Assembly (NCBI GenBank): GCA_018242295.1
Contig: JAFECE010000011.1
Span: forward strand, 806,001-870,000
Direction of reading: 5' to 3'
Length of the DNA stretch: 64,000 bases
Source: Pseudomonadota bacterium
GTDB taxonomy: Bacteria; Pseudomonadota; Alphaproteobacteria; Rhizobiales; Hyphomicrobiaceae
Both the position numbers and the translations under genes were made by a program. Shown piece after piece: positions 1 to 64,000 of this stretch; within the stretch, counting starts at the first letter, position 1, and every line of letters begins with the position of its first letter. Under the pieces are notes generated by a model. The model was not told the origin of the DNA and did not search any database. It saw only the letters and a program-made list of their open reading frames with translations.

Positions 1-2
1 AG

Positions 3-221
3 CGGTGCGAGAACCACTTCGCCCGGCTCGCCATCGCGGGTTCGGCAATGACCTTCTTCCTCTATGTCTTTATCAACCTGGCCATGATCACGGGGCTGGT
101 GCCCGTCGTCGGTATTCCGCTGCCGCTCGTCTCGTATGGCGGCACATCGATGACGACGCTGATGATCGGGCTCGGGGTCGCCATGTCGGCCTATGTGCAC
201 GGCCGGAACGGCAGGGGTTGA
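3..221 (+). CDS. rodA: Rod-shape/septation SEDS glycosyltransferase RodA, C-terminal end (partial)
   Basis: The open frame enters from the left edge and stops at 219-221, giving 72 residues. The segment VPVVGIPLPLVSYGGTSM is the hallmark last periplasmic loop and helix of the FtsW/RodA/SpoVE (SEDS) family, which polymerises peptidoglycan glycan strands in the inner membrane with a partner class B PBP. Two hydrophobic helices flank it and the tail HGRNGRG is short, which fits RodA better than FtsW. Only the C-terminus is visible, so the split between RodA and FtsW rests on tail length and is moderate. Confidence 0.85.
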   Translation, partial: RCENHFARLAIAGSAMTFFLYVFINLAMITGLVPVVGIPLPLVSYGGTSMTTLMIGLGVAMSAYVHGRNGRG

Positions 222-339
222 GACAAGAGGGCGTGTTTTCCCCGGAAACGCCAGCAAAATCGGGCTTCATTTCAATGGGGTGTGATAGTTTGGGCGAGGG
301 GGTGGACAGAGCCTTCGGCCGATGCTATTCGCTCCGTCC

Positions 340-363
340 AAGGGGCCCGTATTCGGGCCCCTT
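340..363 (+). terminator. Hairpin downstream of rodA
   Basis: A perfect 10-bp stem (AAGGGGCCCG / CGGGCCCCTT) with a TATT loop lies 120 bp after the rodA stop and 50 bp before the tRNA. There is no clear T-run after it, so it is a terminator-like hairpin and not a textbook Rho-independent terminator. Confidence 0.6.
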
Positions 364-414
364 CGCCGTCCTTTGGAGCCGCTCGGTTCCCGTAGTTAGG
401 CCGGCGATTGGTAC

Positions 415-500
<86 letters not shown>

Positions 501-551
501 TGATATACGCAGCTTTGTCCTTTCCGGTTTTACACTTTTCCGGGGCCGGTT

Positions 552-1604
552 TTACACTTTCAGTTTTACAATCGTTCTCTCGCCCTGTTCGAGCTTCTTC
601 GCGGCGGACGCTGAGAGCGCTTTTCGCCTAGCTGCCTTCGTGTAGTGCGCCGCCATTTGCGGCGTGACGTGCCCGAGTTGAGCCATGATTTCATTCTCGG
701 AGCAGCCGGCCTCTGCAAGCTCCATCCCGCGCAGATGACGAAGGCCATGAACCGTGTAGCCGACGACGCCGATGCTTTTGAGATGCTTCCGCATCCGTTT
801 TGCGAGTGCGTTCGCGTCGATGGAACTTCCGTCTTCGCGTCTGACGTACAGCAAACCCTTCGGAAGCCTTTCGAGATGGCTTTTCAACTCGCTGCTCATT
901 GAGGCATGCGCGTCCGCGCCGGACGATTTCCGCGTCTTCCCGCAACGGATGACGATCGTGTCGGTTTCGCGGTGCGCTGGGCCGACACGCACGATGTCGC
1001 TGGCGCGGAGGCCGAGCCATCGTCCGAGCATGTACGCTGTCATCAAGTATTCTGGCGGCGATGATTTCTCGAAGGCCTCGCGGATTTGCTGCGGCCATAC
1101 TTCGTAGCTCTCCGACTTGGCGAGGCGGTTGATGTTGTGGGCTGGGTTGGCCTCTAGATCATAATCGAGGTCGAGACCGGCGCGGAACAAAGCCGAGGCG
1201 ACCGAAACGAAGTGATCGGCGGCCCTCGCTCCAGACGCCTTTGCGACCTTGTTCCGGATCTTGATGACGTGCTTACGTCTGATATCAGCCGCTTTGCAGA
1301 TCTCGATGGGCTTGAGCCGCTCGAGGTCCCGATCGTAATCTTTTTGCGATTTTGGCTCTAGCGAAGTGAATTCCGGCGCCTGTTTGTAGTCGATGATCAG
1401 CGCACCTACTGACTTCGGGATCTTCGGCGGGGGCTTCGGATCAATTGCGATCCCGTTCAAGCGACGCTGATAATCCGCTTCGAACGCGGGCGAGCCCGGC
1501 TCGCCTTCCAGCCGGAAGCGAGATTTGCCACGCCGGAAATATAAGTAGCTCTTACCCTTGGCGGTGATCTTCGCGACGTATTTCGGCGGCCTATTCGTCT
1601 TCAT
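552..1604 (-). CDS. int: Tyrosine-type site-specific integrase
   Basis: A 350-residue phage-type integrase that would recombine the tRNA-Lys attachment site. An N-terminal arm-binding region (about 1-60) and core-binding helices (about 65-160) precede a catalytic domain with Arg200 (LGRWLGLRASDI), His286-x-x-Arg289 (VHGLRHLR), His312 (LGHV) and nucleophile Tyr321 (AAHYTKAA). It reads towards the tRNA, with its stop 50 bp from attL, the usual layout for tRNA-integrating elements. Its start overlaps the excisionase-like gene by 14 bp, so the two are probably one transcript. All catalytic residues are present, so it should be active. Confidence 0.95.
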   Translation of the reverse strand: MKTNRPPKYVAKITAKGKSYLYFRRGKSRFRLEGEPGSPAFEADYQRRLNGIAIDPKPPPKIPKSVGALIIDYKQAPEFTSLEPKSQKDYDRDLERLKPIEICKAADIRRKHVIKIRNKVAKASGARAADHFVSVASALFRAGLDLDYDLEANPAHNINRLAKSESYEVWPQQIREAFEKSSPPEYLMTAYMLGRWLGLRASDIVRVGPAHRETDTIVIRCGKTRKSSGADAHASMSSELKSHLERLPKGLLYVRREDGSSIDANALAKRMRKHLKSIGVVGYTVHGLRHLRGMELAEAGCSENEIMAQLGHVTPQMAAHYTKAARRKALSASAAKKLEQGERTIVKLKV

Positions 1605-1842
1605 CGATCAGCGCCATAATCGGGTCGTCGCAACGATCGCCTTTGCCGAGTTCCGCGTCAAGATCTACTGCGCGCCAAAGCGGACGACGCGCCGATCCTC
1701 TACCAGTAGGCTGGAAACGTCCATTCTTGCGCTCGCGATCGAACTGCGTCGGAGACATTCGCGTATGTCTCGCAGCCTCACGCCGAGTAAGCCAATCACT
1801 GGCGTTGTTTTCGTAAGTGCAGGTTTGTTTTTTCATGAGCAA
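1591..1842 (-). CDS. AlpA/excisionase-like helix-turn-helix protein
   Basis: An 83-residue protein directly upstream of int, overlapping it by 14 bp. The core WLTRREAARHTRMSPTQFDRERKNGRF is a MerR/AlpA-type winged helix as found in phage excisionases and satellite regulators. It is followed by a basic wing (GRGSARRPLWRAVDLDAEL) and an acidic tail. The likely role is to bend attachment-site DNA and tip the integrase towards excision, or to control int. The function is inferred from fold and position. One of a pair of 10-bp inverted repeats covers the start codon, which hints at autoregulation. Confidence 0.72.
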   Translation of the reverse strand: MLMKKQTCTYENNASDWLTRREAARHTRMSPTQFDRERKNGRFQPTGRGSARRPLWRAVDLDAELGKGDRCDDPIMALIDEDE

Positions 1843-1910
1843 GCAATCGCGTTGATTTTTGTCGCTTGCGATGACGGCGAAAGAGAAATCGCCGAGCGGT
1901 TTGCTTGCTC
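1837..1910. promoter_or_regulatory. Paired inverted repeats at the excisionase start
   Basis: GAGCAAGCAA at 1837-1846 is the exact reverse complement of TTGCTTGCTC at 1901-1910, 54 bp apart. The left copy overlaps the excisionase start codon. The spacing suits binding of a dimeric regulator or Xis at two sites with looping. This reading is inference from symmetry only. Confidence 0.4.
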
Positions 1911-2085
1911 ATTTGCATTTCGTGTTCCTATCACACGTTGCATTCGCAGGGCATGGATTCGTGCGCGATCTCCGGCAAAATTTCCAATCGGCAAAAGAGC
2001 GGCCGCTTTCAGTGTCTTAGTTGCGATCGACTTCGATATCTGCGATTCCGCAGTGCTTTCGTTGCCGTTGAGAGACGCCCAGAGT

Positions 2086-2194
2086 GAGCGTCAAGCGGGA
2101 TTATCTGTATGCTGATAGTGTGCCTGTAGGCGAGTATCCATTGACAAGTACAAGCGTTGCCTATCTTGACGCTCGCTTTGCGATGTTTGATATA
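2086..2194 (+). promoter_or_regulatory. Control region and candidate promoter of the replication gene
   Basis: The stretch 1843-2295 between the divergent xis and rep genes holds no gene. GAGCGTCAAG (2086-2095) is the reverse complement of CTTGACGCTC (2165-2174). The right copy contains TTGACG (2166-2171), which with GATATA (2189-2194) makes a sigma70-like promoter with 17-bp spacing, about 100 bp before the rep ATG. A second TTGACA lies at 2141. The overlap of the inverted repeat with the -35 box suggests an operator. Confidence 0.45.
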
Positions 2195-2295
2195 TTTGAA
2201 AGGACCACACGGTTCGCTTTGTAACCCAGTCATAGTGCGCGTTTCATCCGACGATGATGCCTTTAGCGACATCGGAGGATTGCTGGGAATACAAA

Positions 2296-3786
2296 ATGTC
2301 GAACAAAGTTTCCCATTCAAATGAATCCGGCACTGAGCGCGGGACCGACAAGGGATTTGTCGCTTTGCGCAAGCTCAGCGCCGTGCGTGGCATCCTCAAC
2401 TCTGCAGACTACAGCCAGACCCAGAAGCTCATTCTGATTTCGTTCGTTTCTCTTTCGGATGATGGCTTCCGAAACGCCTTCCCGAACATGAAAACGCTCG
2501 AACGGTACGTCGGTGTGAAGGAAGAGCGTGTGCGCATCGCGATGCGGGCCCTTGACGACCCGACAGATGAAAACCGAATCGTTGAAACTCGTCGCAGGGG
2601 GCGCTCAAAGTCGAACAGCTACGACCTCATTACGCCTCGCTTGGCTCAACTCATCGAGACGGCTCGGCAAGAGGCAGCTGCAGCCCGCGCGCTGAGGGAG
2701 GGGACCGATCAGAGCAATCATGACCCCGCGCAAAACGAGGGATCATTAGGCTCAAGTGATCAGCTTGACCACACGGAGAAGAGGGGATCATCCATGGATG
2801 ATCCCCTGAAAAACGAGGGGTCATTGCACATTGATCCGCCGGAAAGCGAGGAGTCATCGGTGTCATGTCACAATGTTGATCCCTTGGAAAACGAGGGATC
2901 AACGAGCAATGATCCCTCGGAAAACGGGGGGTCAATCTGCGATGACCCCTCGGAAAACGAGGGCCTACTTAGTCTTGATAAATATATAAACATTAGAGAG
3001 TCCCTCAATAGACAGACGACAGTAGACAACAACCGCGCGCGCGAGACTGTCGTCGTCGTCGATAATGCGGGACCTTCAACGGATTTTGATTTGGAAGGGA
3101 AACGGGCCGCGCTTTTGGAAGCGGCGGCGCCGGTCATCGATGAGGTCGCGCGTTCGACAACGCTTGCGGACATGACTGTCGTCAAGCTTTGGCTCGCGAA
3201 CGGCGCCGACTTCGATCTCGACATTCTTCCAGCAGTACGCAACGCGGCTTTCAAGGGATCGGCCAAGGGAACCAAAATTCACTACTGGCAATGGTTTCAT
3301 AGAGCGGTTGTCGAGCACGCGTCCGCGCGCCGGACCCGCGCGCGCGACTTGAATGCTACCATGGCCGAACTGGCACAGGTGACGGCTGAACCGTCTTCGT
3401 CGCTTGGGCTTCCAGCCACGCATGAGCAACTGATCAGCGTCGAAGATCGGATGACCGCGAGCGGCGATCTGACCTTCGATCGCGAAGCAGGGAAACTCAG
3501 CGTCGGCGGGGCCTTCCTAGAAGAGCTGATGGCCTCGTTCGGCAAAGCTAACATCGAGGCGGCCTGCGCGATCGTTGGTGGCGATATCGCCAAGTTCCGG
3601 CAAGGCGGCAAACCGTTGACGTCGGCAGAGATTAAAACCCGCATCCGTGGCGAGTGCGCCAACCAGCACATCAGTCTCGACAAGGCCTCCGCCTGGGGCA
3701 AGCGGCGGCCCATGGACCTCAAGGACATCAAGGGGCTTCCAGACGTGAAGGAGGCGGTTTCCCGCTTCTTTGGCAAAAGCAAGTAA
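2296..3786 (+). CDS. Winged-helix replication initiator (lambda O-like organisation)
   Basis: Taking the ATG at 2296 gives 496 residues (an in-frame ATG at 2254 lacks a ribosome site). Residues about 20-120 form a winged-helix domain (YSQTQKLILISFVSL, NMKTLERYVGVKEERVRIAMRAL) like those of phage and plasmid initiators. The middle (about 140-225) is a linker with the recurring peptide DP-x-ENEGS, produced by palindromic iterons in the DNA. The rest (about 260-496) is helical and ends in a basic tail. I infer that it binds these iterons and starts replication of the excised island. No helicase loader or primase gene is recognisable nearby, so host DnaB/DnaC would have to be recruited. The N-domain family is reasonably clear; equivalence to lambda O rests on gene organisation. 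Confidence 0.7.
   Translation: MSNKVSHSNESGTERGTDKGFVALRKLSAVRGILNSADYSQTQKLILISFVSLSDDGFRNAFPNMKTLERYVGVKEERVRIAMRALDDPTDENRIVETRRRGRSKSNSYDLITPRLAQLIETARQEAAAARALREGTDQSNHDPAQNEGSLGSSDQLDHTEKRGSSMDDPLKNEGSLHIDPPESEESSVSCHNVDPLENEGSTSNDPSENGGSICDDPSENEGLLSLDKYINIRESLNRQTTVDNNRARETVVVVDNAGPSTDFDLEGKRAALLEAAAPVIDEVARSTTLADMTVVKLWLANGADFDLDILPAVRNAAFKGSAKGTKIHYWQWFHRAVVEHASARRTRARDLNATMAELAQVTAEPSSSLGLPATHEQLISVEDRMTASGDLTFDREAGKLSVGGAFLEELMASFGKANIEAACAIVGGDIAKFRQGGKPLTSAEIKTRIRGECANQHISLDKASAWGKRRPMDLKDIKGLPDVKEAVSRFFGKSK
2721..3000 (+). repeat. Intragenic replication origin: seven 25-bp iterons plus AT-rich tract
   Basis: Seven 25-bp units start at 2721, 2766, 2799, 2832, 2877, 2910 and 2943. 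The consensus is arm TGATCCCTCG, centre GAAAA, then the complementary arm CGAGGGATCA. Start-to-start spacing is 33 bp or 45 bp throughout, which keeps the rep reading frame. The unit at 2766 is the most decayed. Immediately after the last unit lies an AT-rich tract (about 2968-3000, containing GATAAATATATAAACATT). Lambda ori is, from memory, four iterons of the CCCTCAAAACGAGGG type inside gene O followed by an AT-rich unwinding element, so sequence core and layout both match. Confidence 0.8.
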
Positions 3787-3808
3787 TCGAGAATACTGGA
3801 GAAAACTG

Positions 3809-4048
3809 ATGACCGTTGAAATTCCCGAGCCTCAGCATCTTTTGTTCGGACGCCGTTCGCGCGAAACCGATGCGGTGATCATCGCAGCACTGGCGAAGGG
3901 TCATACGCGCCGATCGGCTTCGCTGATCGGAGGAACCTCGTATTCTTCGTTTCAGCGGTGGGTCCGCACGGATGCAGCATTCGCCGAACAAGTCACCGCC
4001 GCTATTGAGCAGGGTCGCCGCGTGCGTTTCTGTAGGTCTCAACTTTGA
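3809..4048 (+). CDS. Small helix-turn-helix protein, terminase-small-subunit-like
   Basis: The ATG at 3809 has GGAG 9 bp upstream and gives 79 residues. The segment VIIAALAKGHTRRSASLIGGTSYSSFQRWVR is a helix-turn-helix. It is followed by the D-x-x-F-A-x-x-V-x-x-A pattern common in phage terminase small subunits and related phage HTH proteins. The C-terminus (VRFCRSQL) looks like out-of-family sequence, so the protein may be truncated. A second in-frame HTH-family fragment follows straight after the stop, and a third copy lies at 4928. Confidence 0.5.
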   Translation: MTVEIPEPQHLLFGRRSRETDAVIIAALAKGHTRRSASLIGGTSYSSFQRWVRTDAAFAEQVTAAIEQGRRVRFCRSQL

Positions 4049-4195
4049 GAGGCTGTCCGCCTCGGCGGCGTGGCGCGACCGATGGTGCGAAACGGGCGGA
4101 AAGACGATCCCGCATTCGCCGGGGCTTTCGACAAGGCTCGCGAGGAAGGCGTCGACAAGATTGTCCGCGAACGGATCGCTGATTGTTACGTTTGA
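4049..4195 (+). pseudogene. Remnant of a second terminase-small-subunit-like HTH protein
   Basis: In the same frame as the preceding gene and directly after its stop, 48 codons read RLGGVARPMVRNGRKDDPAF followed by AGAFDKAREEGVDK. This is the same D-x-x-F-x-x-x-F-x-x-A pattern, but without a start or a full HTH. I read it as the 3' end of a paralogue left after deletion. The following 4196-4511 holds no gene that I can support. Confidence 0.4.
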
Positions 4196-4511
4196 GTCTT
4201 TTGAGCAACACCCAAACTTAATCCGTGTGCAGCACAAAATTCGCGTTGACGATTTCGCCGTTTTCTCATAGTTCAGCGGTAGACTCGGCGCACACTGTGT
4301 GCAAGGTCCGGCTCCCGCACAATTTGGCACCTAGATTGTCGTCGCGCGCATTGCGGCGACGGACGTTCCTGTTCTGCGAGCCTCCCAATCTCTCAAAACT
4401 GCGCAAGGACGCGCCCCTGGCATCGGCCAGGGGATTGTGGTCGTGCATCTCGAAATCGCCGCCCTGAGTCAAAAACGGGGCGGGAACCATCACCCTGCCT
4501 AAGAGGAATAC

Positions 4512-4931
4512 ATGACCGACGCTAACACCCGCATCGCCGCGCTCGAAGCGGCCCTCGTCCTCGCCGAGACCGATCGCGCGATCGGAGCGCATAACTTATC
4601 GAAGCACGCCAGTCTCCTGAGGCAGGCAATGAACCCAGTCGCCCTCGTCCGTGACTACGCCGGACAACCTCAAGTTTGCTACAAGCAAGACGGAGTTGCG
4701 GTAACCGCAGATGAATTCATCCAGCGGATCAAGGCCGAGAGTCCAAAACTCAACGAGAGTGACGCTCCGACCAAAAGGCCTGCGCCCCCGAACACGAAAG
4801 GAATTGCGAATCCCTACCGAAAGCACCCTAAACTTTGGAACTTGACCACGCAATTTGCACTGGAAAAGAGCCAACCCGCGCTCGCCGCGCAGCTGAAGCT
4901 GGAAGCTGAAGCCGTGGATGGTCCGCTATGA
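4512..4931 (+). CDS. Hypothetical phage-type protein (139 aa)
   Basis: The start has AAGAGGA upstream. The N-terminus (MTDANTRIAALEAALVLAET) is a short predicted coiled coil. The middle is mixed, and the C-terminus (IANPYRKHPKLWNLTTQ then KSQPALAAQLKLEAE) is a helical basic segment. I do not recognise the family. Position between two HTH genes and a 4-bp ATGA overlap with the next one point to a phage-derived operon. Confidence 0.55.
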   Translation: MTDANTRIAALEAALVLAETDRAIGAHNLSKHASLLRQAMNPVALVRDYAGQPQVCYKQDGVAVTADEFIQRIKAESPKLNESDAPTKRPAPPNTKGIANPYRKHPKLWNLTTQFALEKSQPALAAQLKLEAEAVDGPL

Positions 4932-5152
4932 CCTATCGCCACCCCACGATCGACGAGGCGCTCGTAACGGCGCTGCAATCAGGACAAAATTTCCGCGACG
5001 CCTGCCGACATGTAGGCGTCAGTCGTTCGGCCGCCTACCGCAGGCGACGTGTGGACCCGAAATTCTCCGCCATTCTCGATGCGGCTCGTGCCCATGGCCT
5101 TGCGGCGAAGGCTAAGGCGGCAGTGGAGCCGTGGCTCCATGGTTATTCGTAA
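4928..5152 (+). CDS. Small helix-turn-helix protein, paralogue of the 3809 gene
   Basis: A 74-residue protein whose ATG overlaps the previous stop (ATGA), indicating translational coupling. ALVTALQSGQNFRDACRHVG then SRSAAYRRRRVDPKFSAILD is a helix-turn-helix followed by the D-P-x-F-x-x-x-L-x-x-A pattern also seen at 3809 and 4049. Probably a DNA-binding subunit of phage origin. No partner large terminase is present in the window. Confidence 0.5.
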   Translation: MTYRHPTIDEALVTALQSGQNFRDACRHVGVSRSAAYRRRRVDPKFSAILDAARAHGLAAKAKAAVEPWLHGYS

Positions 5153-5182
5153 TGCACGCCGCGGTTCAATCGGAGCGAGTCA

Positions 5183-5419
5183 ATGATGAGAGATGCAACT
5201 CCAACGAGTCTCCGTAAGACTCAAGCGATCGCACGTATCTTGGAGCTGGCCCGCACGCGATCCTTGAGGCCGATAGCGCCGACTGCAGTGACCGGCGCGC
5301 CGGATTCACAGACGCGGGATATCACGCCGTCGGAAAAGCGAGCGACCGCTTCATCCGCCGACCTCGATGCCTTCCTCGGTAGCCGGCAACCACTCAAACG
5401 CCGTCGCAGGCGTCGATAG
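5183..5419 (+). CDS. Hypothetical basic protein (78 aa)
   Basis: GGAG 8 bp upstream supports the ATG at 5183 (a second ATG follows at 5186). The protein has a helical start (KTQAIARILELARTRSLR), a polar middle and a very basic C-terminus (LKRRRRRR). It sits 12 bp before the next gene in the same direction. Family unknown; the basic tail suggests nucleic-acid contact. Confidence 0.45.
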   Translation: MMRDATPTSLRKTQAIARILELARTRSLRPIAPTAVTGAPDSQTRDITPSEKRATASSADLDAFLGSRQPLKRRRRRR

Positions 5420-5431
5420 GAGACCCGAACA

Positions 5432-5842
5432 ATGATCAGCGATGAAGAAGATTGGCGCGGGCCAATGACCACCTTGAAAATGGCCCTTCCCGAAGATCTC
5501 AACCTAGCCACCGCCTTCAAAGGTTTCGACTTCACGAAGGTAAAAAGGGACGTGGCGCGTAAAGCGCTGCGGCCAGCAAAAGCGGTCAAAAAGGCCCCAC
5601 TCGAAATCGAAGCCTTGATCGAGGTAGCTGCGAACAGGGCCGTGGATGCGGCTAGCGGCCCTTCAGGAGTGGCTGGAGTCCGCGCCGCGAAGAAAACATT
5701 GACCAACCGGCTTGTGAGCCGGGGACTGTCTTCGACTGATCTGAAGATAGCGCTCAGCCGCTTCGAAGCGCGATGGATCGAGATCCTGACGGCAGACACG
5801 CAAGCAGCGCTTCTCGAAAAAATGAAGGCATGGGCTCAGTAA
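5432..5842 (+). CDS. Hypothetical protein (136 aa)
   Basis: A clear GGAG ribosome site lies 9 bp before the ATG. The protein is largely helical with Lys/Ala-rich segments (RDVARKALRPAKAVKKAPLE) and ends in LLEKMKAWAQ. It closes the small phage-like operon that begins at 3809. No family recognised. Confidence 0.5.
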   Translation: MISDEEDWRGPMTTLKMALPEDLNLATAFKGFDFTKVKRDVARKALRPAKAVKKAPLEIEALIEVAANRAVDAASGPSGVAGVRAAKKTLTNRLVSRGLSSTDLKIALSRFEARWIEILTADTQAALLEKMKAWAQ

Positions 5843-5883
5843 CCCTCAACCTTCGATCGCATTTTTGCGATTATTGACACCCT

Positions 5884-5903
5884 CTCGCGCGTAAGCGCGC
5901 GAG
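5884..5903 (+). terminator. Hairpin closing the small-gene operon
   Basis: Stem CTCGCGC/GCGCGAG with a 6-nt loop, 42 bp after the preceding stop codon, followed by GCTTTCG without a long T-run. Probably a weak terminator. Confidence 0.35.
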
Positions 5904-6047
5904 GCTTTCGCAACCTCACCGCGTCCGGCCAAACCGCCGACAGTGTGCCGCTGACAAGGCGAGGACCGCGCCGCGCACGCGCGCGACCCGGTCCATCTCA
6001 CCCTCATCAACATCCCACGTCCGGCCCAAAACCGGCGAAAGGTCGCC

Positions 6048-6637
6048 ATGACTGCAAAGCGATACAGCACTGCGCGCGGGATGCGCGCCAAATTGCAAAA
6101 CTTGCAAAGTAAATCCGAGTTCGTCGCCGGCCTCGATGCCGGCCTTCCGCGACGGACAAGGAAGCGGCGGACCGGGATGCTTCGTTCAAGAGCTTCCAGG
6201 ATCAGTGGCGCGGCCTCTTTGGGCTGGAGCCGCTTGACGTTGCCAAGGGCAAGGCGGTGGTGGCGCCGGCGCAATATTCCCTCGCTTGGCTGGCGCGCTA
6301 TCAGGGCTTGTGGAGTGACGGCTCGTACGAGGATCTCGTCGGCAATCGCTTCGGGTCACCGTCGACGCGTGGGAGTGGCCGACGCTCGACGTTCCTCGCG
6401 CCCAATGGCCAACGCCAGGGCCGCGAAGGCTTCAACCCGCGCGGCGCTGGGTCGTCGGGACCGGTCCCGGTTGTCGTGCAGTCGATGCCGAAGGGCTTGG
6501 ACAAACCGCCCGTCATCAACATTTCGCAGGTCGTAAACGTCACGCAGACCAACGCTTCGGGCGCTGAAATCGCTGGAGCCGTCGGCTCGGCGACGAAGGC
6601 TGCCGCGACCGGCGCGCTGCACGACGTCCATCACTGA
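6048..6637 (+). pseudogene. Degraded phage structural gene (tail-protein-like C-terminus)
   Basis: The frame from 6048 starts sensibly (MTAKRYSTARGMRAKLQNLQ then KSEFVAGLDAGL) but loses sense near 6150. From about 6155 another frame continues well (DKEAADRDASFKSFQDQWRG, VAPAQYSLAWLARYQGLW) to a C-terminus reading PPVINISQVVNVTQTNASGA before its stop at 6637. Such Asn/Thr/Val-rich ends are typical of phage tail tape-measure-type proteins. The jump of frame suggests an internal deletion or frameshift, so I call it broken. 6638-6856 holds no gene. Confidence 0.45.
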
Positions 6638-6804
6638 TCTTCAGATATGACCGTCGCCTGAATCCGACGGTTGAAGCGGCGAGGTCTTGCCTCCTTGCCG
6701 ATCGCGGCTCGCCTTCTCCGTCGGAGGCGGGCCGCATTCATTCCGATAGCGCAATTCGGCCGTAGCGTCGTCTTCCCGAGGACGGCTGGAATGCGCATGA
6801 TCAG

Positions 6805-6846
6805 GCCCGCCCGACACCGGAAGCGATTTCCGATCGCTGGGCGGGC
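6805..6846 (-). terminator. Hairpin after the DUF488-like gene
   Basis: GCCCGCCC (6805-6812) pairs with GGGCGGGC (6839-6846), and an inner AGCGAT/ATCGCT pair tightens the loop. It lies 10 bp past the stop of the minus-strand gene ending at 6857, the position expected of its terminator. Confidence 0.45.
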
Positions 6847-6856
6847 TGTTGGGAAA

Positions 6857-7303
6857 TCAGAAAAGCGACAGTTGGTCTTTACCAGCCTGCCTCATGCGTG
6901 GCGGTAGCTTCGGGTGAGACCACCCAAACCCTTCCTCAATCTTCGTCACCTCCGGGACCTCGAGCCCGATGGTGTCGTGAAACCATGCGCTGACCATGCC
7001 GCGATGGCACCAGTCCGGACCCGGCGTCGCCGGTTCGAAACACAGCAGCACCGGGATCTTGCCGTCGCCCAGGGCGATGAGCTCGTCCCTGACCGTTTCA
7101 GGATTGAGAACCGACAGGATCTCTCCCCAGTACAGCATTTTGTACCGCTCTTCGTCGACGGCATTGAACCACGGACCGGGATTCAATTTCGGATAACGCT
7201 TGTAGCCAGCTCCTTGACCGCGAGGAACGCCACGGCTGATGCCAATCCGCTGATACTTGGCGGGATCTAGTTTGATGAACCAACTCGACGTTGCGATCTG
7301 CAT
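6857..7303 (-). CDS. DUF488-like protein
   Basis: I use the ATG at 7303 (MQIATSSWF), which starts the conserved part; a longer frame begins at 7357 and overlaps the upstream gene by 22 bp. The order of elements (ATSSWF, a central KMLYWGEILSVLNPE segment, PVLLCFEPATPGPDWCHRG, WF...GLEVPEV) recalls DUF488-type proteins, with the Cys-His of PDWCHRG in the usual place of the Cys-His-Arg signature. Their biochemical role is poorly known; they are common on phages and islands. It is the second gene of a two-gene minus-strand operon. Confidence 0.55.
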   Translation of the reverse strand: MQIATSSWFIKLDPAKYQRIGISRGVPRGQGAGYKRYPKLNPGPWFNAVDEERYKMLYWGEILSVLNPETVRDELIALGDGKIPVLLCFEPATPGPDWCHRGMVSAWFHDTIGLEVPEVTKIEEGFGWSHPKLPPRMRQAGKDQLSLF

Positions 7304-7335
7304 CAATGCCCAGCCCGCCCGCTCATTGGCTAACG

Positions 7336-7617
7336 TTAGGCTGAGAAGGCTGCCCAAAGTTGGCGAATTTCTCCCGGCGAGCGACCGCTTGCTCGTATGT
7401 TCTCGAGAACAAAGCGGAAGCCCGCGAGTTCGCGCCGTGCCTTCGCCCCGTCCAATGCCGCAAGCCTGCCCTCTATGGCCGCCGCCTCGTCGAAAAGTTC
7501 ATCGAACCGTCGATTGTCTTCATAACTCACGTCCTCTGGACCGTTCGTCTTCGCAACATGCTCATCGAATGCGGCACACCAGGCGTCCGACTGCTGTTTG
7601 ATATCTGCCAAGGTCAT
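7336..7617 (-). CDS. Hypothetical acidic helical protein (93 aa)
   Basis: The ATG at 7617 is chosen because AAGGAGG lies 6-7 bp upstream; the longer frame starting at 7638 would bury this ribosome site. The protein (MTLADIKQQSDAWCAAFDEH and onward) is helical and acidic with a long Glu/Arg/Leu stretch (FDELFDEAAAIEGRLAALDG). It lies just upstream of the DUF488-like gene. Family unknown. Confidence 0.6.
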   Translation of the reverse strand: MTLADIKQQSDAWCAAFDEHVAKTNGPEDVSYEDNRRFDELFDEAAAIEGRLAALDGAKARRELAGFRFVLENIRASGRSPGEIRQLWAAFSA

Positions 7618-8018
7618 TTCGTTCCTCCTTCTGATCAAGGTCTGTGAGGAGATTCTGATTCATAACGCCTTGATCTACAAGGTAAATAGGATGTACACGG
7701 ATTGTTTTTTTGAAGCGAGTAAGTCTAGTTCGATCAATCTCGCGATGCCATTCCGGCCAGAAGCAGAAGCTCGTGTGACGAGATCGGAGTCGCGGGAGAT
7801 TTAGGTGCGCGCTCGAAGCCAACAACCCACGGCTAGCGTTTCGCATCGGTCAGTACCTAACGACCGATTGGATGTTCACTCGCTCTCAGCTCTTCACTGA
7901 GGCAAAAAATCTGCGCGAATGAATTCGGTGCGGCGACTTTCCGCCTTGGCGCTGCTATCGGGATCTTTGATGTTGTCGCGTTGCGCGCGACGAAGCTTAC
8001 TTTGGGAGACAAGTTTTT
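7618..8018. other. Divergent intergenic region, no gene seen
   Basis: This 401-bp region separates the minus-strand pair from the PAP2 gene and marks the switch from the phage-like left arm to the phosphoester cargo. It is more AT-rich than its surroundings and must hold the promoters of both directions. I see no clear operator or repeat. Confidence 0.5.
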
Positions 8019-8561
8019 ATGGATCGTACGATCACCGAGTGGATTAATACTTTTGCTGATAAGTACGCTCCGCTGGATATGTTTATGATCGGAGTGACGA
8101 GCCTCGGGGTACCGATCTTAGTTTTGTTGGTGATGGTGCAATGGTGGGATCGTTACGGGCGTCAACGTGCGAGACACACGTGCATCGCCGCTGGTCTTTC
8201 GTTCTTGATCGGGTTGGGTATCAACCAGATCATCTTGCTGCTTGTTCATCGAATTCGACCGTATGATGCGGGAATTAGCCACTTAATCATCAGCCCTAGT
8301 GCGGACTGGTCGTTCCCTTCAGATCACGCGACCGCTACTTTTGCCATAGCCACAACCTTCTTGCTCCGAGGTTATACCTTGCGTGGGCTGAGCTTATTGT
8401 TGGGCGCGCTATTGGTCAGCTTCTCACGAGTCTACGTTGGCACGCATTACTTCACAGATGTCGTAGGTGGGGCAATGACGGGTGTGTTCGCCGCCATCTT
8501 CATCCGCGCTACTTACTGGGAGGGTACCCGTTTTGATAACGCGATCACGAGGATCTTCTAA
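8019..8561 (+). CDS. PAP2-family membrane phosphatase (BcrC/undecaprenyl-pyrophosphatase-like)
   Basis: A 180-residue integral membrane protein with about five helices. The three PAP2 motifs are present: HRIRPYDAG (motif 1, about 86), PSDHATATFA (motif 2, about 107) and SRVYVGTHYFTDVVGG (motif 3, about 140). These place a phosphohistidine active site at the outer membrane face. BcrC-type members hydrolyse undecaprenyl pyrophosphate; others act on phosphatidate or other lipid phosphates. As first gene of a block of phosphoesterases it could release phosphate from lipid phosphates, but a lipid-carrier role is equally possible. Confidence 0.85.
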   Translation: MDRTITEWINTFADKYAPLDMFMIGVTSLGVPILVLLVMVQWWDRYGRQRARHTCIAAGLSFLIGLGINQIILLLVHRIRPYDAGISHLIISPSADWSFPSDHATATFAIATTFLLRGYTLRGLSLLLGALLVSFSRVYVGTHYFTDVVGGAMTGVFAAIFIRATYWEGTRFDNAITRIF

Positions 8562-8913
8562 TGCCAATTGGCAATGATCGGCGTACTCGACGTTGATGGG
8601 CGGTAGATCACTTGGCTCTGCGTTTATGCGATCCCGTGCTAGTAACAAATGAGGTGGAGACCTAAGCTGACGAATAGGCTTCGTCACGCGTGACCGGTCC
8701 CCAGGATTGCGGATTTGGGCCTTCGTTGCCCTTAAACTTTCGTCGTATGACGGCCGCCCTCGGCTACATAAGCAATAGCTAAGATAATCCCTTGAAAGTT
8801 TTGTTTGTCGCATCGGGCTGTCGATGCTTATCTTCAAACAATACAAAAATGTAATCGCGGAACTGAGCCAATACTGGTCGAGCGAACTCGGATCAGTTCC
8901 GGCTCGGTCGAAG

Positions 8914-8949
8914 AATGACTGCTGTTTAAGGGGGTTGGCAGCAGTCATT
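8914..8949 (+). promoter_or_regulatory. Inverted repeat upstream of the TonB receptor
   Basis: The 424-bp gap 8562-8985 contains no gene. Within it AATGACTGCTG (8914-8924) and CAGCAGTCATT (8939-8949) form a perfect 11-bp inverted repeat with a 14-nt loop, ending 36 bp before the receptor ATG. It could be a transcript hairpin that attenuates the receptor or an operator. Confidence 0.45.
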
Positions 8950-8985
8950 TCCGTGAACTCTTAATACGGTCCTTGGGGGGAATAA

Positions 8986-11379
8986 ATGTCACTTGTTCGC
9001 ACGGCGCTTGCGCGTCGGGCTGTCGGCACAATCGTGTCTTTCTCTGCCGCAGCTCTCTTCTCCGCTGAAGTAAAGTCGGCCGATGATGTGCCGGCTCAGC
9101 AGCTGCCACCAGTCTCTGTTGAAATGGGGAAACAGCAAAGTCAGACGACTTCGCGAGGTCCCGCCAACAGCAAAGCCACGCACAGCGCGAAGCCTCAGTC
9201 AAAAGTCGCAAAGAAGACTGGAGCCGGCCCGCTCAAGCAGGGAGAGTCTGGGGCCAGCCAAGGAAATGATGGCGGGTTCGGTAGTGCCGGTGAAGGCGGA
9301 AGCGCAGTCGGTCTCGCCAAGGTGCCCGAGATTGGTAAGACGGGCACTCCGCTCAGTGACATTCCGGCAAATGTACAAATAATCCCGAAGAAAGTTCTCG
9401 ATGAACAGGGCGCCACGACGGTGCAGCAGTCCATCAACAATGCTAGCGGCATTGTCTCCGGCGGACAGGACGCTCTTGGCTTTTTTGATCATTTTTTGAT
9501 CCGTGGTCTCAACGCGCAAGTTTACAGCGACGGCTTCTCGGACGGCGATCAGCTGGGTGGGTTGTCTCACTCGTTGAATGGCGTGCAGGGCATTGAGATC
9601 GTTGAAGGGCCAGGTTCGGCTCTGTTTGGGAGCGGCCCCCCCGGCGGCACCGTCAATATCGTGCATTTTAAGCCATCCGATGAGTTCCATACCGGGAATA
9701 GTTTGCAGCTGGGCTCCTTCGGATCGATTACCGATTATTTCTATGTAACGGGACCGTCGACGATTCCAGGCCTCGACTATCGCATAGATGCGACCGCGTC
9801 CCGGACGGATGGCTTCCGAGATCTTGCTTCGCAAGATTATGAAATACGCCCGGCATTTACTTGGCGTCTCGGCGATCACACTGTTGGCTTCGCCCTGGAT
9901 GCCCGACATATCGATCAGACTCCAGATTCATATGGTTTTATCTATCTAAATGGCGCTCCGATCACGGGCGTCTCAATTGACGCCAAATATACAACGCCAT
10001 TCTCCAGTGCTGTTCAGGATTTTATTCGACCCACACTGACCGATGCCTGGCGTGTCAACGACTTTTTGACGATCAACAATCGCTTTTCATATCTTCATCG
10101 AACAATTGATGCACTCCGCAATAATGATAGTACCAGAACGTTTGTCTGCACCGATCCGGGCACGCAGAAAGATCCTGTGACCGGCTCTGCGTGTACGCTA
10201 GATCAGGTGGTCGGAAGGCAACTCCGGCAGCAGAGCGATGACAATGGTTTCTTCGATTATCAGCTTGAGCCCGTATGGAAGTTCTTCACTGGTAGCGTAG
10301 GGCACACGCTGCTGACTGGCTTCGAATATCAGCGCCAGACGTTATCGACTGTGCGGTCCACGGCCGATCTTCCGAATATCGCTGACGCTTTTGATCCCAA
10401 GCCGCTTGAAACATCTCCGAGTGCTCTGACGTTCAAATGCGACAGCAAACATTCCTGCGCAGATGATCGGCTCGCTGCAAACTACTACAGCCTTTATGCC
10501 ACCGATCAAGTTGACATGACGGACAAATGGAAGATCCGCGCGGGCATTAGGCAAGACTGGTGGGCAACCGAATTTACTCCGCTGGTCGCGGGCGGACGTC
10601 GAGATCCGACGAACGGAGAATTCCTTGTAGCCGGCGTTCCTATTGATCGATTTGATGCGCCGGTCAGCTGGAACGTAGGCACACTCTACAAACTACTGCC
10701 CGGGGTCTCGCCATATTTCGGTGTCTCAAGCAGCAATTTGTCCACGTTTAATTCGGAAAACCAAACTAGAGTTATTGCTGCGCCTGAATCGGCGTTGCAG
10801 TACGAGGCCGGTATAAAATTCGCTTCTCTCGACAACCGCATCATTCTCAACACTGCGGCTTTCAAAGTCACGCGCGATAACGTGGCCGCTCTATATAATG
10901 ATCCAGTCAATGGCGAGATCGTCGTGTTCGACGATCAGCGAACGGAGGGCGTTGAGGCGTCACTCGATTTAAGGGCGACCGATCAATGGCATCTTCTCGC
11001 CAACGTGACTGCCCAAGATGCAATAATCACTGCTCAGCCCCAAAAGCCCAGCGTCGTAGGTGGGCACCCTCAAGCTGTTCCTGCCTATATGGCTAACTTA
11101 TGGACGACTTACGATTTCTCGATCGCGGGAGTTCATGGCTTTCAAGTTGGCGCGGGCCTCAATTATCGTGATGTCACCTTCAGTGATATCGACAACGTAA
11201 ATATGGTTCCCGCCTTCATCATCGGGAATGCAGAAGTTTCTTACGAAACGCCTCACTGGGGCATTCGACTGGACATCCACAATATAACGAATGAACGCTA
11301 CTTCAGCGAAGCAAACGGCGCGGGTGCATATGTTGGAGAGCCCCTGAGCGCATTCGTCAGCATCAAGATCAAAAACTGA
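8986..11379 (+). CDS. TonB-dependent outer-membrane receptor
   Basis: 797 residues behind a GGGGGG ribosome site. A signal peptide (to about 32, LFSAEVKSA) is followed by a low-complexity Gln/Gly/Ser-rich stretch (about 35-105). Then come a plug domain (about 115-245, with FFDHFLIRGLNAQVY and VEGPGSALFGSGPPGGTVNI, the FhuA/ferrichrome-type plug signature) and a 22-strand barrel ending in SAFVSIKIKN. It would import a substrate with TonB-ExbBD energy. Receptors of this kind usually take iron-siderophores; here it is embedded among secreted phosphoesterases, so a phosphorylated or iron-phosphate ligand is possible (inference). Confidence 0.92.
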   Translation: MSLVRTALARRAVGTIVSFSAAALFSAEVKSADDVPAQQLPPVSVEMGKQQSQTTSRGPANSKATHSAKPQSKVAKKTGAGPLKQGESGASQGNDGGFGSAGEGGSAVGLAKVPEIGKTGTPLSDIPANVQIIPKKVLDEQGATTVQQSINNASGIVSGGQDALGFFDHFLIRGLNAQVYSDGFSDGDQLGGLSHSLNGVQGIEIVEGPGSALFGSGPPGGTVNIVHFKPSDEFHTGNSLQLGSFGSITDYFYVTGPSTIPGLDYRIDATASRTDGFRDLASQDYEIRPAFTWRLGDHTVGFALDARHIDQTPDSYGFIYLNGAPITGVSIDAKYTTPFSSAVQDFIRPTLTDAWRVNDFLTINNRFSYLHRTIDALRNNDSTRTFVCTDPGTQKDPVTGSACTLDQVVGRQLRQQSDDNGFFDYQLEPVWKFFTGSVGHTLLTGFEYQRQTLSTVRSTADLPNIADAFDPKPLETSPSALTFKCDSKHSCADDRLAANYYSLYATDQVDMTDKWKIRAGIRQDWWATEFTPLVAGGRRDPTNGEFLVAGVPIDRFDAPVSWNVGTLYKLLPGVSPYFGVSSSNLSTFNSENQTRVIAAPESALQYEAGIKFASLDNRIILNTAAFKVTRDNVAALYNDPVNGEIVVFDDQRTEGVEASLDLRATDQWHLLANVTAQDAIITAQPQKPSVVGGHPQAVPAYMANLWTTYDFSIAGVHGFQVGAGLNYRDVTFSDIDNVNMVPAFIIGNAEVSYETPHWGIRLDIHNITNERYFSEANGAGAYVGEPLSAFVSIKIKN

Positions 11380-11436
11380 TGTTGGGGTGAACGGAGCCTC
11401 TTTCGGTGAGCTTTCTTCCGCGTTGCAAGGAATAAA

Positions 11437-12897
11437 ATGGCAATGAAGTTGTTTTCGGCGAATAAGCTCTGGATATTTTCGGGGCTCTTTTGCGGGGTTT
11501 GTCTGAGCGTTGGTTGGGTGCATGACTTAGCTGCGGACGGGTCTCATGGAGGCCCTTTTCGAGATATCAATCACTTCGTCATCATTTATACCGAAAACCG
11601 AAGCTTCGACGGCGTATTTGGTAATTATCCCGGGGCAGAAGGGCTCGCCAGCCGCTCGGCATTGGTTCCACAGAAGGACCGAGACGGCACACTGCTGCCG
11701 AATCTCCCGCCTGTATGGATGCTAAGAGGTCAGGCCGATATACGATTTCCAGACGATTTGCCAAACGCTCCCTTCGCGATCGACCGATACGCTGCGGCAG
11801 GGGAAAAAACGCCGGACCTAGTTCATAGATTCTATCAACAGCAGGAACAGATTGATCTCGGTACAAACGACAAGTTTGCAGCTGTGTCCAATGCGGGTGG
11901 TCTAACGATGGGCCATTACGATGAGGTCAACCAGACACTTTGGAAGCTTGCTCGCGAGTTCACCCTCGCTGATCATTTTTTTCATGCTGCTTTCGGAGGC
12001 TCGTTCCTCAACCACTTCTGGTTGATATGTGCCTGCACTCCGGAGTTCCGAGAAGCGCCTGACAAGCTCGTTGCGGTACTTGACTCTCGAACGGGTTTCC
12101 TAGCGCGCAAAGGTACTTCGCCCAAAAGTGCCCTTGAAGGTCCACCCGAATGGGTTCGCGACGGTGCGGTTACACCCGATAAATACGCGGTGAATACTCT
12201 CCAGCCAACATACGCTCCGTATTCGGAGGACGCCCCACCAGATGAGCGTTTGCCACCGCAAACGCTTCCCACCATCGGCGATCGTTTGTCGGACAAACAA
12301 ATTTCTTGGGCCTGGTACTCCGGCGGCTGGAACGAAGCAGTGGCCGGTAGAATCAAGCCGTACGCTGACCCGGAGCAATTTCAGCCGCATCATCAGCCGT
12401 TCAATTATTTTCTAGCTTATGCCCCGGGAACGAAGGCGCGTGCCAGCCATTTGAAGGACCTTGGCGACCTGCTCACGGATATTAAACATGGCAGCTTGCC
12501 GGCTGTAAGTTTCTATAAGCCCGTCGGTCGCCAGACTATGCACCCGGGCTACGCGGACCTGAAATCTGGAGAGGAACATGTTGCGGCTATCATCAACCTA
12601 ATCCGATCAAGCCCCAACTGGAAGGATACGGCGATCATCGTTACTGCTGATGAGAATGGTGGCTTTTGGGACCACGTCGCACCGCCAAAGAACGATCGTT
12701 GGGGGCCGGGGTTGAGAGTGCCGGCAATCATCATATCCCCGTTCGCGAAGCACGGATTCGTAGATCATTCGATTTATGACACAACGTCCATTCTAAGAAC
12801 TCTCGAAGTTCGATTTGGACTCGAGCCCCTCGGCTTGCGGGATGCAAATGTTTCCGATCTGAGGAACGCATTCATGTCAGGGGACGCGACGCCGTAA
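11437..12897 (+). CDS. Secreted acid phosphatase / phospholipase C-family phosphoesterase (AcpA-like)
   Basis: 486 residues with AAGGA 6 bp before the ATG and a signal peptide to about 33. The phosphoesterase-family (PF04185-type) landmarks are present: [18 protein letters not shown] (about 48-65, metal site and nucleophile region), [14 protein letters not shown] (about 185) and [18 protein letters not shown] (about 398). Family members include AcpA-type acid phosphatases and phosphatidylcholine-specific phospholipase C. It lies 57 bp behind the TonB receptor in the same direction, so they are probably co-transcribed. The exact substrate cannot be read from the sequence. Confidence 0.88.
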
Positions 12898-13210
12898 GGC
12901 TCGGTTGCCCGCCTCCTTAAGTTGGTTTGCGAGTGTGATTGCAATGCATTCACTGCTCCATGAATTTATTGCGGCCTGACCCAATCAAAAAATCTCAATA
13001 TAAGAAACCCCGTCAATATTCCTCCGAAGGTTTTGTTTTTCAATATTCGAGGAGAATGCTTCTCTTCCTCCAAACAAACAGGAGAAGGAGGAGACGCATA
13101 AAGAATCGAAATTGGTCAAATTATCAATTTGCTGTTCGGCGGGGCTCGGGAAGTTATCCGCCAATTGCGAGCTTGCGACGGTTCGCGGCAGCTATTCGAT
13201 CGGGGGAACT
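12898..13210. other. Intergenic region before the porin, no gene seen
   Basis: 313 bp with an AT-rich core (about 12990-13130). An open frame runs into the porin from 13112 but has no ribosome site. I expect the porin promoter here and see no clear terminator. Confidence 0.45.
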
Positions 13211-14476
13211 ATGAAATCAAAACATTGTAGGCCGAGTGCCGCTGGAATAAGCGCTTCAGTAATTTGTCTGTTGACTTGCTTGAGTGCGGGACAAGTATTC
13301 GCTGCCGACCTTGGGGGGGATTGTTGTGCGGATCTTGAGGAGCGTGTCGCAGAACTCGAGGCAACGACGGCGAGAAAGGGTAATCGGAAGGTATCGCTGG
13401 CGATTACCGGTTGGGTCGCGGAGCAAGTGATCCACTGGGACGATGGCAAGGAATCCAACACTTACGTGGCTGGGCTCGGCACCAATTACGCGAGCAATGT
13501 CCAGTTTACAGGTTCGGCTGCAATCGCACCTGGTTGGTCGGTCGGATATGTTCTCCATTTAGAGGCGATCGACAACAACCTATATTCGCTTGATGCCAGC
13601 CATCCGCGCTCGGCTGACGCCGGTTCTGTAAATACGAACGAGTCCTACTGGTTCGTCAAAAGCGATCAGTTTGGCTCTGTCAGTATAGGTAAGCGGAGCT
13701 CTGCCGGAGATAACGCTGCCTTTTTGTCGGATCTATCGGGTACGACTGCAGCGGCATATTGGGTTGCCTACGACGTCTGGAACTTTCAAATCCTCAAGGC
13801 AGACGGAACGAGCACAAACATTACCTGGGCTGGCGGGAAAAATTCCAGTGGTGGTCAATGTCATGGCATGGGTGGTGGCCCGGCCGATTGCGTCGGTTCA
13901 CCAATGCAGACAGTCCGGTACGACTCGCCAACAATCGCTGGGTTCCAAGTCGTTACATCTTGGAGCGAAGACGACGAGTGGGGCGTAACAGGTTATTATA
14001 CAAATACCTGGTGGCACGATTTTCTAGTCAAAGGCGTTGCGTCCTACCAGGCTGATACGGATACCCACTTTGGCGCTCCTCCTGGTGGCTCTCTCGAATA
14101 CACTCAGTTGGCGGGCTACCTGGAGCACGTTCCCACCGGCATTTGGGGGAACTTCCAATGGGGCCATATGGTCGGTACCGGCTACAAAACCGATGATGTC
14201 TACTACGCGAAAGCCGGCATAAAACTTCATCCTATCTCACTCGGGACCACGAGGCCGTACGGCGAATATTTGCGCGCCAATAACGGCGTGTATGACCTCG
14301 ATGGGAATTTTGTTCCGGGCGCTAGTGAGACTTATTGGGGTGTCGGTGTAGTGCAAGATATAGATGCTGCATCAATGCAGATGTGGCTTCGGTTCAGGGA
14401 TCATGAATTGGATTTGCCGGGTGTCGACACCAAAGATATGCAAACAGTAGTTTTCGGTGCGTTGATATCCTACTAG
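13211..14476 (+). CDS. Alphaproteobacterial porin
   Basis: The ATG at 13211 with GGGGG upstream yields 421 residues. A signal peptide ends near AGQVFA|ADLGG. The mature start ADLGGDCCADLEERVAELEA is the short coiled coil typical of rhizobial/Hyphomicrobium-type trimeric porins. Beta-strand repeats follow, ending in TVVFGALISY with a terminal aromatic residue for outer-membrane insertion. In this cluster it may admit small phosphorylated organics or freed phosphate. A strong Rho-independent terminator follows 32 bp after the stop. Confidence 0.9.
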   Translation: MKSKHCRPSAAGISASVICLLTCLSAGQVFAADLGGDCCADLEERVAELEATTARKGNRKVSLAITGWVAEQVIHWDDGKESNTYVAGLGTNYASNVQFTGSAAIAPGWSVGYVLHLEAIDNNLYSLDASHPRSADAGSVNTNESYWFVKSDQFGSVSIGKRSSAGDNAAFLSDLSGTTAAAYWVAYDVWNFQILKADGTSTNITWAGGKNSSGGQCHGMGGGPADCVGSPMQTVRYDSPTIAGFQVVTSWSEDDEWGVTGYYTNTWWHDFLVKGVASYQADTDTHFGAPPGGSLEYTQLAGYLEHVPTGIWGNFQWGHMVGTGYKTDDVYYAKAGIKLHPISLGTTRPYGEYLRANNGVYDLDGNFVPGASETYWGVGVVQDIDAASMQMWLRFRDHELDLPGVDTKDMQTVVFGALISY

Positions 14477-14508
14477 CAACTAAACGCGCTTCTTCCTCCC
14501 GTCTACTT

Positions 14509-14538
14509 GCCCGGAACCATTTGGTTTCGGGCTTTTTT
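14509..14538 (+). terminator. Rho-independent terminator after the porin
   Basis: GCCCGGAACC (14509-14518) pairs with GGTTTCGGGC (14523-14532) with one G-T wobble and a 4-nt loop, followed by TTTTTT. This is the best canonical terminator in the window. Confidence 0.9.
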
Positions 14539-14743
14539 ATCAATCTTCCAGAGTGGATCTGGGATCGGAATAGCTCCGAAGTGTTGCCTAAAGCACTTTC
14601 GATCATAAGCGAAGATTCAGATCGTCCGTGGAAAATTTTGTTTTTCAGTTCCCATAAAGCGGTGTTTTTATTTAGCGCAGCTAACGAAGTCCCGCCCCAT
14701 TCAACAATTCCCAATAACCATAACAACAAGCGGATACGCAATA

Positions 14744-16246
14744 GTGACTGATAGCCATTTCTCTCCTGCTTTGCACAGCTTCGCAAATTTGCTGATAAAA
14801 ACTCTATTTATTTCAGTCTTTCCACTCATTGGCTTTTCGTTGCTAATGAGTGCAGTACCAGCGAACGCAACGGCGGAACACGTGGTCGTCATAAGCGTGG
14901 ACGGGTCAGGTTGGGAACAATATTGGAAGAATCCTTCAGTCAAAATTCCCACGATCCGAGCCTTGGCTGAAAAAGGTGCGGTGGGACCAATGGAGGCTAG
15001 CTTTCCAAGTCTCACCTGGGTGTCTCATACCTCGATGGTAACCGGCGCCTTCCCCCGCGAAACGGGCGTGCTCGGAAATGCGATCTTCAACCGCAGTTTA
15101 GGTGTCCAGCAAAGTTTTTATGGTGATGACGTCTTCAACAAAGACGACATTGTCAAAGTCAAAACTATATATGATTTAGTCAAGGATCGAGATCCGACTT
15201 CAGTAACTGCTGCCATATCCTGGCCTCTCACACGAGGCTCCGAGAGTTTGGACTACATAGTTCCGGAATCTTTAAGTCAGGCGACATACAACAAATATTC
15301 AAAGCCCTTCGATTTTTTGGCGGAGTTAGCGCGAAATGATATTCCAACTGAGCGATGGGGAGCGTGGAGTGCGTTGCCTCAAAGTTATCGTGAGGACTGG
15401 CTCACCGCATCCACCGCGAAATATCTAATAAAGACCAAAAAACCAAATTTGCTGTTGGTTCATTTTCTCGTAACCGATTCATTCAGTCATCTCTACGGGG
15501 CGGGATCGACAGAGGGCATTTGGGCGCACGAGTATGTTGATGGTCTAATCAAAGGCATAGTCGATTCCATCACTGATGCGGGTCTTTTGGATAGCACTAC
15601 CTTTTTTATCGTTTCGGACCATGGCTTCACCAACGTGCATAAATCCATCAAGCCGAATGTTCTCCTCAAACTCCGTGGTCTAATTAGGGTTGACAGAGAC
15701 GGGGTTGTATTGAGCGAGGACGCGATTACCGTCATGAACCACGGATGTGGCTTCGTATATGTTCTCAATCTGGAGAAAAGAGATCAGATCATTCGTGAGA
15801 TCAAGCCTCTGCTCGCCGGCCTGGAAGGGGTAAAGGCCGTGTACGGCGTAGATGATTTCGATAAACTCGGTCTTCCCACACCAGTTCTAAATCCGCAGAT
15901 GCCTGATCTCGTCGTCATGGCTGACGAAGGCTACATGATCACGGAAGAAAGCGACCTAATTAGCCTGCTCGGCGATGCGCATTACTCGGGAACTCACGGC
16001 CACGATCCTCAAGAGCCTTGGATGAAGGCGCTCTTCATTGCATCCGGGGCGAACATCGCGCGGGGTGTGAAATTGACTGACGTAACCGTTCGTGACATCG
16101 CCCCCACCATTGCTCGACTGTTCAACACCAAGATGCCGGCCACATGGCCAGGTCAAGGTGGGAAATACAGAGCAGGTCGAGTCCTAACCGAAATTCTGGA
16201 CTTGCCTAAGGACCCGCTCGAAGAATTTCAGCCAACAATTCCATAA
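14744..16246 (+). CDS. Secreted type I phosphodiesterase / nucleotide pyrophosphatase-like enzyme
   Basis: 500 residues; the start is GTG at 14744, and a signal segment spans about 18-43 (to SAVPANATAEH). Alkaline-phosphatase-superfamily metal ligands are visible: VISVDGSGW (about 48), the nucleophile-region FPSLTWVSHTSMVTG (about 87), DSFSHLYG (about 246), SDHGFTNVHK (about 289) and GTHGHDPQEPW (about 422). Members cleave phosphodiester or pyrophosphate bonds of nucleotides and related compounds. The nucleophile segment differs from the usual NPP pattern by having VSH instead of PNH after the Thr. It has its own leader and is followed by a hairpin, so it forms a separate unit. The gene is notably AT-rich for this genome. 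Confidence 0.86.
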   Translation: MTDSHFSPALHSFANLLIKTLFISVFPLIGFSLLMSAVPANATAEHVVVISVDGSGWEQYWKNPSVKIPTIRALAEKGAVGPMEASFPSLTWVSHTSMVTGAFPRETGVLGNAIFNRSLGVQQSFYGDDVFNKDDIVKVKTIYDLVKDRDPTSVTAAISWPLTRGSESLDYIVPESLSQATYNKYSKPFDFLAELARNDIPTERWGAWSALPQSYREDWLTASTAKYLIKTKKPNLLLVHFLVTDSFSHLYGAGSTEGIWAHEYVDGLIKGIVDSITDAGLLDSTTFFIVSDHGFTNVHKSIKPNVLLKLRGLIRVDRDGVVLSEDAITVMNHGCGFVYVLNLEKRDQIIREIKPLLAGLEGVKAVYGVDDFDKLGLPTPVLNPQMPDLVVMADEGYMITEESDLISLLGDAHYSGTHGHDPQEPWMKALFIASGANIARGVKLTDVTVRDIAPTIARLFNTKMPATWPGQGGKYRAGRVLTEILDLPKDPLEEFQPTIP

Positions 16247-16333
16247 AGCAATTGAATGTGTGCGGGCGGATTCCCGTCTGGCTCGTGCACGGAAGCGGAC
16301 GCTACCGCCGACCGATCAGTGGCGTGAGCGCTG

Positions 16334-16370
16334 CGGGCGCTCTGTGAGTTTCTCCAGCGCAGAGCGCCCG
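16334..16370 (+). terminator. Hairpin after the phosphodiesterase gene
   Basis: A perfect 11-bp inverted repeat CGGGCGCTCTG / CAGAGCGCCCG with a 15-nt loop lies 87 bp after the stop codon and 136 bp before the LysR ATG. The T-run is poor. Confidence 0.5.
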
Positions 16371-16505
16371 TCCGCTGTTCCAGGCAGAGCTTAGGCGGTC
16401 AACTTGGCTGCTAAAATCCCTGTAAACCGGTCGGTTTGCGTGGGGTTGCCGCAGGACCTCTTGTGGCGCAAGCTGTGCACGCGACCATGCCCTGGAGGGC
16501 GTCAG

Positions 16506-17438
16506 ATGATGCGTACCAACTTTCGAGAGCTACGATATGTCGTCGCCGTGGCTGAATACGGCAGTATCACAGTCGCGGCTGAGAAAGTCGGCATCTCTCA
16601 ACCAGCGATCAGTGCAGCCATCAGAAATGTCGAGGCTGACCTTGGCTACCAATTGTTCGTTCGGAAAGCAGCGCAAGCTGCAACTCTTACTCCTGCAGGC
16701 AAGCATTTCATTAGTCACGCAAAGCATTTGCTCAATGAAGTTCGCGATTTCGAGAAGTACGCCACGGGGCTGGGTCGGGAGATCTCTGGACAGCTTAATG
16801 TCGGTTGCTACGGCCTGACTGCTCCATTTTTAATGCCGTCCATCCTGAAGGCGCTGGCGGCTCAGCATGAAAGCGTCGGCGTCACTCTCTATGAGAATGA
16901 TCTTGCTGGAGTCGTTTCCGATCTAAAGGGCGGCGTAACGGATGTGGCCATTACCTACGATCTCCATCCGGATGATGCGATCAATTTCGAAAAGCTCTTT
17001 GAAGTAAGCTTACACGTCATAGTGGGCGAGACGGACCCGCTGGCTTCTGAGAATCAAATTTCACTCCAACAGCTCGTTTGCAGACCGCTAATATTGCTGG
17101 ATTTACCTTCGGAAGAATATTGGACGTACGTTTTCTTGATGCACGGGCTTCGGCCATCAATAAGTTACAGACTCAAGTCGTTCGAATTGGTTCGTGGTAT
17201 GGTCGGCGCCGGAATTGGCTATTCCTTTGGGCGCCTCCCCATAATCGCTGAGACATCCTACGATGGAAGTAAGATTATAAAAAAATCAATAAAGGAAAAT
17301 GTGCCTTCGACGTCGCTTTGCCTCGCGAGTCTAAAGCATGCACAACCGAGAAGAATCGTGGACGCTTTTGCGCAGACCTGCAGAGAGGTATATTTGTGCG
17401 ATCAGACTCTCCAAAAAAAGGCGAGCGCCGACAGATAG
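16506..17438 (+). CDS. LysR-family transcription regulator
   Basis: The ATG at 16506 is chosen for GGAGGG 7 bp upstream (a longer frame from 16404 has none), giving 310 residues. The N-terminal winged HTH (RYVVAVAEYGSITVAAEKVG then ISQPAISAAIRNVEADLGYQ) is followed by a two-lobed effector domain (about 95-295) that begins GQLNVGCYGLTAP, a form close to LysR regulators of the OxyR/CysB-like class. Because it lies between two phosphoesterase units and no other regulator is in the block, it is the likely controller of the phosphoester genes. The effector is unknown. Confidence 0.9.
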   Translation: MMRTNFRELRYVVAVAEYGSITVAAEKVGISQPAISAAIRNVEADLGYQLFVRKAAQAATLTPAGKHFISHAKHLLNEVRDFEKYATGLGREISGQLNVGCYGLTAPFLMPSILKALAAQHESVGVTLYENDLAGVVSDLKGGVTDVAITYDLHPDDAINFEKLFEVSLHVIVGETDPLASENQISLQQLVCRPLILLDLPSEEYWTYVFLMHGLRPSISYRLKSFELVRGMVGAGIGYSFGRLPIIAETSYDGSKIIKKSIKENVPSTSLCLASLKHAQPRRIVDAFAQTCREVYLCDQTLQKKASADR

Positions 17439-17643
17439 TATTGTAGTTCGCCCTGGCCATTTATCGAATGAACGGCTCTTCTTCGGCTATCATCCAATAA
17501 TTTATTCATTTCAAGGGGCGGTTATTGGATCGACTGAGGCATCCGAAAAATTATTGAGGTAATGCCTCAGTAGAAACGAATTGAAAGGCGGGGCACTCCA
17601 TTAGAGAAGTTTCTGGGAAGAAACTTACAAAATGGGGAATGAT

Positions 17644-17901
17644 ATGACCCACAGGTCGACTATGCTGCTTTTTGTTGCCGCAACGTCTTTGCTGCTTGTT
17701 GAGGTGCTTGCTGTAAATGCGGAATCGTTATCGGAAGTAGAGCAGGCACGAACAAACGCGCGAGTGGGTTCAGTCAGTTCGGCCGATAGTGAACTTCTGC
17801 GTCATTGGGGTGGATCTAGCAATCATCGTTCGGCCTCAGGTGTTCTGCATGCTCAAGGTAAGCGCGTTGGCAGGCGGGTGGCAAACGCGAGATGGCGCTA
17901 G
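17644..17901 (+). CDS. Small secreted protein (85 aa), function unknown
   Basis: The ATG at 17644 follows GGGGAATGAT and is preferred to 17632. A clear signal peptide (MLLFVAATSLLLVEVLAVNA) precedes a short Ser/Arg/Ala-rich tail ending GRRVANARWR. A strong hairpin follows 62 bp later, so it appears to be a monocistronic transcript. Small exported proteins of this sort sometimes accompany porins or phosphatases. No family recognised. Confidence 0.5.
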   Translation: MTHRSTMLLFVAATSLLLVEVLAVNAESLSEVEQARTNARVGSVSSADSELLRHWGGSSNHRSASGVLHAQGKRVGRRVANARWR

Positions 17902-17963
17902 TGGCGGCGCTCGCAAAGTTGCGATCGTACAGCGGGTGTACTGGCTGCCTGCGGGTTTACTGT

Positions 17964-18005
17964 AGAAGAATTGCGGTGGCTCTGTTGAGCCCCCGCAATT
18001 CTTCT
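17964..18005 (+). terminator. Strong hairpin after the small secreted gene
   Basis: A perfect 13-bp inverted repeat, AGAAGAATTGCGG (17964-17976) with CCGCAATTCTTCT (17993-18005), encloses a second stem GGCTC-TGTT-GAGCC. It is a long stable stem-loop that may terminate transcription from either side. The remainder of 17902-18498 holds no convincing gene; a 34-codon hydrophobic frame (18074-18178, starting MRLVLASLIADAMFF) is the only candidate and has no good ribosome site. Confidence 0.7.
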
Positions 18006-18498
18006 TAATGGACCGGGAGCTTGATAAATTTTTGCGGTGAGGCCGGCGCCGCATCTCAGATCGAGCGTTCAAAATGCGGCTGGTTCTTGCGTCCTTGATC
18101 GCGGACGCAATGTTTTTTGTCCTCTCGCGGATCGTCGGTACCGCAGGCGATCTTATCTTCTTCCCTCAAATTTCCTAGTTTTCATATTCCGCCTAGCATG
18201 TAGCTTTCTACCGGCACGCCCAGCGGCTGACACGACGATGCTAGTGTTCTGTCGCTTGCTTCGATCAAGAGTTGTCGGAAGGGTTAAGTGTCGCCACGCG
18301 ATGCGACATCTGCGGCGGGCCGAGATTCATGCAGCAGCGGTTGTCGAAGGCTTGCAGCAAGCTGACATTCCGAAGGGAAAGGTAGGTTGGCCAAAAATCA
18401 ACAGGAGAGCGCATCGCTCAGATCATCACCAACATCCGCCATTCGAAGAAAAAACTACACGCCCATCGCTCTAAAAAAAGTTCGGGGAGAGAGACGAG

Positions 18499-21400
18499 AT
18501 GAAGGAAATTAGATCTAAATTACTCGGACAGTGTGCCCTCGCGATCTTATCGTTGTTGGTGCTCGAATTTGCCGCCTCTAACCATGCGGCGAGCGAGCCA
18601 AATATAATAAATACCTATGAACGCCAAATTCCCGGCCACTCCTATGAAGGTCGTGAGCTCCTAGTGACTGGGCAATATATTACGCCGTTGGCATCGCCCG
18701 GGGCACGGTATCAAGCCCTTTCGCCCGAATTGCGCTCAGACGGCGATGCGGAAGCCGACGGTGCCTACACGACAGCGCTTAGTCCTGACGGGAAAACGCT
18801 TCTTGTTTTGACAAACGGCTATAATGCCAACGATCATTTCCCCAACGGCGATCCGATCAAGTACCGCTATATGGATCCGTTCACCGGGAAACTTTCCGAC
18901 GTATCAAGCTCGTTCACTCAATGGGTTTTTGTGTACGATGTTTCATCTGGGGTGCCGGAGAAGCAACAACAAATCAGCATCAATAGTGCCTACGCAGGCA
19001 TTGCCTGGGAGCCTGGCGGTTCGCGATTTTACGTTTCGGGCGGTCAAGAAGACCGCGTTTATGTTTTCAAGCACGGCGAAAAGAAGTGGGAACCGGACGC
19101 GCCGTTTATCCTTTTAGGACACAACTCTGACAATCACCTGCCGAAGCCCAAGTACGACGGTGGTATTTTTAAGAATACGCCGGCCGGGGAATCGGAAGGG
19201 GGCAAGGACTACGGTCTCGATTTTGGCGCGATGACTGTTGGCGTGGCAGTTAGTGCTGACTCAACTGAAATTTACGCCGTCAACATGCAAAACGATTCCG
19301 TTTCCGTGATCGATGCCGCTACGCGTAAAGTCACGAAGGAAATTCATCTTTTCGAGCCCGGTTCCAAAGTCGCTCGGGGGGAGTATCCAATGTGGGTAAC
19401 TCCATTGAGGGGCTCGAATGGGAAGACAGAAAAGCTCTATGTCACGAGCGTTAGGGACGGGCAAGTAATCGCAATCAACCTTGTGAACGGGCAGTTGAAG
19501 GTGATTGAGTTGGGTGGCGCGCCCACAAAGACCATTCTGTCTGCCGATGGTAAGCGCTTGTTTGCTGTCAATCCTGACTTGGATGAAGTTGATGAAATCA
19601 ACACGGACGGTGACTCACTGAGTCGACGTATCTCCGTACAAAGAGCTGGATTTCCCTATAGGGGTGCCAACCCCAACTCCTTGGCGTTGGGCAAAGATCC
19701 GTCGACATTGTACGTAACGTTGGGCGGCGAAAACGCCATTGCGGTCATCGACCTAAATCAGGCTACGATAAAGGGCCGAATTCCCACGGCCTGGTACCCA
19801 ACGTCCGTGAGCTTGAGCAAAGATTATAGCCAGCTCTATGTCGTGAATTTCAAAAGCACGGGTGGTCCGGCGCTTGACGGCGGAGGGTTCGTTGCGGCGA
19901 GAACTGACTATCAGAAGACGACGAATCCCACACATCAAAACCAACAGGTTATGGGCCTTTTGAAGTCGGCGCTTGTCAGCATGCCCATACCTAACGACGC
20001 GACGCTGAGTCTTCTCTCCGCACAGGTGGATTCAAATAATCATTTCGATAAGCCAAAGCGGCGCGACGTTAGTGAAATGATGAAATTTTTGAACGGGAAG
20101 ATTAAACACGTAATCTATATCATGAAGGAAAATAGGTCTTATGATCAAATCCTAGGCGATCTTCCAGTAGGCAATGGAGATCCGCGTTTAGCGCTATTTG
20201 GAAAATCAATAACCCCAAATCACCATAAGCTAGCTGAGGAGTTTACTACACTCGATAATTTCTATGTCCCCAATGAGAGTAGCGGAGATGGCTGGGCATG
20301 GGTGACGCAGGGTCACGGAAATGAATATATCACCGTGACACACCAGTTCAACGACGGCTCTGGATTTCAGGCCCTGGATTTTGCGTCGATCCTGGGCGTG
20401 CCCCGGGAACAGAATGTTGCCCTTCCTGAAACGGTACCCAAGGGGGATCTGACGGCGCAACGCTCTGCGGGATATTTCGACCCTAGCGGTAAATCCAATA
20501 TACTGCCGGGCTCTCGTAGCCCAGCAGTCACCTGGGGTGCAGATAAGGTCAAGCACGACGATGATGACGATGATCAAAAAGGTACCGGTGGGTACCTCTG
20601 GGACAGTGTGTTGCGTGCTGGATTGAGTGTTCGGCACTATGGCTTATGGACTGACTCATTCCCCTATTATCAGTTCAATGGTGATTTCACGAACACCTTC
20701 TTTTTGAACGGTAAGCCCACAACACCCGGGCTCATTCCTGTTGTTCGCAATGCCTTTGAAAAAAAGATCCCACAGGCGGCTGCGTCAACACCTGGTTTGG
20801 CGGCTTATACAGACCCTTATTATCGCGGTTGGGATTTGAACGTACCTGATGAGTACCGGTACGAGGAATGGAAGCGAGAATTCGACGAATATGTCCGGAA
20901 AGGGGACATGCCCAGTTTTATGCCCATGCTTATGATGATGGACCATACGGGCAACTTCAACAAAACCAACGCTGGCGGTTTAAATACGCCTGAGGAGGAT
21001 ATGGCGAGCAATGATCACGCTATAGGTTTGCTTGTTTCAGCGGTTTCGAAGTCTCCGTTTTGGAAGGATACGGCAATTTTCATCGTTGAAGATGACGCGT
21101 ATGATGGGCCCGACCACCTAGAGTCCCACCGAATACCGGCTTACGTCATCTCGGCCTACACGAAGCGGAAAGCGGTCGTTTCCAAATTTTATAACACGTC
21201 CAGTGTCGTGAGAACGATTGCGGACATTCTCGGTGTGGATCGTCTTGGACTAAACGATGAACTGGCAGAGTCCATGGATGAGGTCTTCACCACACAACCG
21301 GACTTAACGCCCTATGAACACGTTATCCCTGGGCTTCTCCTGCGGCCCACGGTTGACCCGTCGCTCGTGCCTGAGCGGAATGATACTGGCATTAAAAGAA

Positions 21401-21633
21401 CTGATGCAGCTCCGCTATTGAGAGATCAAAGTTGGTGGTCGCAGGCTACAAAGGATCTTGACTTCGGAGGTCCGGACAACGTTGACACCGCGAAATATAA
21501 TAGGGTGCTGTGGCGGGGAATAAAGGGAGACACGATCCCATATCCGAAAGGTCCCACCGGCGAAGATCTGAGCCAAAATAGATCCGAATTACTCAAGAGT
21601 GTTTCCGTTGCAATGGATCGTAGTGATCACTGA
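18499..21633 (+). CDS. YncE-type beta-propeller fused to a phosphoesterase
   Basis: 1044 residues with a GGGGAGAG ribosome site and a signal peptide to about 33 (ASNHAASEP). Residues about 70-480 form a YVTN/YncE-like propeller with repeats such as PDGKTLLVLTNGYN, SADSTEIYAVNMQNDSVSVID and GKDPSTLYVTLGGENAIAVID. From about 530 an alkaline-phosphatase-superfamily phosphoesterase follows: IKHVIYIMKENRSYDQILGD (about 533-552), ESSGDGWAWVTQGH, and TAIFIVEDDAYDGPDHLESH (about 857). A run of six Asp (DDDDDD, about 691) sits in a surface loop. The fusion is known from genome annotation as a bifunctional YncE/alkaline-phosphatase-family protein, but its substrate is unknown. It is the last cargo gene of the phosphoester block. 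Confidence 0.88.
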   Translation: MKEIRSKLLGQCALAILSLLVLEFAASNHAASEPNIINTYERQIPGHSYEGRELLVTGQYITPLASPGARYQALSPELRSDGDAEADGAYTTALSPDGKTLLVLTNGYNANDHFPNGDPIKYRYMDPFTGKLSDVSSSFTQWVFVYDVSSGVPEKQQQISINSAYAGIAWEPGGSRFYVSGGQEDRVYVFKHGEKKWEPDAPFILLGHNSDNHLPKPKYDGGIFKNTPAGESEGGKDYGLDFGAMTVGVAVSADSTEIYAVNMQNDSVSVIDAATRKVTKEIHLFEPGSKVARGEYPMWVTPLRGSNGKTEKLYVTSVRDGQVIAINLVNGQLKVIELGGAPTKTILSADGKRLFAVNPDLDEVDEINTDGDSLSRRISVQRAGFPYRGANPNSLALGKDPSTLYVTLGGENAIAVIDLNQATIKGRIPTAWYPTSVSLSKDYSQLYVVNFKSTGGPALDGGGFVAARTDYQKTTNPTHQNQQVMGLLKSALVSMPIPNDATLSLLSAQVDSNNHFDKPKRRDVSEMMKFLNGKIKHVIYIMKENRSYDQILGDLPVGNGDPRLALFGKSITPNHHKLAEEFTTLDNFYVPNESSGDGWAWVTQGHGNEYITVTHQFNDGSGFQALDFASILGVPREQNVALPETVPKGDLTAQRSAGYFDPSGKSNILPGSRSPAVTWGADKVKHDDDDDDQKGTGGYLWDSVLRAGLSVRHYGLWTDSFPYYQFNGDFTNTFFLNGKPTTPGLIPVVRNAFEKKIPQAAASTPGLAAYTDPYYRGWDLNVPDEYRYEEWKREFDEYVRKGDMPSFMPMLMMMDHTGNFNKTNAGGLNTPEEDMASNDHAIGLLVSAVSKSPFWKDTAIFIVEDDAYDGPDHLESHRIPAYVISAYTKRKAVVSKFYNTSSVVRTIADILGVDRLGLNDELAESMDEVFTTQPDLTPYEHVIPGLLLRPTVDPSLVPERNDTGIKRTDAAPLLRDQSWWSQATKDLDFGGPDNVDTAKYNRVLWRGIKGDTIPYPKGPTGEDLSQNRSELLKSVSVAMDRSDH

Positions 21634-21643
21634 GTTGCACAAC

Positions 21644-21678
21644 GAAAGCCTCCCCTCACGGGAGGCTTTCAACTTTTT
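21644..21678 (+). terminator. Rho-independent terminator after the propeller-phosphoesterase
   Basis: GAAAGCCTCCC (21644-21654) pairs perfectly with GGGAGGCTTTC (21660-21670) across a CTCAC loop, followed by AACTTTTT. It starts 10 bp after the stop. The rest of 21634-22006 has no gene that I can support. Confidence 0.9.
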
Positions 21679-22006
21679 GCGCGAGAACGCAGTGCTAACC
21701 CAAGCTTCATCATCAGAAGTGAGAGGTTCTGCTCTTGGCGCAGCCGGACTAAGTTATTACGCAACACGTGGGAGCCTTTAGCCTGCCCTCGTTCGCCGCC
21801 GGATGGGTTCAGGCGGATCGCAAGTTTCGTGATTGATCATCTTTTCAGCCCGCGACGGCGCCACAGAGTTCGCGGATGACGCTGGGTGGCAACTTCGTCG
21901 ACCGGCATTCGAGCAGCGATCGTATGGACGCGGGGCGTAGGGAAGCAAGAAGTGGATCGCTATTAAAATAGTGAGCAACTCTCTGCCTCAAATTGCAAAG
22001 TTACCA

Positions 22007-22258
22007 TCATTCCTCGGCGTGCTCGGCCTCAACAATCCGAACAAGGCGAGCCTTGATGACATCGAGCGCACCGATAGCGCCGAGTATCGCGTTCGAACTC
22101 GAATCACCGATGGCAATTTTGAAGGTCGGCCCCGTCTCGTCGATCGTTACTACAATTGCTGCCAGGAAATCTCCGGAGTCTGCCTGAGCCGCGAAATCGC
22201 GCAACGTGTCGGCCACACTCGCGGAGCCTGCTTGGGGAAAGTCGATCACATTCGTCAT
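22007..22258 (-). CDS. Small hypothetical protein (83 aa)
   Basis: GAGAGGAATGCC precedes the ATG. The sequence starts MTNVIDFPQAGSASVADTLR and ends RIVEAEHAEE, is acidic, and has a central beta-rich segment (GDFLAAIVVTIDETGPTFKI). It follows the resolvase gene by 26 bp on the same strand and so may be its co-transcribed partner. Family not recognised. Confidence 0.6.
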   Translation of the reverse strand: MTNVIDFPQAGSASVADTLRDFAAQADSGDFLAAIVVTIDETGPTFKIAIGDSSSNAILGAIGALDVIKARLVRIVEAEHAEE

Positions 22259-22284
22259 GGCATTCCTCTCACTGAATGGAGATT

Positions 22285-22869
22285 TTATTCCCGGAGCGCC
22301 CGATAGACGCTGGCGATGGAAAGGCTCGTCCGAACGCAGATTTCTGGGATGCTGAGGCCGTCTGCCTTAAGCTGCTTCACTGCTTTCGACGACTTACTAT
22401 CGACCTTCTTCGGTCGTCCAAACTTCACGCCGTTCGCCTTCGCGCGCTTCCGTCCTTCGCTCATGCGGTCCCGGATCAAGCTCAGCTCGAACTGGCTGAC
22501 TGCGGCTAGGATAGTGCGCAGCATCTCAGCTGTCGGACCTTCCCCAGACAATTCCGGCTGATCGAGGACTTTCAGGCCGACGCCTTTCTTCGCAAGTCGA
22601 TCGATAACGTCGAGGAAGTCTTTAGTGCTGCGGGCGATGCGATCGGCTTTGATACAGACGAAGGAGTCGCCCTCGCGAACGTACTCCAGTGCAGCCTGAA
22701 GCTGTTCGCGGTCGCGTTTGGCCCCACTCTGCTTTTCCGAAAAGATCTTCGTGCAACCGGCGGCTTCCAGCCGCTCAACTTGCAAGGCAAAATCCTGACC
22801 GTCCGTCGAGACGCGAGCGTAACCGATAAGCTGGCCTTTGGGAGCGGCGGTCGTGAGTTTCCTAATCAT
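22285..22869 (-). CDS. Serine recombinase (resolvase/invertase family)
   Basis: 194 residues. The catalytic domain starts GYARVSTDGQDFALQVERL (nucleophile Ser about 21, with Arg 19) and holds SEKQSGAKRDREQL, the conserved KADRIARSTKDFLDVIDRL (about 72-90) and the long E-helix to about 140. A C-terminal helix-turn-helix (LKADGLSIPEICVRTSLSIA then SVYRALRE) gives DNA binding. The length and order are those of Tn3-type resolvases and Gin/Pin invertases. No transposase is nearby, so it may be a relic of acquisition of the defence block or an invertase. A perfect inverted repeat just upstream is a plausible target. Confidence 0.93.
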   Translation of the reverse strand: MIRKLTTAAPKGQLIGYARVSTDGQDFALQVERLEAAGCTKIFSEKQSGAKRDREQLQAALEYVREGDSFVCIKADRIARSTKDFLDVIDRLAKKGVGLKVLDQPELSGEGPTAEMLRTILAAVSQFELSLIRDRMSEGRKRAKANGVKFGRPKKVDSKSSKAVKQLKADGLSIPEICVRTSLSIASVYRALRE

Positions 22870-22896
22870 CGTCGGCCTCGTGAAAAATCCGAACTC

Positions 22897-22926
22897 ATTA
22901 TCAATAGTCTAGATAGTTTTGATAAT
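22897..22926. promoter_or_regulatory. Resolvase-type inverted repeat upstream of the recombinase
   Basis: ATTATCAA (22897-22904) and TTGATAAT (22919-22926) form an 8-bp inverted repeat 28 bp upstream of the recombinase ATG, inside an AT-rich tract. Size and place fit a res subsite or crossover half-sites that also repress the gene. The rest of 22870-23272 has no gene but must contain the promoter of the ParB operon. Confidence 0.5.
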
Positions 22927-23272
22927 CAATTGAAATGCTGATTTTTGATAGGCAAATTCGGTTGAATCAAAAGTTTTGAATTTTGAGAGGTGGCGATCTG
23001 CGTCGCGTACGGCTACCCGTATTTTTGAGAGTTGGTTCCGCGCGCGTACACGCACTTGCATGTCGCGCCGCAACGCAAACGAAAATTGATTTTGAGCGGT
23101 ACCGCTCTCTACTTCAAAATTGCGAGTAAGGAGCTACCGAACTATCCGGCCCAATTATCAAGACGCTTCGAGCTAATATTACCTTCCGATCATGGTGGGA
23201 CCGATGTAGAAGACATGCGATGCGACTTGCGCTTGTTAAATCCTGCTAGGCCAGGTCTCGGGGGATTAGACT

Positions 23273-24709
23273 GTGAGAAATATTCTTCGCGGCATTTTTT
23301 CCGCCAACCCTAGCGCGCGGCCCGAGCCGGCCGGTTCTGACTCTATAAGATCTGAAATTGCAAAGAGGTTAGATGCTGTTCGGGGGATACCAGGAGCTCA
23401 AGAGACAGTAAGGGTTGAGTGGAGAGAGGCTGCTCTAAATCTCCCCGTTATCACCATGCCGCTTAACAGCCTTAGGTTTAACCCAGAAACGAATCGCATC
23501 CGAGCACAGCGCGAATTCAACTTAGAAAAGAACAAGCAACTTAGCGAAAACCCATGGTCGACGGCGGCACAAAGCTATCTGTATGAGTTGATTAAGGCCG
23601 ATCCGGCACACCCAGCGAATGTCGACCCGGAGTTTGAAAATCTCAAGTCGAGCTTGAGAGAAAATGGGCAAGAGGAGCCAGGTATAATCACCGCTGACGG
23701 TGTCTTGGTCAACGGTAACACGCGATGTGTAGCCTTGAGAGATCTCGGCAAGGCGAACATGCGCGTTGCTGTCCTTCCGACTGATGCAACCTGGTCTGAT
23801 ATTCAAAGCATCGAAACCTCCTTACAGATGCGGAGAGATCACCGACGCGAATACTCGTTCGTGAATTTGTTGCTGGCGATCGAAGCTGCACTTCGAGCGA
23901 AATCTCCTGAGCAGGTGGCCAAGGATTTTCGAGTCAGGCAGGCAACTTTGGACCGGAATATTTGGATCTATTCTTTTATTCAAGAAGCTATAGACCGAAG
24001 TCGGATCAAAGCGGCACAAGGATCCGACAATCGCCTATCGCTTTACGACTTCGAGGGACATCAGGGAAAACTCGAAGAACTATATCGGACCTACAAGAGC
24101 GAGCCAGATAGTCGAAAAAAAGAACTGCTCAAAGAAGCTCGTCTTGCAGGCATCGCGTTAGATTTTTCGAAAACAGATCTCCGGAATGTTGCTGACGATT
24201 TTTACTCGAGATATGTTTCACTGCCGCCGTCCTTGGATGTAGTGGAGGTCACCCACGAGTCCAGCGGTTTTATTCCTGGACTAGACATTGCGGCGCCGCC
24301 GACAGACGAGATAGTCGCAAAAGCCACGGCGATCACGGACGCAGTTTTGAAGCTGGCTACTCAGGTGAAGGTCTCACCTGGAGATCAACAATCCGCTGAC
24401 TTGCTCGTCGCAGTTAGGAGCTCATTCGATAGCGGCCTAGATTTAGCCGGGAGAACCACTAGGCTTAAGCAAAAAACGCAGGCGGCTCCGGATCGCATGG
24501 GAGATGCTGCCGACCAACTCGGGCAGTGCGCCCTGGACCTTGCTAATTCTTTCGCGAATTCCGTGGAAGAACTGGATGCTTTAGAGGAAGCAGCCCAGAG
24601 CCTGCGGAACGCGTTAGGTCGCGTAGCAAATGCTCTGGGTAATCGGCCTACAGTTGAAGATACCCCAGCTTTGGCGTGGTTAGTGTCAGCGACAAAACTG
24701 AATGACTGA
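23273..24709 (+). CDS. ParB/Srx-fold protein, first gene of a putative defence operon
   Basis: 478 residues. The ParB-like core lies about 55-175: VITMPLNSLRFNPETNRIR, a helix (EFENLKSSLRENG) and the signature QEEPGIITADGVLVNGNTRC then VALRDLGKANMRVAVLP. An HTH-like helix pair follows (EQVAKDFRVRQATLDRNIWIYSF, about 215). The C-terminal half is a long helical region. Several defence systems use ParB-fold proteins as nucleotide-hydrolysing sensors or nickases (for example DndB- or DpdB-type). It overlaps the helicase gene by 8 bp, so the two are made together. Exact activity unknown. Confidence 0.72.
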   Translation: MRNILRGIFSANPSARPEPAGSDSIRSEIAKRLDAVRGIPGAQETVRVEWREAALNLPVITMPLNSLRFNPETNRIRAQREFNLEKNKQLSENPWSTAAQSYLYELIKADPAHPANVDPEFENLKSSLRENGQEEPGIITADGVLVNGNTRCVALRDLGKANMRVAVLPTDATWSDIQSIETSLQMRRDHRREYSFVNLLLAIEAALRAKSPEQVAKDFRVRQATLDRNIWIYSFIQEAIDRSRIKAAQGSDNRLSLYDFEGHQGKLEELYRTYKSEPDSRKKELLKEARLAGIALDFSKTDLRNVADDFYSRYVSLPPSLDVVEVTHESSGFIPGLDIAAPPTDEIVAKATAITDAVLKLATQVKVSPGDQQSADLLVAVRSSFDSGLDLAGRTTRLKQKTQAAPDRMGDAADQLGQCALDLANSFANSVEELDALEEAAQSLRNALGRVANALGNRPTVEDTPALAWLVSATKLND

Positions 24710-26528
24710 TAAAGCTCAACTTAGCATCGAGCTATCTACCAGTGGTACGTCATATGTTCTGCACGCTGCAGATCAGGACACTGATAGCCTAAATGGCATC
24801 GCGTTGAGATTTCCGGTCCGGAAGCGGCTTCACGCAAATCGTTTTGAAGTGCCTCTGGACGCTTTCCTATCCAAGGTCGGTGTTTTATCCGGATGGCCGG
24901 GTTCAATATCATGGTCCGCCAACGCGAAGGCATTGACTGAAAGCATTCTTCGCGACTCTGCGAGAGTGGCTGCTCAATTGGAGCAGTCAAAAACTTCCGC
25001 GCCGCCAGTGCCAGAGCCAAATGCGGCAAAGATTGAGTTGGGGACACGTTGGCAACCACCGCAACCCCTGCGGGACTTTCAACTCCAAGACTTGTCAAAG
25101 CTCGTGAATCTTTCTCACGGTGCCAACTTCAGTGTCCCAGGCGCCGGCAAAACGCGGGTGTCGCTTGCTCTTTACGAGCACGAAAAATCTCGCGGGGCCG
25201 TTAGGAGGCTTCTGGTCGTTTGTCCAAAGTCGTCCTATGGCAGTTGGACCGATGAAATAGCTTTAGTTTACCGAAAGCCGTTGCCGAAGTACGAGATTTT
25301 CGAGACCAATTTATTATCGGACACTGAAATCGCTTTAGTGAATTACGAGCGACTCTCTGGCTCGCTGGGGCAGCTGGCGGAGTGGCTCGCTGAAGCGCCC
25401 TCGATGCTGGTTCTTGACGAAGCACATCGGATAAAACGCGGGATTAATGGAGTTTACGGTTCCGCCTGCCTGACGCTGAGTCCACTCGCCGCACGGCGAC
25501 TAATCCTAAGCGGCACGCCAGCGCCAAACGGCGTGGAGGATCTGGCAACGCTTATGTCTGTTGTTTGGCCGGGGTATGGTGCCCAAGCAGTGGCAAACGC
25601 CGTTTCAAATCGTTCCCTTAATGAGGCGAGCAGGTTGCTAAAGCCGCTGTATGTCAGGACAAAAAAATCGGATCTAGCGTTGCCTGAACGGCTTGACCGA
25701 TTGGTTTTCGTAGATCTCCCGCCCCTGCATAAAGAAGTCTACCGTGCCTTGGTAGGCTTCGAAAGCCGTAGAGTGAGTGCATCTTGTCAAGATATGCAAG
25801 AGCTCGGTAAATGCCTGATTTATCTGCTGATGGCTGCGGACTGTCCCGCGTTATTAGCTGTGGGTAGTTCGCGTTATGATCCTCTCAACTTCCGAGTTCC
25901 GCCCCTGGTACCTAATCCAGAGTCGGATATGGAACAGCTGATGGTCGATCTGCCATCATACGAATTTTCCCCTAAGTATCTCGAGACGGTGAAAATCGTC
26001 GACGCAAATTTTAAATTGGGTCGGAAAACGCTCGTTTGGTCAGGCTTCGTGAGAAGCATATTGAGTCTCCAGAAGATCCTGTCAGCATTCAATCCCGCAG
26101 TGGTTCACGGCGGCACGCTTAACCGCTACGAAGAGATAGCCAAGTTTCGATCAGATCCAAGCTGTGGCGTGCTCATTTCGAATCCTGCAACCCTTGGGGA
26201 AGGCATAAGTCTCCACAAAGAATGCAATGACGCCATATACGTCGATCGCGATTTTTCCGCAGGTCGTTTTTTGCAAAGTGTGGATCGAATTCATCGGCTA
26301 GGGTTGCCGGATACCGCGAATTGCAGCGTTAATATCTTGGTCGCGAGGGGCACCATCGACGAGGTGGTTCATGCTCGGCTGGCCAGGAAGCTCGAGTTCC
26401 TAGGCAAGATTTTAGATGATCCTGACGTCACGGAATTGGCTGCGCCTGAAGAAGAGCCTTCGCTGTCAGAGAGCATGGATAAGGAAGATCTAAAGCTATT
26501 TATGGAGCACCTCGGTGTCGCTGGTTGA
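24702..26528 (+). CDS. SNF2-family (SF2) helicase/translocase of the defence operon
   Basis: 608 residues starting inside the ParB stop (ATGACTGA overlap). After about 130 residues of unique N-terminal sequence come the SNF2 motifs: SVPGAGKTRVSLALY (Walker A, about 145), VLDEAHRIKRG (motif II, about 237), LILSGTPAPN (motif III, about 268), TLGEGISLH (motif V, about 497) and QSVDRIHRLG (motif VI, about 525). The complete set implies ATP-driven translocation on duplex DNA. The C-terminal tail is acidic (ELAAPEEEPSLSESMDKEDL). Comparable SNF2 proteins drive DISARM, Dpd and other restriction systems, but the partner set here differs from those. Confidence 0.88.
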   Translation: MTDKAQLSIELSTSGTSYVLHAADQDTDSLNGIALRFPVRKRLHANRFEVPLDAFLSKVGVLSGWPGSISWSANAKALTESILRDSARVAAQLEQSKTSAPPVPEPNAAKIELGTRWQPPQPLRDFQLQDLSKLVNLSHGANFSVPGAGKTRVSLALYEHEKSRGAVRRLLVVCPKSSYGSWTDEIALVYRKPLPKYEIFETNLLSDTEIALVNYERLSGSLGQLAEWLAEAPSMLVLDEAHRIKRGINGVYGSACLTLSPLAARRLILSGTPAPNGVEDLATLMSVVWPGYGAQAVANAVSNRSLNEASRLLKPLYVRTKKSDLALPERLDRLVFVDLPPLHKEVYRALVGFESRRVSASCQDMQELGKCLIYLLMAADCPALLAVGSSRYDPLNFRVPPLVPNPESDMEQLMVDLPSYEFSPKYLETVKIVDANFKLGRKTLVWSGFVRSILSLQKILSAFNPAVVHGGTLNRYEEIAKFRSDPSCGVLISNPATLGEGISLHKECNDAIYVDRDFSAGRFLQSVDRIHRLGLPDTANCSVNILVARGTIDEVVHARLARKLEFLGKILDDPDVTELAAPEEEPSLSESMDKEDLKLFMEHLGVAG

Positions 26529-27426
26529 GCCAGCCATTTTGGAGGCCGCACGTAGGTGGATAAAGGAACTTCGCTTCGGCTCGAAGTCGGAGGCAGAAGC
26601 GAGTTTTTTTTCGCATCATGTCATGAGCGATTTGACGCCTTCGCAGTATTTTGCGGCCCTAACCTGGTTGCGCGACGTGGGGCTTTTTGACGGTGTGGGT
26701 CTGACGGCTGACGCGACTGACGAGGTTCTGTTAGAACGAGCCTTGGTACATGGAAGGCCGAAATGGCTGTTGACCGGGGATGATCTATGGCTCGAAAAAG
26801 CCGATGAGATGCCGCTGGACGTAGAACGTTTGCGGCTGGTTTTAGGATTGACCGACAGGGAATGCGCAGCCGCCGTGCGCTCCGCTTTCGGAAAAGTAAA
26901 TACTGCTGCCAGAGAGGAGGTCGGGCGGCTCGGTGAAGAAGCTGTCGTCAAACTGTTACGCGGTGGGCGTGATGTGCGCGTCGAGCATGTTTCGCTAGCC
27001 ACTGATGGTTTGGGGTACGACGTTATTGTAAGTCGTGCCGATCTCCGACTGAAATTAGAGATTAAAAGTACGAGGCGTCGAAGCCGCTTTGAATTTTATC
27101 TTTCTCGAAATGAATTGCTCGCGGCAAAGGAAGATTCATCGTGGCGGCTTGTTGGCGCACTCCTGTCGTCGTCAAATAACTTAGACCTGTTGGTCACCGT
27201 TGATAGAGGATGGTTGGTTCAGGCCACTCCTGACTGGAACGGCCTTAGTTCCAGATGGGAGACAGCAAGATATAGGCCTCCGCCTTCTGCGCTTGCTTTG
27301 GGAATCCCTGATCTGAAGTCTTTCTGCGCTTTTCCTAGCTTAGAAATCTTACTCCCCGATGATCTCCAAGGTTTGATGTCGGCGCCATCGTGGGCGCCAG
27401 TCCCTGCGTTCGAAAAGGCCACTTGA
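26515..27426 (+). CDS. DUF3883-type nuclease-fold protein, third gene of the defence operon
   Basis: 303 residues from GTG at 26515, with GGAG 7 bp upstream, overlapping the helicase gene by 14 bp. Residues about 140-215 carry a restriction-endonuclease-like core: EEVGRLGEEAVVKLL, then GLGYDVIVSR (Asp about 168) and LKLEIKSTRRRS (Glu-x-Lys about 182), i.e. a PD-(D/E)xK pattern as in DUF3883 proteins. The N-terminal 130 residues are helical and the C-terminal part is unassigned. It is the most likely DNA-cutting or DNA-sensing member of the three-gene operon. Confidence 0.75.
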   Translation: MSLVEPAILEAARRWIKELRFGSKSEAEASFFSHHVMSDLTPSQYFAALTWLRDVGLFDGVGLTADATDEVLLERALVHGRPKWLLTGDDLWLEKADEMPLDVERLRLVLGLTDRECAAAVRSAFGKVNTAAREEVGRLGEEAVVKLLRGGRDVRVEHVSLATDGLGYDVIVSRADLRLKLEIKSTRRRSRFEFYLSRNELLAAKEDSSWRLVGALLSSSNNLDLLVTVDRGWLVQATPDWNGLSSRWETARYRPPPSALALGIPDLKSFCAFPSLEILLPDDLQGLMSAPSWAPVPAFEKAT

Positions 27427-27451
27427 AGTTGGCCGCGCTTGCCAACGGCTG

Positions 27452-28663
27452 TTAGAGCCGACCGCTTGCGACCCAGTCCTTCAATTCATCGAGTGTATAG
27501 GGATTGAGCGGAGTCGGCGCGTTACGGTGGGCGCGTCGGTGACAAGTTGGACAAAGTACTAGTAGATGCTCGGGCAATGTGGTCCGCTTGCCTACAGCGA
27601 GCGGCGTCGGGTGATGGGCATCGAACATCGCACTATCGCTGTGGGCGAAACCGCATGCTTCGCACGTGATCGCCCCGTAGCGTGCGTAGTTCAGCCGCTT
27701 CGCTTCTTTTGCCATTTTGGGATCACGCTCAATTGCGCGCTGCAATTTGAACACTCGCTTACCCTCCTCGGATTTCGAAGACGGTATCGTCGGCAAGTGC
27801 TTGTTCACAAGTGTAGGGGCGCCCGCATCGTAAAAATTTCCAGGCAGTGGAAGCGCAGCAGGCCTGACAGGTTGCGTGCGAAGAGCATCCCAAAGTCTCT
27901 CGATCGCATCGCCGGGATGCACGATGCCGTCTTGGGCGCCGGAGAGAATCTTGCGGTCAGGAAAACCAAGATCATCGATCAAGAGAGGGCTCTTGACAAA
28001 ACTCCAAACATCGTGGAGCGCGATGGCTACAGGCCACCGCGCAAGTCGCTCGATTTCCGCGTAATCGCTCAGCAGTGATTTCGTCAAACCATATACGAAG
28101 GCGAGCCGGGCGACATTTACTACCCGCCCCTCAAAAGCTTTCTGAACATTTTTGCCACCGCCTATCGCGATGACATAAGGGCGTGTTTTAGCGCGCTGCG
28201 CCGCGCTCGCTGCGACTCGAAAGTAGCTCTTGTCGTTTATGCTGCCGTGCCCGCCGAAGCATAGTACATGGGAGCTGATTGGCCCGAATACGGCTTTTAC
28301 GCCCATAATACTATGGGGTCCCGGGATTACTTCGGCGAGGATAGAGTCTTGCTTTCTCCGTGCCCCAATTTGTAATGCAGAGATGATCCGTTGAAGGCGT
28401 GCCGAGTTTTCTTGGCCAACATTCGCTGCCGGCGCGTAGCCTGCCACGCGCTTTTGGCCCAAGGCAGTCATCACGTGAGAAATGTTTTGCATCCTATATT
28501 CTACAGAGCCATCAGTTCGCCTCGCCAGAGGTCCGTTGCGCAGCTGCCTGCGAATTTCGGATTTCGAGTACGGCTTTCCGGCTTCCTCTAAACGAAGTAT
28601 CTCTAAGTAAGCCGCGACCGTGGCCTCAAGCTCGGCTTCCGTCCAATCAGACTCAACAGACAT
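27452..28663 (-). CDS. HNH endonuclease with specificity domain (putative restriction enzyme)
   Basis: The ATG at 28663 (MSVESDWTEAELEATVAAYL) has GGGGAG 5 bp upstream and gives 403 residues. The N-terminus (EAELEATVAAYLEILRLEEA, SKSEIRRQL, RTDGSVEYRMQNISHVM) matches a module seen at the front of several restriction-type HNH proteins. The C-terminus holds CEACGF...FDAHHPTPLAVGKRT, LVLCPTCHRRAHR, a zinc-coordinated HNH site with AHH as the catalytic pair. It faces away from the helicase operon, with 26 bp between the stops, and lies next to vsr. With the C5 methylase at 29.9-31.0 kb it could form a type II-like pair. Confidence 0.85.
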   Translation of the reverse strand: MSVESDWTEAELEATVAAYLEILRLEEAGKPYSKSEIRRQLRNGPLARRTDGSVEYRMQNISHVMTALGQKRVAGYAPAANVGQENSARLQRIISALQIGARRKQDSILAEVIPGPHSIMGVKAVFGPISSHVLCFGGHGSINDKSYFRVAASAAQRAKTRPYVIAIGGGKNVQKAFEGRVVNVARLAFVYGLTKSLLSDYAEIERLARWPVAIALHDVWSFVKSPLLIDDLGFPDRKILSGAQDGIVHPGDAIERLWDALRTQPVRPAALPLPGNFYDAGAPTLVNKHLPTIPSSKSEEGKRVFKLQRAIERDPKMAKEAKRLNYARYGAITCEACGFAHSDSAMFDAHHPTPLAVGKRTTLPEHLLVLCPTCHRRAHRNAPTPLNPYTLDELKDWVASGRL

Positions 28664-28716
28664 GCCGCTCCCCTTGCACATAGCTGGTCGCAATTACGCA
28701 ACAGCTATCGCTCGAT

Positions 28717-29115
28717 CTAACCAAGGAATTCTACCAGCCTTTGCCTAATACCGGGCTCGCTCTCACATTCCCAAATCACAAGCACACTCCAACCCATACC
28801 CTGCAGCAACTGCTGTTGTGCGAAGTCGCGCAAGTGGTTGTTGCTGATTTTTGCATGCCAGTAGTCGATGTTCGACTTCGGCCTCCGGTTGCCTTCTTTG
28901 CAGTCGTGGCCGTGCCAAAAACAGCCGTGCACGAAAATCACTTTTCTTCGCGGACCGAAAACGAGGTCTGGCTTTCCGGGCAGATCCTTTCGATGCAGGC
29001 GGTAGCGATATCCAAGTGCATGCACGGTACGGCGCACGACCATTTCCGGCTTCATGCCCTTGCTTTTTATGCGCCGCATGTTCTCTGAGCGCCTCTCAGG
29101 GGATAGCTTATCCAC
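28717..29115 (-). CDS. vsr: Very-short-patch mismatch repair endonuclease (Vsr)
   Basis: 132 residues from a GTG start, close to the normal Vsr length. Family blocks are intact: MRRIKSKGMKPEMVVRRTVH, YRLHRKDLPGKPDLVFGPRR (catalytic Asp), VIFVHGCFWHGHDC (Zn ligands and His) and WSVLVIWECE. Vsr nicks beside T in T:G mismatches left when 5-methylcytosine deaminates, so it normally accompanies a C5 cytosine methylase; one is encoded 0.8 kb away. It is 53 bp upstream of the HNH gene on the same strand. Confidence 0.95.
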   Translation of the reverse strand: MDKLSPERRSENMRRIKSKGMKPEMVVRRTVHALGYRYRLHRKDLPGKPDLVFGPRRKVIFVHGCFWHGHDCKEGNRRPKSNIDYWHAKISNNHLRDFAQQQLLQGMGWSVLVIWECESEPGIRQRLVEFLG

Positions 29116-29177
29116 TTCGACTCGACTCCTGAATTTCCATTGGCCACTGTACCCAAGGCGGCCGACGAGATTCGACC

Positions 29178-29915
29178 ATGGCAGACAAAAAAAAGCTCCA
29201 CGATCAGATCGTTGAGGTACTCAAGAAATATCCAAACGGGCTCTCCATTCATGAGCTTCGCGAGAAATTGCCTTCCGACATCGGTGCGCAAGCCGAACTA
29301 AACAAGCGTGTCCGGGAACTCAGATACAAGCACGCCATTCCATATGAGAACGGCAAATATTACTATCGGGGCAAGCGCTCGGTCCCTCTCGATAATCAGG
29401 GGATCAACTCGAAGCTCAGGGCCGCAGTGCTAAACATGGCCCACGGACGATGCCAAATGTGCGGACGCACAGTTGCAGAAGACGGTATAAAGCTGGAAGT
29501 TGACCACAAGGTGCCGCACAACTGGGGCGGACCAACAGCAATCGAAAATCTCTGGGCAATTTGTAGCCTCTGTAACAGCGGCAAACGAGATTTCTTCAAA
29601 TCGTTTGACGATGAGGAGATGAAAAAGCTCGTAGCTATCGAAAATGTTCACGCCCGGCTTGCCGAAGTGCTTCGGTTGCATCAGGGCTCGCCGGTGCCAT
29701 CCTGGTTCCTGGAGTTCGTGGCAAATGTGAACGATTTTCAAGAAGACTGGCAGCGCAGGTTGCGCGAGTTGCGCTCACTCGGCATCGAGTACAGTTTCAA
29801 GAAAACGAAACTGCCCTCTGGCAAGGTGCAGACAACTTATAAGCTGGAAAAGTGGAAGGATTTGCCCGCGAATCCGCGCGCTGAGATCAAGCGCGTCGAA
29901 AGCGGCGTGGACTAA
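29178..29915 (+). CDS. HNH endonuclease with N-terminal winged-helix domain
   Basis: 245 residues. Residues about 5-60 resemble a winged helix (LHDQIVEVLKKYPNGLSIHE, LNKRVRELRYKHAIPYENG). Residues about 90-140 are a classical zinc HNH: CQMCGRTVAEDGIKLEVDHK, VPHNWGGPTAIENLWAICSL, CNSGKRD, with His of VDHK as general base and CxxC pairs for zinc. It converges on the methylase gene with a 4-bp overlap of the ends. This arrangement is common in type II restriction loci, so this may be the cognate nuclease of the C5 methylase. Two HNH genes in one block is unusual. Confidence 0.88.
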   Translation: MADKKKLHDQIVEVLKKYPNGLSIHELREKLPSDIGAQAELNKRVRELRYKHAIPYENGKYYYRGKRSVPLDNQGINSKLRAAVLNMAHGRCQMCGRTVAEDGIKLEVDHKVPHNWGGPTAIENLWAICSLCNSGKRDFFKSFDDEEMKKLVAIENVHARLAEVLRLHQGSPVPSWFLEFVANVNDFQEDWQRRLRELRSLGIEYSFKKTKLPSGKVQTTYKLEKWKDLPANPRAEIKRVESGVD

Positions 29916-30982
29916 GCGGCAACGACGCGGCCCGCCGTCGTCTTCTGCGAAAGCGCAAGTCGTATTTGTATCGCAACGGCTTCGGCTACGGGCGGCGGAA
30001 AAGCGTTTCCGATCTGGCGATAGGCCGCAGTCTTTCTGCCCGTGATTTTCCATTCGTCGGGAAAGCCCTGCAGCCGAGCTGCCATGCGCGCGGTAAGGCG
30101 GGGAAAGCCGACGAAATCCGGATCGGGCGCGTGGTCCGCTATGCCCATGCCGTCTACGCAAAGCTGCGCCCATGCGCGCTTGGCGCGTGTCGGTCCGAGG
30201 TCGGGCCCTCCATGCTTTTTGCTTCCGCCTACGAGAGTCGGCGCAATGTCATTTGCCCATGTTCGCCAGCGATCAGCGAGTCTCCAGCCTCTCTCCGCCA
30301 TCAGGTCAGTAAGGCATTCGCCGACAGTCGCCGGGCTCTGACCGATCGCTTCAGGCCATGAGAATGCATCGGCAAATTCGTTACGCAACGCCACCATTAC
30401 GACGCGCGGCCGGAGCTGCGGCACCCCGAAATGGCTGGCGTTGAGGATCTTCCATTGGGCCACGTAGCCGAGCTTCCGAAGGCGGCTCTCGATCGATGAG
30501 CGATATTCGCCAAACACCGGGTCCAGCAAACCGCGCACGTTTTCCAGCATAACCGCTTTAGGGCGTGCTTCGTCGACGAGCCGGAGAGCTTCTGGAAAGA
30601 GGTCACGTTCGTCCCCATTGCCTAGCTGTTTGCCTGCCTTCGAGAACGGAGGGCAGGGAACCCCGCCTGCAAGCAGGTCGACGCCTTTGTAGGCGGATGC
30701 CGAGAAAGTCCGAAGATCGCCTTCAACGACATTCCATGCCGGACGGTTGACCCGGAGAGTCGTGCAAGCTGCGGGCTCAAGTTCTACAAGGGCGGAGTGC
30801 GAAAAGCCCGCTTTCTCTAGACCGATTGCCTGCCCGCCCGCGCCGGCACAAATTTCAAGAGAATTGAAATCGTTGCCGGTGGCCGCTCTAGTATGCGACG
30901 CCTCGAATAGATCAACTACTTTTGCTGTCGGTTTTGATGTGCTTGACCGCCGTTTAGGGCTTTTGGCCGCCGCTTTCGGCAT
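29912..30982 (-). CDS. DNA cytosine-5 methyltransferase
   Basis: The ATG at 30982 (MPKAAAKSP) has GGGGA 5 bp upstream; the frame is open to another ATG at 31018. All main C5-MTase motifs are visible (numbered from 31018): I SLEICAGAGGQAIGLEKAGF (about 53-72), IV AGGVPCPPFSKAG with catalytic Cys122, VI ENVRG (159-163), VIII QLRPRVVMV, and X AYRQIGNAFPPPV near the end. The target-recognition region (about 225-310) is short. It would modify the host site recognised by the neighbouring nuclease(s). Recognition sequence not predictable here. Confidence 0.95.
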   Translation of the reverse strand: MPKAAAKSPKRRSSTSKPTAKVVDLFEASHTRAATGNDFNSLEICAGAGGQAIGLEKAGFSHSALVELEPAACTTLRVNRPAWNVVEGDLRTFSASAYKGVDLLAGGVPCPPFSKAGKQLGNGDERDLFPEALRLVDEARPKAVMLENVRGLLDPVFGEYRSSIESRLRKLGYVAQWKILNASHFGVPQLRPRVVMVALRNEFADAFSWPEAIGQSPATVGECLTDLMAERGWRLADRWRTWANDIAPTLVGGSKKHGGPDLGPTRAKRAWAQLCVDGMGIADHAPDPDFVGFPRLTARMAARLQGFPDEWKITGRKTAAYRQIGNAFPPPVAEAVAIQIRLALSQKTTAGRVVAA

Positions 30983-31137
30983 AGTATCCCCGCTTGTCGG
31001 CGCTAGTCCGGAACTCATTGTCGACTAAATGAACGATTCGGAAGTACCGGCAACAGTAGGCCTCGTACTTTCCGCTGGAGGATATCACATCTGAGCTTTT
31101 CTTGCCGCGAATATTGAAAAATCTTGTTGAACTTTCG

Positions 31138-31152
31138 GAGTCAAATTGACTC
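31138..31152. promoter_or_regulatory. Palindromic operator abutting the start codon
   Basis: GAGTCAAATTGACTC is a 15-bp palindrome with perfect 7-bp arms ending at the base before the ATG at 31153. It sits where a ribosome site would be. A dimeric repressor bound here, or a small RNA hairpin, would block expression, which suits a toxic effector. Confidence 0.5.
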
Positions 31153-32142
31153 ATGAGGTCCATTGACCATCTTGGGGGCATGTTAGGTTCATGCAAAGTT
31201 TGCGGTCTCGTTGCACTGAAAGAAAGCCGTGAAGGCCATTCGTTTTTGGTTGAGTGCGAGCGCTGTGGCACCTACCGGATTTCAGATACTTGCGTTGCTA
31301 TAATCGGACCGTCGGACAAGCGCGGGCTGTTAAACTCTGAGCAAAAGCGCGCGAGCGTCGGATATTGGCTTAGAGACCATCAACGCGATGGCTTTGTGCC
31401 CACTCTGAAGTCCGACACCGTGGAGATGCTAGCTAAGGCCCCCTGGCTGCCAAGTCTCCATGATCAGAAAGAAAACTTATTGCGCCTGATCGCATCGCGT
31501 GCCGAAGGACCGGGCGTTACGATAGTTATCGAGGACTTTGCTGATCAATATGCGATTGGCGCAGGGAAGCAGGCTACTGTGGGTGAACTTCTCAAGCAGC
31601 TTGCGCGGGAAGGTTTGGCGGATCAGGGACGTTCCAAGACTACGGTATCAACAAATGAGGACGCAGAAGTATTTGATGCCAGCCTGACTTTTGCGGGCTG
31701 GCTCGCACACGAGGATATTTTGCGAGGAAAAACGTCTGGAAAGAACGCCTTCATAGCAATGCCGTTTAACAAACCAGACCTAGAGGAGGCGTGGCTGCCC
31801 CGCCTTCGCCTTGCGGTCCGCGAGACCGGATTTGAGCTGAAAAGGGTCGATGACGAGCCCGAGCCTGGTCTCATTGACGTAAAGATGCGCGTTCAGATTC
31901 GTCAGGCGCGATTCCTCATCGTCGAATTGACCCACGCGAACAATGGGGCCTACTGGGAGGCAGGCTTCGCCGAGGGACTCGGCAAGCCAGTGATCTACTG
32001 CTGTCACGAAGACGAAAAAGCACACTTTGATGTGGACCATTCGTGGCGCGTGGTCTGGTCGCCCGTGACTATCGATACAGCGATTGATCGACTGAAAGCC
32101 ACTATCCGCAACGCGCTACCTGATGCGACGCCGGAGGTATAA
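31153..32142 (+). CDS. Zinc-ribbon protein with C-terminal nucleoside deoxyribosyltransferase/TIR-like domain
   Basis: 329 residues. A zinc ribbon with two pairs (CKVCG about 14 and CERCG about 35) opens the protein. A helical middle with a winged-helix-like segment follows (about 85-165). Residues about 195-325 read KNAFIAMPFNKPDLEEAWLP, ELKRVDDEPEPGLIDVKMRV, FLIVELTHANNGAYWEAGFA and GKPVIYCC. This is the Rossmann-like fold with a Glu in NGAYWEAGFAEG typical of nucleoside 2-deoxyribosyltransferase/TIR-like proteins, which hydrolyse N-glycosidic bonds (for example in NAD). Domain and defence-island context suggest an abortive-infection effector; the substrate is unproven. Confidence 0.72.
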   Translation: MRSIDHLGGMLGSCKVCGLVALKESREGHSFLVECERCGTYRISDTCVAIIGPSDKRGLLNSEQKRASVGYWLRDHQRDGFVPTLKSDTVEMLAKAPWLPSLHDQKENLLRLIASRAEGPGVTIVIEDFADQYAIGAGKQATVGELLKQLAREGLADQGRSKTTVSTNEDAEVFDASLTFAGWLAHEDILRGKTSGKNAFIAMPFNKPDLEEAWLPRLRLAVRETGFELKRVDDEPEPGLIDVKMRVQIRQARFLIVELTHANNGAYWEAGFAEGLGKPVIYCCHEDEKAHFDVDHSWRVVWSPVTIDTAIDRLKATIRNALPDATPEV

Positions 32143-32171
32143 CCAAGGGCGAGCGCAATTGCTCACTGCTC

Positions 32172-32870
32172 TCACGCCACGCATCGCAAACCATCGCTTT
32201 TTGTTTGGTGGGCGATCTGATCTGCCGTCAAAAACCGGTAGACCCTCTTTTTATCCCACCGGCGGTCATCCCTGTCGCTGCGCACGCGCTTATTTTCGCG
32301 CCGGACCTCTGGGCGCTTCGCAAGAGCCTCCAGAAAGTTATTCCTGGACTCGATGACGATGAGCGTTTCTTCCTGGAAAGCGCCGTGCGCGATATCCAAA
32401 AGTTCATCCACGGTGATCGGCCAGCCGATCAGGAAAGCCGTGCGAGGGCTGGACATCATCCAGGCCGCAAACTCCTCTGCGATCTTGGGGTAATCGAGAA
32501 ACCGTATCTTTTTGTAGAAATCCGGAGAGATCCTGGCGTCGTCATGAGGTGCCAATGCCAAGCTTCCGATTTCATCCTCAAGCAAGCGACGAGACTTTGC
32601 GGGTGCCGAGGCCATCCCAGCGTCGGCATCCATTGCCTCGGCTGGCCGACCCGTGCCGATGCCTTGCAAAGCTGCGGGAGGAACGGCGTCGATTGGGATT
32701 TCCGCTAGGTACTCAGGGGTGCCGAGGCCTGCCGAGAGATCGGTGAAACCCGTGGTGACAGGTGCCAGCACCCGATGAGGGACGGCGAGGGTCGTCGCGT
32801 GATAGGCCTCGATTTTCGGTTTCGTCGTGAAGGACGGTAGCCAACAAAGCAGCGCTGAACTGAATCTCAA
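32172..32870 (-). CDS. Hypothetical protein (232 aa)
   Basis: The central and C-terminal parts look like real protein: ISPDFYKKIRFLDYPKIAEE, FAAWMMSSPRTAFLIGWPIT, VDELLDIAHGAFQEETLIVI and a basic tail (ENKRVRSDRDDRRWDKKRVY). The N-terminal third is less convincing, so the true start may be internal. A competing plus-strand frame (32205-32708) has poorer composition. Family unknown; it converges on the preceding gene with 29 bp between stops. Confidence 0.5.
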   Translation of the reverse strand: MRFSSALLCWLPSFTTKPKIEAYHATTLAVPHRVLAPVTTGFTDLSAGLGTPEYLAEIPIDAVPPAALQGIGTGRPAEAMDADAGMASAPAKSRRLLEDEIGSLALAPHDDARISPDFYKKIRFLDYPKIAEEFAAWMMSSPRTAFLIGWPITVDELLDIAHGAFQEETLIVIESRNNFLEALAKRPEVRRENKRVRSDRDDRRWDKKRVYRFLTADQIAHQTKSDGLRCVA

Positions 32871-33013
32871 ACCACACCCCCATAGCCAAGAATCTTACCC
32901 ACCGGGAGGGTTTCTGCAAGCACCGAACGCGGCTAACGTGTGATTCATCGAGCCGCCAATGTGCGAATTATTCTTCCGCGTTGCAATGCTCGCCCATTGA
33001 GACGTCGAGAACC

Positions 33014-33646
33014 ATGAGCAAAAAGTCCTCAAACGAGATCGCCGTCGCCCCCGTCGCTTCGTTTTTCAAAGCATTTGGTCTCGCCCTTCTGATCATTGCT
33101 GGCATCCTCACGTTTTTCTGGGCTTCCAGCGAGTTCAGCGGCTGTGAGAAGGAGCGGGACGCTGCCGATAAGGCTCGTTATGCAGCACTCGACAAAGATT
33201 TCACGGTAATCTCGAATTGCGATCTCGACACCGTTCGTAGCGCCATCGACGGAAAGCTATTGCTCTCCTGGAACGAATTTTCACAGCTTTGTTCCGACAT
33301 CGAGCGCGCCACGGGCGAGCGTCCTCAGATCCGGGCGCTCCGCCGCATCGGAGACTTGGAAGCAGAAATCCATATTGATGGCCACGATAAGCTAGGAAGC
33401 GACACAGATATCGGGTACCAGCTCGCCGCGATTCTCGAGGCCAGGAACATCACCGACGCCGACAAGGAGATCAGCTCCTCCGAAACGATCTTTAAGATCG
33501 TCCACGGAACGGACGCTCACGTAACCCCGAAAGACGTGAACGTTGCGCTTCGGCGCTCAGGAGACGCGGCTCGAATGATGAGCGACGATGGCGTCATCAT
33601 GCTGGCGACGATGCTTTGGGAAGAAAAGAAACGCTTGGGCGAGTAG
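33014..33646 (+). CDS. Membrane-anchored hypothetical protein (210 aa)
   Basis: The ATG at 33014 is preferred (MSKKSSNEIAVAPVASFFKA) to 32981. One N-terminal transmembrane helix (AFGLALLIIAGILTFFWA, about 20-38) is followed by a Cys-containing, mostly helical extracytoplasmic domain rich in Asp/Glu/Arg. No known family. As the last gene before attR it is a cargo or maintenance gene of the island. Confidence 0.6.
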   Translation: MSKKSSNEIAVAPVASFFKAFGLALLIIAGILTFFWASSEFSGCEKERDAADKARYAALDKDFTVISNCDLDTVRSAIDGKLLLSWNEFSQLCSDIERATGERPQIRALRRIGDLEAEIHIDGHDKLGSDTDIGYQLAAILEARNITDADKEISSSETIFKIVHGTDAHVTPKDVNVALRRSGDAARMMSDDGVIMLATMLWEEKKRLGE

Positions 33647-33746
33647 AAGAAGTGTCCTGCACAACTGGAGACGCTTGAATTTCATTGGTTACGAGTGGTG
33701 ATGAGTGAGTGTAAAACCTCTTTGAATTTGCTTGGAAACCCGTCGC

Positions 33747-33801
33747 CTCTTAATCAGCGGGTCCACGGTTCGAGCCCGTGATCACCCACCAAATCTTTCA
33801 A
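33747..33801 (+). repeat. attR: 55-bp copy of the tRNA-Lys 3' end
   Basis: Identical to 446-500, ending CCACCAAATCTTTCAA. The 5' half of the tRNA is missing, so this copy cannot make a tRNA. It marks the right end of the island. The 33647-33939 gap carries nothing else that I recognise. Confidence 0.92.
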
Positions 33802-33939
33802 GGACTTGCACCATTCTTTCTTTCGCTGTTGTGCAAATTGGGTTCAACTTGCGTTCTCCCACGTCAGGATCGCGGTGGCTGCAAGCTTATGCTGATTGAT
33901 TTCATGTGAGTAGTGTTCGACCAAGCTACAAAGAGAGGT

Positions 33940-34917
33940 TCATTGGGCGGGGTCGTGCCCCCGAGTGTCTTCAAACCCCTTGTTTGGCCGCTTGCGAGAC
34001 CCGGTATTTTCCCTAGCCAGCACCCGCTCGGGCGCATGTGTACGCAATTGTTCAGTCCCGTCTCCAAGGCAGCGGATAATGTGGTCGCGCAGCTTTGCTG
34101 CCGGCGCAGAAATGTTGCGAGCAGCAAGAAGCGCGATCTCGCTGTCCGGTAAGTCGGGCAAAGGCTCTCCATCGATCAAATGGAAGCCGGGAGGAACCAT
34201 CTCCCGTGGCAGTACGGCGATGCCTAAGCCCGCTCGCACAGCTGCGAGGGCTCCTGCGAGCGAGGCGCAGGTGTATGCAATCCTCCACCGTTTCCCAACG
34301 CGCTTCAGAGCCTGAATTGCTCGCTTGCGGTAGACGCAGGGTTCCGGAGAAACAACGAGGGGAAGCGCACCACTTTCCGATATGAAGTCGTGCGTTCCAG
34401 ATACCCACACCAGCGGTTCGCGCCAAACCCTCAAACCCTGCGTGCCAACACCATGTTCCCGCTTCAGGAGAACGATATCGAAGTCTCCAGATCGAAACCC
34501 ATTAAGCAGATTGAGGGTCAGATCGCATGTAACTTCCAGTGCGACAGACGGATATGCTTGAACAAAGCGCGCGAGAAGGGCACTCAAATGATGCGTCGCG
34601 AAGTCCTCGGGCGTGCCGAGTCTCACGGTACCTTGCATCTGAGGCTCATGGATCAGCGAGACTACCTCGTCGTTGAGGTCCAGAATTTTCTGAGCATAGC
34701 TGAGTACGGCCTCGCCTTCCGGCGTGAGACTGACGGATCTCGGAGTCCGATCGAGCAGCCGTTGTCCGAGTGTGTCTTCCAACCGTTTAATCTGAAGCGA
34801 TATCGTGGATTGTTGGCGCAACAGGCGCTCGGCCGCCCGAGTGAAGCTCCCGGCTTGTGATATCACAACGAACGTCCGCAGGAGGTCCACGTCGAGGTTG
34901 AGCAGCTTCTTTGGCAC
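33940..34917 (-). CDS. LysR-family transcription regulator, divergent from carbonic anhydrase
   Basis: I use GTG at 34917 (VPKKLLNLDVDLLRTFVVIS); a TTG at 34968 would add 17 residues that lie before the domain. The N-terminal HTH (GSFTRAAERLLRQQSTISLQ then IKRLEDTLGQRLLDR) and the effector domain (about 75-300) are typical. The C-terminus carries about 40 extra basic residues (TGSRKRPNKGFEDTRGHDPA). It is divergent from the beta-carbonic anhydrase with a 140-bp shared control region, so that gene is its probable target. Confidence 0.88.
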   Translation of the reverse strand: MPKKLLNLDVDLLRTFVVISQAGSFTRAAERLLRQQSTISLQIKRLEDTLGQRLLDRTPRSVSLTPEGEAVLSYAQKILDLNDEVVSLIHEPQMQGTVRLGTPEDFATHHLSALLARFVQAYPSVALEVTCDLTLNLLNGFRSGDFDIVLLKREHGVGTQGLRVWREPLVWVSGTHDFISESGALPLVVSPEPCVYRKRAIQALKRVGKRWRIAYTCASLAGALAAVRAGLGIAVLPREMVPPGFHLIDGEPLPDLPDSEIALLAARNISAPAAKLRDHIIRCLGDGTEQLRTHAPERVLARENTGSRKRPNKGFEDTRGHDPAQ

Positions 34918-35058
34918 TGCGAAATCCCATGATTGATAATTCTGATAGCTATTCCATAAATTATTCAATTTGCCAATCTACGGGGCAAGCCATCCCCTAC
35001 CGGGCAGCGAATCCGCGGCCAGCACACGCTGCGGACAACCGGCTACCGGAGATTGGGC

Positions 35059-35700
35059 GTGGCAGAACTGGCGAAACTGTTCGAGAACAACCGTCGCTGG
35101 GCTGAAGACAACCTAAGGAATGATCCTGGTTTTTTCGGGCGTCTCGCAGAACAACAGACACCTAAGTTTCTTTGGATCGGCTGCTCAGATAGCCGTGTTC
35201 CCGCCAATCATATCCTGGGTCTCAAGCCAGGCGAGGTGTTCGTCCATCGCAACGTTGCTAACCTCGTTGTCCACACCGACATGAGCTGCCTCTCCGTCAT
35301 TCAGTTCGCGGTCGAGGTCTTGAAGATCGAGCACATCATCATCTGCGGTCACTACGGCTGCGGCGGCGTTCATGCGGCGTGCGGTTCGCGTCAATTTGGT
35401 CTTCTCGATAACTGGCTCCGGAACATAAAGGATATCTACGCCCGTCACAGAGCTGAGCTCGATGGCATCGCGGATCTCAAAAATCGGGTTGATCGCCTGT
35501 GCGAGCTCAACGTCATGGAGCAGGTCCGAAACGCATGCCATACGACGATCGTGCAGAATGCCTGGTTGAGCGGCCACCCCCTATCGGTCCATGGCCTAAT
35601 TTATGGCTTGAACGACGGCCTGCTCCGCGATTTGGCGGTGCGAGTGACGAACTCCGACCAGCTCGATACAATTTATCGCCTACGCGTGGGCGCAGCTTGA
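35059..35700 (+). CDS. can: Beta-class carbonic anhydrase
   Basis: GTG at 35059 with GGAG 7 bp upstream gives 213 residues (a TTG at 35053 is also in frame). Zinc ligands and the catalytic dyad are visible: Cys42-x-Asp44-x-Arg46 in IGCSDSRVP, and His98-x-x-Cys101 in IICGHYGCGGVHAA. Interface motifs (GEVFVHRNVANLV, SVIQFAVEVLKIEHI) and the C-terminal VHGLIYGLNDGLLRDL are typical. It interconverts CO2 and bicarbonate in the cytoplasm for carboxylation and pH balance. A LysR gene lies divergently upstream. Confidence 0.95.
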   Translation: MAELAKLFENNRRWAEDNLRNDPGFFGRLAEQQTPKFLWIGCSDSRVPANHILGLKPGEVFVHRNVANLVVHTDMSCLSVIQFAVEVLKIEHIIICGHYGCGGVHAACGSRQFGLLDNWLRNIKDIYARHRAELDGIADLKNRVDRLCELNVMEQVRNACHTTIVQNAWLSGHPLSVHGLIYGLNDGLLRDLAVRVTNSDQLDTIYRLRVGAA

Positions 35701-35805
35701 GTTGGTCATCAAGAACGTCAATGATGCAATTTTCCATTATCAATTTCTGAGGAGGCTTTTCGTCGCCTACGCTTCGCCCTGGAGTTTTCCGGGAAGGAAT
35801 CGCAA

Positions 35806-36243
35806 TTGCCTGAAACCGTGCGTCGTCGGGAGATCGCGAACGCCGTCATTGTTGCCAGCCTGTGGGCCGCGATTTCGATCGCGATCAGCGCAGCAGTTCG
35901 GTTTGATCTGTTACTGCCGATGCTTTCAAGTCTTGTCATCTATGCGGCCGTAGAGTCCTTCCGCTTCTCGCGCGGCACGCCGCTCGGCGGCTCCACTGTT
36001 TGGCGGATGGCGGCGCTCACCTTCTGGACTATGATCGGTTACGGGACCTTTGTATTGGGTCATTGGTATATGCTGCCGATCTCGCTCACCTTTCTTGGCA
36101 TTGTTCTATTTGAGAATGCAGGGATACTCCGGCCGTCAGCAGCGGCTCCAGAGTCCACACTGCTTTCAACTCAAAGTGTGGCAAACAATTGTGCGAAGAC
36201 GGACGCGCCGAGGTCAGCCGAGCGTTCAGAGATGGCGGTGTGA
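35806..36243 (+). CDS. Small inner-membrane protein
   Basis: The start is TTG at 35806 with AAGGA 7 bp upstream, giving 145 residues. Three to four hydrophobic helices are visible (AVIVASLWAAISIAISAAV, LLLPMLSSLVIYAAV, MAALTFWTMIGYGTFVLGHW and YMLPISLTFLGIVLF), followed by a polar cytoplasmic tail. No catalytic motif. It follows carbonic anhydrase by 105 bp and might be co-transcribed. Function unknown. Confidence 0.6.
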   Translation: MPETVRRREIANAVIVASLWAAISIAISAAVRFDLLLPMLSSLVIYAAVESFRFSRGTPLGGSTVWRMAALTFWTMIGYGTFVLGHWYMLPISLTFLGIVLFENAGILRPSAAAPESTLLSTQSVANNCAKTDAPRSAERSEMAV

Positions 36244-36693
36244 ACGTGCCGGAAGGTTCGCATCGCAACAATTCCTTCACCTGCGTGAGCAGTCGCTCGA
36301 CGCGAACAGGCTAAGGCTGACACGGCACGTTTCCGTTCGCCGAATTTGCTCACTTCCGCTTGCGCTCTCATAGCCGTGGTTACTTCGCGCTGTTCATAGC
36401 GTAGAGCGCCGACAACTCCCTACGTCCACAAATTCTGCGAGCCTGGTGGAATGACGACTGCGTTGGGAATGTCCGCTTTCCCAAAGCGCCGTCATGATTT
36501 CGGAACGTAGGGTGGCGAGCGACTGCAGTAGACCACTTAGGAGACGACGTATGGCCTATGTCGTTGGTTACAATCCGCGACAACGCTCTGCCGTTGCGGA
36601 TTCATGGCCGGCCAACTTTGAGAATCCGTAATAGGCGGGACGCGTTTTAGCCAAGTTCCTACACCTAAGTCCGCCGGGACCCGAGTAGGGAGA
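36244..36693. other. 450-bp intergenic stretch with a possible gene remnant
   Basis: No full gene is seen. A 26-codon frame at 36551-36631 (MAYVVGYNPRQRSAVADSWP...) has GGAG 7 bp upstream. The piece DPR-x-Q-x-x-VADSWP is reminiscent of the C-terminus of NAD-dependent epimerase/threonine-dehydrogenase-like proteins, so it could be a scar of a deleted gene. This is weak. Confidence 0.25.
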
Positions 36694-36939
36694 ATGGCAA
36701 TGAATCCTAAATCGATATTGAGCGGGTTCGCGCTTTTTGTTGCTGTGCTGGGATCAGCTTCCGCCATGGCGCGCGCAGATCAAGAAGCGAGGGAAGCGGA
36801 AATCCTCGGACTGCATCAACTTTGCGATAAAGGCGATCGCCGCGCCTGTGTTCACTTCGGCATTCTTCTCGGCGAAAACCGCGAGCGCCATGAGGAGTGG
36901 CGCAAGAGGCATCCCGAATGGTGGTGGTGGGAGAGATAA
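36694..36939 (+). CDS. Small exported protein with Trp-rich tail
   Basis: 81 residues. A signal peptide (SILSGFALFVAVLGSASAMA|RA) precedes a charged helical region with two Cys in LHQLCDKGDRRACVHFGILL, which resembles a single Sel1/TPR-like hairpin. The end is HPEWWWWER. Probably periplasmic. Function unknown. Confidence 0.6.
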   Translation: MAMNPKSILSGFALFVAVLGSASAMARADQEAREAEILGLHQLCDKGDRRACVHFGILLGENRERHEEWRKRHPEWWWWER

Positions 36940-37072
36940 GTAGCAAGAAGCAATTGCGCTCGAACAGATGTTTAGTCTTCTTCAGCGCCGTGCTCGCCTT
37001 CTGCGTTCAATAACCGGCCGTCATCTGTTCAGGTTCGCGATGCGATAATTTGCGGTGGTTCGCGAGGTTTCC

Positions 37073-38611
37073 ATGCGCCTCCTCAAGGCTGCCTTTGCCC
37101 TCGTTCTCGCGCTTGCTGTGGTGGACACCGTTGCGGCGTCAGCCGGCACTGCCGAGCAGATGAACGCGGCTCCAACCGCGCGGGATCTTGCCCTGATTGA
37201 CGTGGTCACCTGGGGTGTTACCGGTTCGACCGTCAAAGCTTTCCAGGCAATGGGAGCTGAATCCTGGCTGCAAGCCCAATTGCGCCCTTCCACGGATTCC
37301 CGCCTCCCGGAGGCGGCACAGACGCAGATCAACGCTCTGCCATCTGCGAAGAAGTCTGCGCTTGATCTGGCCGTAGAGTTCGACGCGCAAGGGCACGCGG
37401 CTAACCAAATCAAGGATCCTGATCAGAAGGCGGCGGCTCAACACACATTTCAACAGGCGATGACCGATATCGCGCATCAAGCCGCAACCCGCGCCATATT
37501 GCGGGCGCTCTACGCACCTGACCAATTGCGCGAACGCATGACGTGGTTCTGGTTCAACCACTTCAACGTCCATCAATATAAGGCCAACGTCCGTGTTCTG
37601 GTGGGCGACTACGAGGATCGGGCAATCCGCGCCCATGCGCTTGGGCGGTTTCGCGATTTACTTGAAGCCACGGTCCGGCATCCGGCGATGCTTCGCTATC
37701 TCGACAACGCCGACAACGCAGCCGGACACATCAATGAGAACTACGCCCGTGAGATCATGGAACTCCACACCATGGGAGTGGGTTCGGGCTACACTCAAAA
37801 GGATGTCGAGGAACTTGCCCGCATACTCACCGGCGTCGGCATTGATATCAAACCGGAAAATCCGAAACTCAAGCCGGAACTGCAGGGCAAGTTCATCCGC
37901 GACGGCCTCTTCGAATTCAATCCTGCCCGCCACGACTTCGGCGACAAAGTCTTCCTCGGCCACGTGATCAAGGGACGAGGTTTTGTGGAGATCGAAGAGG
38001 TGCTCGATATCCTCAGTCGCGAGCCAGCGACCGCGCACCATATCTCGCGCGAGATCGCTACCTACTTCACATCCGATGATCCACCGTCGGCGCTGGTCGA
38101 CCGGATGGCTCAGACATTCACCAACACGGACGGTGACATCGCGAGTGTGTTGGAGACATTGTTTCGTGCGCCGGAGTTCACTGCATCTCTCGGAAAGCGC
38201 TTCAAGGATCCGGCGCGGTACGTCTTGTCCGCGGTGCGTTTGGCCTATGACGACAAGGTTATCCTCAACAGCGCTCCCATTCAGAACTGGCTGAACCGGC
38301 TTGCTGAAGGTCTCTACAATCACCAGGCGCCGGATGGCTATCCGATGACGTCATCCGCCTGGAACGGCTCCGGGCAGATGATGACGCGATTTGAAATTGC
38401 CCGCCAGATTGGCTCGAACTCCGCTGGCCTGTTCAAGTCGGCGGAGCCGGACGCGGTGGACAAACCCGCTTTTCCCCTTCTCGAGAATGCACTGTATTTC
38501 GGCAGTTTGAACCGAATGCTCGGTTCGCCAACGCGAGCCGCTCTTGACGAAGCGATTTCGCCGCAAGACTGGAACACGCTGTTTCTGTCGTCCCCCGAGT
38601 TCATGAATTAA
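37073..38611 (+). CDS. DUF1800 secreted protein
   Basis: The ATG at 37073 has GAGG 6 bp upstream; an upstream GTG (37055) is in frame. 512 residues with a signal peptide to about 22. DUF1800 landmarks are ERMTWFWFNHFNVHQYK, NADNAAGHINENYAREIMEL then HTMGVGSGYTQKDVEELARI, and the C-terminal SSAWNGSGQMMTRFEIAR. DUF1800 and DUF1501 proteins are routinely encoded side by side in environmental bacteria and are thought to act together outside the cytoplasm; their biochemistry is unsettled. The DUF1501 gene follows after 27 bp. Confidence 0.93.
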   Translation: MRLLKAAFALVLALAVVDTVAASAGTAEQMNAAPTARDLALIDVVTWGVTGSTVKAFQAMGAESWLQAQLRPSTDSRLPEAAQTQINALPSAKKSALDLAVEFDAQGHAANQIKDPDQKAAAQHTFQQAMTDIAHQAATRAILRALYAPDQLRERMTWFWFNHFNVHQYKANVRVLVGDYEDRAIRAHALGRFRDLLEATVRHPAMLRYLDNADNAAGHINENYAREIMELHTMGVGSGYTQKDVEELARILTGVGIDIKPENPKLKPELQGKFIRDGLFEFNPARHDFGDKVFLGHVIKGRGFVEIEEVLDILSREPATAHHISREIATYFTSDDPPSALVDRMAQTFTNTDGDIASVLETLFRAPEFTASLGKRFKDPARYVLSAVRLAYDDKVILNSAPIQNWLNRLAEGLYNHQAPDGYPMTSSAWNGSGQMMTRFEIARQIGSNSAGLFKSAEPDAVDKPAFPLLENALYFGSLNRMLGSPTRAALDEAISPQDWNTLFLSSPEFMN

Positions 38612-38638
38612 CAAGAGGACTCCGTAGAGGAAGGCGCC

Positions 38639-39832
38639 ATGCTCTTTCACCGCCGTCAGATGATCCAGGGCCTCGCCACACTTAGTTCCATGACCATTGC
38701 AGGCCGTCTATGGGCAGCTCCGAAGACCGACGCGCGTCTCCTCATCGTGTTCTTGCGCGGTGCCTATGACGCGGCCAACGTGGTGATCCCGGTCAGCAGC
38801 GATTTCTACTATGCCTCCCGACCGACACTTGCCATTGCGAAACCGAATTCGGCCGTACCCAACGCTGCTTCGTCTCTTGACAGTAACTGGGGCCTTCACC
38901 CCGCATTGCGCGAAACAATCCTTCCTCTTTTCGCCAGGGGACAAGTTGCCTTCGTGCCTTTCGCCGGAACCGACGATCTGACGCGCAGCCATTTCGAGAC
39001 ACAAGATACGATTGAACTTGGACAGAACATCGAAGGCGAGCGGGATTTTCGCTCGGGGTTCATGGCTCGCCTCGCCTCGACGCTGACCCGCGTGCGGCCG
39101 ATCTCATTCACCGACCAGATACCGCTGACATTTCAAGGTGGCGAGCCCGTACCGAACATCGCCATCAACAATGTCGGCAAGGCCGGCATCGACGATCGGC
39201 AAGCGAATCTGATCGCGTCCATGTACGAGGGCCAGCCTTTGTCCCCGGCCGTGCGAGAGGGATTTCGCGTGCGAGATGATGTGTACCACGCGATTACGGA
39301 CCACATGATGGAAGCAAGTCGAGGCGCGGTGTCGCCGAAGGGCTTCGAGCTATCCGCCCGCCGCATCGGCCGTTTGATGCGTGATCAATTCAATCTCGGC
39401 TTTGTCGATGTCGGCGGCTGGGACACGCACGTCAACCAGGGTGCCGCAACCGGCTATCTTGCGGATCGTCTCGCCGAACTCGGCCGTGGCCTCGCAGGGT
39501 TCGCCGAGGAAGTCGGCCCAAATTGGAAGGACACGGTTGTCGTCGTCATATCCGAATTCGGCCGTACGTTCCGTGAAAACGGCAACCGTGGCACGGATCA
39601 CGGCCATGGTAGCGTCTATTGGGTGATGGGCGGCGGCATTAAGGGCGGCCGGATAGCGGGCGAACAAGTGGCGGTCGACCAAGCTCACCTCTTTCAGAAC
39701 CGCGATTACCCTGTGCTTACGGACTATCGCGGCCTTCTGGGTGGTCTCTTTCAACGCATGTATGGACTCGATCAGACCGGGCTTCAGCGCGTCTTCGCTT
39801 CCGTAGACCCTCGTGACCTCAAATTACTCTGA
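38639..39832 (+). CDS. DUF1501 protein (alkaline-phosphatase-superfamily fold)
   Basis: 397 residues; the N-terminus HRRQMIQGLATLSSMTIAGR resembles a Tat-type signal. Core blocks are LLIVFLRGAYDAANVVIP (about 33), FVDVGGWDTHVNQGAATGYL (about 259), VVVISEFGRTFRENGNRGTD and HGHGSVYWVMGGGI (about 300-335). The Asp/His pattern is that of sulfatase/phosphatase-like metal sites. It is the partner of the DUF1800 protein just upstream. Its substrate is unknown. Confidence 0.93.
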   Translation: MLFHRRQMIQGLATLSSMTIAGRLWAAPKTDARLLIVFLRGAYDAANVVIPVSSDFYYASRPTLAIAKPNSAVPNAASSLDSNWGLHPALRETILPLFARGQVAFVPFAGTDDLTRSHFETQDTIELGQNIEGERDFRSGFMARLASTLTRVRPISFTDQIPLTFQGGEPVPNIAINNVGKAGIDDRQANLIASMYEGQPLSPAVREGFRVRDDVYHAITDHMMEASRGAVSPKGFELSARRIGRLMRDQFNLGFVDVGGWDTHVNQGAATGYLADRLAELGRGLAGFAEEVGPNWKDTVVVVISEFGRTFRENGNRGTDHGHGSVYWVMGGGIKGGRIAGEQVAVDQAHLFQNRDYPVLTDYRGLLGGLFQRMYGLDQTGLQRVFASVDPRDLKLL

Positions 39833-40165
39833 TGACGGTAAATTCGGGTTTTTCCGGACGTTCTCGCAACCGTCTGAACCGGGAATAAACATGTAGTGTC
39901 ACCGTTCCAAGGTCGCGGTGATCAGCTCGTTGGCTGTAAGGCAGGATGACCTGCACTGCCTTGTTTGGCAAACGCCAATGGCGGAACTCGCCAACCCGAA
40001 GGCAAGAACGATCATCGATATGCATTGGCCCAATCTGTGATCGCAGACATCGGGGCTTTGGCATCGTCCCCGCGCGGCCCGAAGAAATTGCCTCGGAACC
40101 GTTAGCACGCATCACCAAGTTCAGGTAATCTGCCCTCAGTTGTGGCGGGAAGGGTTATCGGACGT
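39833..40165. other. Intergenic region, no gene seen
   Basis: 333 bp between DUF1501 and the SnoaL-like gene. I see no hairpin with a T-run and no coding frame of convincing composition. Confidence 0.4.
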
Positions 40166-40591
40166 ATGCTTCTGAACGAGGCAACCGCTGAGGTCGTCCT
40201 CAGCGCAATTCATCTAGCTTGGTCCGATGGTGATATCCAGCGCTTGCTCGACCTTTTTACATTCGATGTAGCATACCGCTGCAATTTGCCGGATGAGACA
40301 GGTAAGCCCCGGCATTTTGAAGGGCGGGAGGCCTTCGGCGCCTTTCTTCGAACGAAACGCGGCCTGATGAATTCGACCACCGTCATCAATCAGTTTTCCT
40401 ATTCATCCGGAATTGCACGGGCGAACATCACCTACGTCCAGAGGCACCACACAACTGGATTGGAATACAGCGGCACATATCGGCAAGTGGCCACATTCCG
40501 TGGTTCTCAGGTGGCCTTACTCGAAGAATTTCATGACGTCGGGAAGCTTCGCGCGTATTGGAAATTGATAGAAACCGAGAGCAGATCCTGA
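40166..40591 (+). CDS. SnoaL/NTF2-like protein
   Basis: The ATG at 40166 (MLLNEATAEVVLSAIHLAWS) is preferred; a GTG at 40142 is in frame. 141 residues with the NTF2-fold pattern: an N-terminal helix, DIQRLLDLFTFDVAYRCN, FEGREAFGAFLRTKRGL, then beta strands (ITYVQRHHTTGLEYSGTYRQ, VATFRGSQVALLEEFHD). Members are small ligand-binding or isomerase/hydrolase domains. No specific substrate can be assigned. Confidence 0.7.
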   Translation: MLLNEATAEVVLSAIHLAWSDGDIQRLLDLFTFDVAYRCNLPDETGKPRHFEGREAFGAFLRTKRGLMNSTTVINQFSYSSGIARANITYVQRHHTTGLEYSGTYRQVATFRGSQVALLEEFHDVGKLRAYWKLIETESRS

Positions 40592-40667
40592 GGCCTACTT
40601 CCCTCTCGCTTTAATGCCGGGGTCAGCATGTCCACAACCTCGATGGTCGCCGCGGGCTCCGGCGCGG

Positions 40668-40883
40668 TCAGTCCTCCGGCCAAGTGATGTGGATTTCACC
40701 ATCGAAAGCGGCGACGGCCTTTAAAATATATCTGCCATCGGGTGCCATGCTGTCGAGATCGCGGAGGGTCCAACCGCCCGCGCTTGAATGCCTGAGCACG
40801 AACGATATCCACCAGCAACGGACCCGTCGAGCGCGGGGCGTTTTGCCTTCTTGAATCGAGGCAGAAGCCACAGATCTAATCAT
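40668..40883 (-). CDS. Small hypothetical protein (71 aa)
   Basis: Only the second half looks convincing: GWTLRDLDSMAPDGRYILKA then VAAFDGEIHITWPED. The Arg-rich start (IQEGKTPRARRVRCWWISFV) may be non-coding or reflect a frameshift. It could be the 3' end of a broken gene. Confidence 0.3.
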   Translation of the reverse strand: MIRSVASASIQEGKTPRARRVRCWWISFVLRHSSAGGWTLRDLDSMAPDGRYILKAVAAFDGEIHITWPED

Positions 40884-40989
40884 CGGGAATCTTTCGGCGG
40901 TGGAAATATCGTCCCCCAGTCGGTTTTCATGTGCATGCTTGATCCTCTTCCATCGCTTGCTCCTTGTTCGAGAAACAAACGAGCGTGTA

Positions 40990-41835
40990 TCACTTCTGCG
41001 CCGAGTGAACCGATGAACGGCTCTTGCTTCGCCTAGGGTTCTGATCGGGCTGCGCTAGGCGGAGCGCGACCCAGCGACGACAAGACGGCAGCTTCTGATT
41101 GCACTTGACCTCAATCTTCGGACGACCTGGTTGGCCGGCTGTCGAGCTGTCCGCAGCAATGCCGGCGAGGCTGGCGGGATCGACATCGAGATCGCGTGCG
41201 CACTTGATAATGAGTTCTTGGGCGGTCATCTGGGCCAAGAAAGCATTGGCGGAAATGGCGGCGGAGCTGAGCAGTATTGAGACCTTCGTTTGCGGCGGTG
41301 CGCGCAACACGCGCACGGCGCCGCTTGGGCCCGCGAGGTATGCGAGGCGCAGATTGGTGAAGGTCGTCGCTAGGCCTTCACTTGCAAGGTACGCGGCATT
41401 GTCCTTGGTGTAAGCCTCCGCCGCTCGCCGTGCGAACGCGCGGTCTTGGCGCAGAGCCAGCAGTGCGACGGCCGAAAGCGACATCGTTTCCTCGGCAAAG
41501 TGCTGTCGGACGACGTCGAGAAACGTTTCCTGGATGAATTGGAATGGGCCGACCGCAGTCGAACGCGGATTGCGCGCAGCGTCTTGGCCGCTCGACTCCG
41601 CCATCATGAGGCGGTCGAGGAATGTCCCAAGCGACATCAACAGCGGCGCTGTTTCAACGGCCGCGTTTGCCTCGACATGTTCCGGCCCCTTTTGCGCTTT
41701 GCCGGCTTCCTCGGCGGAGGCCGAGACTAGCCCCACAGCGAGAGCCGCGAAGCTGGCCCATACCAGGGCGGCGCACGGTTGCGGTTTCGTGAGCGGATGC
41801 TGAATCGCAAGACTCCATCCCAGGACTGATCTCAA
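40990..41835 (-). CDS. Exported lytic-transglycosylase-like protein
   Basis: 281 residues with a hydrophobic export segment (ALVWASFAALAVGLVSASA, about 22-40). Residues about 68-110 read TFLDRLMMAESSGQDAARNP then RSTAVGPFQFIQETFLDVV. Glu in MAESSG and the GPFQF motif are the catalytic-site pattern of lysozyme-fold transglycosylases. The C-terminus adds a Cys pair (VKCNQKLPSCRRW) and a basic tail. It probably cleaves peptidoglycan in the periplasm. Confidence 0.72.
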   Translation of the reverse strand: MRSVLGWSLAIQHPLTKPQPCAALVWASFAALAVGLVSASAEEAGKAQKGPEHVEANAAVETAPLLMSLGTFLDRLMMAESSGQDAARNPRSTAVGPFQFIQETFLDVVRQHFAEETMSLSAVALLALRQDRAFARRAAEAYTKDNAAYLASEGLATTFTNLRLAYLAGPSGAVRVLRAPPQTKVSILLSSAAISANAFLAQMTAQELIIKCARDLDVDPASLAGIAADSSTAGQPGRPKIEVKCNQKLPSCRRWVALRLAQPDQNPRRSKSRSSVHSAQK

Positions 41836-42170
41836 GACGAGACGGGCTGTTCCTGCCGTCCAATTCTACTATTTACCCCCACACCAAAGGCGAGGTTCCT
41901 GGAGTAAACCGTTAAATGCTCGTGGGCCGCTCGCTGACTTTATTGGTTTGCTGTAAAATCCCAATGATCTGCCGATCATCGGTTCGGGGGTGCTTCGGAA
42001 ACCCCTATGCCGCGATAAAATTCGCCCCGTGAAGAAGCTGAGCAACGCAAGACTTCAATCGTGATTGCGCCGACTTCTCACCCCCAGGCGGATTTAGAGA
42101 TGAAACGCTTCTCTGCCGGAGGCGGCAGCCATGGAAACGATGTATTGATGCGTTAACGTAAGGCTGGCGC

Positions 42171-42425
42171 GTGGATCTCGTCGACGATGTCAGGTCTTGG
42201 CCCGAAGCGGACATGGGAGATGTCCGCTTTCGGAATTGCGGCAGACGTGCTCGAAAGCATCTGCCATCTCTCACGGTATATCTCAGTGGAGGTCCGCTTT
42301 GTCGGCAAAGCCGACCGAACGCTGAAGTCCGTTTTGCGGAGAAAGCGGACATTTGCTCGGTGCCGGAGCAGTAATTTAATTGTCCTCAGCATAGGTCTGC
42401 TGCCCGCTTGATAAGCGGACTTCCG
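42171..42425. repeat. AAGCGGACAT-type intergenic repeat cluster
   Basis: Within the 668-bp gap 41836-42503 the words AAGCGGACAT (42205-42214) and ATGTCCGCTT (42220-42229) form an inverted pair. Further copies or part-copies follow (GGTCCGCTTTG, AAGTCCGTTTTGCGG, AAAGCGGACATTTGCTC, AAGCGGACTTCC). Such AAGCGGACATT-rich blocks recur in intergenic DNA of rhizobial genomes and create false short ORFs. Their function is unknown. Confidence 0.65.
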
Positions 42426-42503
42426 GGCTTTTTCCACTTAGGACCAGAAGCGAAAGATGCTGGTGCCGATTGTGCCCCGACAAGCCCGGGCTTCTAGCTG
42501 CGC

Positions 42504-43580
42504 TTAAGTATCTAAAGCGAGATCAAGCTGGCCGTCGGTGTCGGATGCAAATTTGGAAACGGCGACGCCAACCAGACGAATGCCGGTCGTGACCGGATAG
42601 ACGGATCGCACAAGCGATAAGCTGATATCATGAAGCCGATCGCGAGTCGCGACGACTCCCGATACGGTGCGGCTGCGGGTGACGATCCGGAAATCTGCGT
42701 ATTTGATTTTCACAGTGACCGTCGCGCCGAAGCTTTGGTTCTTCTCGCACCAAGCCCAGACGTCATCAGCCATCTCAAGGACACCTGCTTCGATCTCGGC
42801 GGGAAGAACGCGATCCTCCGCAAACGTGGTTTCGGAGCCCGACGATTTTCTTGGTCGATTGTGCTCTACGGGGCGGTCATCTTCGCCGCGAGCGATGGCG
42901 TAATACCAGGCGCCGGATTTTCCGAAATGTTGCTGCAGGAATTCAAGACTCTGCGTCCGAAGATCGGCGCCCGTATAAATTCCGAGTCCGTTGAGTTTTT
43001 CTGCAGTCACCGGCCCAACGCCGTGAAACTTCTTGACCGGCAGGCTCTCGATGAATTCCGCGCCACGCTGGGGCGGAATGACGAACTGCCCATTGGGCTT
43101 ACGCATGTCGGAGGCAAGCTTCGCGAGAAATTTGTTATACGAGATCCCAGCGGATGCCGTCAGTTTAGTCTCGGCGAAGATGCGATCGCGAATCTCCGAG
43201 GCGGTTTCGGAAGCCGTCGGCAAGCCGCGCAAATTCTTCGTGACGTCGAGATAGGCCTCGTCGAGTGAAAGCGGTTCGATGAGTGGCGTGTACGCGGCGA
43301 AGATCTCCCTGATCTGACGCGAGACGGCGCGATAGACCTCGAAACGCGGTGGCACGAAGATGAGACCGGGACATTGCCGCAGGGCGGTCGTCGAGGGCAT
43401 GGCGGAGCGCACGCCGAACGCACGTGCTTCATAGCTGGCGGCCGCGACGACGCCTCGCTTGGCACCATAACCGACGGCGACCGGCTTGCCGCGGAGTTCG
43501 GGATTATCCCGCTGCTCGACCGAGGCATAGAAGGCGTCCATGTCGACGTGAATGATTTTGCGAACGGCGGTTTCGCTCAT
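42504..43580 (-). CDS. dinB: DNA polymerase IV (Y-family translesion polymerase)
   Basis: 358 residues, the usual DinB length. Catalytic acids are visible in IIHVDMDAFYASVEQRDNP (Asp13, Asp15) and PLSLDEAYLDVT (Asp107, Glu108). The YGAKRGVVAAASYEARAFGV block, the helix-hairpin-helix region (FHGVGPVTAEKLNGLGIYTG) and the little-finger domain (to the end) are all present. It extends mismatched or lesion-containing primers during stress. It lies directly before the third tRNA-Lys fragment. Confidence 0.96.
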   Translation of the reverse strand: MSETAVRKIIHVDMDAFYASVEQRDNPELRGKPVAVGYGAKRGVVAAASYEARAFGVRSAMPSTTALRQCPGLIFVPPRFEVYRAVSRQIREIFAAYTPLIEPLSLDEAYLDVTKNLRGLPTASETASEIRDRIFAETKLTASAGISYNKFLAKLASDMRKPNGQFVIPPQRGAEFIESLPVKKFHGVGPVTAEKLNGLGIYTGADLRTQSLEFLQQHFGKSGAWYYAIARGEDDRPVEHNRPRKSSGSETTFAEDRVLPAEIEAGVLEMADDVWAWCEKNQSFGATVTVKIKYADFRIVTRSRTVSGVVATRDRLHDISLSLVRSVYPVTTGIRLVGVAVSKFASDTDGQLDLALDT

Positions 43581-43718
43581 GTTGGAAGTCTAGCATAAGC
43601 CATGTACACCGCACGTCTCATCGCACTGGCATGCGTTGCGAAGATGAACTAAGGACCGTCCTGTGGTAGCTATTTAGCTACGAAAGTCAGAGTGGCGTTT
43701 GATTTACAACGTATGAGC

Positions 43719-43769
43719 GCTGACTCTTAATCCGCGGGTCCACGGTTCGGGCCCCTGATCACCCACCAA
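43719..43769 (+). repeat. Degenerate third copy of the tRNA-Lys 3' end
   Basis: 51 bp match tRNA-Lys positions 441-491, with a C for A in the anticodon-stem 3' side, G for A in the T-loop and C for G in the T-stem. The 5' half of a tRNA is absent. It looks like an old attachment scar that has drifted; if so, 33802-43718 or more entered at the same tRNA before the present island. The gap 43581-43959 holds nothing else. Confidence 0.75.
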
Positions 43770-43959
43770 GCACACGAAAACTGGAGAACACCGGCCGATA
43801 AAGTCAGCTCTACGGCATCACGCCGTTAGGAGTGACGGAAGTGCCCGATAGCGTTTCCAACGGGCGCAATGTTTCGACGATTGTCGATGGTGCGAAGCGG
43901 TGTGACGTCGTACGGCGCCTTGCCGATGCTTTTGGGTAATCGTTGGAAGATGAGCGCCC

Positions 43960-45933
43960 TTACTCGCACCGCAAGGCCGCAATCGGATCGAGCCGCGAAG
44001 CTCGAAGGGCCGGATAGAGCCCGAAGATAACTCCGACGCCTCCTGTAAAAGCCCACGCAATAAGCGCTGCAGTGGGGTTGATAAACACGGGCCATTCCGT
44101 CGCCCATGCAATTGTTCCGGCGGCGGCGATGCCTACAGCAATTCCAATTCCTCCGCCGGCTAACGCCATCATTGCCGCTTCGATCAGAAATTGCCTCAGA
44201 ATATCGCGCCGGCGGGCACCAACCGCCATTCTGAGCCCGATTTCGCGTGTCCGTTCGCTGACTGACGCGAGCATCACGTTCATAATACTGATGCCTCCAA
44301 CCAACAACGATACCGACGCTATAGAAATGAGAAGCATCGTGAGCGCTCGCTGCGCCTCCATTCGCGCCGTCAGGACGTCAGCCGGATTCTGAATTGCAAA
44401 ATCATCTGCCGCGTCGTTTCTCAACTGATGTCGCTGGCGCATAAGCTGGCCGATGTCATTCATTAGCGCGGGGACATCGTCGGGGTCCGCCTCCTTCACG
44501 ATAATGAAATTGAGCGCCGAGCGCTTGCCGCCCCGGACACTTCCAAGGACGCGGCTCCTGGCTGTTGCCAATGGTATAAACACGACGTCGTCTTGGCTAC
44601 GGCCAGCCGCGCCCTGTCCTTTCTTATCCAGGACGCCGATCACCTCGAAGGGAACGTCGCCAATTCGCAGTGTTGCACCCGGTTCGATATCATCCTCGAA
44701 CATTTGATCGACGATTGTTGCTCCCACGATCGCGACTTTGGCACCCACGGCGAGTTCATCGGCAGTGAAGGCGCGGCCCTTCGCGATCGTCCATTCCCGA
44801 GCCATGAGATAGTCGTCATTGATCCCAGCGACGAGTGTCGCCCAATTCTTGTCTCCGTTGACCACCTGTAGCGGACGGGAAATGAGCGGTGCCACCAATT
44901 TGGCCCCTTGGACCTGGTCGGCGATGGCCCTCGCATCCTCTTCCGTCAACGTGCGGCCCGAACCAGCTTCGAGACGGGCGCCGCCGGACGTCTGTGTCCC
45001 AGGGACAATGATCAAAAGATTGGCTCCGAGCGTCCTGATTTTTTCAGACACCTCGGCTTGTGCACCCTGTGCCAAGGAAACCATGCAGATTACAGCAGCG
45101 ATACCGATCACGACACCAAGGGCTGTCAGGCAGCTTCGCATTCGGTTGGCATTGAGCGCGCGAAGCCCAGCTCTGCAGCTCTCGATGAAGCTGGCGCCAA
45201 TCCTTGAACGAATGGGGTTTTGTAACACCTCCAACCTCGAAGGCTCCGCATTTGCCTCGGGGACGGCGAGCTGGCCATCGTGTAATCGAATGCGGCGCTC
45301 AGCGCGTTCGGCAACGTCATTCGCGTGGGTCACGACGACAATCGTGTGGCCGTCCTTGTGCAACTTTTCGAAGACTGAGAGGACCTCTTGGCAGGTGGTG
45401 CTATCAAGGGCGCCCGTTGGCTCGTCAGCCAGGATGAGATCAGGCTTGTTGACGACTGCACGCGCGATTGTCACGCGCTGCTGTTCTCCACCTGAAAGTT
45501 GGTTTGGCCAATGATGTCGTCGAGCGGTCAACCCGACAGCGTCGAGGGCGGCCTTTGCGCGACGCAGGCGCTCGGCTGCGGGAATACCAGCGTAGATGAG
45601 AGGCAATGTAACGTTCTCGAGCGCGCTGACGCGCGGCAGGAGAGCAGGCTGCTGAAATACGAAGCCGATCCTACGGCACCTCATCTCGGCGCGAGCATCT
45701 GCGGAGAGACCGGCGACGTCCTCGCCCTTAAGCAGATAGCGCCCGCTATCGGGGTTGGCCAATAGTCCAAGCACGTGCATGAGTGTTGATTTGCCAGAGC
45801 CTGAGCGGCCGACGATCGCAGCAAACTCTCCTCTGCAAATCGACAAGGTGATGTTCGACAGAGCGCTGACAGCTGTACTTCCCGATGTGTACCGCTTCGA
45901 AATCGCAATCGTGTTTACGAGTGGCTCAGGCAC
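43960..45933 (-). CDS. macB: MacB-type ABC transporter (ATPase-permease fusion)
   Basis: 657 residues from GTG. The ATPase domain (1-235) has Walker A GRSGSGKST (42-50), signature LSGGEQQRVTIARAVV and Walker B ILADEPTGALD. The permease part has a first transmembrane helix near 275 (CLTALGVVIGIAAVICMVSL), a large periplasmic domain (about 295-530) and three C-terminal helices ending ASRLDPIAALRCE. MacB works with a MacA adaptor and an outer-membrane TolC to move substrates from the periplasm outward. The adaptor gene is directly upstream with 1 bp between; no tolC is in the window. Confidence 0.93.
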   Translation of the reverse strand: MPEPLVNTIAISKRYTSGSTAVSALSNITLSICRGEFAAIVGRSGSGKSTLMHVLGLLANPDSGRYLLKGEDVAGLSADARAEMRCRRIGFVFQQPALLPRVSALENVTLPLIYAGIPAAERLRRAKAALDAVGLTARRHHWPNQLSGGEQQRVTIARAVVNKPDLILADEPTGALDSTTCQEVLSVFEKLHKDGHTIVVVTHANDVAERAERRIRLHDGQLAVPEANAEPSRLEVLQNPIRSRIGASFIESCRAGLRALNANRMRSCLTALGVVIGIAAVICMVSLAQGAQAEVSEKIRTLGANLLIIVPGTQTSGGARLEAGSGRTLTEEDARAIADQVQGAKLVAPLISRPLQVVNGDKNWATLVAGINDDYLMAREWTIAKGRAFTADELAVGAKVAIVGATIVDQMFEDDIEPGATLRIGDVPFEVIGVLDKKGQGAAGRSQDDVVFIPLATARSRVLGSVRGGKRSALNFIIVKEADPDDVPALMNDIGQLMRQRHQLRNDAADDFAIQNPADVLTARMEAQRALTMLLISIASVSLLVGGISIMNVMLASVSERTREIGLRMAVGARRRDILRQFLIEAAMMALAGGGIGIAVGIAAAGTIAWATEWPVFINPTAALIAWAFTGGVGVIFGLYPALRASRLDPIAALRCE

Positions 45934-45934
45934 A

Positions 45935-47302
45935 TCAAAGGCCTATTTGTCCATTGGCGAGGGGACGCTCTGGGCTCATAACGCCGACGATCAATGGTTC
46001 GCCCTCTCTCAGCGAACCGTCGAGCAACAGCGCGCCTTTTGCGTCGCGTTGTCCGATACGAACGGCAATGGGCAAAGAGCCGCCCTCACCATCAGGGATC
46101 CAAACGAGCGCCGGTGAGCCGGCACCCGCGTTCGTTGAGTCTTGCGTTAGCGGACGATGGGCCGAAGGCGCTGCAGCGGCCTTGAACGCCACGGGGCGAA
46201 AACGCAGTGCCTCGTTCGGAATTTTCAACGCCACGACGCCATCGCTGACAGAAACTCGCAGGGCTGCCGTCATTCCAGGCAGGAGCAAAAGATCAGGATT
46301 TTGGGCTGATATGATGGCTGTATACGTCACGACGTTTTGCGTTGTTTCGGGAGCTTTCCTGACTTGACGGACTTCTCCGCTGAATATTTGATTTGGATAC
46401 GCATCGACGGTGAATGTCGCCGCTTCTCCGGGTCTCAGTTCGCCGACATCGGCTTCGTCGATCCTCGCATGAATTTCCATTTCCTTGAGGTCGTTCGCAA
46501 TCTGGAAGAGCGTCTTGGCCTCCATTGTAACTGCGATCGTTTGACCGGGATTGACGTCTCTCTTCAAAATCACGCCATTGATTGGAGCCCGTAGCACGGT
46601 GCGATCGAGATCTAGCGTTGCTTGATCGAGCGCCGCCTGCCGCTGTTGGACAGTCGCTTGCGCATTGTGCAGCTCGGCGCCTGCCATTTGCAGTTCGGCT
46701 TCTGCGATCGATACCGCTTCCTCTTTGAGATGAATCTCCTCGGTCGCCGCTTTGGCGTCGGCTGCTGCCGTTTCCCTGAGAGCCCGCGTCTGAGTGAGTT
46801 CGCGATCAGATGCGACACCCGTCTTTGAGAGCGCAAGTTTGCGATTGAGTTCGCGCTCCGCTTCCGCAAGCTTGGCGTTGGCAGCTTCGCATTGAGCCTC
46901 GGCCAACTTTTGTGCCGTGTGTGAACTGCTGATCGCGACGCGAGCTCGAGCGACGGCTACTTGTTGGACCTCAGCGGATGCGGTTGCGACGTTCAGCGCT
47001 GCAGCGGCCTCGGTAACGCGGGCCCCAAAAATTCTTTGGTCCAAGCGCGCAATCGGTTGTCCCGCATTAACTGTATCGTTGAAACTGACGAATACGTCTG
47101 CAACCCGGCCGGAGAGCTGTGAACTGACGTCGACTGTCAGGCGCGCCTCGACAGTTCCGGTAGCAGTAACGGTCTTGGATAGCGTGCCGCGCTCCACGGG
47201 CGCCGTAATGAATTTTTGCGAGGGCAAAACGTCATTATGCGCGAACGTCAATCCCGTAAGGAGTGTGGAGAATCCGGCGACGACGGCAATAAATCGCAGC
47301 AT
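45935..47302 (-). CDS. macA: MacA-type periplasmic adaptor (membrane fusion protein)
   Basis: 455 residues with an N-terminal membrane anchor/signal (MLRFIAVVAGFSTLLTGLTF). A lipoyl half-motif follows (TVTATGTVEARLTVDVSSQL), then a long coiled-coil hairpin (about 85-225, rich in Ala/Glu/Gln), the second lipoyl half (LDRTVLRAPINGVILKRDV) and beta-barrel domains (NDLKEMEIHARIDEADVGEL). It links MacB to an outer-membrane channel. First gene of the macAB pair. Confidence 0.93.
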   Translation of the reverse strand: MLRFIAVVAGFSTLLTGLTFAHNDVLPSQKFITAPVERGTLSKTVTATGTVEARLTVDVSSQLSGRVADVFVSFNDTVNAGQPIARLDQRIFGARVTEAAAALNVATASAEVQQVAVARARVAISSSHTAQKLAEAQCEAANAKLAEAERELNRKLALSKTGVASDRELTQTRALRETAAADAKAATEEIHLKEEAVSIAEAELQMAGAELHNAQATVQQRQAALDQATLDLDRTVLRAPINGVILKRDVNPGQTIAVTMEAKTLFQIANDLKEMEIHARIDEADVGELRPGEAATFTVDAYPNQIFSGEVRQVRKAPETTQNVVTYTAIISAQNPDLLLLPGMTAALRVSVSDGVVALKIPNEALRFRPVAFKAAAAPSAHRPLTQDSTNAGAGSPALVWIPDGEGGSLPIAVRIGQRDAKGALLLDGSLREGEPLIVGVMSPERPLANGQIGL

Positions 47303-47402
47303 CGTACTTCTCCCGGTTGAGCAGAAGAGCGCGAACGACGCCGAAGGGCGATAAGAACCTTTGGAGCGTCGCCCGCGCGTTCAATAACTATGCGTTCAAT
47401 GA

Positions 47403-47735
47403 CTATGGAAGTTGTTGCTTCTGCGATTGCTGGAAGCAAGCCACATCGTACTGGCCTATAGCGTTTGGGCTTCCGTTCATCGCCGATGGCGTGCCTGGCT
47501 GGCCCGCGTAGTGGAAGGTGGAGTTGCCCGGTGTCACATCATTGAAAGGCGCACCCGGCGCGAAGAATGCGTTACCCGGGCGGTCCGTGCTGACACCGGT
47601 GCCGCCGGTTGTCTCGCACGACTGGCTTGGCTGGCCGGTCGCGCCGCCGGTGTGCGGGTCTGCGGCAAAGGCATGGCCCATTGGCAATGCTACGACGGAG
47701 GCTGCAACGAAAAGGCTGATGATCGAGTGTCTCAT
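47403..47735 (-). CDS. Small secreted protein (110 aa)
   Basis: The ATG at 47735 has AAAGGAG 8 bp upstream; the longer frame to 47816 lacks one. A signal peptide (HSIISLFVAASVVALPMGHA|FAA) precedes a Gly/Thr/Pro/Asn-rich domain with two Cys (SQSCETTGG, DVACFQQSQ). Probably periplasmic. Family not recognised. It is 100 bp upstream of macA on the same strand and may be linked to the exporter. Confidence 0.7.
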   Translation of the reverse strand: MRHSIISLFVAASVVALPMGHAFAADPHTGGATGQPSQSCETTGGTGVSTDRPGNAFFAPGAPFNDVTPGNSTFHYAGQPGTPSAMNGSPNAIGQYDVACFQQSQKQQLP

Positions 47736-48499
47736 GGGAGAACTCCTTTGGGTGAATTTCACATCATGTGTCACCCCACGCAGGCCCGTGTCGCTTTCAA
47801 TGCGTCGCAGACCCACAATCCTCCGGTAGATTTTTGTACAATTGATCTGCCAATTTCTGGCATTAGCCCGGAGGCATGGCCCATATGCTATAAGGTGCTA
47901 TAATATTAGGTCTTCTAGATCGTTCCCTAGGGAAAAGGCCTCCGGCAGAAAGTGATGTGAGCGCTCCGCCGGCATTCGAGGTGGCGTCGCTGATGCAGGT
48001 TGCTTGCTAACAGCAGCGGCCGGTGGCCGGTATACTTGAGCGGAGGTTCAGCTTTCTTGGCGGTAGCTTCTTGAAAGCGGGTGTTTTCCAGAACATCGCT
48101 AGTCCTCGTCGCTCAATCTCAATTTAGCTCGGCTTCGGTACAATTACGCCGATAAATGAGCTGACTATCGTCCAAACACGCTACGAGCTTTTATCGCTGG
48201 ACCGCGTCGCCACGATCGTGCGCGGCGCAGACACCGCAAGGACGGATCGCTTCGAGCACGCCTATCTTGGAATGGCTCGCGCACGATCTCGATGGTTATC
48301 CGGATGACCCCATGATCGAAGCTCGTTCCCGGCGAGACGCAAGCACCTTCAATTTAACCCAATTCGTTTTCGCCGTTCTTTGAAAGCGGCAATCACAATC
48401 AGATATCGCTCGTGCGCGATCATGGCTTCCCGGCATCTACTCGCGACATGTGCGCCTGAGATTTGGCTTGGGCGTACTTCTACTAGGTAGGAGAGTCCC
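47736..48499. other. 764-bp region without a supported gene
   Basis: Frames on both strands have poor composition. It must contain the divergent promoters for the small secreted protein and the EF-hand gene. I see no RNA gene or repeat here. Confidence 0.4.
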
Positions 48500-48757
48500 A
48501 TGCGTAGATCCCTCATCATCTGGTCTCTAGCCTTGTTGCCTTTGGCCGCTGGCGTCGGCACACAAGTCAAAGCTGGTACTCCATTGAACGATGCCGATTG
48601 CGCCGCCGCCTGGAAGGCGGCGGGAGGTGCCGACCTCAGCCCCGACAAGGCGAAACCGTTCATCGCGAGCTTCGATCAGGTCGACGTCGACCATGACGGT
48701 GCGATCAACTGGGAAGAGTTCAAGGCGGGCTGTTCGAAAGGCCTAGTTACGAAGTAA
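48500..48757 (+). CDS. Secreted EF-hand calcium-binding protein
   Basis: 85 residues with AGGAG 7 bp upstream. The signal peptide ends near GTQVKAG|TPLND. A calcium loop D-V-D-H-D-G-A-I-N-W-E-E-F (about 61-73) is a canonical EF-hand with all oxygen ligands. A partner helix carries a Cys (DCAAAWKAAGGADLSPDKAK), perhaps the remains of a second hand. Likely a periplasmic calcium-binding protein. Confidence 0.85.
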   Translation: MRRSLIIWSLALLPLAAGVGTQVKAGTPLNDADCAAAWKAAGGADLSPDKAKPFIASFDQVDVDHDGAINWEEFKAGCSKGLVTK

Positions 48758-48790
48758 CCTGGCGGGATGGCATGAAGCGCTGTTTTTCCG

Positions 48791-48819
48791 ATCGGAACGC
48801 AGATTGTTTGCGTTCCGAT
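48791..48819. terminator. Bidirectional hairpin between EF-hand and Hint genes
   Basis: Perfect 11-bp arms ATCGGAACGCA / TGCGTTCCGAT with a 7-nt loop lie between two converging genes (stops at 48757 and 48859). Confidence 0.6.
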
Positions 48820-48858
48820 ACATTGAACGATGGTTAGACTGCGCCTTGGGCTAACGCA

Positions 48859-50064
48859 CTACGCAACCGAAAAGCTGGCTTCCGATTGTTCCTCAATTCG
48901 ATCGCGAATCTTATCAAATTGCTTGCGGGTCTCGAACCAAGGCGAAATTGCGCTTCTCAGCCGCGAACTTAATTCGAAGCGACGGCCTCCACTCCAGACT
49001 TGTGCGAATGGCGTCATCGATTCTGTAAGTCGAGACTCGACCGGCGCGCCATTCGCCCAAATTACTTGATGATCTTCCAACTCGATGTGGAAATACGTGA
49101 TCAACTCGCCGTCGTAATCCGAGCAACGCACAATTGACCTGCCATTCACCAAATTGCCGACTGTTATAAGAACGCTATCGACGTAGAGAGCGTGATTGGG
49201 CGAGAGGTAGAGGTCGCTCTGTGGCAGGTTCGGACCTAGCGCACCCTGGCACACCTTGATTGGAGCAACGTCGTCACTCCATTTCTCGCCGACACGACGT
49301 TCAGCCGTCCAACTCCGAATTTTCCTAATCGTCCGAGTACTTCCTGAAATCGTCGGGAGCGTATCTCCCGCACGAAGGTCCTCGACCGTTCTTTCGAAGT
49401 TTGACGTCAGGATCTTGGTGCCTGCTAGAAAGCAAGCAACACCACCGCCTCCGCCCCAGCTCGAGCCACCGCCGCCGGAACCCGGGCCGTCGCCTCCAAA
49501 ACCAAAGTCCCAGCCATTACCGCCGCCGCCGGTATTCCCGCCGCCACCACCACCACTGCCGCCGCCCGAATTCCCGTCACTATGGCCGCCGCCGGAATCT
49601 TTGCCGCCAGCGTTGGCATTGTCACCGCCGGAATTTCCGCTACCAGCATTGGCACTGCGGCTGCCGGAATCCCCGCCGCCGCCACCACCGCCGCCGCCGG
49701 AACCCCCGCCGCCACCGCCGGAACCTCCTCCGCCAGCGTTAGCACCGCCGCCGGAACCTCCGCCTCCGCCGCCACCGCCACCACCACCGCCTTGGCAGAC
49801 ATGATGGGACGAATCCGAATTGTTGCGCCAGTTGCCACCGCTCTCGCGACCGGTGTCGCAAAACCGATCACCTTTGTCGCCGCTATTTCCAGGACCGTCG
49901 GTCGGAGGGCTCCAGCCGGCGAAAGCGCTTTTCGCTGCAATAGTTGATGCGAGAGCCGTAGAGCCAACTATACCCGCAATTGCGATCACGTTGCGCCGTG
50001 TTCTTCCATGGCTGGCCTTCGTCACACCGCCCGACCGAGCTATTTGCGTTTCAATATGGGACAT
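48859..50064 (-). CDS. Hint-domain protein with long glycine-rich region
   Basis: 401 residues. A signal-like N-terminus (RRNVIAIAGIVGSTALASTI) is followed by a Trp/Pro/Asp-rich stretch and about 120 residues of nearly pure Gly with Ser/Asn (about 92-210). The C-terminal part begins GVACFLAGTKILTSNFERTV, the start of a Hedgehog/intein (Hint) domain, with LSPNHALYVDSVLI (about 305) as the later TxxH-type block. Hint domains can self-cleave at the N-side Cys (VACFLAGT). Bacterial secreted Hint proteins of this length usually carry the domain alone. The glycine run may be a spacer or surface-adhesion region. Confidence 0.8.
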   Translation of the reverse strand: MSHIETQIARSGGVTKASHGRTRRNVIAIAGIVGSTALASTIAAKSAFAGWSPPTDGPGNSGDKGDRFCDTGRESGGNWRNNSDSSHHVCQGGGGGGGGGGGGSGGGANAGGGGSGGGGGGSGGGGGGGGGDSGSRSANAGSGNSGGDNANAGGKDSGGGHSDGNSGGGSGGGGGGNTGGGGNGWDFGFGGDGPGSGGGGSSWGGGGGVACFLAGTKILTSNFERTVEDLRAGDTLPTISGSTRTIRKIRSWTAERRVGEKWSDDVAPIKVCQGALGPNLPQSDLYLSPNHALYVDSVLITVGNLVNGRSIVRCSDYDGELITYFHIELEDHQVIWANGAPVESRLTESMTPFAQVWSGGRRFELSSRLRSAISPWFETRKQFDKIRDRIEEQSEASFSVA

Positions 50065-50432
50065 TTCACTCTACTCACAACAACTTGGGTGCCCACTTGC
50101 AAGATGGGTGACAAAGTAGGGCTCGATTGCAATCTGCGCCCGATTTAGGTGACCGCCCGTTGCCGCAGGATAACAGGAATAAGTCAGACGCGGCATCTTT
50201 TTCGCTTAATCCGGCCGCTGACTGCCTATATTGCAACGCACACTGATCTTCTTCGGCACCTGCAGCCACGAACGCCGAAACGTCCGATCAGTGCTGATCC
50301 AAAACAAAAAGCGGTTGGAAGTGTCTAAGACGGAATTTCGGTATACGCGTCATTTACGTCCGTATCACTTTGCGCCCGATTCTAAGCACATTGTGATGTT
50401 CAACGTTGGAGAAACCACGGGGGATTTCTCTA

Positions 50433-50945
50433 GTGAAACATCGATTTGTGCTAATCTTAATGGCGGCTGCCATTGCGAATGTCTGTGGGCACCGCGCCGA
50501 GGCCGCGTCGATCAAAATCGCCGGCCAGTCAATGAGCTGCGGCTCGACGCCAGTGTTCTCGGATTCCACCCTTCCGATGGAAGGACGGTTTGTGCCGGGC
50601 AGGGGAATCTACGTTAACCAACAACTCATGCAGCGTCAGCCGTCCGCGGTCCGCATGTTCGTGTTCAAGCACGAATGCGCACACAAGACCGTCGGCGGAA
50701 ACGAACTCGCCGCTGACTGTGGCGCTGCCCAATCGGGTGCGCGCGAAAAATGGCTGACGCCGGCCGGCGTCGACGCCGTGTGCAAAGCATTATCGGGCGA
50801 ACCCGCGGGCGGAGGGTATCCGTCCGGGGCCACGCGGTGCGCGAACATACGAAAGTGCTACGCCAATTCGTCCGCACAGTTTGCGTATCAGAAATCTACT
50901 GTACAAAAATCGGCGGGTAGCGGCCGACTGCAGTCAGCAAATTAG
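50433..50945 (+). CDS. Small exported HExxH protein (putative metallopeptidase)
   Basis: I prefer GTG at 50433 (VKHRFVLILMAAAIANVCGH), which puts the signal peptide at the N-terminus; a TTG at 50406 is in frame. 170 residues. Residues about 80-100 read MFVFKHECAHKTVGGNELAA, an HExxH zinc motif followed by a possible third ligand in NELAADC, as in gluzincin-like folds. Four more Cys in the C-terminal part suggest disulfides. Activity not proven. Confidence 0.65.
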   Translation: MKHRFVLILMAAAIANVCGHRAEAASIKIAGQSMSCGSTPVFSDSTLPMEGRFVPGRGIYVNQQLMQRQPSAVRMFVFKHECAHKTVGGNELAADCGAAQSGAREKWLTPAGVDAVCKALSGEPAGGGYPSGATRCANIRKCYANSSAQFAYQKSTVQKSAGSGRLQSAN

Positions 50946-51006
50946 AATCCACGAAGTGAAGAAAGTGGCGGACGGAATTTATTCGGTCTGCCACTTTACA
51001 TTCGCA

Positions 51007-51552
51007 TTAGCGGCGGAGACCACCTCGGAACCCGCCGCGGAAGCCACCACCTCTCCAACCTGCGCCGCGCCAGCCGCCAGCTCTCCAGCCGACACCGCGC
51101 CAACCCGCACCGCGCCAGCCCCAGCCAGCGCCTCTCCAGCCCCAGCCTCTACGGAAGCCGTAGCCGACTCCTGGATAAGCTGCTCGCCAACCCCAGGGTC
51201 TACGCCAGCCCCAGCCAGCGCCTCTCCAACCCCAGCCAGCTCTCCAGCCCCAGGGTCTACGCCAACCCCAGCCCGGGCCTCTCCAGCCCCAGCCAGCTCT
51301 CCAACCCCACGGTCTGCGCCAACCCCAGCCGCCGACAACCGGGTAGGTTGATCTCCAGCCCCAGCCAGCTCCCCAGCCCCAGGGTCTGCGCCAACCATAA
51401 CCCGCAGCCACCGGAGCTACTGCTGCCGCGCGCCAGCCATATCCTGCCCCCCAGCCGCATGCTTGTGCTGACGTCGTGAGAGTGCCGCCGCCAATTGCCA
51501 GCGCAATTGCACATATGGCAATTTTTATTTTCGAAGCATTTCTGATAGCCAT
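51007..51552 (-). CDS. Secreted Gly/Trp/Arg-repeat protein
   Basis: The ATG at 51552 has AAGGAGG 6 bp upstream; 181 residues. A signal peptide (IKIAICAIALAIGGGTLTTS|AQA) precedes about 150 residues built from repeats such as GWGWRRPWGW and RAGWGWRGAGW, ending GGGFRGGFRGGLRR. Trp, Gly and Arg make up most of the mature chain and there is one Cys. Such a chain cannot fold as a normal globular domain; it may bind polyanions, membranes or the cell surface. DNA repeats here give false Pro-rich frames on the other strand. Confidence 0.8.
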   Translation of the reverse strand: MAIRNASKIKIAICAIALAIGGGTLTTSAQACGWGAGYGWRAAAVAPVAAGYGWRRPWGWGAGWGWRSTYPVVGGWGWRRPWGWRAGWGWRGPGWGWRRPWGWRAGWGWRGAGWGWRRPWGWRAAYPGVGYGFRRGWGWRGAGWGWRGAGWRGVGWRAGGWRGAGWRGGGFRGGFRGGLRR

Positions 51553-52068
51553 CTGTTTCCTCCTTAAGCTATCCGAGCGCTCCAACGCTCTTCGCGCCAA
51601 CCGGTGCTGTGCGCTGCAGTTCCATTGTGCTTTTTCGTAAGCTTAACCAATTGAATGCTTGGTAATTACCGGCGAACGGGATTCCGCCGTACAGCGATCG
51701 TCGCCGATGGTTGTCGACAAGTCCGCTTATGGGATTCAGTAGCCCGCAAATGCCCGGATACTTCGTCAGAACCGAGATCAATCGGCGAAGAATTGGAGAA
51801 GAGCTGCCAGCGTCGCCTGAGGCGTCTCGTCAGGAAGGAAGTTTCCGCAATCGAGCGCTTTGCCCTGGAGGCAACCTCGCGTTTTCTCCCGCCAACATTC
51901 TAAGCACGTGCTCCTTCCGCAATTCCGATCAGCGGCGCCCCCGCCCCTTTCGGGCGCAGAACCTATAGGTCTCCCCAAAAACGGGGATGGTCGGTCGACG
52001 CGATATAGGAGACAGAAGTGCCCGTGAGCCCCGACTGCCGGGCGAGGGGACGCCGCGCGGGCTCAAAG

Positions 52069-52116
52069 GCCGAGAGGTACACGGAATGGAGATGATCTCC
52101 AATTGTGCCTCTCGGC
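52069..52116 (+). ncRNA. Nested stem-loop upstream of the 52158 gene
   Basis: GCCGAGAGG (52069-52077) pairs with CCTCTCGGC (52108-52116), and inside it GGAGAT-G-ATCTCC (52088-52100) forms a second stem. The 48-nt structure ends 41 bp before the next ATG, in an otherwise empty 605-bp region (51553-52157). It could be a leader structure, a small RNA or a terminator; no T-run follows. Confidence 0.35.
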
Positions 52117-52157
52117 TCTTCTGATGGTCAATTTCCGACGCAGTAGAGTGACACCAA

Positions 52158-52406
52158 ATGCTAACTGACCTGAGCGCTTACCATAGAGCACTCCTCTACG
52201 AGATACGTTGGCATGGGGGCGTGCTTTTCGTCTCAAAAGACGCCTATGCCAACATATTTAGCGAGCTTGTTAAAGCTCGCTACGTTTTTAGGGAACCAGC
52301 AGGACCTGGAAGATATCGCTATGAACTGACCCTTCGCGGCCGCAACGAGCTGCAAGGCGATCTGCTTGGAAGTGGCGAGCGCCACAAGCGTCAAGGAATG
52401 AGCTGA
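52158..52406 (+). CDS. Small winged-helix-like protein (82 aa)
   Basis: The sequence (LSAYHRALLYEIRWHGGVLF, FSELVKARYVFREPAGPGRY, RYELTLRGRNELQGDLL) has the helix-helix-wing order of a small DNA-binding domain with a C-terminal LTxxGR turn. It converges on the luxR gene with a 16-bp overlap of the ends. Function unknown. Confidence 0.6.
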   Translation: MLTDLSAYHRALLYEIRWHGGVLFVSKDAYANIFSELVKARYVFREPAGPGRYRYELTLRGRNELQGDLLGSGERHKRQGMS

Positions 52407-53143
52407 AGGCGGACCGCCAGAGCCACAGCATGGATCGGGGTCTGGACGCCCAATTTGGCTTGGGCTTTCTTGATATGACTGCGTACCGTTTCCTCGCCGA
52501 GCGCCAAATCTTTTCCAATCTCTGCCACGCGCCTGCCTAGCGACAGTGCGCGCAGTACGGCCAGTTCGCGCGGGGTGAGGTATGCCCCTTTGCCGAGACG
52601 TTCGATGCATGGCGGTGCGAGTTGCTGCAAACGCTTCGTCGCGAATGCAGCACCCATATACAAAAGCGATTTATCAGATGATTGAAGACTCATAAGTTTC
52701 GGAGACCAATAGGCGAAAATCCAGCGCCCTCCTATTGGGCATCCGAGGCTGTCGCGGATGCCGTATTTCAAATTCAACTCCATTGCCCAACGGTCGATGC
52801 CGATGGGTTCGAGTGATTTCATGAGGTCCGAAAAGGTAAAAGGTGCCATCGCGAGGCGCGCTGCGATATCGCCGGGTGCGGGAGATTGCTTTGATAGCTC
52901 TAGGCGATCTTCCCACCATCCCTTCGGCACGCTTTTGTGAAGGAACGCTGTCTTTCCGATACAGAGAGCTTCAGTCGTTCCGAACTTGAGGGGCAGCAAT
53001 GCGCCACCAAGCACATGTATGTGTGCGTGGGACCAAGTAATTTCATCGAGGGAATTGAGCACCGCCGTCGGGTCCGGAAGGTCATCGGCTTGCTTGGTAT
53101 AGTCAAGCATTTCAGCTGCAAACGGCGTGGGCATTGGCTGCAC
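52391..53143 (-). CDS. LuxR-family regulator (autoinducer-domain type, solo)
   Basis: 250 residues from GTG. The N-terminal two thirds (about 20-165) carry the autoinducer-domain pattern with a WWEDRLELSKQSPAPGDIAA region and SLGCPIGGRWIFAYWS. The C-terminal HTH is canonical: YLTPRELAVLRALSLGRRVA, EIGKDLALGEETVRSHIKKA, QAKLGV. No luxI synthase is in the window, so it would sense signals made elsewhere or another ligand. A palindrome lies 10 bp upstream. Confidence 0.88.
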   Translation of the reverse strand: MQPMPTPFAAEMLDYTKQADDLPDPTAVLNSLDEITWSHAHIHVLGGALLPLKFGTTEALCIGKTAFLHKSVPKGWWEDRLELSKQSPAPGDIAARLAMAPFTFSDLMKSLEPIGIDRWAMELNLKYGIRDSLGCPIGGRWIFAYWSPKLMSLQSSDKSLLYMGAAFATKRLQQLAPPCIERLGKGAYLTPRELAVLRALSLGRRVAEIGKDLALGEETVRSHIKKAQAKLGVQTPIHAVALAVRLQLIP

Positions 53144-53152
53144 CCTTTAAAA

Positions 53153-53167
53153 TGTTGCCCGGCAACA
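53153..53167. promoter_or_regulatory. Palindrome upstream of luxR
   Basis: TGTTGCC-C-GGCAACA, 7-bp arms around one base, 9 bp before the luxR start. A likely dimer-binding site, perhaps for LuxR itself. The rest of 53168-53875 contains no gene that I can support. Confidence 0.5.
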
Positions 53168-53875
53168 AAATTTCAATTAACCGCCGGCGCTAACAATCAC
53201 ATCCGATGCTGAGGGCTAGGTTCTGGTGGAGATAAACGGCGGCGCGTCGTGAAAAATCGCACCCCTACGGTTCTGCAGGGAGGATGCAAGAGCTGGTTTC
53301 GCTTCGGTGCTGATGAGGTCGCCGGATCAATGGTCATCGGGCACCACTTGGGACCTTGACTCGCAGAGTCTATCTATATGGTCTTCGTCAACAAGCCTTC
53401 GCCGTTCTTGTTCGACTGCAACAGATTTGGTTTGTAATCATCAGTGGCTTGGTACGCGGCGACGGTCGAAGAGAATAGCGGACACGACAAATCGTCAAGG
53501 AATGATGAACCGTAGAGTGTCCGTGGAATTAATGCCGCTCGCGAGACGCAATCCATGCAATTGCTGCTTCAGCGGTTCAATGCTTTTCGTCTGGTAGAGC
53601 AGGACGGGGCCGAAGATCTTTTTATGCTCGACACGAGATCCAGCCCCTGTACGGTTCTCATGCCGGGCTGCGTTTTCCGGCTGGCCCTTCCGCGCAGAGT
53701 GAGCGCTCTCCCGTTTTTGCAACGGCGGCAGGAAGTGCTTTTTGCGCCATTCGATTTAGGCTGATTGACCTAAACTTTAGAGGACGAGCGGCGACGTCAT
53801 CTTCCCTAACGAGAATACGAAGCCCCATGATCCTGCTTCCATCCGCTGTCCAATCGACTGATTTTGGTGCGCGCG

Positions 53876-54193
53876 TTATTTCTTGGGCAGTTGGCAGACA
53901 GCGCCGTTGGCCTTGGCAACTTTGATGACATCCGGCGCGGCGGTGACGATCCCGCTTATCTTCCCGCGTGCCAACGCGAACGGCGCGCTTTCGATATCGT
54001 AATCGCGAATGGCTTCGGCGCCAAAGGATTCCGCAACCGCGCATCCTTCATCGGAATAGCAGGCCACGGTGCTGTCAGGTCCGGGCGGGTCGTCCTTGGG
54101 GTTGATGCAGACAATTTCGGGATCGCTTGCGTGCGCGGCAGGGCAGGCGAGTGAAGCGAAGACAAGGAAGAGCCAAGGCAACAACGTCCGCAT
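53876..54193 (-). CDS. Small secreted Cys-containing protein (105 aa)
   Basis: The ATG at 54193 starts a signal peptide (RTLLPWLFLVFASLACPAAH|A); the frame is open further upstream, and another ATG lies at 54202. The mature part has four Cys (PEIVCINPKDD, TVACYSDEGCAVAESFG, GAVCQLPKK), suggesting two disulfides. Family unknown. No good ribosome site is seen. Confidence 0.5.
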   Translation of the reverse strand: MRTLLPWLFLVFASLACPAAHASDPEIVCINPKDDPPGPDSTVACYSDEGCAVAESFGAEAIRDYDIESAPFALARGKISGIVTAAPDVIKVAKANGAVCQLPKK

Positions 54194-54495
54194 GGAAACC
54201 ATCGCAGATGGGGGAGATGCATTATGCCTCGTGCACACCGAAGGCACGGGCCAATTCGTCACGAATTTGACAGGTATGGTATACAGCGCCTGCTGACGGA
54301 CGAAAGCGCCCCCCGAGGAGGCCTGTTCCGCGCGCAATGCCTCGGTCATCCTCAACTTGGCGGATAAAGAGGTCCGTACCGTCTCCGATGACGATTGCCG
54401 GCCCTTTGGAGAGTGATCTTGTGCCGACCCGTTGACAACAGCGGGGTCGCTTCTGCTTGTTCTCTACCCGGAGTGAGAGGCGGTGGGAGAGGCCG

Positions 54496-57400
54496 GTGGA
54501 CCAGATCTTTGTGCTGTTGGTGTGGGCAATCATCGGGGGGATAGTCGTCTTCCGGCTGCGTGGTGGCACCTGGGCCGATCTCAAAAAATTCCGGTTGTTT
54601 AGAGCCCTTGCGCCCAAGCAGTCACTCGGCACCGAGCTGCACACCATCAGCAAGACACTGGAACCCTTTGCTTGCGATTCCGCGCACACGAACGAACTCG
54701 CTGAGAACGCCGACTTTAAAAACGCGGTGGCCCTTCTTGCTGATCCAAACGTCCCGCTCGAGACGGTATTCGACTATGCTTTTGGGCAGAACTGGCCGCT
54801 CTCGTGTGCGGCTTTCGCCGCCTTGAAGCAGCGGCCTGATGCATTGAGCTTCGCGTCGAAAGTGCTGCCGCGCTTCGACGGGTTGTCCGTCTGGCAAATG
54901 ACGTTTGCATTCCAATATTTCTTGAAGGCCGATCCGCGCCCGCCTGCCGGAGCGTTTCTCGTGGGACTTCGTGACTGGTGGGCGGACAACGTTCTTTTGC
55001 GTCATCTCCTTTCGGATCACTTCGCTGCCCTCGGCGCGGACGAGCCCGCCGAAGTTGGTCCCGAGGTCATGGCGTTGCCGCTCTGGAAGCGGGAGCAAAT
55101 CAGGGATTTCCTGGCGCTCGTCAGTCACCCGATGGCGGTGCGTCTCGCTGCGAAGGTCGTGCCTGCCGGTCCTCAACAGGATATATCGCCGACGACGTCC
55201 CCATCCCCATCATCGTTCCTGTCATCGATCGGCCGCTTCTGGGCGAACAACACCGAAAATGGACTTCTGATCGAACCTCAAGGCTGGAAAGATGCGCTCG
55301 GCGCCGCCCAACGGCTGGTGGATAGCGGATCATTACGCATCCTCTTGGTCAGTGGCGAACCGTATGTCGGGAAGACGTCGTTCCTGAAACTTCTGGCCGA
55401 CCGCATAGCCGCGAAAGAGTGGCGCGTCTTTCAGGCCAGCGGCGCCGATCTTCAAGCCGGGCAGATGTACATCGGCCAGCTCGAGGGACGCATCCGCGAG
55501 GTTCTGCAGGAACTGGACGCTGGCAATAAGGTGATTTGGTACGTGCCAGACCTCCTTGGCTTGGCGCTCAGCGGAACCCACCAAAGCCAGAGCGCGAGCA
55601 TCCTGGATCAGATCATGCCTGCGGTAGCGTCGGGACGTCTTCTGATCTGGGCTGAAGCTTCGCTCGCTGCGACGACGAAGCTACAGCAGCTGAAGCCGGC
55701 GGTGAGGCGCCATCTCGAAATCGTGCGCATGGAGGACATGGACGAGGAGGAGGCGATCGAACTTGCCGAAACGCTCGCCGCACGCTTGGAAAAGACAACG
55801 CGGACGCCGATCGATCCGAGTTTCGCCCGGACATCGGTTGACGTCGCTCAAAGCTACCTGACCGCGATGCATCTTCCTGGCTCAGCGCTGTCTCTCATGA
55901 AAATGACGGCCGTTCGTTCGGAGAAAGAGAAAGTCAAACGTCTTGGGAGCCATGAGATCCTGGAAACGCTTTCGCAACTCACGGGGCTGCCGCTGTCAAT
56001 CCTCGATGGTGCGGAACGCTTGAGCCTCGAAGAGGTTCGCGGTTTCTTTCAAGCCCGCGTCATTGGTCAGCCGCACGCCGTCGCGGCACTGGTCGAGCGC
56101 ATTGCGATGCTCAAATCGGGCCTCAACGATCCTGGGAAGCCGATCGGCGTTTTTCTGTTCGCGGGCCCGACCGGCACCGGCAAAACCGAGCTTGCGAAGA
56201 CCGTTGCCGATTACCTTTTCGGCGCGGTCGATCGCATGATCCGGCTCGACATGAGCGAATATCAGACTTACGAGGGCGCGCAAAAAATTCTGGGTGGCGG
56301 CAATCTCCCTGCCGATGCCGAGACGCTCGTGGCGCGAATTCGGAAGCAGCCGTTCTCAGTCGTGCTTCTGGACGAGTTCGAAAAGGCGCACCCGCAGATC
56401 TGGGATCTCTTCCTCCAGGTCTTCGACGAGGGCAGGCTGACGGACGCGACTGGACAGACCGCGGACTTTCGTCATTGCATCATCATTCTGACATCGAACC
56501 TCGGCGCCACCACGCATCGCGATAGCGGCAGCATTGGTTTCAAACCATCCTCTTCAGGTTTTACGGACGAACAAATCTACAAAGCCATTTCTCAGACATT
56601 CCGTCCCGAGTTTCAGAACCGTCTCGACAAAATCGTCGTATTCAAGCCGCTGACGCGCGAATTGATGCGCGGAATTCTCATGAAGGAACTCGCGCACATT
56701 TTCGAGCGGCGCGGTTTGAAAGACCGCGCATGGGCCGTCGAGTGGGATGCCAGCGCGCTCGAGTTCCTTCTCGAAAAAGGCTTTTCACCGGAGATGGGCG
56801 CGCGGCCGCTGAAGCGGGCCATCGATCACTACCTAATAGCGCCGCTGGCGGAAACGATCGTCGAGCGGCGTTTCCCCGAAGGCGACCAATTCGTTTTCGT
56901 CCGCCGCGATGGCGGTGCACTTCGTGCCGACTTCGTCGACCCCGACGGCAAGAGCGACGTTGCGGCTGCATCGCCGGACTCCGCCCAGGCTCTAACGGGC
57001 GCGCCCGCGAGCCTGTTCGACATGATGCGCACGCCATCCGGCGATACCGGCGAGATTGCAAGTCTTGCTGCCGCTCACGAACCAATCGTTCAGCGCATCG
57101 AGTCCGCCGAATGGGCAGCCGAGAAGTCAGAATTGACAGGCGAGATCGGATTGCCTGACTTCTGGTCGCGGGCCGATAGATCGCAAACGCTCGCCCGTCT
57201 GGAGTTGATGGACCGTATCGAGGTTGCCACTGAAACGGCCACCTCGCTCGAGGCGCGTCTGGCGCGGCAGACCGGCAAGAGCATGCGGGAGCTGATCGCC
57301 CGGCTCGCCATGCAGATTCATCTCGTCAATGAGGGGCTAAAGGATCTTGACGAAAAAGCGCCTGTCGAGGCCGCGGTCATCGTTGAACCGGCTTTCGTGA

Positions 57401-57858
57401 TGGATGGCGATGATGGTGAGGCCGCAACGGCATGGTGTGCGGAACTCGGCAGCATGTACCGCGCCTGGGCCCGCAACAGGAACATGTACGCAAGCGAGAT
57501 CGACGCCATTCCGGGTGTGGATGGGAATGCGCTGGTTGTCGGCGGTTTCGGAGCTTATCGCGCCCTTGCCCGCGAAGCCGGTCTGCATATTCTCGAGAAA
57601 AGTGAGGTTGGAGGCAGCCGCGTCACGGCGCACGTCCTCATTGCGAGGCTGCCGCTTGGCGACGCGTCGAAGGCCGAGATCCGCCAAACGCTCGCAGGAG
57701 CATTCGGAGCCAAAGCAAAACGCAGCACGAATATCATCCGTCGTTACAGGAAAGGAGCGACACCGCTCGTTCGGAATGGGGACGGCAGCGTTCGCAGCGG
57801 CCGGGTTGAAGATGTGCTGCGCGGCAACTTCGATCTCTTCGCGCTCGAACAGAATTAG
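54496..57858 (+). CDS. Membrane-anchored ClpB-like AAA+ ATPase fused to a release-factor-like region lacking GGQ
   Basis: GTG at 54496 with GAGAGG just upstream gives 1120 residues (a TTG at 54457 would add 13). It starts with one transmembrane helix (QIFVLLVWAIIGGIVVFRLR), followed by a helical region to about 220. AAA1 has VSGEPYVGKTS (Walker A, about 286-294). AAA2 is clearly ClpA/B-type: IGQPHAVAALVERIAMLKSG, GPTGTGKTE (557-565), LDMSEYQTYEGAQKILGGG, VVLLDEFEKAHP, and the C-terminal ELAHIFERRGL...FSPEMGARPLKRAI. From about 900 a helical arm is followed by a segment resembling peptide-chain-release-factor domain 2 (AAVIVEPAF, AATAWCAELGSMYRAWARNR, VGGFGAYRALAREAGLHI). The end resembles release-factor domain 4 (IIRRYRKG, RVEDVLRGNFDLF). 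No GGQ domain lies between. It may couple unfolding to ribosomes at the membrane; this is inference. Confidence 0.8.
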   Translation: MDQIFVLLVWAIIGGIVVFRLRGGTWADLKKFRLFRALAPKQSLGTELHTISKTLEPFACDSAHTNELAENADFKNAVALLADPNVPLETVFDYAFGQNWPLSCAAFAALKQRPDALSFASKVLPRFDGLSVWQMTFAFQYFLKADPRPPAGAFLVGLRDWWADNVLLRHLLSDHFAALGADEPAEVGPEVMALPLWKREQIRDFLALVSHPMAVRLAAKVVPAGPQQDISPTTSPSPSSFLSSIGRFWANNTENGLLIEPQGWKDALGAAQRLVDSGSLRILLVSGEPYVGKTSFLKLLADRIAAKEWRVFQASGADLQAGQMYIGQLEGRIREVLQELDAGNKVIWYVPDLLGLALSGTHQSQSASILDQIMPAVASGRLLIWAEASLAATTKLQQLKPAVRRHLEIVRMEDMDEEEAIELAETLAARLEKTTRTPIDPSFARTSVDVAQSYLTAMHLPGSALSLMKMTAVRSEKEKVKRLGSHEILETLSQLTGLPLSILDGAERLSLEEVRGFFQARVIGQPHAVAALVERIAMLKSGLNDPGKPIGVFLFAGPTGTGKTELAKTVADYLFGAVDRMIRLDMSEYQTYEGAQKILGGGNLPADAETLVARIRKQPFSVVLLDEFEKAHPQIWDLFLQVFDEGRLTDATGQTADFRHCIIILTSNLGATTHRDSGSIGFKPSSSGFTDEQIYKAISQTFRPEFQNRLDKIVVFKPLTRELMRGILMKELAHIFERRGLKDRAWAVEWDASALEFLLEKGFSPEMGARPLKRAIDHYLIAPLAETIVERRFPEGDQFVFVRRDGGALRADFVDPDGKSDVAAASPDSAQALTGAPASLFDMMRTPSGDTGEIASLAAAHEPIVQRIESAEWAAEKSELTGEIGLPDFWSRADRSQTLARLELMDRIEVATETATSLEARLARQTGKSMRELIARLAMQIHLVNEGLKDLDEKAPVEAAVIVEPAFVMDGDDGEAATAWCAELGSMYRAWARNRNMYASEIDAIPGVDGNALVVGGFGAYRALAREAGLHILEKSEVGGSRVTAHVLIARLPLGDASKAEIRQTLAGAFGAKAKRSTNIIRRYRKGATPLVRNGDGSVRSGRVEDVLRGNFDLFALEQN

Positions 57859-58228
57859 GTGAAGCTCTCGAGGAGAGCAGTGTCAGTTCGATTGTTTCGA
57901 TGACTCAGGTTGCCGGAGGCGGTGGGGTCAAGAATTCGGGTCCTACCGGCGGATTTCAGCAACTGCTGCGCCGCCCTTTTTGCGCTTGGCTGAAGCAAGA
58001 GACTTATCTCGCCCAGTAGGTTATTTCGAGAATTATTCCCGGATTGCTTGGTTGTGAATTCCTGGAAGTGCAGTCTATTTTTCTGCTCGCCAATTTTTTG
58101 ATGCGCAAAGGCCGCCAAGCGGCGGGAAACGATCAGCGCTCGGACGTATTTCCTCAAATCCCGCTGACGGGGTGCGAGAGAATCGCGCCTTTCGTAGATG
58201 TTCGCATCTCAATGGGGGCGGCGAGGTT
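57859..58228. other. 370-bp intergenic region, no gene seen
   Basis: Lies between the AAA+ gene and the TonB receptor. No clear terminator or repeat; the receptor promoter is expected here. Confidence 0.4.
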
Positions 58229-61045
58229 ATGCTTGGATCGTGGCGAATGTGGCTGCAGGCCGTTGCTTCGGTGGCGGTAGCCGTATCGCTCATGTCTATG
58301 GGGACATCGAGCTGTGTGTTGGCGCAGAGCGAAGGACGCGACGCTGCTGCTCCCGCTCAACCCACGAATCCTCCAGCACCATCTGCATCGCCTAATCCGT
58401 CTCCGCCTCCAGCGACAAGTCCTCCGGCACCACAGACGACGAACCCGCCAAACAATGTTCCGGCGCCGGCGACGCAGGCTTCGCCAGGCGCTGCGCTTCC
58501 GGAGGTTCAAATCATTCAGGGACGGACGAAGCCCAAGGCCAAGCCGACGAAGCAAGCACATGCGTCAAAGAAGGTGCCGTCAGCTCCATCGCCGGAAGCG
58601 CCGCCCACGGTAGCCAAGCATGCTGCAAAGGCGCCTCCGCTTGTGACGCCGGCGGCCAAGCCGATTGCACCGGTGGCGGCGCCTGCCGCTACATCGCAGC
58701 AAGCGCCGTCCGCAACTGAGTTCGCGACCTCGGTATCTCCGCCATCCGACGACGTGAAAATGTCGCCGATCGGGGACGAAATTCCGATTGGGAAGGTGCC
58801 GAGCGGGGTCAGCGCGGTCTCTTCATCCCAAATTGCACGAACGCGCAGCGACTACGCGGCGGACGTTCTGCAGGCTTACGTGCCGGGCGTTATCGTGAGC
58901 GACTATCAAGGAAACGGCTTTCAGACGAACGTCGATTATCGCGGTTTCAATTCGTCGCCCGTCGACGGCGTTCCGCAGGGATTGGCCGTCTATCAGAATG
59001 GCGTCCGCATCAACGAGTCCTTCGGCGACACCGTCAACTACGATTTCATCACGCCGATCGCGATCAACGGCATGACGGTCATGAGCGGCAACCCCGTCTT
59101 TGGCCTCAATGCCATCGGTGGCTCAATTGCAATCGATATGAAGGACGGGTTCAAATATCAGGGCTTCGAGTCCGACATGCGCTTCGGATCGTATGGACGC
59201 GTCCAAGGGTCGATCCAGGACGGAATGAAGTTCGGTAACTGGGCGACCTATATCGCGATGGACGCCATTCGCGACGAGGGATTTCGCCAACAGGGGACAT
59301 CGGACATTCGCCGCTTGTATGCCGACCTTGGCGTCAAGGGCGATGGCTCGGAATTCCATTTGAACTTCACCGGAGCCGACAACACCGTTGGTGTTGCCGC
59401 TGCGTCGCCGGTGGAGCTTTTGGATGAAGGTTGGGGTAAGGTCTTTACCACTCCGCAGTCGACGACCAACGAGATGGAAATGGTGTCGCTGAACGGAAAC
59501 GTGCAGGCGACCGATACGTTGCAACTCTCCGGCGTTTCCTACTATCGCCATTTCAATCAGCAGCACATCGACGGCAATATTTCGAATGCTACGCCGTGCG
59601 CGATCAACCCGCCGGGACCGTCGGCGACGGGGGCGTGCCTCGACAATCTCGATGGTACGACCATTCTGCTCCAGGATACCGGCAATAAACTCATCACGCT
59701 TGGCAGCGATACAGGTCTCGGAGAAATCGACCGCACCTCGGTCAACACGAATAGCTTCGGCGGATCGCTGCAAGGCGTCGACAAAACGCCGCTTCTCGAT
59801 CATCACAACCAATTCCTCCTCGGCGGCAGCATTGATCATGGCGAGGTGTCGTTTTCGTCCTCCGCCCAACTCGGCGTTCTGCAACCCAACTTCGTCGTCG
59901 AGGGTGGCGGACCGTTCGTCGGACCCTTCGGCCAAATTTGTACGCTAGAAGCCGATGGTTCGTGCACGCCGACCGGCGGCACAGATCTCTCCGATATTCG
60001 CCCGGTCAGCATCACAACCAAAAACACATACTATGGGCTGTATTTCCTGGACACGTTCGACGCTTCCGACCGGCTGACCATAACGGCGGGCGGCCGATTC
60101 AACGTTGCGAATATCGAGATTCACGACGAGACGGGGTTGGCACCCGACCTCAACAGCAACAACACTTATTACCATTTCAATCCGGTGGCCGGCGGCACCT
60201 ATAAATTGTTCGACGGAGTTTCGCTTTATGGAAGCTTCTCGGAAGCCAACCGCGCGCCGGTCGCCGCCGAGCTTGCTTGTGCAGATCCCAACAATCCCTG
60301 CCTGCTGCCGAGCTTCCTGACATCGGACCCACCGTTGAAGCAGGTCATCTCGTACACGTGGGAAGCGGGCCTCAAAGGCAGCAACACCGATGTGCTCTCT
60401 CACCAGAAGACAACATGGAGTCTGGGCTTCTTCCACACTCTCAATACCGACGACATCATCAATGTCGCGTCGTCGATTATTGGCCGCAGCTCGTTCACGA
60501 ATGCCGGGGACACATTGCGCCAGGGAGTCGAGGCGCAGGTCAATTACTGGTCGGGTCCATTGTTCGCATACGCCAACTACAACTTCGTGGACGCGACGTT
60601 TCAGAGCAATTTGACGATTCCGTCGCCCTTCAATCCGTTTGCGGATGCAGACGGCAATATCTTCGTCCATCCGGGAGACCGGCTGCCTGGCGTGCCGGCA
60701 CATAAATTCAAGGCCGGTGTGGATTATGCCTACACACCGCGATGGAGAATGGGTGCGGATCTTGTTGCCGCGAGCAATCAAATCTTCTTCGGTGATGAAT
60801 CCAATCAGAACGCACCCCTTGGCGGCTATGCCAAGGTCAATTTTCATACGTCGTATGATGTTACGGACCACATTCAGATTTATGGCCTCGTCGACAATGC
60901 GTTCAACGCGCACTATGGCGTCTATGGGACGTTCTTTGACATCAATGCCGCTAATGACGCGACGGGTAGCACCTTCCTTGATCCGCGGACGGTTGTGCCG
61001 GCGGCGCCGATTACGGCCTACGGTGGCCTGAAAGTGAAGTTCTAA
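58229..61045 (+). CDS. TonB-dependent receptor with Pro/Ala-rich N-terminal extension
   Basis: The ATG at 58229 has GAGG upstream; 938 residues. A signal peptide (to VLAQS, about 33) precedes about 150 residues rich in Pro, Ala, Ser and Lys that may span the periplasm. The plug follows (IPIGKVPSGVSAVSSSQIAR, YVPGVIVSDYQGNGFQTNVD, NPVFGLNAIGGSIAIDMKDG), then the barrel, whose last strand ends PITAYGGLKVKF. Small Cys pairs appear in extracellular loops (TPCAINPPGPSATGACLD, AELACADPNNPCLLP). Substrate not predictable; the gene stands alone. Confidence 0.92.
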   Translation: MLGSWRMWLQAVASVAVAVSLMSMGTSSCVLAQSEGRDAAAPAQPTNPPAPSASPNPSPPPATSPPAPQTTNPPNNVPAPATQASPGAALPEVQIIQGRTKPKAKPTKQAHASKKVPSAPSPEAPPTVAKHAAKAPPLVTPAAKPIAPVAAPAATSQQAPSATEFATSVSPPSDDVKMSPIGDEIPIGKVPSGVSAVSSSQIARTRSDYAADVLQAYVPGVIVSDYQGNGFQTNVDYRGFNSSPVDGVPQGLAVYQNGVRINESFGDTVNYDFITPIAINGMTVMSGNPVFGLNAIGGSIAIDMKDGFKYQGFESDMRFGSYGRVQGSIQDGMKFGNWATYIAMDAIRDEGFRQQGTSDIRRLYADLGVKGDGSEFHLNFTGADNTVGVAAASPVELLDEGWGKVFTTPQSTTNEMEMVSLNGNVQATDTLQLSGVSYYRHFNQQHIDGNISNATPCAINPPGPSATGACLDNLDGTTILLQDTGNKLITLGSDTGLGEIDRTSVNTNSFGGSLQGVDKTPLLDHHNQFLLGGSIDHGEVSFSSSAQLGVLQPNFVVEGGGPFVGPFGQICTLEADGSCTPTGGTDLSDIRPVSITTKNTYYGLYFLDTFDASDRLTITAGGRFNVANIEIHDETGLAPDLNSNNTYYHFNPVAGGTYKLFDGVSLYGSFSEANRAPVAAELACADPNNPCLLPSFLTSDPPLKQVISYTWEAGLKGSNTDVLSHQKTTWSLGFFHTLNTDDIINVASSIIGRSSFTNAGDTLRQGVEAQVNYWSGPLFAYANYNFVDATFQSNLTIPSPFNPFADADGNIFVHPGDRLPGVPAHKFKAGVDYAYTPRWRMGADLVAASNQIFFGDESNQNAPLGGYAKVNFHTSYDVTDHIQIYGLVDNAFNAHYGVYGTFFDINAANDATGSTFLDPRTVVPAAPITAYGGLKVKF

Positions 61046-61315
61046 GCGCGAAGTGTATTCGCCAAGCATCTGCCCACTGCTGCGGCGGAGGGACATTGTT
61101 GGGCGTCAAGCTCCATGCGCCTCAAGCTAAGATCGGGATGAAAGATTCGCTTGGGTCGTTTCGGCCACAGACCGGCCGAATGATAGTCTCTATGCCGGAA
61201 CAACTGTGGACTTAACGGCGAACAGGCAGGTGGGCTCTATAGATTCAAAAGGGGACGTGAGTTATCAAAATTGGGGAGCGGTGTGTGCGAAATGTAGCCG
61301 AATGGCGAGGGGCCA
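61046..61315. other. Intergenic region, no gene seen
   Basis: 270 bp between the TonB receptor and the carrier-protein gene; no hairpin with a T-run and no coding frame stand out. It should contain the promoter of the carrier-protein gene. Confidence 0.4.
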
Positions 61316-61597
61316 ATGACGTCTCAGGTAACTTCACTTTTGCTGGATACCATCCAGGCCTTGCTGCCCGCGAATGCTCCCCGGCTCGACGCTGAGAGCG
61401 CGCATACGGTTACGCTGCAATCCTTGAACCTCGATAGCCTGGATACGCTCAAGCTCGCCATGGATCTCGAGGAAGCTCTCGATATGGACATCGAAATCGT
61501 GAATTTCCCCGAGACACTGACGCTTGCGGAATTGGCGGATCGGCTGTGGGCCATGAGAGAGAGAAAGGTCCGTCGCTCCTTGCTCAATGCAGTCTGA
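61316..61597 (+). CDS. Acyl-carrier-protein-like protein
   Basis: 93 residues behind a GCGAGGGG ribosome site. The LNLDSLDTLKLAMDLEEALD segment (about 38-57) is the phosphopantetheine attachment site, with Ser in DSL, and EIVNFPETLTLAELADRLW completes the ACP four-helix fold. It is not the housekeeping AcpP (different helix 2, basic tail RERKVRRSLL). It converges on the P450-like gene with a 14-bp overlap of the ends, which suggests a dedicated carrier in a biosynthetic cluster. Confidence 0.87.
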   Translation: MTSQVTSLLLDTIQALLPANAPRLDAESAHTVTLQSLNLDSLDTLKLAMDLEEALDMDIEIVNFPETLTLAELADRLWAMRERKVRRSLLNAV

Positions 61598-62525
61598 TTT
61601 CGATCTTGATGGGCATTTTGAAGGGGTCGTCGTGAGGGCTCATCTCAATGCCGACGCACTCGCCTCGCAGGTCGCTTTTTGAGAGCCTGTGGGTGACGAG
61701 CGACCAGACACGCTCGGAAATAGATTTTCCGAGGCAGGTATGAACGCCAAAGCCAAACAAAGCTCGCCTGTTCTCATCAACTGAATACGACGGACTTTGC
61801 GTGACGCAGCGGACACGGTCACCCGTTTCCAACTTTAAGTCCGTATAGTCGGTCGTGGCTTGGCACATTCGGTCAACGTAGGTGAGGGAGCTCGAAGGAA
61901 ATGCTTCAGGCCAACTCATCTCGCACATGGGCAAATTTGGGTGGCTTCGAAAAATCTCATAGAGAGAAAGACTGAGGGTGCCGACGAACGGTCTGGCTCC
62001 CAGCGACGCCAGACAAAGAAGGATCAGGCGCTCATCTTCATCTTCGGCGCCGAAATTGCTTTGTAAGAAAGCCGCGATTTTCTCGTTGATTTTCGCCCGC
62101 TCGCGAATGGACAGTATCGGGCTGAATAATCCGGGAATCTCGTCCACAAGGTCGAGAATTTTATCGTCACGTGGAACAATGGACGCTGAAACGGATCGCC
62201 ATAGGGGCTGGGCGAAATCGGCGACCAAGTCTATTTTTGCAGCGGGACGGAAGCAGTGCTGGAAAAGGTCGCCAAGGGACTGGTGAACGGCCGCGAGCTG
62301 GCTTTCTTTCGTGCGAGAAATCTGCTTCGCCATGACTTTGCGGATTCTCTGATGATTTTCTCCACCAATGAAGACGGGCAGATGTTCAAGAAGTTTGACG
62401 GCGGCGGAAAAATCCATCTCCGTACGCCGAGAGAGTTCGCGATACCTGTTCGCCATCGAATAGGTTTCGAAATCTGGGGACAAAATGATGGCTTTTGCGA
62501 TTTGCGCATCTTTGACCAGTTCCAT
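61584..62525 (-). CDS. Cytochrome P450-like protein, short and degenerate in the ExxR region
   Basis: Using the ATG at 62525 gives 313 residues; a TTG at 62570 is in frame. The heme-binding loop FGFGVHTCLGKSISERVW is intact (Cys264). Other P450 pieces are visible: FIGGENHQRIRKVMAKQISR (C-helix region, normally H-x-x-x-R) and TGDRVRCVTQSPSYSVDENR. However, the expected ExxR motif is replaced by EMSWPEAFPSSSLTYVDRMC and the I-helix lacks the acid-Thr pair. Total length is about 80-90 residues below normal. It may bind heme without classical monooxygenase activity or act on a carrier-bound substrate. Confidence 0.75.
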   Translation of the reverse strand: MELVKDAQIAKAIILSPDFETYSMANRYRELSRRTEMDFSAAVKLLEHLPVFIGGENHQRIRKVMAKQISRTKESQLAAVHQSLGDLFQHCFRPAAKIDLVADFAQPLWRSVSASIVPRDDKILDLVDEIPGLFSPILSIRERAKINEKIAAFLQSNFGAEDEDERLILLCLASLGARPFVGTLSLSLYEIFRSHPNLPMCEMSWPEAFPSSSLTYVDRMCQATTDYTDLKLETGDRVRCVTQSPSYSVDENRRALFGFGVHTCLGKSISERVWSLVTHRLSKSDLRGECVGIEMSPHDDPFKMPIKIEIRLH

Positions 62526-62632
62526 GCGAATTATGATTTCCCCCTTCGAATACCGGCGGCAAACTAACAAATCCCTGTACGAAGTAAACGGCAGCTGTTC
62601 GCGAATGGTGTTTTCGGGCTTTTAGAATTCAT

Positions 62633-63826
62633 ATGGTGCAGAACCGGAATCGTCTTGTCGTCGATGTTGCCGCGGCCGGCAATGAAGCTGTTCTTAAAAG
62701 CTCCGTTGGTTGCATCAGAGTCGTTACCAGTGATGCCGTGACGGCAAGTATTGGAGCCGCCTGCGACTATGCCGCGTGGTACTTTCTGCCCGTTGCCATG
62801 CGCCTCGACATGGATCTGCATATTTGCGGACGGGGCAGTCCAATGACGGTTCTCAACGCCCGCCGGATCAGCGAAATCTGGCAGTCATGGCTTCCCGGAC
62901 ATCTCAGCAGAACGGAGGTCAGCTTTTCGGAGGAGGGAAGGCGCGATGAGCCGGCAAGGGACCGGGAGTTGGTATACCTCTCGGGCGGACTCGATGCGGC
63001 ATATACGGCCCTCAAGAGATTGGCGAATGGCCGATCACAGGACGTCATCACGATTCAGGGAATGGACTACACGCTCGATGATGAAGCGCGTTTTCATGCT
63101 CTTGTCGTGAAGACGGCGCCGCTGGCCGAATTGCTGTCGGGACGCCGGATCATTGTGAAGTCCGACGCTTATTCGCTTTACGAGAGCGTCGAACTCAATC
63201 TAAGGCGGCACCATCTCGGGCACATCTTTGCCTTGGCAGGTGCGGGTTTTGTGCATGCGCACGGTTACAATCGACTTGTCCTTGCAGCCGACGAGCGGCT
63301 TGACGGGCAGTTCCTTACATTTCCATGGGGGTCGAACTCGGCAACAAATTTCCTGTTCGACGACGGCAGCACACGGCTGTGTTCCGACTCTGAAGATGTT
63401 GCGCGGCCCGAGAAAATCGCGCTCGTTCGAAGCTCAGAAATTGCGCTGAAGTCGTTGAGCTTTTGCTGGAACAGAAAGGTTCAACCGCAGAACTGCGGGA
63501 TTTGCAAGAAATGCCTGAGGACCAAGCTATTGTTCCTCGCAGTGACAGGCGGCGTTCCGCCGATCTTTTCCGTCGACGAAATTCCAACGAACTGGGCCGA
63601 GCGGCTTCGATATAAGGAGCCGGGAGGGCTTCATGCGGTCCACGAGATTTTCAACGAAGGTCTGGCCTCGGGTTACGGGAGCCTGATCCCGAAATTCGAG
63701 AATTCGCGCGCAGAGGTTCGTGCGTACTATGCGCGGGACCCATATCGCAGATGGGAAAAGGAGAGAAGGAAGCAGAAGGGAATGCGCTTTTCGATCACTG
63801 AAATCATTCGACGCCTGAGGCGCTAG
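62633..63826 (+). CDS. PP-loop ATP pyrophosphatase-like protein (QueC-like)
   Basis: 397 residues. After about 105 residues of unassigned N-terminal sequence comes LVYLSGGLDAAYTALKRL (about 113-130), a PP-loop in which the usual Ser/Thr after Asp is Ala. The C-terminal part has a zinc-type cluster C-x9-C-x2-C-x2-C (FCWNRKVQPQNCGICKKC, about 278-295), the arrangement found in QueC-type 7-cyano-7-deazaguanine synthases. QueC-type enzymes adenylate a carboxylate and convert it to amide and nitrile. Divergent from the P450-like gene and followed 4 bp later by another open frame. Substrate unknown. Confidence 0.72.
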   Translation: MVQNRNRLVVDVAAAGNEAVLKSSVGCIRVVTSDAVTASIGAACDYAAWYFLPVAMRLDMDLHICGRGSPMTVLNARRISEIWQSWLPGHLSRTEVSFSEEGRRDEPARDRELVYLSGGLDAAYTALKRLANGRSQDVITIQGMDYTLDDEARFHALVVKTAPLAELLSGRRIIVKSDAYSLYESVELNLRRHHLGHIFALAGAGFVHAHGYNRLVLAADERLDGQFLTFPWGSNSATNFLFDDGSTRLCSDSEDVARPEKIALVRSSEIALKSLSFCWNRKVQPQNCGICKKCLRTKLLFLAVTGGVPPIFSVDEIPTNWAERLRYKEPGGLHAVHEIFNEGLASGYGSLIPKFENSRAEVRAYYARDPYRRWEKERRKQKGMRFSITEIIRRLRR

Positions 63827-63830
63827 TCGC

Positions 63831-64000
63831 ATGAATTACCGAGCGCGGCTCAGAGTCATCCGCAGACGGTTTCGTCCGCTTCGCCCCAAAGGCCGGCTGT
63901 TGCTTTATATCGTGCGAAATTGGCGGAGTCCTCCCGGGGACATTTTTTCCGGTGCCTGGAAAATCGTAGACAACGTTACGGCCGGAACGAGCATTCGGCG
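63831..64000 (+). CDS. Start of an unidentified gene, cut by the window end (partial)
   Basis: An ATG 4 bp after the PP-loop gene opens a frame with no stop to the window end (MNYRARLRVIRRRFRPLRPK, GRLLLYIVRNWRSPPGDIFS, GAWKIVDNVTAGTSIR). The very basic start and tight spacing suggest translational coupling with the PP-loop gene. Too short to assign. Confidence 0.5.
   Translation, partial: MNYRARLRVIRRRFRPLRPKGRLLLYIVRNWRSPPGDIFSGAWKIVDNVTAGTSIR

Follow-up and report, generated by a model that had tools for sequence, protein, structure and literature searches.

What is a release-factor body doing at the end of an apparently membrane-anchored Clp-type ATPase? The question is raised by a gene in the 64,000-nucleotide stretch of DNA analysed here (the window), whose product comprises, from N to C terminus, a hydrophobic helix, a helical domain, two Clp/Hsp100-type AAA+ modules and a body homologous to RF2 (Table 1). 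We regard this anatomy as near certain. The open reading frame lies where the earlier note had placed it, with GGAGAGG just 5′ of the GTG codon, and its product is matched by the Pfam families AAA, AAA_2, ClpB_D2-small and PCRF.

Table 1. Features of the fusion gene and its product, in window coordinates; fractions refer to family members.
Feature	Position	Strand	Remarks
Fusion gene	54496..57858	+	1120 aa, GTG start; in-frame alternative TTG at 54457
Putative transmembrane helix, residues 3-21 (QIFVLLVWAIIGGIVVFRL)	54502..54558	+	Hydropathy; helix 2-21 in model, low confidence
Helical N-terminal domain, residues about 44-221	54625..55158	+	Predicted model; no Pfam match
AAA+ module D1, residues about 261-480	55276..55935	+	Degenerate; Pfam AAA 283-406
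D1 Walker A GEPYVGKT, residues 287-294	55354..55377	+	Kept in 17/17
D1 pore loop QMYIG, residues 323-327	55462..55476	+	Aromatic residue kept in 17/17
D1 Walker B position IWYVPDL, residues 347-353	55534..55554	+	DE lost
AAA+ module D2 with D2-small, residues about 481-815	55936..56940	+	Pfam AAA_2 548-713, ClpB_D2-small 719-799
D2 Walker A GPTGTGKT, residues 557-564	56164..56187	+	17/17
D2 pore-loop place GGGNLPADA, residues 600-608	56293..56319	+	GYVG missing
D2 Walker B LLDEFEK, residues 624-630	56365..56385	+	17/17
IGF tripeptide, residues 680-682	56533..56541	+	Aligned place of ClpA xGF loop (ClpP docking)
RF2 domain 1-like helical region, residues about 855-955	57058..57360	+	hmmsearch and hhalign
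RF2 domain 2-like region, residues about 956-1053 (MYRAWA, GFGAYRAL, GLHILE)	57361..57654	+	hmmsearch and hhalign
Short stretch, residues 1035-1081, 47 aa	57598..57738	+	Replaces 121 aa of RF2 (SPF, RHTS, GGQ domain, switch loop)
RF2 domain 4-like end, residues about 1079-1115 (TNIIRRY...RVEDVLRGNFDLF)	57730..57840	+	hhalign

A rare family whose two halves stay together

We collected 19 members of the family, 17 of which have the N-terminus and AAA part and 18 of which reach the place of the RF2 switch loop. A frame error or an assembly joint was rejected as the origin of the fusion, since the whole gene occupies a single, undivided frame in 16 members from separate genomes. Apart from those truncated at contig ends, all strong matches to the tail belong to frames of 1106-1238 aa, and only where contigs end were the AAA and RF halves found apart. 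A profile of the N-terminal part plus D1 matched only 6 of 249 genomes, all 6 of which carry the tail as well; these genome searches scored at most 6 candidates per genome (16 in one search), and divergent members may therefore be missed. A contig scan that was limited by pattern, and so under-counts, found at least three loci, and the gene is present in 3 of the 22 genomes of its own genus. The family is thus rare but conserved, and its motors are, judging from sequence, apparently membrane-anchored.

The surroundings of the gene vary by clade. No neighbour was common to the loci (ORFs of 12 loci), and none of the 20 neighbour proteins that we scanned contained a translation-factor domain. 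An 1845-aa open frame in genome G077 that looked like a second fusion is an RF1-like start running into a masked stretch of N. A phage or plasmid gene was also considered and rejected: the tail was unmatched in phages, a pattern-seeded scan of viral contigs returned no relatives, and no plasmid record covered 80% of the protein. PADLOC matches, the best of which was to DolB (1.2e-30, D2 residues 510-670), were confined to the AAA region, and we set aside a defence system as well. Among the matches listed from the open-access full-text literature on the fusion or on RF bodies lacking GGQ, no title or abstract opening named the fusion; the sole match to PCRF plus ClpA, PMC2877026, presents them as separate proteins in one of its tables.

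A hydrophobic anchor and two unequal AAA+ modules

Hydropathy identifies an N-terminal hydrophobic segment in all 17 members that include the N-terminus, and it is the single such segment of the window protein; the sequence thus agrees with the membrane anchor that the earlier note had proposed. No Lys or Arg precedes the helix at residues 3-21 and four follow within 12 residues, and the AAA part is therefore predicted to be cytoplasmic. The Clp_N domain, which is missing from some Hsp100 proteins, was found neither among the window protein's 22 Pfam matches at E ≤ 1 nor among the families listed (25 of 48) in a Pfam scan of 12 members.

That scan found AAA and AAA_2 in 12/12 members, and D2 keeps Walker A, Walker B, sensor 1, the Arg finger and sensor 2 in each of the 17, so the assignment to Clp/Hsp100-type ATPases stands. 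The description of the second module as canonical does not: its aromatic GYVG pore loop, present in all ten ClpA and ClpB rows that we compared, is found in 0/17 members. The aromatic pore-1 loop of D1, which aligns with the KYRG/RYRG of ClpB/ClpA, is kept in every one of them. In D1 it is the Walker B motif (hhhhDE) that is degenerate, with DE absent from the aligned stretch in 17/17; five members read PE at this position, and their D1 modules may retain just the catalytic Glu. Matches to the Walker B pattern in 5/17 members fall outside D1, four in D2 (WRLIDE) and one in the N-terminal domain of G1148 (WDLDE). With a second ring that lacks GYVG and a first that lacks Walker B, the protein is not a canonical unfoldase, and that label in the earlier note is doubtful.

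The ClpP-docking loop has the consensus [L/I/V]G[F/L]. At the corresponding place after D2 sensor 1 the family reads (I/L/M)GF in 11 of 17 members, PGF in five and PAF in one; ClpA rows have MGF, IGF or VGF (MGF in the ClpA of the same genome) whereas the ClpB rows compared lack the loop. In E. coli ClpA it is IGL (PMC9663308). The family shares with ClpA and ClpC two AAA+ modules, the D2 motifs and, in those 11 members, an (I/L/M)GF tripeptide after sensor 1, and full-length fold comparison ranks ClpC chains first, several of them taken from ClpC-ClpP complexes; it differs from ClpA and ClpC in its hydrophobic anchor, the lack of a Clp_N match, the degenerate D1 Walker B, the missing D2 GYVG and the RF2-derived tail. 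"ClpB-like", as the earlier note had put it, is imprecise: the best NCBIfam match of the window protein is a ClpB model, over D2, but that match scores 317 bits against an equivalog cut-off of 1232, the loop is ClpA-like in most members, and the family branches separately. In our tree it stands apart from both ClpA and ClpB, a placement that is weak because long branches may meet and because we assigned the ClpA and ClpB row labels ourselves, from length and loop. Taken on sequence and model comparisons, the family appears to be a distinct Clp/Hsp100 lineage.

An RF2-derived body without its signature activities

The tail is homologous to RF2 over domains 1, 2 and 4, as found by three methods. 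Searching PDB sequences with a 13-row family profile gave 39 matches with E < 1e-4, all of them RF1/RF2 (one mitochondrial RF1-like; best 5e-14), and the next matches were proteasome subunits at E 0.42; profile-profile alignment with hhalign covered all three domains (E 8.5e-15); and the 48 best structural matches of an AF2 model of the tail (pLDDT 86.5, pTM 0.84) were all class-I release factors. Pfam PCRF is barely passed in the window protein (24.5 bits, cut-off 24) and was found in 11/12 members. These profile, profile-profile and structural matches rule out chance resemblance. The earlier note had named a structure and profile comparison in advance as the test that could refute the release-factor likeness; the likeness held, and its list of domains 2 and 4 was right but incomplete, domain 1 being homologous too. 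Purifying selection acts on the RF part (dN/dS 0.08, 0.12 and 0.13 in three pairs), with tail identity to the window protein falling to 29% among members.

Like RF2 (PrfB), the family keeps the domain order 1 - 2 - 4 and the MYxxWA, GxxAxxxLxxExGxH, RxY, V-K/R and VLxG positions; of the RF2-typical residues of domain 4, RxY plus V-R-(D/N) and V-L/M-x-G are each present in 18/18 members. It is unlike RF2 in following a Clp-type ATPase and in all that it has lost. The GGQ catalytic domain 3 is absent from all 18 members that reach its place, as the earlier note had seen; the stretch from GLHILE to RRY is, though, 47 residues here and not the "about 35" of that note, AF2 still models part of it as the final strand of domain 2, and it spans 35-54 residues in the 18 members having it versus 121 in 15/15 RF2 proteins. 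The letters GGQ do occur in seven of the 19 proteins, always before RF domain 2: five times in D2-small (SGGQFLF), with a single occurrence apiece in G072 and G073, within the domain 1-like part or ahead of it. The codon-reading elements SPF, RHTS and the GGTE loop were each found in 0/19 members, by pattern and by aligned columns, and the switch-loop Trp, which precedes IRSY in RF2, is missing at the aligned column in 18/18; the sole GW pattern match, LGWAKK in G072, lies away from the switch loop. The domain 4-like end also has conserved Arg residues and family-specific invariants, RRY...LVR...RSGR/RTGR, that differ from RF2. We infer that the protein is not a release factor.

Possible roles of the pseudo-RF2 body

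The explanation that we favour, tentatively and at somewhat less than an even chance, is that a membrane-bound remodeller is brought to translation components by its pseudo-RF2 body, which serves as a docking module. The body would dock on a partner inherited from RF2, most likely a translation component met by the surface of RF2 domain 1 or 2/4, such as the L11 stalk base. Through this contact the ATPase ring, anchored in the inner membrane, would reach ribosomes there or substrates bound to them; the ring would remodel or extract a client, with D2 as motor and the D1 loops as grip, and lineages with the (I/L/M)GF loop may hand that client to ClpP. In ClpA-type machines the D2-small side faces ClpP, and the tail comes after D2-small, so that tail and ClpP might clash. 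The RF2 homology, the constant pairing of the halves, the low dN/dS and the retained domain 4 residues speak for a docking module, as do the hydrophobic segment and D2 ATPase motifs of all 17 members, the ClpA-like loop, the ClpC fold matches and the binding of the L11 stalk by RF2 domain 1 (PMC5378476). Against it stand the loss of the RF2 residues that contact the codon and decoding centre, the six members of 17 without (I/L/M)GF, neighbours that differ by clade and offer no translation-factor domain among the 20 scanned, and the rarity of the family.

The same losses suit an explanation that we consider doubtful but worth weighing seriously, namely that the body is now a protein-protein element only (for ring assembly, as a lid on the D2 face or as a client adaptor), its link to translation gone, the whole protein being, like other specialised Clp proteins, an ATPase for quality control or assembly at the membrane. 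Invariants that depart from those of RF2 and the neighbour scan are also in keeping with this; the domain order and RF2-typical domain 4 residues, kept despite such low tail identity, are not. Reuse of the body as an RNA-binding module, by which the machine would be tethered at the membrane to rRNA or certain mRNAs, is unlikely. It has a precedent in plant chloroplast PrfB3, an RF2 relative that has lost both SPF and GGQ and that binds the 3′ end of petB, protecting it (PMC5897788), and the conserved Arg residues of the domain 4-like end would fit, but basic residues by themselves are weak evidence, no Rfam family lies within 50000-62000, and PrfB3, an RNA-stabilising factor for petB, is described in the relevant passages of PMC5897788 with no mention of an ATPase part or fusion. 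Least probable is the proposal of the earlier note that the body docks in the A site as RF2 does, without releasing the chain, while an unfoldase works on stalled membrane-protein translation. Domains 1, 2 and 4 are kept, but with the codon-reading motifs and the switch-loop Trp gone, docking in the ordinary release-factor manner is unsupported, and we infer that a ring of six tails would be large for the A site. Motif loss only weakens the proposal, since RF2 can do without SPF when, during rescue, ArfA fills the decoding centre (PMC5378476).

The docking explanation can be extended to a full scenario, which as a whole we think improbable: a membrane-tethered Clp-type machine with a catalytically dead, non-decoding RF2 mimic would recognise inner-membrane ribosomes by their stalk base and A-site entrance and would remodel or extract stalled complexes or nascent chains, passing them to ClpP in some lineages, as a co-translational quality control distinct from tmRNA, ArfA/ArfB, RqcH and SmrB/MutS2.

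The family joins a motor to a release-factor body stripped of its signature release-factor activities, in a pairing that is conserved, and it is a natural case of an Hsp100 whose D2 has no aromatic pore loop. Such a pairing hints that protein quality control may be tied to translation in a way not yet described. Knowing what the pseudo-RF2 body binds would reveal whether a membrane-bound ATPase is directed at the translation machinery in bacteria, and would also show how a release-factor fold gets reused.

Architecture of the fusion protein

The gene that we followed up (Table) lies in a genome (G000) of 4,047,835 bases in 11 contigs; it starts with GTG, has GGAGAGG directly upstream, and encodes a 1120-residue protein: an N-terminal hydrophobic helix, two AAA+ modules (D1 and D2) and a tail resembling RF2. 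Among NCBIfam models, those for ClpB and ClpA match far under their cut-offs and prfB matches at E 1.5e-5. G000 also encodes RF1- and RF2-sized PCRF proteins elsewhere, one of which exceeds the prfB cut-off. The full-length AF2 model is of medium quality (pLDDT 76, pTM 0.50), and the folds that match it best are ClpC chains; ClpB and ClpA also appear within the first 50.

Features of the fusion protein, its gene and nearby genes (positions in the window unless a locus is named)
Feature	Position	Remarks
Fusion gene	54496-57858 (+)	
AAA	residues 283-406	Pfam
AAA_2	residues 548-713	Pfam
ClpB_D2-small	residues 719-799	Pfam
PCRF	residues 880-1032	Pfam, 24.5 bits (cut-off 24)
Small divergent gene, G000	53876-54355 (-)	No Pfam match
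Small divergent gene, G014	L042 12412-12726 (+)	
Receiver protein, G147	L037 6628-7200 (-)	Directly upstream of fusion gene
Receiver protein, G073	L041 7335-7919 (+)	Directly upstream of fusion gene
TPR protein, G113	L038 8147-8806 (-)	Near fusion gene
TPR protein, G073	L041 5991-6737 (-)	Near fusion gene
DUF4132 protein, G773	L046 5666-7816 (-)	Near fusion gene; further large ORFs beyond
Gly-rich protein	48862-50064 (-)	C-terminal Hint_2 (Pfam E 1.9e-33)
Short repeat ORF	51007-51600 (-)	GWGWRRPWGWRAGWGWRG-like repeats, by eye
Acyl-carrier-type ORF	61316-61597 (+)	PP-binding
Convergent ORF	61584-62570 (-)	Overlaps end of acyl-carrier ORF; cytochrome P450-like by eye; no Pfam match at E <= 0.001

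We collected 19 such proteins, 16 from complete genes and three cut by contig ends (on the 3′ side in G1231, on the 5′ side in G1196 and G043). The hydrophobic segment is present in 17/17 members, with a 19-residue Kyte-Doolittle mean of 1.58-2.80; it is less clear-cut in G147 (1.58) and in G1148 (1.82 vs 1.78 elsewhere in the same protein). Sixteen of the 17 have no Lys or Arg before it, and 0-4 follow it (0 in G073 and G1231).

For the motor, 12 members were aligned with ten ClpA/ClpB rows and motifs counted in 17. Walker A, Walker B, sensor 1, the Arg finger and sensor 2 of D2 are each found in all 17, as are Walker A and the aromatic pore loop of D1. ClpA, in the excerpted text of PMC9663308, has aromatic pore loops in both rings, KYR in D1 and GYVG in D2; GYVG occurs in 0/17 members, and the D2 loop there is shortened. 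DE at the D1 Walker B is likewise absent from all 17; the site reads PE in five of the seven members from the family of genome G1119, which, judged by sequence, may thus retain the catalytic Glu. The same excerpt has ClpA docking into ClpP by IGL loops. After sensor 1, 11/17 members have IGF, LGF or MGF, five PGF and one PAF; the ClpA of G000 has MGF here, whereas its ClpB has no such loop.

The tail is homologous to RF2

Three lines of comparison agree that the tail is homologous to release factors, and closer to RF2 than to RF1. When a profile of 13 tails was searched against 177,635 distinct PDB sequences, the top match was RF2 (5czp, E 5e-14), all 39 matches with E < 1e-4 were RF1 or RF2 (one a mitochondrial RF1-like protein) with RF2 ranking above RF1, and proteasome subunits came next, at E 0.42. 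Aligned by hhalign with a profile built on RF2 from 15 proteins of other genomes (probability 98.4, E 8.5e-15), the tail spans RF domains 1, 2 and 4; the GGQ region is mostly gaps, with a short connecting stretch loosely placed in it. Foldseek, given an AF2 model of the tail (mean pLDDT 86.5), returned class-I release factors at ranks 1-48 (a few mitochondrial; best E 4.8e-9) and an unrelated protein at rank 49 (E 0.068). The TM-scores are modest (query-normalised 0.26-0.51) and the rmsd large, which we attribute to the lack of one domain and to a different arrangement of the others. As a further sign of homology, the tail profile also reaches non-fusion proteins that we take for ordinary RF2/RF1: in the G1119 family, the best E is no stronger than 4.4e-13 for 120 of the 128 genomes with a match, the frames being mostly of 350-430 residues among the matches listed, and in the genus sample the match in G000 falls on its prfB gene.

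By pattern search and aligned columns, SPF, RHTS and the GGTE loop are found in 0/19 members, and the switch-loop Trp and GGQ in none of the 18 that extend that far. The letters GGQ occur in seven of the 19 proteins, always outside their release-factor place, and GW(G/A) in one, away from the switch-loop position; the stretch from GLHxxE to RRY is 35-54 residues long, vs 121 in 15/15 RF2. Other positions are kept: MYxxWA, G(F/Y)GA and GLH(V/I)(L/F)E in all 19, and R(S/T)GR, V(L/M)xG(D/N)FD and RxY...LVR(D/N) in 18/18 extending that far (D in 14, N in four, including the window's protein). For three close pairs, dN/dS in the release-factor part is 0.08, 0.12 and 0.13 (domain 4 alone, 0.07-0.09), similar to the values for the N-terminal region (0.11-0.14) and D1 (0.04-0.13) and higher than those for D2 (0.03-0.05); all are rough because dS is high in two pairs. 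The low ratios and kept residues indicate that this body is constrained despite the loss of the known functional residues of release factors.

Distribution and gene neighbourhood

Two genomes of the same genus, G014 and G010, have proteins 94% and 81% identical to the window's. The full fusion occurs in 4/60 genomes of the relatives sample (G000, G014, G010 and G023), where the match in G043 is confined to the tail, at a contig end. It occurs in 3/22 genomes of the genus sample, 8/397 of the order (G043 counted in), 2/385 of the class, 3/398 of the phylum and 8/147 of the G1119 family; these samples overlap, and all but the last include G000. This patchiness is likely due to loss or transfer. 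When the N-terminal domain and D1 were used together as a profile, 6/249 genomes matched at E 1e-30, all six also with the tail, and there was no match in G043, whose contig begins inside the gene; contig ends excepted, the halves thus did not turn up separately. In a tree of the AAA part, subject to a long-branch warning, the 17 usable members separate from seven ClpA-labelled and three ClpB-labelled rows and form three sub-clades of unsettled branching order.

Neighbours vary from clade to clade, among them an ExoVII large subunit, an amidase, a nucleotide-sugar dehydrogenase and a TonB receptor, and so do not help with function. In G000 and G014 the adjoining small divergent gene has a signal-peptide-like stretch (MRTL...FLVFASL), and in both genomes a TonB-receptor gene flanks one side; G147 and G073, each with a response-regulator receiver protein by the fusion gene, belong to one family.

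Possible roles of the tail

The earlier note proposed that the tail docks in the ribosomal A site. As excerpted, PMC5378476 has RF2 reading the codon by SPF and other residues, its switch-loop Trp319 stacking on A1492 and its domain 1 binding the L11 stalk. The loss of SPF, the other codon-reading residues and the switch-loop Trp weakens that proposal, and only weakens it, since the same excerpt describes SPF as dispensable in ArfA-dependent rescue; we consider a true A-site body improbable, the least probable of the readings here. A putative RNA-binding module ranks above it and is still unlikely; the excerpted text of PMC5897788 describes plant PrfB3, an RF2 relative without SPF and GGQ, as reused for RNA protection. 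That the constrained body serves solely as a putative protein-protein or ring-assembly element is a serious contender. We tentatively favour, ahead of these, a putative module that docks at the membrane onto some component of translation.

None of the matches in Pfam, NCBIfam or PADLOC covers the fusion as a unit, and none of the open-access papers that our searches listed names it in its title or abstract opening. We rate the family as a new lineage of Clp/Hsp100 proteins with a pseudo-RF2 domain.
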